Assembly (NCBI GenBank): GCA_934457235.1
Contig: CAKSHT010000074.1
Coordinates: 1 to 10,839 of the forward strand
DNA: 10,839 nt
Origin: an uncultured Oscillospiraceae bacterium
Lineage (GTDB): Bacteria; Bacillota; Clostridia; Oscillospirales; Ruminococcaceae
Reading direction: 5' to 3'
Positions 1 to 10,839 of the stretch are shown piece after piece. The notes under the pieces were generated by a model. The model ran no database searches. It saw only the letters and a list, made by a program, of their open reading frames with translations, and had not been told where the DNA came from. The translations under genes were made by a program, and so were the position numbers. How positions within the stretch are numbered: position 1 is the stretch's first letter; the number at the start of each line of letters is the position of its first letter.

Positions 1-4
1 CCTA

Positions 5-33
5 TTGACAATTAGAGCAATATAATTTATAAT
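5..33 (+). promoter_or_regulatory. Sigma-A-type promoter for the flippase-like gene/prfC operon
   Basis: A TTGACA -35 hexamer at 5-10 and a TATAAT -10 hexamer at 28-33 are separated by exactly 17 bp, a perfect match to the vegetative sigma-A consensus. Transcription would start near position 40, about 45 nt before the first start codon at 86. A second TATAAT at 21-26 is too close to the -35 to pair with it. The match suggests strong constitutive transcription of the two-gene unit that follows. Confidence 0.8.
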
Positions 34-85
34 AATTTTATGTGAACTTTTTTAGGGAAAGAATTCAGAGGGATCTTTTATTGAT

Positions 86-1183
86 ATGAAAAAAAAGAAT
101 AAAATGGGCAAGAAGCTCAATCTTCTTGTGTGTGCCATTGCTTTCGTCATCATGATCGTCTACCTGGTTTTTGTTGACAGCATTGATAACGTTGTGGCAG
201 CACTTACGAAGATAAACAAGGGCGCGCTGATCCTGTGCGTTCTGTTCATGATCGGGTACTGGCTGTGCGAAACGTCAACGATACACGTTATGCTCAAATC
301 CATGCACCCGAAAATGAAATTCTGGAACAGCTGGCTCGTTACTATAATCGGACAATACTTCAACTGCATTACCCCATCCGCTTCCGGAGGTCAGCCGATG
401 CAGGCGTATTACCTCGTGAAATTCGGCGTACCACTGGGCTGCGGTCTTACCGCTCTGCTCAGCCGTTTCATCGTTTACCAGTTTGTACTGACTATGTATT
501 CAGTGTTCACGTTGGTTGTCGGATTCAATCACTTCGGCGACGACCTTACGCAGAAGGGGCTAATGCCATTCGTTATCGTGGGATTTGTCATCAATACCGC
601 TGTAATTATCCTGCTTTTCTGTATTGCACTGTTCAGAAAAGCTACGCTGAAGGTCGCTAACTGGTTCATTTCCCTGCTTGCAAAAATGCATATCGTCAAG
701 CACCCGGTAAAATGGCGCGTTTATGTCACCCGCGAAGTAAACAAATTCTACAATAATTTTAAATACCTCCGCAAGAATATCCCCCTGCTGCTGAAAGCAA
801 TTTTCTTTACGTCCCTGCAGCTTACTCTGTACCTCAGCATATCTTACGTTCTTTACCGCGGATTCGGTATGGGCGACGCGAGCCTGCTGCAGATAATGAG
901 CTACCAGGCGTATGTACTGATGATCTCCTCGTTCATTCCACTGCCTGGCGCTATGGGCGGCGCGGAACTTGGATATCACGGTTTCTTCAAGGATATATTC
1001 ACTGAACAATATGTCAACACGTCAATGATGCTCTGGCGTATAATGACTTTCTACCTGCCGATCATCGTCGGTCTTATATTCACTCTTACCATGAAAAACA
1101 AGGGAATCCAGGAACCGACCGAGGAACAGGCAAAACAAACCATATATGACATGGAAGCAGCAGTCGAAAAGGAAACAAAATAA
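86..1183 (+). CDS. Flippase-like integral membrane protein (LPG synthase transmembrane domain / UPF0104 family)
   Basis: This 365-residue polytopic membrane protein belongs to the family related to the N-terminal flippase domain of MprF (lysylphosphatidylglycerol synthase TM region). Two family signatures are visible: ITPSASGGQPMQAYYL at residues 95-110 and PLPGAMGGAELGY at 285-297. Hydrophobic segments lie at about 12-31, 46-62, 82-98, 122-146, 161-183, 235-257, 270-290 and 318-336, followed by a short charged tail. Length is close to the family norm of roughly 330-360. There is no C-terminal aminoacyl-transferase domain, so it should not make lysyl-PG itself; lipid translocation is a family-based inference and the substrate is unknown. 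The ATG at 86 is preceded by a GAGGGA ribosome site at 68-73 with rather long 12-nt spacing; Met7 (at 104) has no better site. It is the first gene of an operon with prfC. Confidence 0.85.
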   Translation: MKKKNKMGKKLNLLVCAIAFVIMIVYLVFVDSIDNVVAALTKINKGALILCVLFMIGYWLCETSTIHVMLKSMHPKMKFWNSWLVTIIGQYFNCITPSASGGQPMQAYYLVKFGVPLGCGLTALLSRFIVYQFVLTMYSVFTLVVGFNHFGDDLTQKGLMPFVIVGFVINTAVIILLFCIALFRKATLKVANWFISLLAKMHIVKHPVKWRVYVTREVNKFYNNFKYLRKNIPLLLKAIFFTSLQLTLYLSISYVLYRGFGMGDASLLQIMSYQAYVLMISSFIPLPGAMGGAELGYHGFFKDIFTEQYVNTSMMLWRIMTFYLPIIVGLIFTLTMKNKGIQEPTEEQAKQTIYDMEAAVEKETK

Positions 1184-1205
1184 ATTACAATAAGGAAGTA
1201 GACAA

Positions 1206-2810
1206 ATGGCAGATTTAAGACACGAAATCGAACGACGCCGTACGTTTGCGATAATCTCGCACCCGGACGCCGGTAAGACGACCCTTACGGAAAAGTTCCT
1301 GCTGTACGGAGGAGCAATCTCCCTGGCAGGCGCAGTCAAAGGTAAAAAGAACACCAGACACGCGGTTTCCGACTGGATGGAAATTGAGAAACAGAGGGGT
1401 ATCTCCGTAACCTCCTCCGTAATGCAGTTCAATTACGAGGGCTACTGCATCAACATTCTTGATACACCGGGTCACCAGGACTTCTCCGAGGACACCTACC
1501 GTACGCTTATGGCCGCCGACAGCGCAGTAATGGTAATCGACGCGGCAAAAGGCGTTGAGAACCAGACGCGCAAGCTGTTCAAGGTCTGTGTAATGCGTAA
1601 TATCCCGATATTCACGTTTATCAACAAAATGGACCGCGAGGCACGCGACCCGTTCGACCTGCTGGACGAAATCGAAAATGAGCTTGGAATCAAGACATAT
1701 CCCGTGAACTGGCCCATCGGATCCGGCAAGGATTTCAAGGGAGTTTACGACCGTGAAAAGCGCCGTATAATCTCATTTGAAGCGAACAACGGAACCCGTG
1801 AAGTCGCAGCTACCGAAGCCGATCTTTCGGACGCTTCCCTGGCTGACCTCATCGGCGAGCATAACTACGAAAAGCTTTCCGAGGACGTGGAGCTTCTGGA
1901 CGGAGCCAGCGAGGAATTCAACATGGACCTGGTGAGCAGCGGTAAACTGTCACCGGTGTTCTTTGGTTCTGCACTCACGAATTTCGGCGTGGAACCGTTC
2001 CTTGAGAACTTCCTCAAAATGACAACATCACCGCTTCCGAGAACTACTCCAGATGGGGTCGTTGACCCGTTTGACCCGGAGTTCTCCGCATTCATCTTCA
2101 AGATACAGGCGAACATGAACAAAGCGCACCGCGACCGTATCGCATTCATGCGCATTTGCAGCGGCAAGTTTGACAAGGACATGGAGGTACTGCACGTACA
2201 GAACGGCAGGACTATGCGTCTTTCACAGCCGCAGCAGATGATGGCGAGCGAGCGCGAGGTCATTTCCGAAGCGTACGCCGGTGATATCATGGGCGTTTTC
2301 GACCCGGGCGTGTTCTCTATCGGCGATACGATATGCTCTCCGAAAAAGAAAGTTAAGTTCGAGGGTATACCGACATTTGCTCCGGAGCATTTCGCACGTA
2401 TCCGTCAGAAGGACACACTGAAGCGCAAGCAGTTCATCAAGGGTACCACGCAGATAGCGCAGGAGGGTGCTATCCAGATATTCTCCGAGCCGCAGAGCGG
2501 ATTTGAGGAGGTTATCGTCGGCGTTGTCGGCGTGCTCCAGTTTGAGGTGCTTGAATACCGCCTTAAAAACGAATACAACGTTGACATAATCCGCGAGGGT
2601 CTTCCCTATGAGCATATCAGATGGATAACCAGCCAGCAGCATCTTGAAGGCGGCTACGACGTGCTCAGCAAGCTTGTACTGACCTCCGATACAAAGCTTA
2701 TCCAGGACGTAAAGGGCAACTACCTGCTCATCTTCACCAGTGAGTGGAACATCAAGTGGGCGCTCGACAAGAACCCCGGACTTGAGCTTGCAGAATTCAG
2801 CAGAAACTGA
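1206..2810 (+). CDS. prfC: Peptide chain release factor 3 (RF3)
   Basis: RF3 is a cytosolic translational GTPase that removes RF1/RF2 from the ribosome after peptide release and helps recycling and post-peptidyl-transfer quality control. The 534-residue length fits the family (about 520-530). The GTPase motifs appear in order: G1 HPDAGKTT at 19-26, switch I RGISVTSS at 64-71, G3 DTPGH at 86-90 and G4 NKMD at 140-143. The start MADLRHEIERRRTFAIISHPDAGKTT is typical of RF3 rather than of EF-G. An EF-Tu-like domain II and the RF3 C-terminal domain follow. The ATG at 1206 has an AAGGAAG ribosome site about 7 nt upstream. Only 22 bp separate it from the flippase-like gene, so it is probably cotranscribed from the promoter at 5-33; a terminator follows directly. 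No unusual residues were seen. Confidence 0.97.
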   Translation: MADLRHEIERRRTFAIISHPDAGKTTLTEKFLLYGGAISLAGAVKGKKNTRHAVSDWMEIEKQRGISVTSSVMQFNYEGYCINILDTPGHQDFSEDTYRTLMAADSAVMVIDAAKGVENQTRKLFKVCVMRNIPIFTFINKMDREARDPFDLLDEIENELGIKTYPVNWPIGSGKDFKGVYDREKRRIISFEANNGTREVAATEADLSDASLADLIGEHNYEKLSEDVELLDGASEEFNMDLVSSGKLSPVFFGSALTNFGVEPFLENFLKMTTSPLPRTTPDGVVDPFDPEFSAFIFKIQANMNKAHRDRIAFMRICSGKFDKDMEVLHVQNGRTMRLSQPQQMMASEREVISEAYAGDIMGVFDPGVFSIGDTICSPKKKVKFEGIPTFAPEHFARIRQKDTLKRKQFIKGTTQIAQEGAIQIFSEPQSGFEEVIVGVVGVLQFEVLEYRLKNEYNVDIIREGLPYEHIRWITSQQHLEGGYDVLSKLVLTSDTKLIQDVKGNYLLIFTSEWNIKWALDKNPGLELAEFSRN

Positions 2811-2821
2811 TCAATACACCC

Positions 2822-2856
2822 AGGCAGGCGCACAGAAATGTGCGCCTGCCTTTTTA
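2822..2856 (+). terminator. Intrinsic terminator after prfC
   Basis: A perfect 13-bp GC-rich stem (2822-2834 paired with 2839-2851) is closed by a GAAA tetraloop at 2835-2838 and followed by a T-run from 2851. It begins 12 nt after the prfC stop codon. This is a textbook Rho-independent terminator separating the prfC operon from the sporulation operon. Confidence 0.93.
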
Positions 2857-2900
2857 TTCGCGCAGCTTTGCTATAAGTTCCTAAAATTTTGCGCCGCATA

Positions 2901-2933
2901 TTGACATAATTTTCAGCCGGTGGAGTATATAAT
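2901..2933 (+). promoter_or_regulatory. Long-spacer promoter of the spoIIGA-sigE operon (likely Spo0A-activated)
   Basis: A consensus TTGACA at 2901-2906 and a consensus TATAAT at 2928-2933 are separated by 21 bp instead of 17. The spoIIG promoter of Bacillus subtilis is known for the same architecture: sigma-A-type hexamers about 22 bp apart that work only with Spo0A~P bound. Placed 24 nt before the spoIIGA start, this looks like the same design. No convincing separate Spo0A box was found; the reverse strand of the -35 region reads TGTCAAT, close to a 0A box, but that largely follows from the TTGACA hexamer itself. Alternative -10 choices with 18-19 bp spacing (GTATAT, TATATA) overlap the perfect one. 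Confidence 0.7.
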
Positions 2934-2957
2934 AAATACAGACAGGCTGGTGATATT

Positions 2958-3776
2958 ATGGTTATCTATGCGGACGTGCTTCTTGCGGTCAATCTTTACA
3001 TAAACTACTTTCTCGTGCGCGGGACTGCACTGATACTCCGTAGGAAAATCACCCCGGTGCGCAGTCTGCTGGCTTCCCTTGTCGGAACGGCGGGAGCGCT
3101 GGTGATCTTTCTCCCGGAGCTTCACCCGGCCGTTTCAGTCATGTTCCGTGCTTTACTGGGGTTCGTCATAACTCTGGTCATGTTCGGCAGGCAGAAGCGC
3201 ATTGATTTTGCGATTTCAATGCTGTGCTTTCTGGCTGTAAGCTTCGCTTTTGCGGGCGGCATGATTGCGCTATGGAACTTTGCCGCCCCGCTTGGTATGT
3301 ATTACAGCAACGGCACGGCGTATTTCGATATTCCAATCGGTGTCGCCGCGGTCATAACTGTGGTGCTTTTCGGGGCTTTCCGGCTGACGAATTACATAAT
3401 TGAACGGCGCAGACCCGCACGGCATTCGCAGGTAAAAATCCGAAAGGACGACACTGAGATCACACTTGACGGGCTTGCGGACACCGGAAACTCCTTACGG
3501 GACAGCTTCACCGGAAAACCGGTCATTCTAGCGTCCAGGAGCGCAGTCATCTCCATTACGCCGCCGGAGGTACTGAACTACATCGCCGGGAAAACGGACG
3601 GACTGGAGGGAATACGGCTTGTCCCCTGCCACACGGTGACTGCCGACGGACTAATTCCGGTATTCCCCGCTGAGGTTACGATAAATGACAGGTGCGCCGA
3701 GGTTCTTATCGGCGTCGCAAAACAGGATATTTCCGGGGCGGACTGCATTTTCGATCCCGGAGCCATATCAAATTAG
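2958..3776 (+). CDS. spoIIGA: SpoIIGA, sporulation-specific pro-sigma-E processing peptidase
   Basis: SpoIIGA is a membrane-embedded aspartic protease placed at the sporulation septum; after a signal from the forespore (SpoIIR) it cleaves the pro-sequence from sigma-E in the mother cell. The 272-residue protein has an N-terminal half with about five hydrophobic segments (roughly 4-22, 36-54, 60-76, 85-108, 125-143). A cytoplasmic protease domain follows with the catalytic motif DTGN at 175-178, the aspartate being D175. Bacillus homologues are somewhat longer (about 300), so both the protease tail and loops are slightly compact. The ATG at 2958 follows GGTGAT, which matches the extended anti-Shine-Dalgarno. 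It lies 11 bp before sigE, its substrate, and the sigE ribosome site overlaps its stop codon. Identity is supported by both the motif and the neighbour. Confidence 0.93.
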
Positions 3777-3787
3777 GAGGCATCAGC

Positions 3788-4513
3788 ATGAAGAATTTTC
3801 TGAAAAAACTGCTGGACGAGGGGCTTGGAGCGTTCCTGAAATACGCATTTGGCGAAAGCAGCGGAGTTTACTACATCAACGGCTCGGAATCGCTTCCGCC
3901 GCCACTTTCCAAAGAGGAAGAGGAGGCCGCGTTCCGGCTTATGGAAACGGATTTTTCCGCCGCCCGTGAAACACTTATAGTCCACAATCTGCGACTTGTG
4001 GTATACATAGCAAAGAAATTTGAGAACACCGGCGTCGGACTTGACGACCTTATCTCCATAGGCACTATTGGTTTGATAAAGGCTGTGAACACGTTCAGCG
4101 TGCACCGCAATATAAAGCTTGCAACATATGCTTCCCGCTGCATTGAGAACGAGATACTGATGTACTTGCGCAAAACAAGCCAGCGCCGCTGTGAAGTGTC
4201 GATAGACGAGCCACTGAACGTAGACTGGGACGGCAACGAGCTTCTTCTTTCAGACGTTCTGGGAACGGACAGCGACTGCGTGAACGCCAGAATTGAGGAC
4301 GAAACCGAAAAAAAGCTGCTCCACGAAGCCGTCAGCCATCTGACTCCCCGGGAGCAGCAGATAATGGAAATGCGTTTTGGTCTGAAAGGAGGCAGAGAGA
4401 AAACGCAGAAAGAAGTCGCTGATGAAATAGGTATCTCTCAGAGCTACATCTCGCGGCTGGAGAAACGAATAATCAAGCAGCTCCGCGATGAACTTAACCG
4501 CGTCTGCAATTAA
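3788..4513 (+). CDS. sigE: RNA polymerase sigma factor SigE, mother-cell early sporulation sigma (pro-form)
   Basis: Sigma-E directs early mother-cell transcription during sporulation. The 241-residue protein keeps a basic, amphipathic pro-sequence of about 28 residues, then the family-typical [15 protein letters not shown] (27-41), the region where SpoIIGA cleaves the Bacillus protein. Region 2 runs from [16 protein letters not shown] (67-82) through [15 protein letters not shown] and the -10-recognition stretch ending [38 protein letters not shown] (141-160) is a sigma-E hallmark. Region 4 carries the helix-turn-helix [22 protein letters not shown] (206-227). The ATG at 3788 is chosen because an ideal AGGAGG (3775-3780) lies 7 nt upstream and the product aligns with known SigE N-termini; a longer reading frame from 3692 would only add residues overlapping spoIIGA. 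The Shine-Dalgarno overlaps the spoIIGA stop codon, implying translational coupling. Its stop overlaps the sigG stop on the opposite strand. Confidence 0.97.
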
Positions 4514-5280
4514 AAACGGTTCTTTATCTTCTGGAGCGCGCCCTTTTCCAGACGGCTGACCTGCGCCTGACTTATACCGATCTCCTTTGCGACCTCGACC
4601 TGGGTCTTTCCGCGGAAGAAACGCAGATTTAAAATGTGCTTCTCCCGGGGACCGAGTTGCCTTATCGCTTCTTTCAGTGATATCTCGTCCAGCCAGTTTT
4701 CATCGTCATTATGGTCGCCGAGCTGGTCAAGGACATATATCGTATCCCCGGAGTCAGAAAACACCGGCTCATAAAGCGATATCGGCTCACTGATGGCTTC
4801 CAGCGCTATCACGACTTCGGAGCGCTGCGCGCCTATCTCCTTTGCAATAGCTTCAACTGTTGGCTCACTGCCGTTCTTGGTGGTGAGCTTTTCTCTTGCC
4901 TGCATTGCACGATATGCAAGATCACGGACAGAACGGCTCACACGAACCGGCGAATTGTCCCGCAGATATCTCCGCAGCTCTCCCTGTATCATCGGAACGG
5001 CATAGGTGCTGAACCGCACCGGCTGCGTGATATCAAAGTTGTCTATCGCCTTGATGAGCCCTATGCACCCGACCTGGAACAGATCGTCCGGGCTTTCTCC
5101 CCTGCCTGTGAAACGCTGTATCACGCTCAGCACAAGACGCAGATTGCCGTTGATAAGCTCCTCGCGCGCCTGCATATCACCGGTTTTCACCTTTTTAAGC
5201 AGCTCCATTTTCTCGCTTTCACGGAGTACTTTCAGCTGGGAGGTATTGACTCCGCTTATCTCAACCTTGTTATAATACAA
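4510..5280 (-). CDS. sigG: RNA polymerase sigma factor SigG, late forespore sigma
   Basis: Sigma-G controls late forespore genes such as those for small acid-soluble proteins and germination. The 256-residue product begins [19 protein letters not shown], which aligns end to end with Bacillus SigG. Region 2 includes [14 protein letters not shown] (44-57) and [19 protein letters not shown] (65-83); the LINGN context (sigma-F proteins have a different, acidic residue there) argues for sigma-G over sigma-F. The region 4 helix-turn-helix is [21 protein letters not shown] (226-246). The start codon is TTG (5278-5280), accepted because of this alignment and an AGGAG ribosome site at 5287-5291 with 6-nt spacing. 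Only weak alternative starts exist. The gene is inverted relative to sigE, unlike the tandem spoIIGA-sigE-sigG order of Bacillus. Upstream lie a sigma-F/G-like promoter and a large inverted repeat covering the ribosome site. Confidence 0.96.
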
Positions 5281-5364
5281 AAAACCACTCCTGACCTGCT
5301 CGTTCTGGGGCGGCGACCTTTCGGTCTGCTCCCTGGCACAAGTAGTATTGTCAGAAAGTGGTTT
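5281..5364 (-). promoter_or_regulatory. Inverted repeat and structured sigG leader masking the Shine-Dalgarno
   Basis: Bases 5281-5288 pair with 5357-5364 (8 bp), and 5290-5294 pair with 5350-5354 (5 bp), separated by a small internal loop. Inside, on the RNA strand, CUUGU can pair with ACGAG, a short GGG/CCC helix is possible, and GACC-GAAA-GGUC forms a tetraloop hairpin. The AGGAG ribosome site of sigG (5287-5291) sits in the 3' arm, and the arm runs directly into the TTG start codon and a six-T run. Full-length RNA, for example read-through from the DUF368 gene, would hide the sigG ribosome site or could act as a weak terminator. A leader hairpin that tunes sigG translation has, as I recall, been reported in Bacillus subtilis. 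Pairing is read by eye and its function is inference. Confidence 0.6.
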
Positions 5365-5372
5365 CTGTATTC
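5343..5372 (-). promoter_or_regulatory. Candidate sigma-F/sigma-G promoter of sigG
   Basis: Reading the minus strand, GAATA (5368-5372) and AATACTA (5343-5349) are separated by 18 nt. This fits the sigma-G pattern (-35 GHATR, -10 CATNHTA) with one mismatch in the -10, and nearly fits the sigma-F pattern. In Bacillus, sigG is first transcribed by sigma-F and then by sigma-G itself. A start site near 5336 would give a leader of about 55 nt that lacks the 5' arm of the surrounding inverted repeat, leaving the sigG ribosome site free of that pairing. Confidence 0.6.
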
Positions 5373-5388
5373 TGTTAATTAATGGATA

Positions 5389-6252
5389 TCACACTGACTC
5401 TTTTTCCGAGCCCTTGCCTAGCTTCTCAACCAGAACGGAGGTCATCACGCCGAACAGCAGGCATACAAATCCGTATCCGGTCTGAAGATTGAATCCGAAA
5501 TCCGATGGAAGTATCGCGTAAACCGAGCCTATGACAAGTCCCATGATGGCGCTGTACGCCATAAGCCGGAACTTCTTCATCAGTGTGGAGATGATCTTAG
5601 CACCCAGGATTATTCCCAGTACAACGCCAACTGCAACAGGTATGATAACGTAGAAATTAAGGTCGTTTATCTGTATTGCGGAAATTACCGTCTGATAAAC
5701 GCCCAGCAATAGCATAACGAACGAGCCGCTGAGTCCCGGTATTATCATTGCGACCGCCGCGATGAACGCGAACATAAGCAGCTTGACGGTCATTACCGGA
5801 TCAAATCCGGATATCATTTCCGCTGCCTGCTCAGCGCTGCCCATAGCATTCTGGAGCATTGCAAGACCTACCACGAGCGCGCCGGAAATAAGGAACGGAA
5901 CAATGCACAGCGGCTTAACCTTGTTCTCTGCCGTGCCCATGTGGTATATCATTGGTACGCTGCCAAGGATAAGTCCGATAAAGTACATATTCGTCTGCAC
6001 TCCGTAATTATCGAACAGGAACTTGATAAGCTTTGCAAATCCCAGTATACCTACGCCGGCTCCCACGCCGAAAAACAGCAGAAACACTATGTTCTTGATT
6101 ATCGCCTTAACGCCGGATATTGCTTCCGTCAGTTGGTCATAAATTCCGAAAACGACAAGCATCGTACCTCCGGAAACTCCCGGTATTACATTAGCGACAC
6201 CGAAAACCATGCCGCACAGTACCAGCTTGATGTATTGCAGTACCTTCTTCAT
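5389..6252 (-). CDS. DUF368 / PopT-family polyprenyl-phosphate (C55-P) translocase
   Basis: The 287-residue integral membrane protein belongs to DUF368. Members of this family (PopT) have been shown to recycle undecaprenyl phosphate across the cytoplasmic membrane so that it can be reused for peptidoglycan and other envelope polymers. The defining pair of repeated motifs is present: ANVIPGVSGGTMLVVFGIY at residues 20-38 and MIIPGLSGSFVMLLLGVY at 169-186, consistent with an internal inverted repeat of two membrane halves. About eight hydrophobic segments span the protein and the tail is short and charged. The ATG at 6252 is preferred because GGAGG lies just upstream and the family starts near this point; a TTG at 6270 would overlap the ATPase gene. 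The gene starts 10 bp after the ATPase-like gene ends, so they are probably one operon. sigG lies 108 bp downstream with no separate terminator. Confidence 0.92.
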   Translation of the reverse strand: MKKVLQYIKLVLCGMVFGVANVIPGVSGGTMLVVFGIYDQLTEAISGVKAIIKNIVFLLFFGVGAGVGILGFAKLIKFLFDNYGVQTNMYFIGLILGSVPMIYHMGTAENKVKPLCIVPFLISGALVVGLAMLQNAMGSAEQAAEMISGFDPVMTVKLLMFAFIAAVAMIIPGLSGSFVMLLLGVYQTVISAIQINDLNFYVIIPVAVGVVLGIILGAKIISTLMKKFRLMAYSAIMGLVIGSVYAILPSDFGFNLQTGYGFVCLLFGVMTSVLVEKLGKGSEKESV

Positions 6253-6262
6253 ATTTCCTCCG

Positions 6263-8722
6263 TCATTCAAATCTTATTATGGATCTTGCTATGAGATAGC
6301 CGAGAGGCGGTATTATGCCGGTGACTATCGAAATAAACGTTGCGAGTATGTCAATTCCGGTCAGCCCGAAAACGCTGTTCACTCCCGGTACGAACACAAG
6401 CAGCAGCGAAACCACCGCCGGTGCAAGAATACCGATAACCGCAGGCTTTTTTCCCTCCACAAGACCTATGAACGGATTCCCCGCCGGCATATTGATGAAC
6501 GTGAAGAACGATGTACAGAAACCAAATGCAAGCAGCGAGCAGCTGCGCGCGAAGTCCACATTGGAGCCGTTGTCGTTATACATGAACATATACGACGCTA
6601 TAGAAGCCACGCCGCACAGCACGCCGACAATCGCTGCAATTACAATGAATCTGCGGTTTATCTTACGCGACGATATGAAATCTGACGGCGGCATCATTCC
6701 CTTGCGGTCGGTACGGTTGTTGAGCCCGGCGAATGCGGTCAGAGGGAGAATGAACATCGTAAGAACTGCGATCAGAGCCGGATTAAGCATAAGCTGTGCG
6801 TCACCGAAAAGATTCAGCATATTCAGCAGGACAAGCGCGATATATCCGGAGATCATCGCGGCACAGGCACGCTTTATATTCCTGTGCACCTGGCGCGCGG
6901 AGGAAATCATATCCGCGATGGCTGAGAAATTATCGTCATGCATTATTACGTCAGCCGCTTCAAGCGCGCTTCCGGTGGAGGTGCCTGCAATCGTTATTCC
7001 GATGTCAGATTTTTCGATCGCCTCGGCGTCCTCGGCGCGGGTGCCCGCCATTGCCACTATCTCGCCCTTCTTGCGGAGCTGCTCGATTATATACAGTTTC
7101 TGCTCCGGTGTCACACGGGCATATATCTCGGCGTCGAGTTCAAGCTCGCTGCCGTATTTCACGGATTCTGAAATGCTTCTGCCGGTCACGGTCTTGCCGG
7201 AAAGTCCGATCATCTTGCCTGTCGCGGCAGCTGCCTCGGCGTTGTCCTCGGTGAACATCACCACGCGGACGCCTGCGCGCTGGCAGGTGCGTATCGCCGC
7301 CGGTACAGAATCACGCATCGGTGAGCTGAGCGCGGCAAATCCGATGAAAGTATACGCAAATCCGGCGGTCTGGTCGCAGTCACGCTCGTCTGCATCAGCA
7401 CATGCAACGGCTATGACCTGCCAGCCGTGAGAATAAAATTCTTTTTTCATCTTCTGAGCGACATAAAGTTCTTCGCCGTGGAATTTGCACAGCGGGAGTA
7501 TCTGTTCGGGAGTTCCCTTGATACAGTACAGCCTGGATCCTGCGACCTCCCAGAGGGCACCGCTCAAGTAATCGTTGCTGTCCGGTATCCGTTCAATGAA
7601 CTTGTACTGGCTGTAGACATCGGTTATCTTCTCGTCAAAGAACGCCGCACGGACCATCAGCGCACGCTCGGCTTCATCGGTGGTGTCCGGCTCGCATGCA
7701 AGCGCAGCGACCTTGAACATCAGCTCCTCGCTCGGCGTATAGATAGACTGCACGGAGATACTGCTCTTTGATATCGCTCCCTCTTTTTCAACACACAGCA
7801 CGGACATAGAGTTCAGCTTCTCTATGTCGGAGAGCGACTTTACTAGCGCGCTCTTTTCCGCCATTTCCGCGGAGCAGCGGGTATAGTACACCCGAATGAC
7901 CGTATCCAGACCCACCGGCAGGAAACACAGACCCAGCGTGATACCGCGCATTGCGGATTCAAGCACTTCGTTGCCATAGAGCATCCACGCGATCATTGAA
8001 ATCAGCGCCACGACCGCAGCCACAGCGGAGCACAGAGGAAGCAGCTTCTGAATTATCTGTTCCATCGCGGTATAATAGCAGTGCTTGGGCGGCTGCTCGC
8101 CGATTTTATGATAGTACTTTGTGTCAACGCCGGTGGCGCTGACTCTGCACACTGCGACTCCGGTGAGTATCTTCGTGCCGCTGTAAACGAACGTCGGCTT
8201 CAGCTCAGATTTTGAAATCCCGCCGGGATACTTCGCCGCCGGCTTATTGGAGCCGGTAAATATGCTTTCATCCGCAGTGAGATCGCGGCACTCCATTATA
8301 AGTGCGTCCGCGGGAACGCATTCGCCCGCCTGGACAACGATCAAGTCCTCCGGGACTATGTATTCCTTTTCGATCAGCTCCAGCTTTCCGCTGCGTATCA
8401 CACGGAACTTCACGGCGGTAGACTGCCTGATGTCGCTGAGCTTCTGGTCAGAAGATCTGCCAAGCCATATACTTAGCATACAGTAAGCTGCGTCCAGCAA
8501 TATAATTACGATTCCTGTGAATATATTCGTGAAAAAGCTCAGCACGCCCGCAACGAACATGAGTATAACCGCCGGGGACAGGAATAAACGCGCTGGCTCA
8601 AACTGCTCTTTCTGCTTCTCTTTTTTTGTATATATGTTAAGGCCGTATAACTCTGTGTTTCTCTGGATATCCTTGTCGTTCAGCCCGAAATAATCTTCCT
8701 TGAAATTAAAAAACTGCGCCAT
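6263..8722 (-). CDS. P2-type ATPase homologue with degenerate catalytic motifs (probable pseudoenzyme)
   Basis: The 819-residue protein has the full P2-type ATPase layout: short N-terminus, M1-M2 (about 47-88), actuator domain, M3-M4 (226-280), P and N domains, M5-M10 (about 618-812). Conserved anchors are clear: VQAGECVPADALI (130-142), KGTPE (402-406), YARVTPEQKLYIIEQLRKKG (534-553) and EAADVIMHDDNFSAI (588-602). The catalytic signatures are not: DKTGT reads EKEGA with Glu312 in place of the phosphorylated Asp; TGES reads TGSN (156-159); PEGL in M4 reads PVGL (269-272); DPPR reads SPMR (467-470); TGD reads TED (491-493); GDGVND reads GTRAED (560-565). The M6 NxxTD ion motif is also absent. 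The frame is uninterrupted, so this is not simple decay by frameshift. Ion pumping is unlikely; a regulatory or scaffold role is inference. ATG 8722 is chosen for its AAAGGA site; 8761 would add 13 residues. Cotranscription with the DUF368 gene is likely. Confidence 0.9.
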   Translation of the reverse strand: MAQFFNFKEDYFGLNDKDIQRNTELYGLNIYTKKEKQKEQFEPARLFLSPAVILMFVAGVLSFFTNIFTGIVIILLDAAYCMLSIWLGRSSDQKLSDIRQSTAVKFRVIRSGKLELIEKEYIVPEDLIVVQAGECVPADALIMECRDLTADESIFTGSNKPAAKYPGGISKSELKPTFVYSGTKILTGVAVCRVSATGVDTKYYHKIGEQPPKHCYYTAMEQIIQKLLPLCSAVAAVVALISMIAWMLYGNEVLESAMRGITLGLCFLPVGLDTVIRVYYTRCSAEMAEKSALVKSLSDIEKLNSMSVLCVEKEGAISKSSISVQSIYTPSEELMFKVAALACEPDTTDEAERALMVRAAFFDEKITDVYSQYKFIERIPDSNDYLSGALWEVAGSRLYCIKGTPEQILPLCKFHGEELYVAQKMKKEFYSHGWQVIAVACADADERDCDQTAGFAYTFIGFAALSSPMRDSVPAAIRTCQRAGVRVVMFTEDNAEAAAATGKMIGLSGKTVTGRSISESVKYGSELELDAEIYARVTPEQKLYIIEQLRKKGEIVAMAGTRAEDAEAIEKSDIGITIAGTSTGSALEAADVIMHDDNFSAIADMISSARQVHRNIKRACAAMISGYIALVLLNMLNLFGDAQLMLNPALIAVLTMFILPLTAFAGLNNRTDRKGMMPPSDFISSRKINRRFIVIAAIVGVLCGVASIASYMFMYNDNGSNVDFARSCSLLAFGFCTSFFTFINMPAGNPFIGLVEGKKPAVIGILAPAVVSLLLVFVPGVNSVFGLTGIDILATFISIVTGIIPPLGYLIARSIIRFE

Positions 8723-8767
8723 CTGCACACGTCCTTTTTGAAAAACTTTAGTACAGGGCATACCTAT

Positions 8768-8796
8768 ACAATATATATTTTCGCATATTTTAACAA
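8768..8796 (-). promoter_or_regulatory. Weak candidate promoter for the ATPase-like/DUF368 operon
   Basis: The 159-bp gap between this operon and the ABC gene is very AT-rich. On the minus strand TTGTTA (8791-8796) and TATTGT (8768-8773) are 17 bp apart, each matching four of six consensus bases; an overlapping TATATT (8770-8775) matches five of six but with 15-bp spacing. A promoter is expected here because a strong terminator lies immediately upstream, but the exact elements are uncertain. Confidence 0.35.
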
Positions 8797-8835
8797 AAAA
8801 ATCAAGTACTTTTTTATGTTTTTACGAGAAATTTA

Positions 8836-8868
8836 CAAAAAAACAGGGCGGACTGAAATCCACCCTGT
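8836..8868 (-). terminator. Intrinsic terminator of the ABC exporter operon
   Basis: On the minus strand a 10-bp stem (8859-8868 paired with 8843-8852, with one G-U wobble) encloses the six-base loop at 8853-8858 and is followed by seven T residues (8837-8843). It starts 14 nt after the stop codon of the ABC gene, as expected for a Rho-independent terminator. Confidence 0.92.
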
Positions 8869-8881
8869 AGGTTCATTGCGT

Positions 8882-10681
8882 TTATACGCTCTGAGCTGTG
8901 TATAGCTTATAGTAATCTCCTTTTTTCGCCATCAGCTCATCGTGGGTCCCCGCTTCCGTTATACCCTTATTGGATACATACATTATCCGGTCGCAGCTGC
9001 GTATCGTCGAAAGCCTGTGCGCAATAATGAACGATGTCCTGCCCTGGAGCAGATGATTCAGTCCGTTCTGTAGATAACGCTCGGTCTTAGCGTCGATGGA
9101 CGAAGTTGCCTCGTCAAGCACAAGTATCTTCGGATCAGAAACTATCGTCCTTGCGAACGCTATAAGCTGCTTCTGTCCCTGGGAAAGTCCCGCGCCGCGC
9201 TCGTTCACCTCGGTCATGTAGCCCTGGGGCAGCGACATTATATAGCTGTCTATCCCGACTATGCGGCAGGCGCTGCGTATCTCATCGTCCGTGGCGTCAA
9301 GCTTTCCGTAGGCTATGTTATCACGGATAGTTCCGCTGAATATGAAGCTGTCCTGCAGCATAATACCCATCTGGGAGCGCAGCGAATGCAATGTCACCTT
9401 GGATATATCAGTTTCATCTATGTCCACTTCCCCGCCGCTAATATTATAGAAACGGGATATCAGATTAACTATAGTGGTCTTTCCCGCTCCGGTAGGACCT
9501 ACAAGCGCTATGCTCTGCCCCGCCTTTACGTCAAACGAAAGGTGCTCCAGGATATTTATGCCAGGCTCATACGCGAACGTAACATCGCGGAAGTGCACGT
9601 CGCCCTTTATTTCCGGCATTTCTGCCGCGTCGGGGATATCGTCTACAGTCACCGGCTCGTCCATCATCTCAAAGATTCGCTCCAGGTTTGCAACGGCGTT
9701 GATGAACGTGTTCATAAGGTTGGAGAGGTTCATCAGCGGCTGCCAGAAGCGCGCGGAATAATCAGTCATCGCGATTATCGTACCGAAAGACACAGCGCCT
9801 GCGCCCATTCCGAGAAGTCCCACGCCGAAAATAAACGCACGGACAACGATTGAAACAACATCAGTGCTCGGCCATACCAGGTTTGAAAACGCTACGGCGC
9901 GCATCCACGCCTTTTTATACTTCTTTGCAAGCTTATCGTTTATCTCCGCGTTTTCCTCCTCACGGGTGAACATCTGGGAGATTTTCACTCCGACTATGCT
10001 TTCATGGAGATACGCATTAAGATTGGAGCTTTTGTTGGATACCTGCTGCCATGCCTTGCGCTGTCCGTTCTTTATAATTATCATGATGAACGCATAGACC
10101 GGAAGTCCTGCCACGGTGACAAGCGCCAGCTGCCAGTTCACAAAGAACATGAATATGGTAATGAACAGCAGATTTATCATCTCAAGGATAAAGTTGATAA
10201 GTCCGTTGGTCATAAGGTCGGATATCGCGTTGATATAGTTGATTATACGCGTCAGTATCTTTCCATGCGGGCGGCTGTCGTAGTACTCAAAGCTCAGCCG
10301 CTGCATATGCTCAAACAGATCCTTGCGGATATCGTACACTATATCCTGTCCTACTTTCGTCATCATGACTGAACGTATCTTCGCGAACACAACGCTGATA
10401 ACAATGCACACCAGGACCGCAGCTCCGCTCAGAATGATGTATTTCACGCGGTCGGCAGGAGCTACGGCGGACGCCTGATCCACAGGTATCATGTAATTGT
10501 CTATCGCGTTCTGTACTATCATCGGCGACAGAAGCCCGATAACCGAGCCGAGCGCGCTTAGGATAAGCGACAGCGCGATACGCTTCTTGTATTTCGCCGC
10601 ATATACCAGCGAACGTTTCAGATGCCGTATGTCAAATGGGGTTTCAAGCACCTCGTCAACATCGAATTTGTTTCTTGCCAT
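8882..10681 (-). CDS. ABC exporter half-transporter, fused membrane and ATPase domains (catalytic half of a heterodimer)
   Basis: This 599-residue protein is a complete ABC exporter half: a six-helix type IV exporter (ABC_membrane) domain at about 30-335, then an ATPase domain at about 360-590. ATPase motifs are Walker A GPTGAGKTT (395-403), Q-loop Gln443, signature LSQGQ (499-503), Walker B ILVLDE with catalytic Glu524, and H-loop His555. The catalytic Glu and His are intact, but the signature deviates from LSGGQ. The ATG at 10681 has a perfect AGGAGGG site (10689-10695) overlapping the stop of the upstream half-transporter, so the two are translationally coupled and surely cotranscribed. 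The adjacent partner has Gln at the H-loop, giving one canonical and one degenerate ATP site, typical of heterodimeric multidrug/lipid/peptide exporters. Substrate cannot be read from sequence. The ATG choice gives the usual long N-terminal arm before the first helix. Confidence 0.95.
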   Translation of the reverse strand: MARNKFDVDEVLETPFDIRHLKRSLVYAAKYKKRIALSLILSALGSVIGLLSPMIVQNAIDNYMIPVDQASAVAPADRVKYIILSGAAVLVCIVISVVFAKIRSVMMTKVGQDIVYDIRKDLFEHMQRLSFEYYDSRPHGKILTRIINYINAISDLMTNGLINFILEMINLLFITIFMFFVNWQLALVTVAGLPVYAFIMIIIKNGQRKAWQQVSNKSSNLNAYLHESIVGVKISQMFTREEENAEINDKLAKKYKKAWMRAVAFSNLVWPSTDVVSIVVRAFIFGVGLLGMGAGAVSFGTIIAMTDYSARFWQPLMNLSNLMNTFINAVANLERIFEMMDEPVTVDDIPDAAEMPEIKGDVHFRDVTFAYEPGINILEHLSFDVKAGQSIALVGPTGAGKTTIVNLISRFYNISGGEVDIDETDISKVTLHSLRSQMGIMLQDSFIFSGTIRDNIAYGKLDATDDEIRSACRIVGIDSYIMSLPQGYMTEVNERGAGLSQGQKQLIAFARTIVSDPKILVLDEATSSIDAKTERYLQNGLNHLLQGRTSFIIAHRLSTIRSCDRIMYVSNKGITEAGTHDELMAKKGDYYKLYTAQSV

Positions 10682-10694
10682 ATCTTATCCCTCC

Positions 10695-10839
10695 TCACTT
10701 CTGGAGATCGTATACGTCACGGTAGTAACCGGCCTGCTTTATAAGCTCGTCGTGCGTGCCCTGTTCAAGTATCTTTCCATCCTTGAGCACGATTATCTTG
10801 TCGGCGAACTTCGCGGTCGAGATCCTCTGTGCAATGATT
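10695..10839 (-). CDS. ABC exporter half-transporter, C-terminal end only (degenerate half of a heterodimer)
   Basis: Only the last 47 codons lie in the window; the gene continues beyond 10839. The visible protein reads IIAQRISTAK at the H-loop and then KIIVLKDGKILEQGTHDELI, which is the standard end of an ABC exporter ATPase domain. The usual H-loop histidine is glutamine here (IIAQR instead of IIAHR), a hallmark of the non-catalytic ATPase domain in heterodimeric exporters such as TM287/TM288-type transporters. It ends in TGA at 10695-10697, 13 bp before the start of the partner gene, whose ribosome site overlaps this stop. The Walker motifs and membrane domain are outside the window, so full integrity cannot be judged. 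Confidence 0.9.
   Translation of the reverse strand, partial: IIAQRISTAKFADKIIVLKDGKILEQGTHDELIKQAGYYRDVYDLQK

Follow-up and report, generated by a model that had tools for sequence, protein, structure and literature searches.

The window analyzed here, a 10,839-nucleotide stretch of DNA from an uncultured Oscillospiraceae bacterium, contains a gene whose product is a P-type ATPase homologue lacking the catalytic residues of that superfamily, and which is followed immediately by a gene of the DUF368/PopT family. We propose, with a probability of about 0.6, that a P-type pump has here been turned into a non-pumping subunit of a PopT flippase, associating with it physically as a regulator or scaffold. 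Because the catalytic residues are gone the known P-type cycle should not run, and the pseudo-ATPase is very probably catalytically dead; that it works together with PopT in some manner is likely. PopT-family proteins are proposed to return undecaprenyl phosphate, the carrier lipid of the cell wall, to the inner leaflet. Pseudoenzymes are known across many enzyme families, but to our knowledge none has been described among P-type ATPases. The relevant features of the window are listed here in the order in which the two genes are read.

6263..8722, minus strand: pseudo-P-type-ATPase gene (P0001), 819 aa, with its ATG at 8722 and no internal stop
8246..8257, minus strand: TGSN in place of TGES in the A domain, phosphatase Glu lost
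7892..7918, minus strand: PVGLDTVIR in M4, PEGL Glu lost (V270) and Arg277 gained
7775..7789, minus strand: EKEGA in place of DKTGT, with Glu312 (codon GAA, 7787-7789) at the position of the phosphorylated Asp
7505..7519, minus strand: KGTPE, N-domain Lys kept
7313..7324, minus strand: SPMR (within SSPMR) in place of DPPR, Asp lost at position 467
7244..7252, minus strand: TED (within FTED) in place of TGD, Gly replaced and Asp kept
7097..7120, minus strand: ARVTPEQK stretch, P-domain Lys kept
7028..7045, minus strand: GTRAED in place of GDGxND, with the Mg-binding first Asp changed to Thr561, the Asn lost and the last Asp kept
6746..6760, minus strand: TMFIL in M6, with Thr655 and Leu659 in place of the cation-site Asn/Glu and Asp
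5389..6252, minus strand: gene for a putative undecaprenyl-phosphate translocase of the DUF368/PopT family, starting 10 nt past the pseudo-ATPase stop

The window protein is homologous to P2-type ATPases along its entire length, as seen with both Pfam (E1-E2_ATPase, 5.7e-27; HAD hydrolase, 1.2e-8; Cation_ATPase_C, 3.7e-8) and NCBIfam, where it scores 137.5 with the general P-type model TIGR01494 (cut-off 62.3) and falls far under the cut-offs of the other P-type models listed. Structure predictions were made of single chains, and the model of the window protein contains A, N and P domains and membrane helices, a complete predicted P-type fold, such that both the domain architecture and the fold of the superfamily are present. 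The model matches the E1 Na,K-ATPase 8jbk with a TM score of 0.81 and E2P entries with scores of 0.57-0.64; the E1-like state may reflect predictor bias and we give it no weight.

The residues that define a functional P-type ATPase are absent from this fold. According to passages of PMC10654040 and, for the Listeria enzyme LMCA1, of PMC11977196, phosphorylation occurs on the Asp of DKTGT, the TGES Glu is part of the phosphatase motif, and the canonical binding site is carried by TM4. The window protein lacks the phosphorylated Asp, the TGES Glu, the Asp residues of GDGxND and DPPR, and the cation site of M4 and M6. An earlier, sequence-only reading of this DNA had reported an intact 819-codon frame with Glu312 in EKEGA, TGSN for TGES and SPMR for DPPR, and translation of the minus strand agrees on every one of these points, with SPMR at the expected place; the non-catalytic anchors that it considered well kept do retain the Lys of KGTPE and that of ARVTPEQK. 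Two further substitutions are genuine but less complete than their description implied, in that the Asp of TGD survives in TED, and GTRAED, which has lost the first Asp and the Asn of GDGVND, still has the last Asp. The M4 PEGL Glu (V270) and the M6 pair (T655, L659) are losses that were not listed, and Arg277 is a gain.

To the window protein we added the 120 close homologues listed among 620 matches (all full-length, 815-834 aa and 54-99% identical) and 39 further members, which were the new proteins among 40 matches obtained when a distant member was used as query in another protein search, giving 160 family proteins (P0001-P0160). Position 312 is Glu in 120 of the 121 close sequences, the query included, Lys in one and Asp in none, and Asp312 occurs in 33 of the 39 further members, hence in 33 of 160 overall, and in 10 of 14 tier-2 (distant) rows of the tree described below. 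The TGES Glu (E158) and the Mg-binding Asp561 are each absent from all 121 close sequences and each present in 2 of the 39 further members, and the DPPR Asp (D467) is found in none of the 160. All four residues (E158, D312, D467 and D561) occur together in 30 of 30 aligned intact relatives versus 0 of 160 family proteins; thus orthologues with intact motifs, which the sequence-only reading had named as evidence against its proposal, are missing from the family as sampled, and the related Clostridia share the same changes, one of the checks that it had proposed. The cation site is affected as uniformly: Glu270 of M4 is present in 30/30 intact ATPases and 0/160 family proteins, Asp at position 659 of M6 in 29/30 and 0/160, and Asn or Glu at position 655 in 30/30 and 0/160. 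Of the 160, 158 have Arg at position 277 and the other two Lys, and neither residue is found there in the 30 intact ATPases.

Other elements are retained. Lys542 and Asp565 are kept in 121/121 close members, and P0152 and P0153 retain DKAGT or EKAGT with D at 561. The N-domain residues that we take, by homology, to contact ATP are eroded as well, with Lys385 retained in none of 20 tier-1 tree rows and Arg435 in 3 of 34 rows; Lys402 of KG.PE persists in 90% and 79% of the sequences compared. The alignments indicate that the trait common to the whole clade is the loss of the cation site together with, almost throughout, the loss of the dephosphorylation and Mg-binding residues. Loss of the phosphorylated Asp is not universal in the clade and has apparently occurred repeatedly, with Glu in its place in tier 1 and in the group with EKTGT, and Asn in L134.

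A scan of GTDB genomes recovered 43 loci, 39 of them of tier-1 type, and the MAGs that carry these are all named Oscillospiraceae, Ruminococcaceae or Clostridia. From the order of one Oscillospiraceae MAG (G003), 394 sampled genomes gave three tier-1 cases, already among the 39, and 13 distant (tier-2) cases scoring 500-626 bits, with motifs that have degenerated differently (EKTGT, DKSAV, DKSGT). Among the loci examined in these 394 genomes, in 391 of the class and in 148 of the family of G003, there is no intact member of the same clade paired with PopT; for these searches two to six candidates were scored per genome and at most 30 loci per search were examined. Intact P-type ATPases are present alongside the pseudo-ATPase in the 15 genomes searched with the alignment A1 described below, and the pseudo-ATPase is therefore not their replacement.

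The pseudo-ATPase gene is under strong purifying selection. All listed pairs with finite dS, each more than 72% identical, give Nei-Gojobori dN/dS values from 0.033 to 0.137 (for the window and L001, dN is 0.078 and dS 1.49); the sequence-only reading had named a ratio well below 1 as the sign of such selection. The motif losses shared by related Clostridia together with these low ratios show that this is a retained pseudoenzyme, as that reading held, and neither a decaying gene nor an assembly error.

Three alignments were used: A1 with 30 of the 121 close proteins, A2 with 11 of the 13 tier-2 loci (L076, whose start is unclear, and L078, which has masked letters, were omitted) plus four of tier 1, and A3 with 54 of the 121 close proteins, 11 of tier 2 and 11 intact. 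In a tree of 64 chosen proteins, the tier-2 sequence of L078 with its X letters included, 34 degenerate sequences are split from 30 intact ones by a branch with SH-aLRT support of 100; tier 1 forms one group, and the branching order of tier 2 is open. A second tree, without nine of these rows and with six further intact ones (two from PopT-paired loci), shows the same split, and both trees indicate that the degenerate pseudo-ATPases are one clade. Branch lengths in the trees are long.

The product of the downstream gene belongs to the DUF368 family, with 140.9 bits to PF04018 (gathering cut-off 26) and both repeat motifs, IPGVSGGT and IPGLSGS, visible in the alignment; with the NCBIfam PopT equivalog NF052563 it scores 145.8 bits, below the cut-off of 400. 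When neighbouring genes of the tier-1 loci were clustered, a same-strand PopT was present in 35 of 39, and a direct test of adjacency places PopT next to the gene in 36 of 39, the other three ending at a contig edge. Over 54 distinct loci (the window, 39 of tier 1 and 14 others; L207, which is the contig of L039, was not counted) PopT is directly downstream in 49, four reach a contig edge and one truly lacks it, so that the pair is present at 49 of the 50 distinct loci with downstream sequence and the operon is near-obligate. The sole unpaired pseudo-ATPase (L134/L194, genome G865) is that with Asn at the phosphorylation site. The median gap between the two genes is 12 nt and the range -35 to 587, with start codons guessed by script.

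The remaining neighbours are less constant. SigG is near 27 of the 39 tier-1 loci, in either orientation, SigE and SpoIIGA are near 20, and others have ClpX-ClpP-trigger factor or an ABC exporter; in the 11 tier-2 loci the surroundings differ and the pair is retained. A sporulation role suggested by SigG, SigE and SpoIIGA was dropped because these 11 tier-2 pairs sit elsewhere.

The operon is linked to one particular clade of PopT. A tree of 88 PopT proteins unites all 49 linked ones with support of 100/100, tier 1 and tier 2 each being a group within this clade, and places outside it 30 solo PopTs and nine PopTs encoded elsewhere in pseudo-ATPase genomes; some rows gave long-branch warnings, and the solo PopTs are the best-scoring loci of the family, not a random sample. 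Seven of the pseudo-ATPase genomes have a second PopT copy, which falls outside the linked clade. A PF04018 protein was found in 30 of 30 pseudo-ATPase genomes searched, versus 74 of 148 genomes of the family, and the pair looks to have been inherited as a unit. Partnership of the pseudo-ATPase and PopT is thus strongly supported, although the operon pairing is evidence of shared function, not of contact. The role as sensor, scaffold or regulator that the sequence-only reading had offered gains support and is narrowed to that of a partner of a dedicated DUF368/PopT translocase that travels with the gene.

PopT is not a usual neighbour of intact P-type ATPases, and none was present at 83 intact loci (81 distinct proteins, 78 with at least 700 nt downstream), a set which excludes L041-L043 and shares some genes with the 30 loci that follow. 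Genome G234 contains an intact Ca2+-ATPase-like gene of 870 aa (LTGES, SDKTGT, TDPPR, TGDGVND) with a DUF368 gene directly after its stop. A search of the 148 family genomes with this ATPase returned 30 loci, all with the four catalytic residues intact, of which two, in G234 and G892, have DUF368 directly downstream. Both of these ATPases fall within the ordinary PEGL/PEAL group, another ATPase clade, and their DUF368 partners in another PopT clade, where the second PopT copies of pseudo-ATPase genomes are found as well. An adjacent P-type ATPase was found at 2 of 69 non-linked PopT loci, with flanks of mostly 1.5 kb, and both are the G234 pair. An intact P-type ATPase gene of G832 is on the strand opposite to a PopT gene and about 6 kb away from it, and this candidate was rejected as an operon. 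Since the intact pairs come from other clades, P-type ATPases and DUF368 proteins have been joined more than once, and this repeated pairing supports a functional link between the two families; their existence also means that pairing alone is no proof of a non-catalytic role.

Several other explanations of these data have to be weighed. Decay, assembly error or strain-specific damage, for which nothing speaks beyond the motif losses, is scarcely credible given 121 full-length close members, dN/dS far below 1 and 39 genome loci. It is also highly improbable that the two genes are passive neighbours, adjacent simply through gene order conserved by descent: the tier-1 loci do share SigG, SigE and SpoIIGA, but the orientation of SigG varies among them, the pair persists where tier-2 surroundings differ, the genes are separated by a median of 12 nt or overlap, they are found apart in G865 only, and a second ATPase-DUF368 pairing has arisen independently. 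A rather unlikely possibility is that the protein is an unusual active ATPase, in which Glu312, or the Asp of distant members, is phosphorylated with an altered Mg chemistry and PopT is powered as KdpA is by KdpB. The Asp312 of most tier-2 tree rows, the motifs and D561 of P0152 and P0153, the invariance of Lys542 and Asp565 in close members, and the intact Ca2+-ATPase-like genes directly before DUF368 genes would all fit such an enzyme, and passages of PMC9876793 discuss the energy source of DUF368 proteins as open. However, the family has lost the TGES Glu in 158/160, the DPPR Asp in 160/160, Asp561 in 158/160 and the M4 Glu in 160/160, Lys385 is lost in 20/20 tier-1 rows and Arg435 seldom kept, and the intact ATPases that are paired belong to another clade.

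A functional partner of PopT that forms no stable complex with it, being instead a co-expressed separate sensor or lipid buffer that for example binds undecaprenyl phosphate or a cell-wall intermediate itself, would account for the same operon data, and we regard it as a possible but unlikely alternative. The new Arg or Lys in M4 of all 160 proteins could pair with a lipid phosphate, and P4 ATPases are described in passages of PMC10654040 as holding lipid headgroups in a TM4 cavity. However, the gene is linked to one PopT clade and not to the second PopT of the seven genomes, which suggests matched parts. The reading we prefer remains that of a regulatory or scaffold subunit in physical contact with PopT, in which a P2-type ATPase ancestor would have lost its phosphorylation and dephosphorylation chemistry and its cation site, and the remnant would have been retained to serve the DUF368/PopT protein encoded downstream as a dedicated partner that does not pump. 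Its membrane domain would bind PopT, and the retained cytosolic A, N and P domains would regulate the flippase through their conformation or act as its scaffold, perhaps adjusting flipping to a signal that the pseudo-ATPase senses.

Such an arrangement has partial parallels. SUR1 is an ABC transporter turned regulatory subunit of a K+ channel, and the SUR1/Kir6.2 complex resembles the proposed one in that a transporter-family ATPase regulates another membrane protein, but it is of ABC fold, still nucleotide-binding, and eukaryotic. In KdpFABC a P-type ATPase homologue is likewise paired genetically with a different membrane transporter; however, KdpB is catalytically active and its partner KdpA is channel-like (in part from passages of PMC10654040), whereas the pseudo-ATPase is paired with a lipid translocase. 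By sequence, the nearest relative with a solved structure is the P2-type Ca2+-ATPase LMCA1 (lmo0841) of Listeria monocytogenes, with which the window protein shares nearly full-length homology, the A, N and P domains and helices of the model, and the lysines of KG.PE and the P domain, but from which it differs in the absence of the phosphorylated Asp, the TGES Glu, the DPPR and Mg-binding Asp residues, the M4 Glu and the M6 Asn/Asp, and in the presence of the M4 Arg and the PopT operon. The highest-scoring intact relatives are PEEFP-type ATPases of Clostridia (among L088-L101, L104-L122 and L135-L140), which are 24-27% identical to the window protein in A3 but have all four catalytic residues in 17 of 17 aligned, lie apart in the trees, and have no PopT beside the loci examined. 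The tandems of G234 and G892 (L248, L252) share the order of P-type ATPase and DUF368, but belong to other clades, keep their own catalytic motifs and an M6 LTDS, and have no M4 Arg. The DUF368 proteins VCA0040 and SAOUHSC_00846, proposed from genetics to be undecaprenyl-phosphate translocases in passages of PMC9876793, share the Pfam family and both repeat motifs with the partner protein, whereas the linked PopTs form their own clade among those compared and the window PopT lies below the equivalog cut-off.

In open-licence PMC full texts, with subscription papers and preprints outside their scope, we found no described P-type pseudo-ATPase, in accord with the earlier impression that no bacterial family of this kind had been described, and no paper naming both DUF368 and a P-type ATPase; searches of the same texts for P-type ATPases with undecaprenyl phosphate or with wording on motif loss gave only unrelated papers. 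Database names of the family proteins such as "cation-transporting P-type ATPase" or "HAD family hydrolase" are misleading.

Should the pairing hold in living cells, the pseudo-ATPase would be a candidate for a subunit that works with an undecaprenyl-phosphate translocase, and the clade would offer a natural series of stepwise losses of P-type catalysis. The intact Ca2+-ATPase-DUF368 tandems hint that recruitment starts from a working pump. We suggest tentatively that this is a two-part lipid-carrier flippase, in which an ancestor of some Oscillospiraceae-related Clostridia recruited a pump to DUF368/PopT; throughout the clade this pump would have given up both ion transport and ATP chemistry and become a near-obligate regulatory subunit coupling a cytosolic signal to the recycling of undecaprenyl phosphate. 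In some lineages the flippase also bears an extracytoplasmic carbohydrate-binding-like domain, and the complex may thus take in signals from either side of the membrane.

Four cysteines of the pseudo-ATPase (P0001 residues 266, 310, 400 and 412) are invariant in an alignment of 30 of the 121 close pseudo-ATPase proteins, one of them lying shortly ahead of the M4 proline and another two residues N-terminal to Glu312, the residue at the phospho-Asp position. Among the 34 degenerate rows of the wider tree, Cys266 is kept in 97% and Cys400 in 100%.

Two distant members, P0152 and P0153, retain Asp at the Mg-binding position (TAD) together with DKAGT or EKAGT, and lack TGES, DPPR and PEGL; they may represent intermediate stages on the way to a non-catalytic protein. 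The longest branch among the degenerate copies is that of L134/L194 (genome G865), in which Asn occupies the phospho-Asp position within LCVNKAGGI. This copy has no PopT gene beside it, and the gene that follows it encodes a PGA_cap family protein.

The pseudo-ATPase/PopT pair of the window is flanked as follows.

2958-5280, sporulation cluster adjoining the pair
within 2958-5280, plus strand, SpoIIGA and a sigma-E-like gene
within 2958-5280, minus strand, SigG (NF006071, 413 bits; cut-off 372)
8882-10681, same strand as the pseudo-ATPase and 159 nt upstream of it, MsbA-like ABC exporter

A similar exporter cluster is present at five of the 39 tier-1 (close) loci. Four more distant, tier-2 loci (L198, L201, L203 and L204) carry a gene of about 254 codons downstream of PopT on the same strand, assigned by Pfam to the APH phosphotransferase family in the two that were tested (L201 and L204); the window does not contain this gene.

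An intact Ca2+-ATPase-like gene lies directly 5' of a DUF368 gene in two genomes, G234 and G892, at the following loci.

L217:5653-9123 (G234), intact Ca2+-ATPase-like gene followed directly by a DUF368 gene
L248 and L252 (G234 and G892), the same arrangement

In each of these tandems both the ATPase and the DUF368 protein fall outside the clades of the pseudo-ATPase pair. The tandems represent an independent pairing of a P-type ATPase with a DUF368 protein, in which the pump appears to be a working one.
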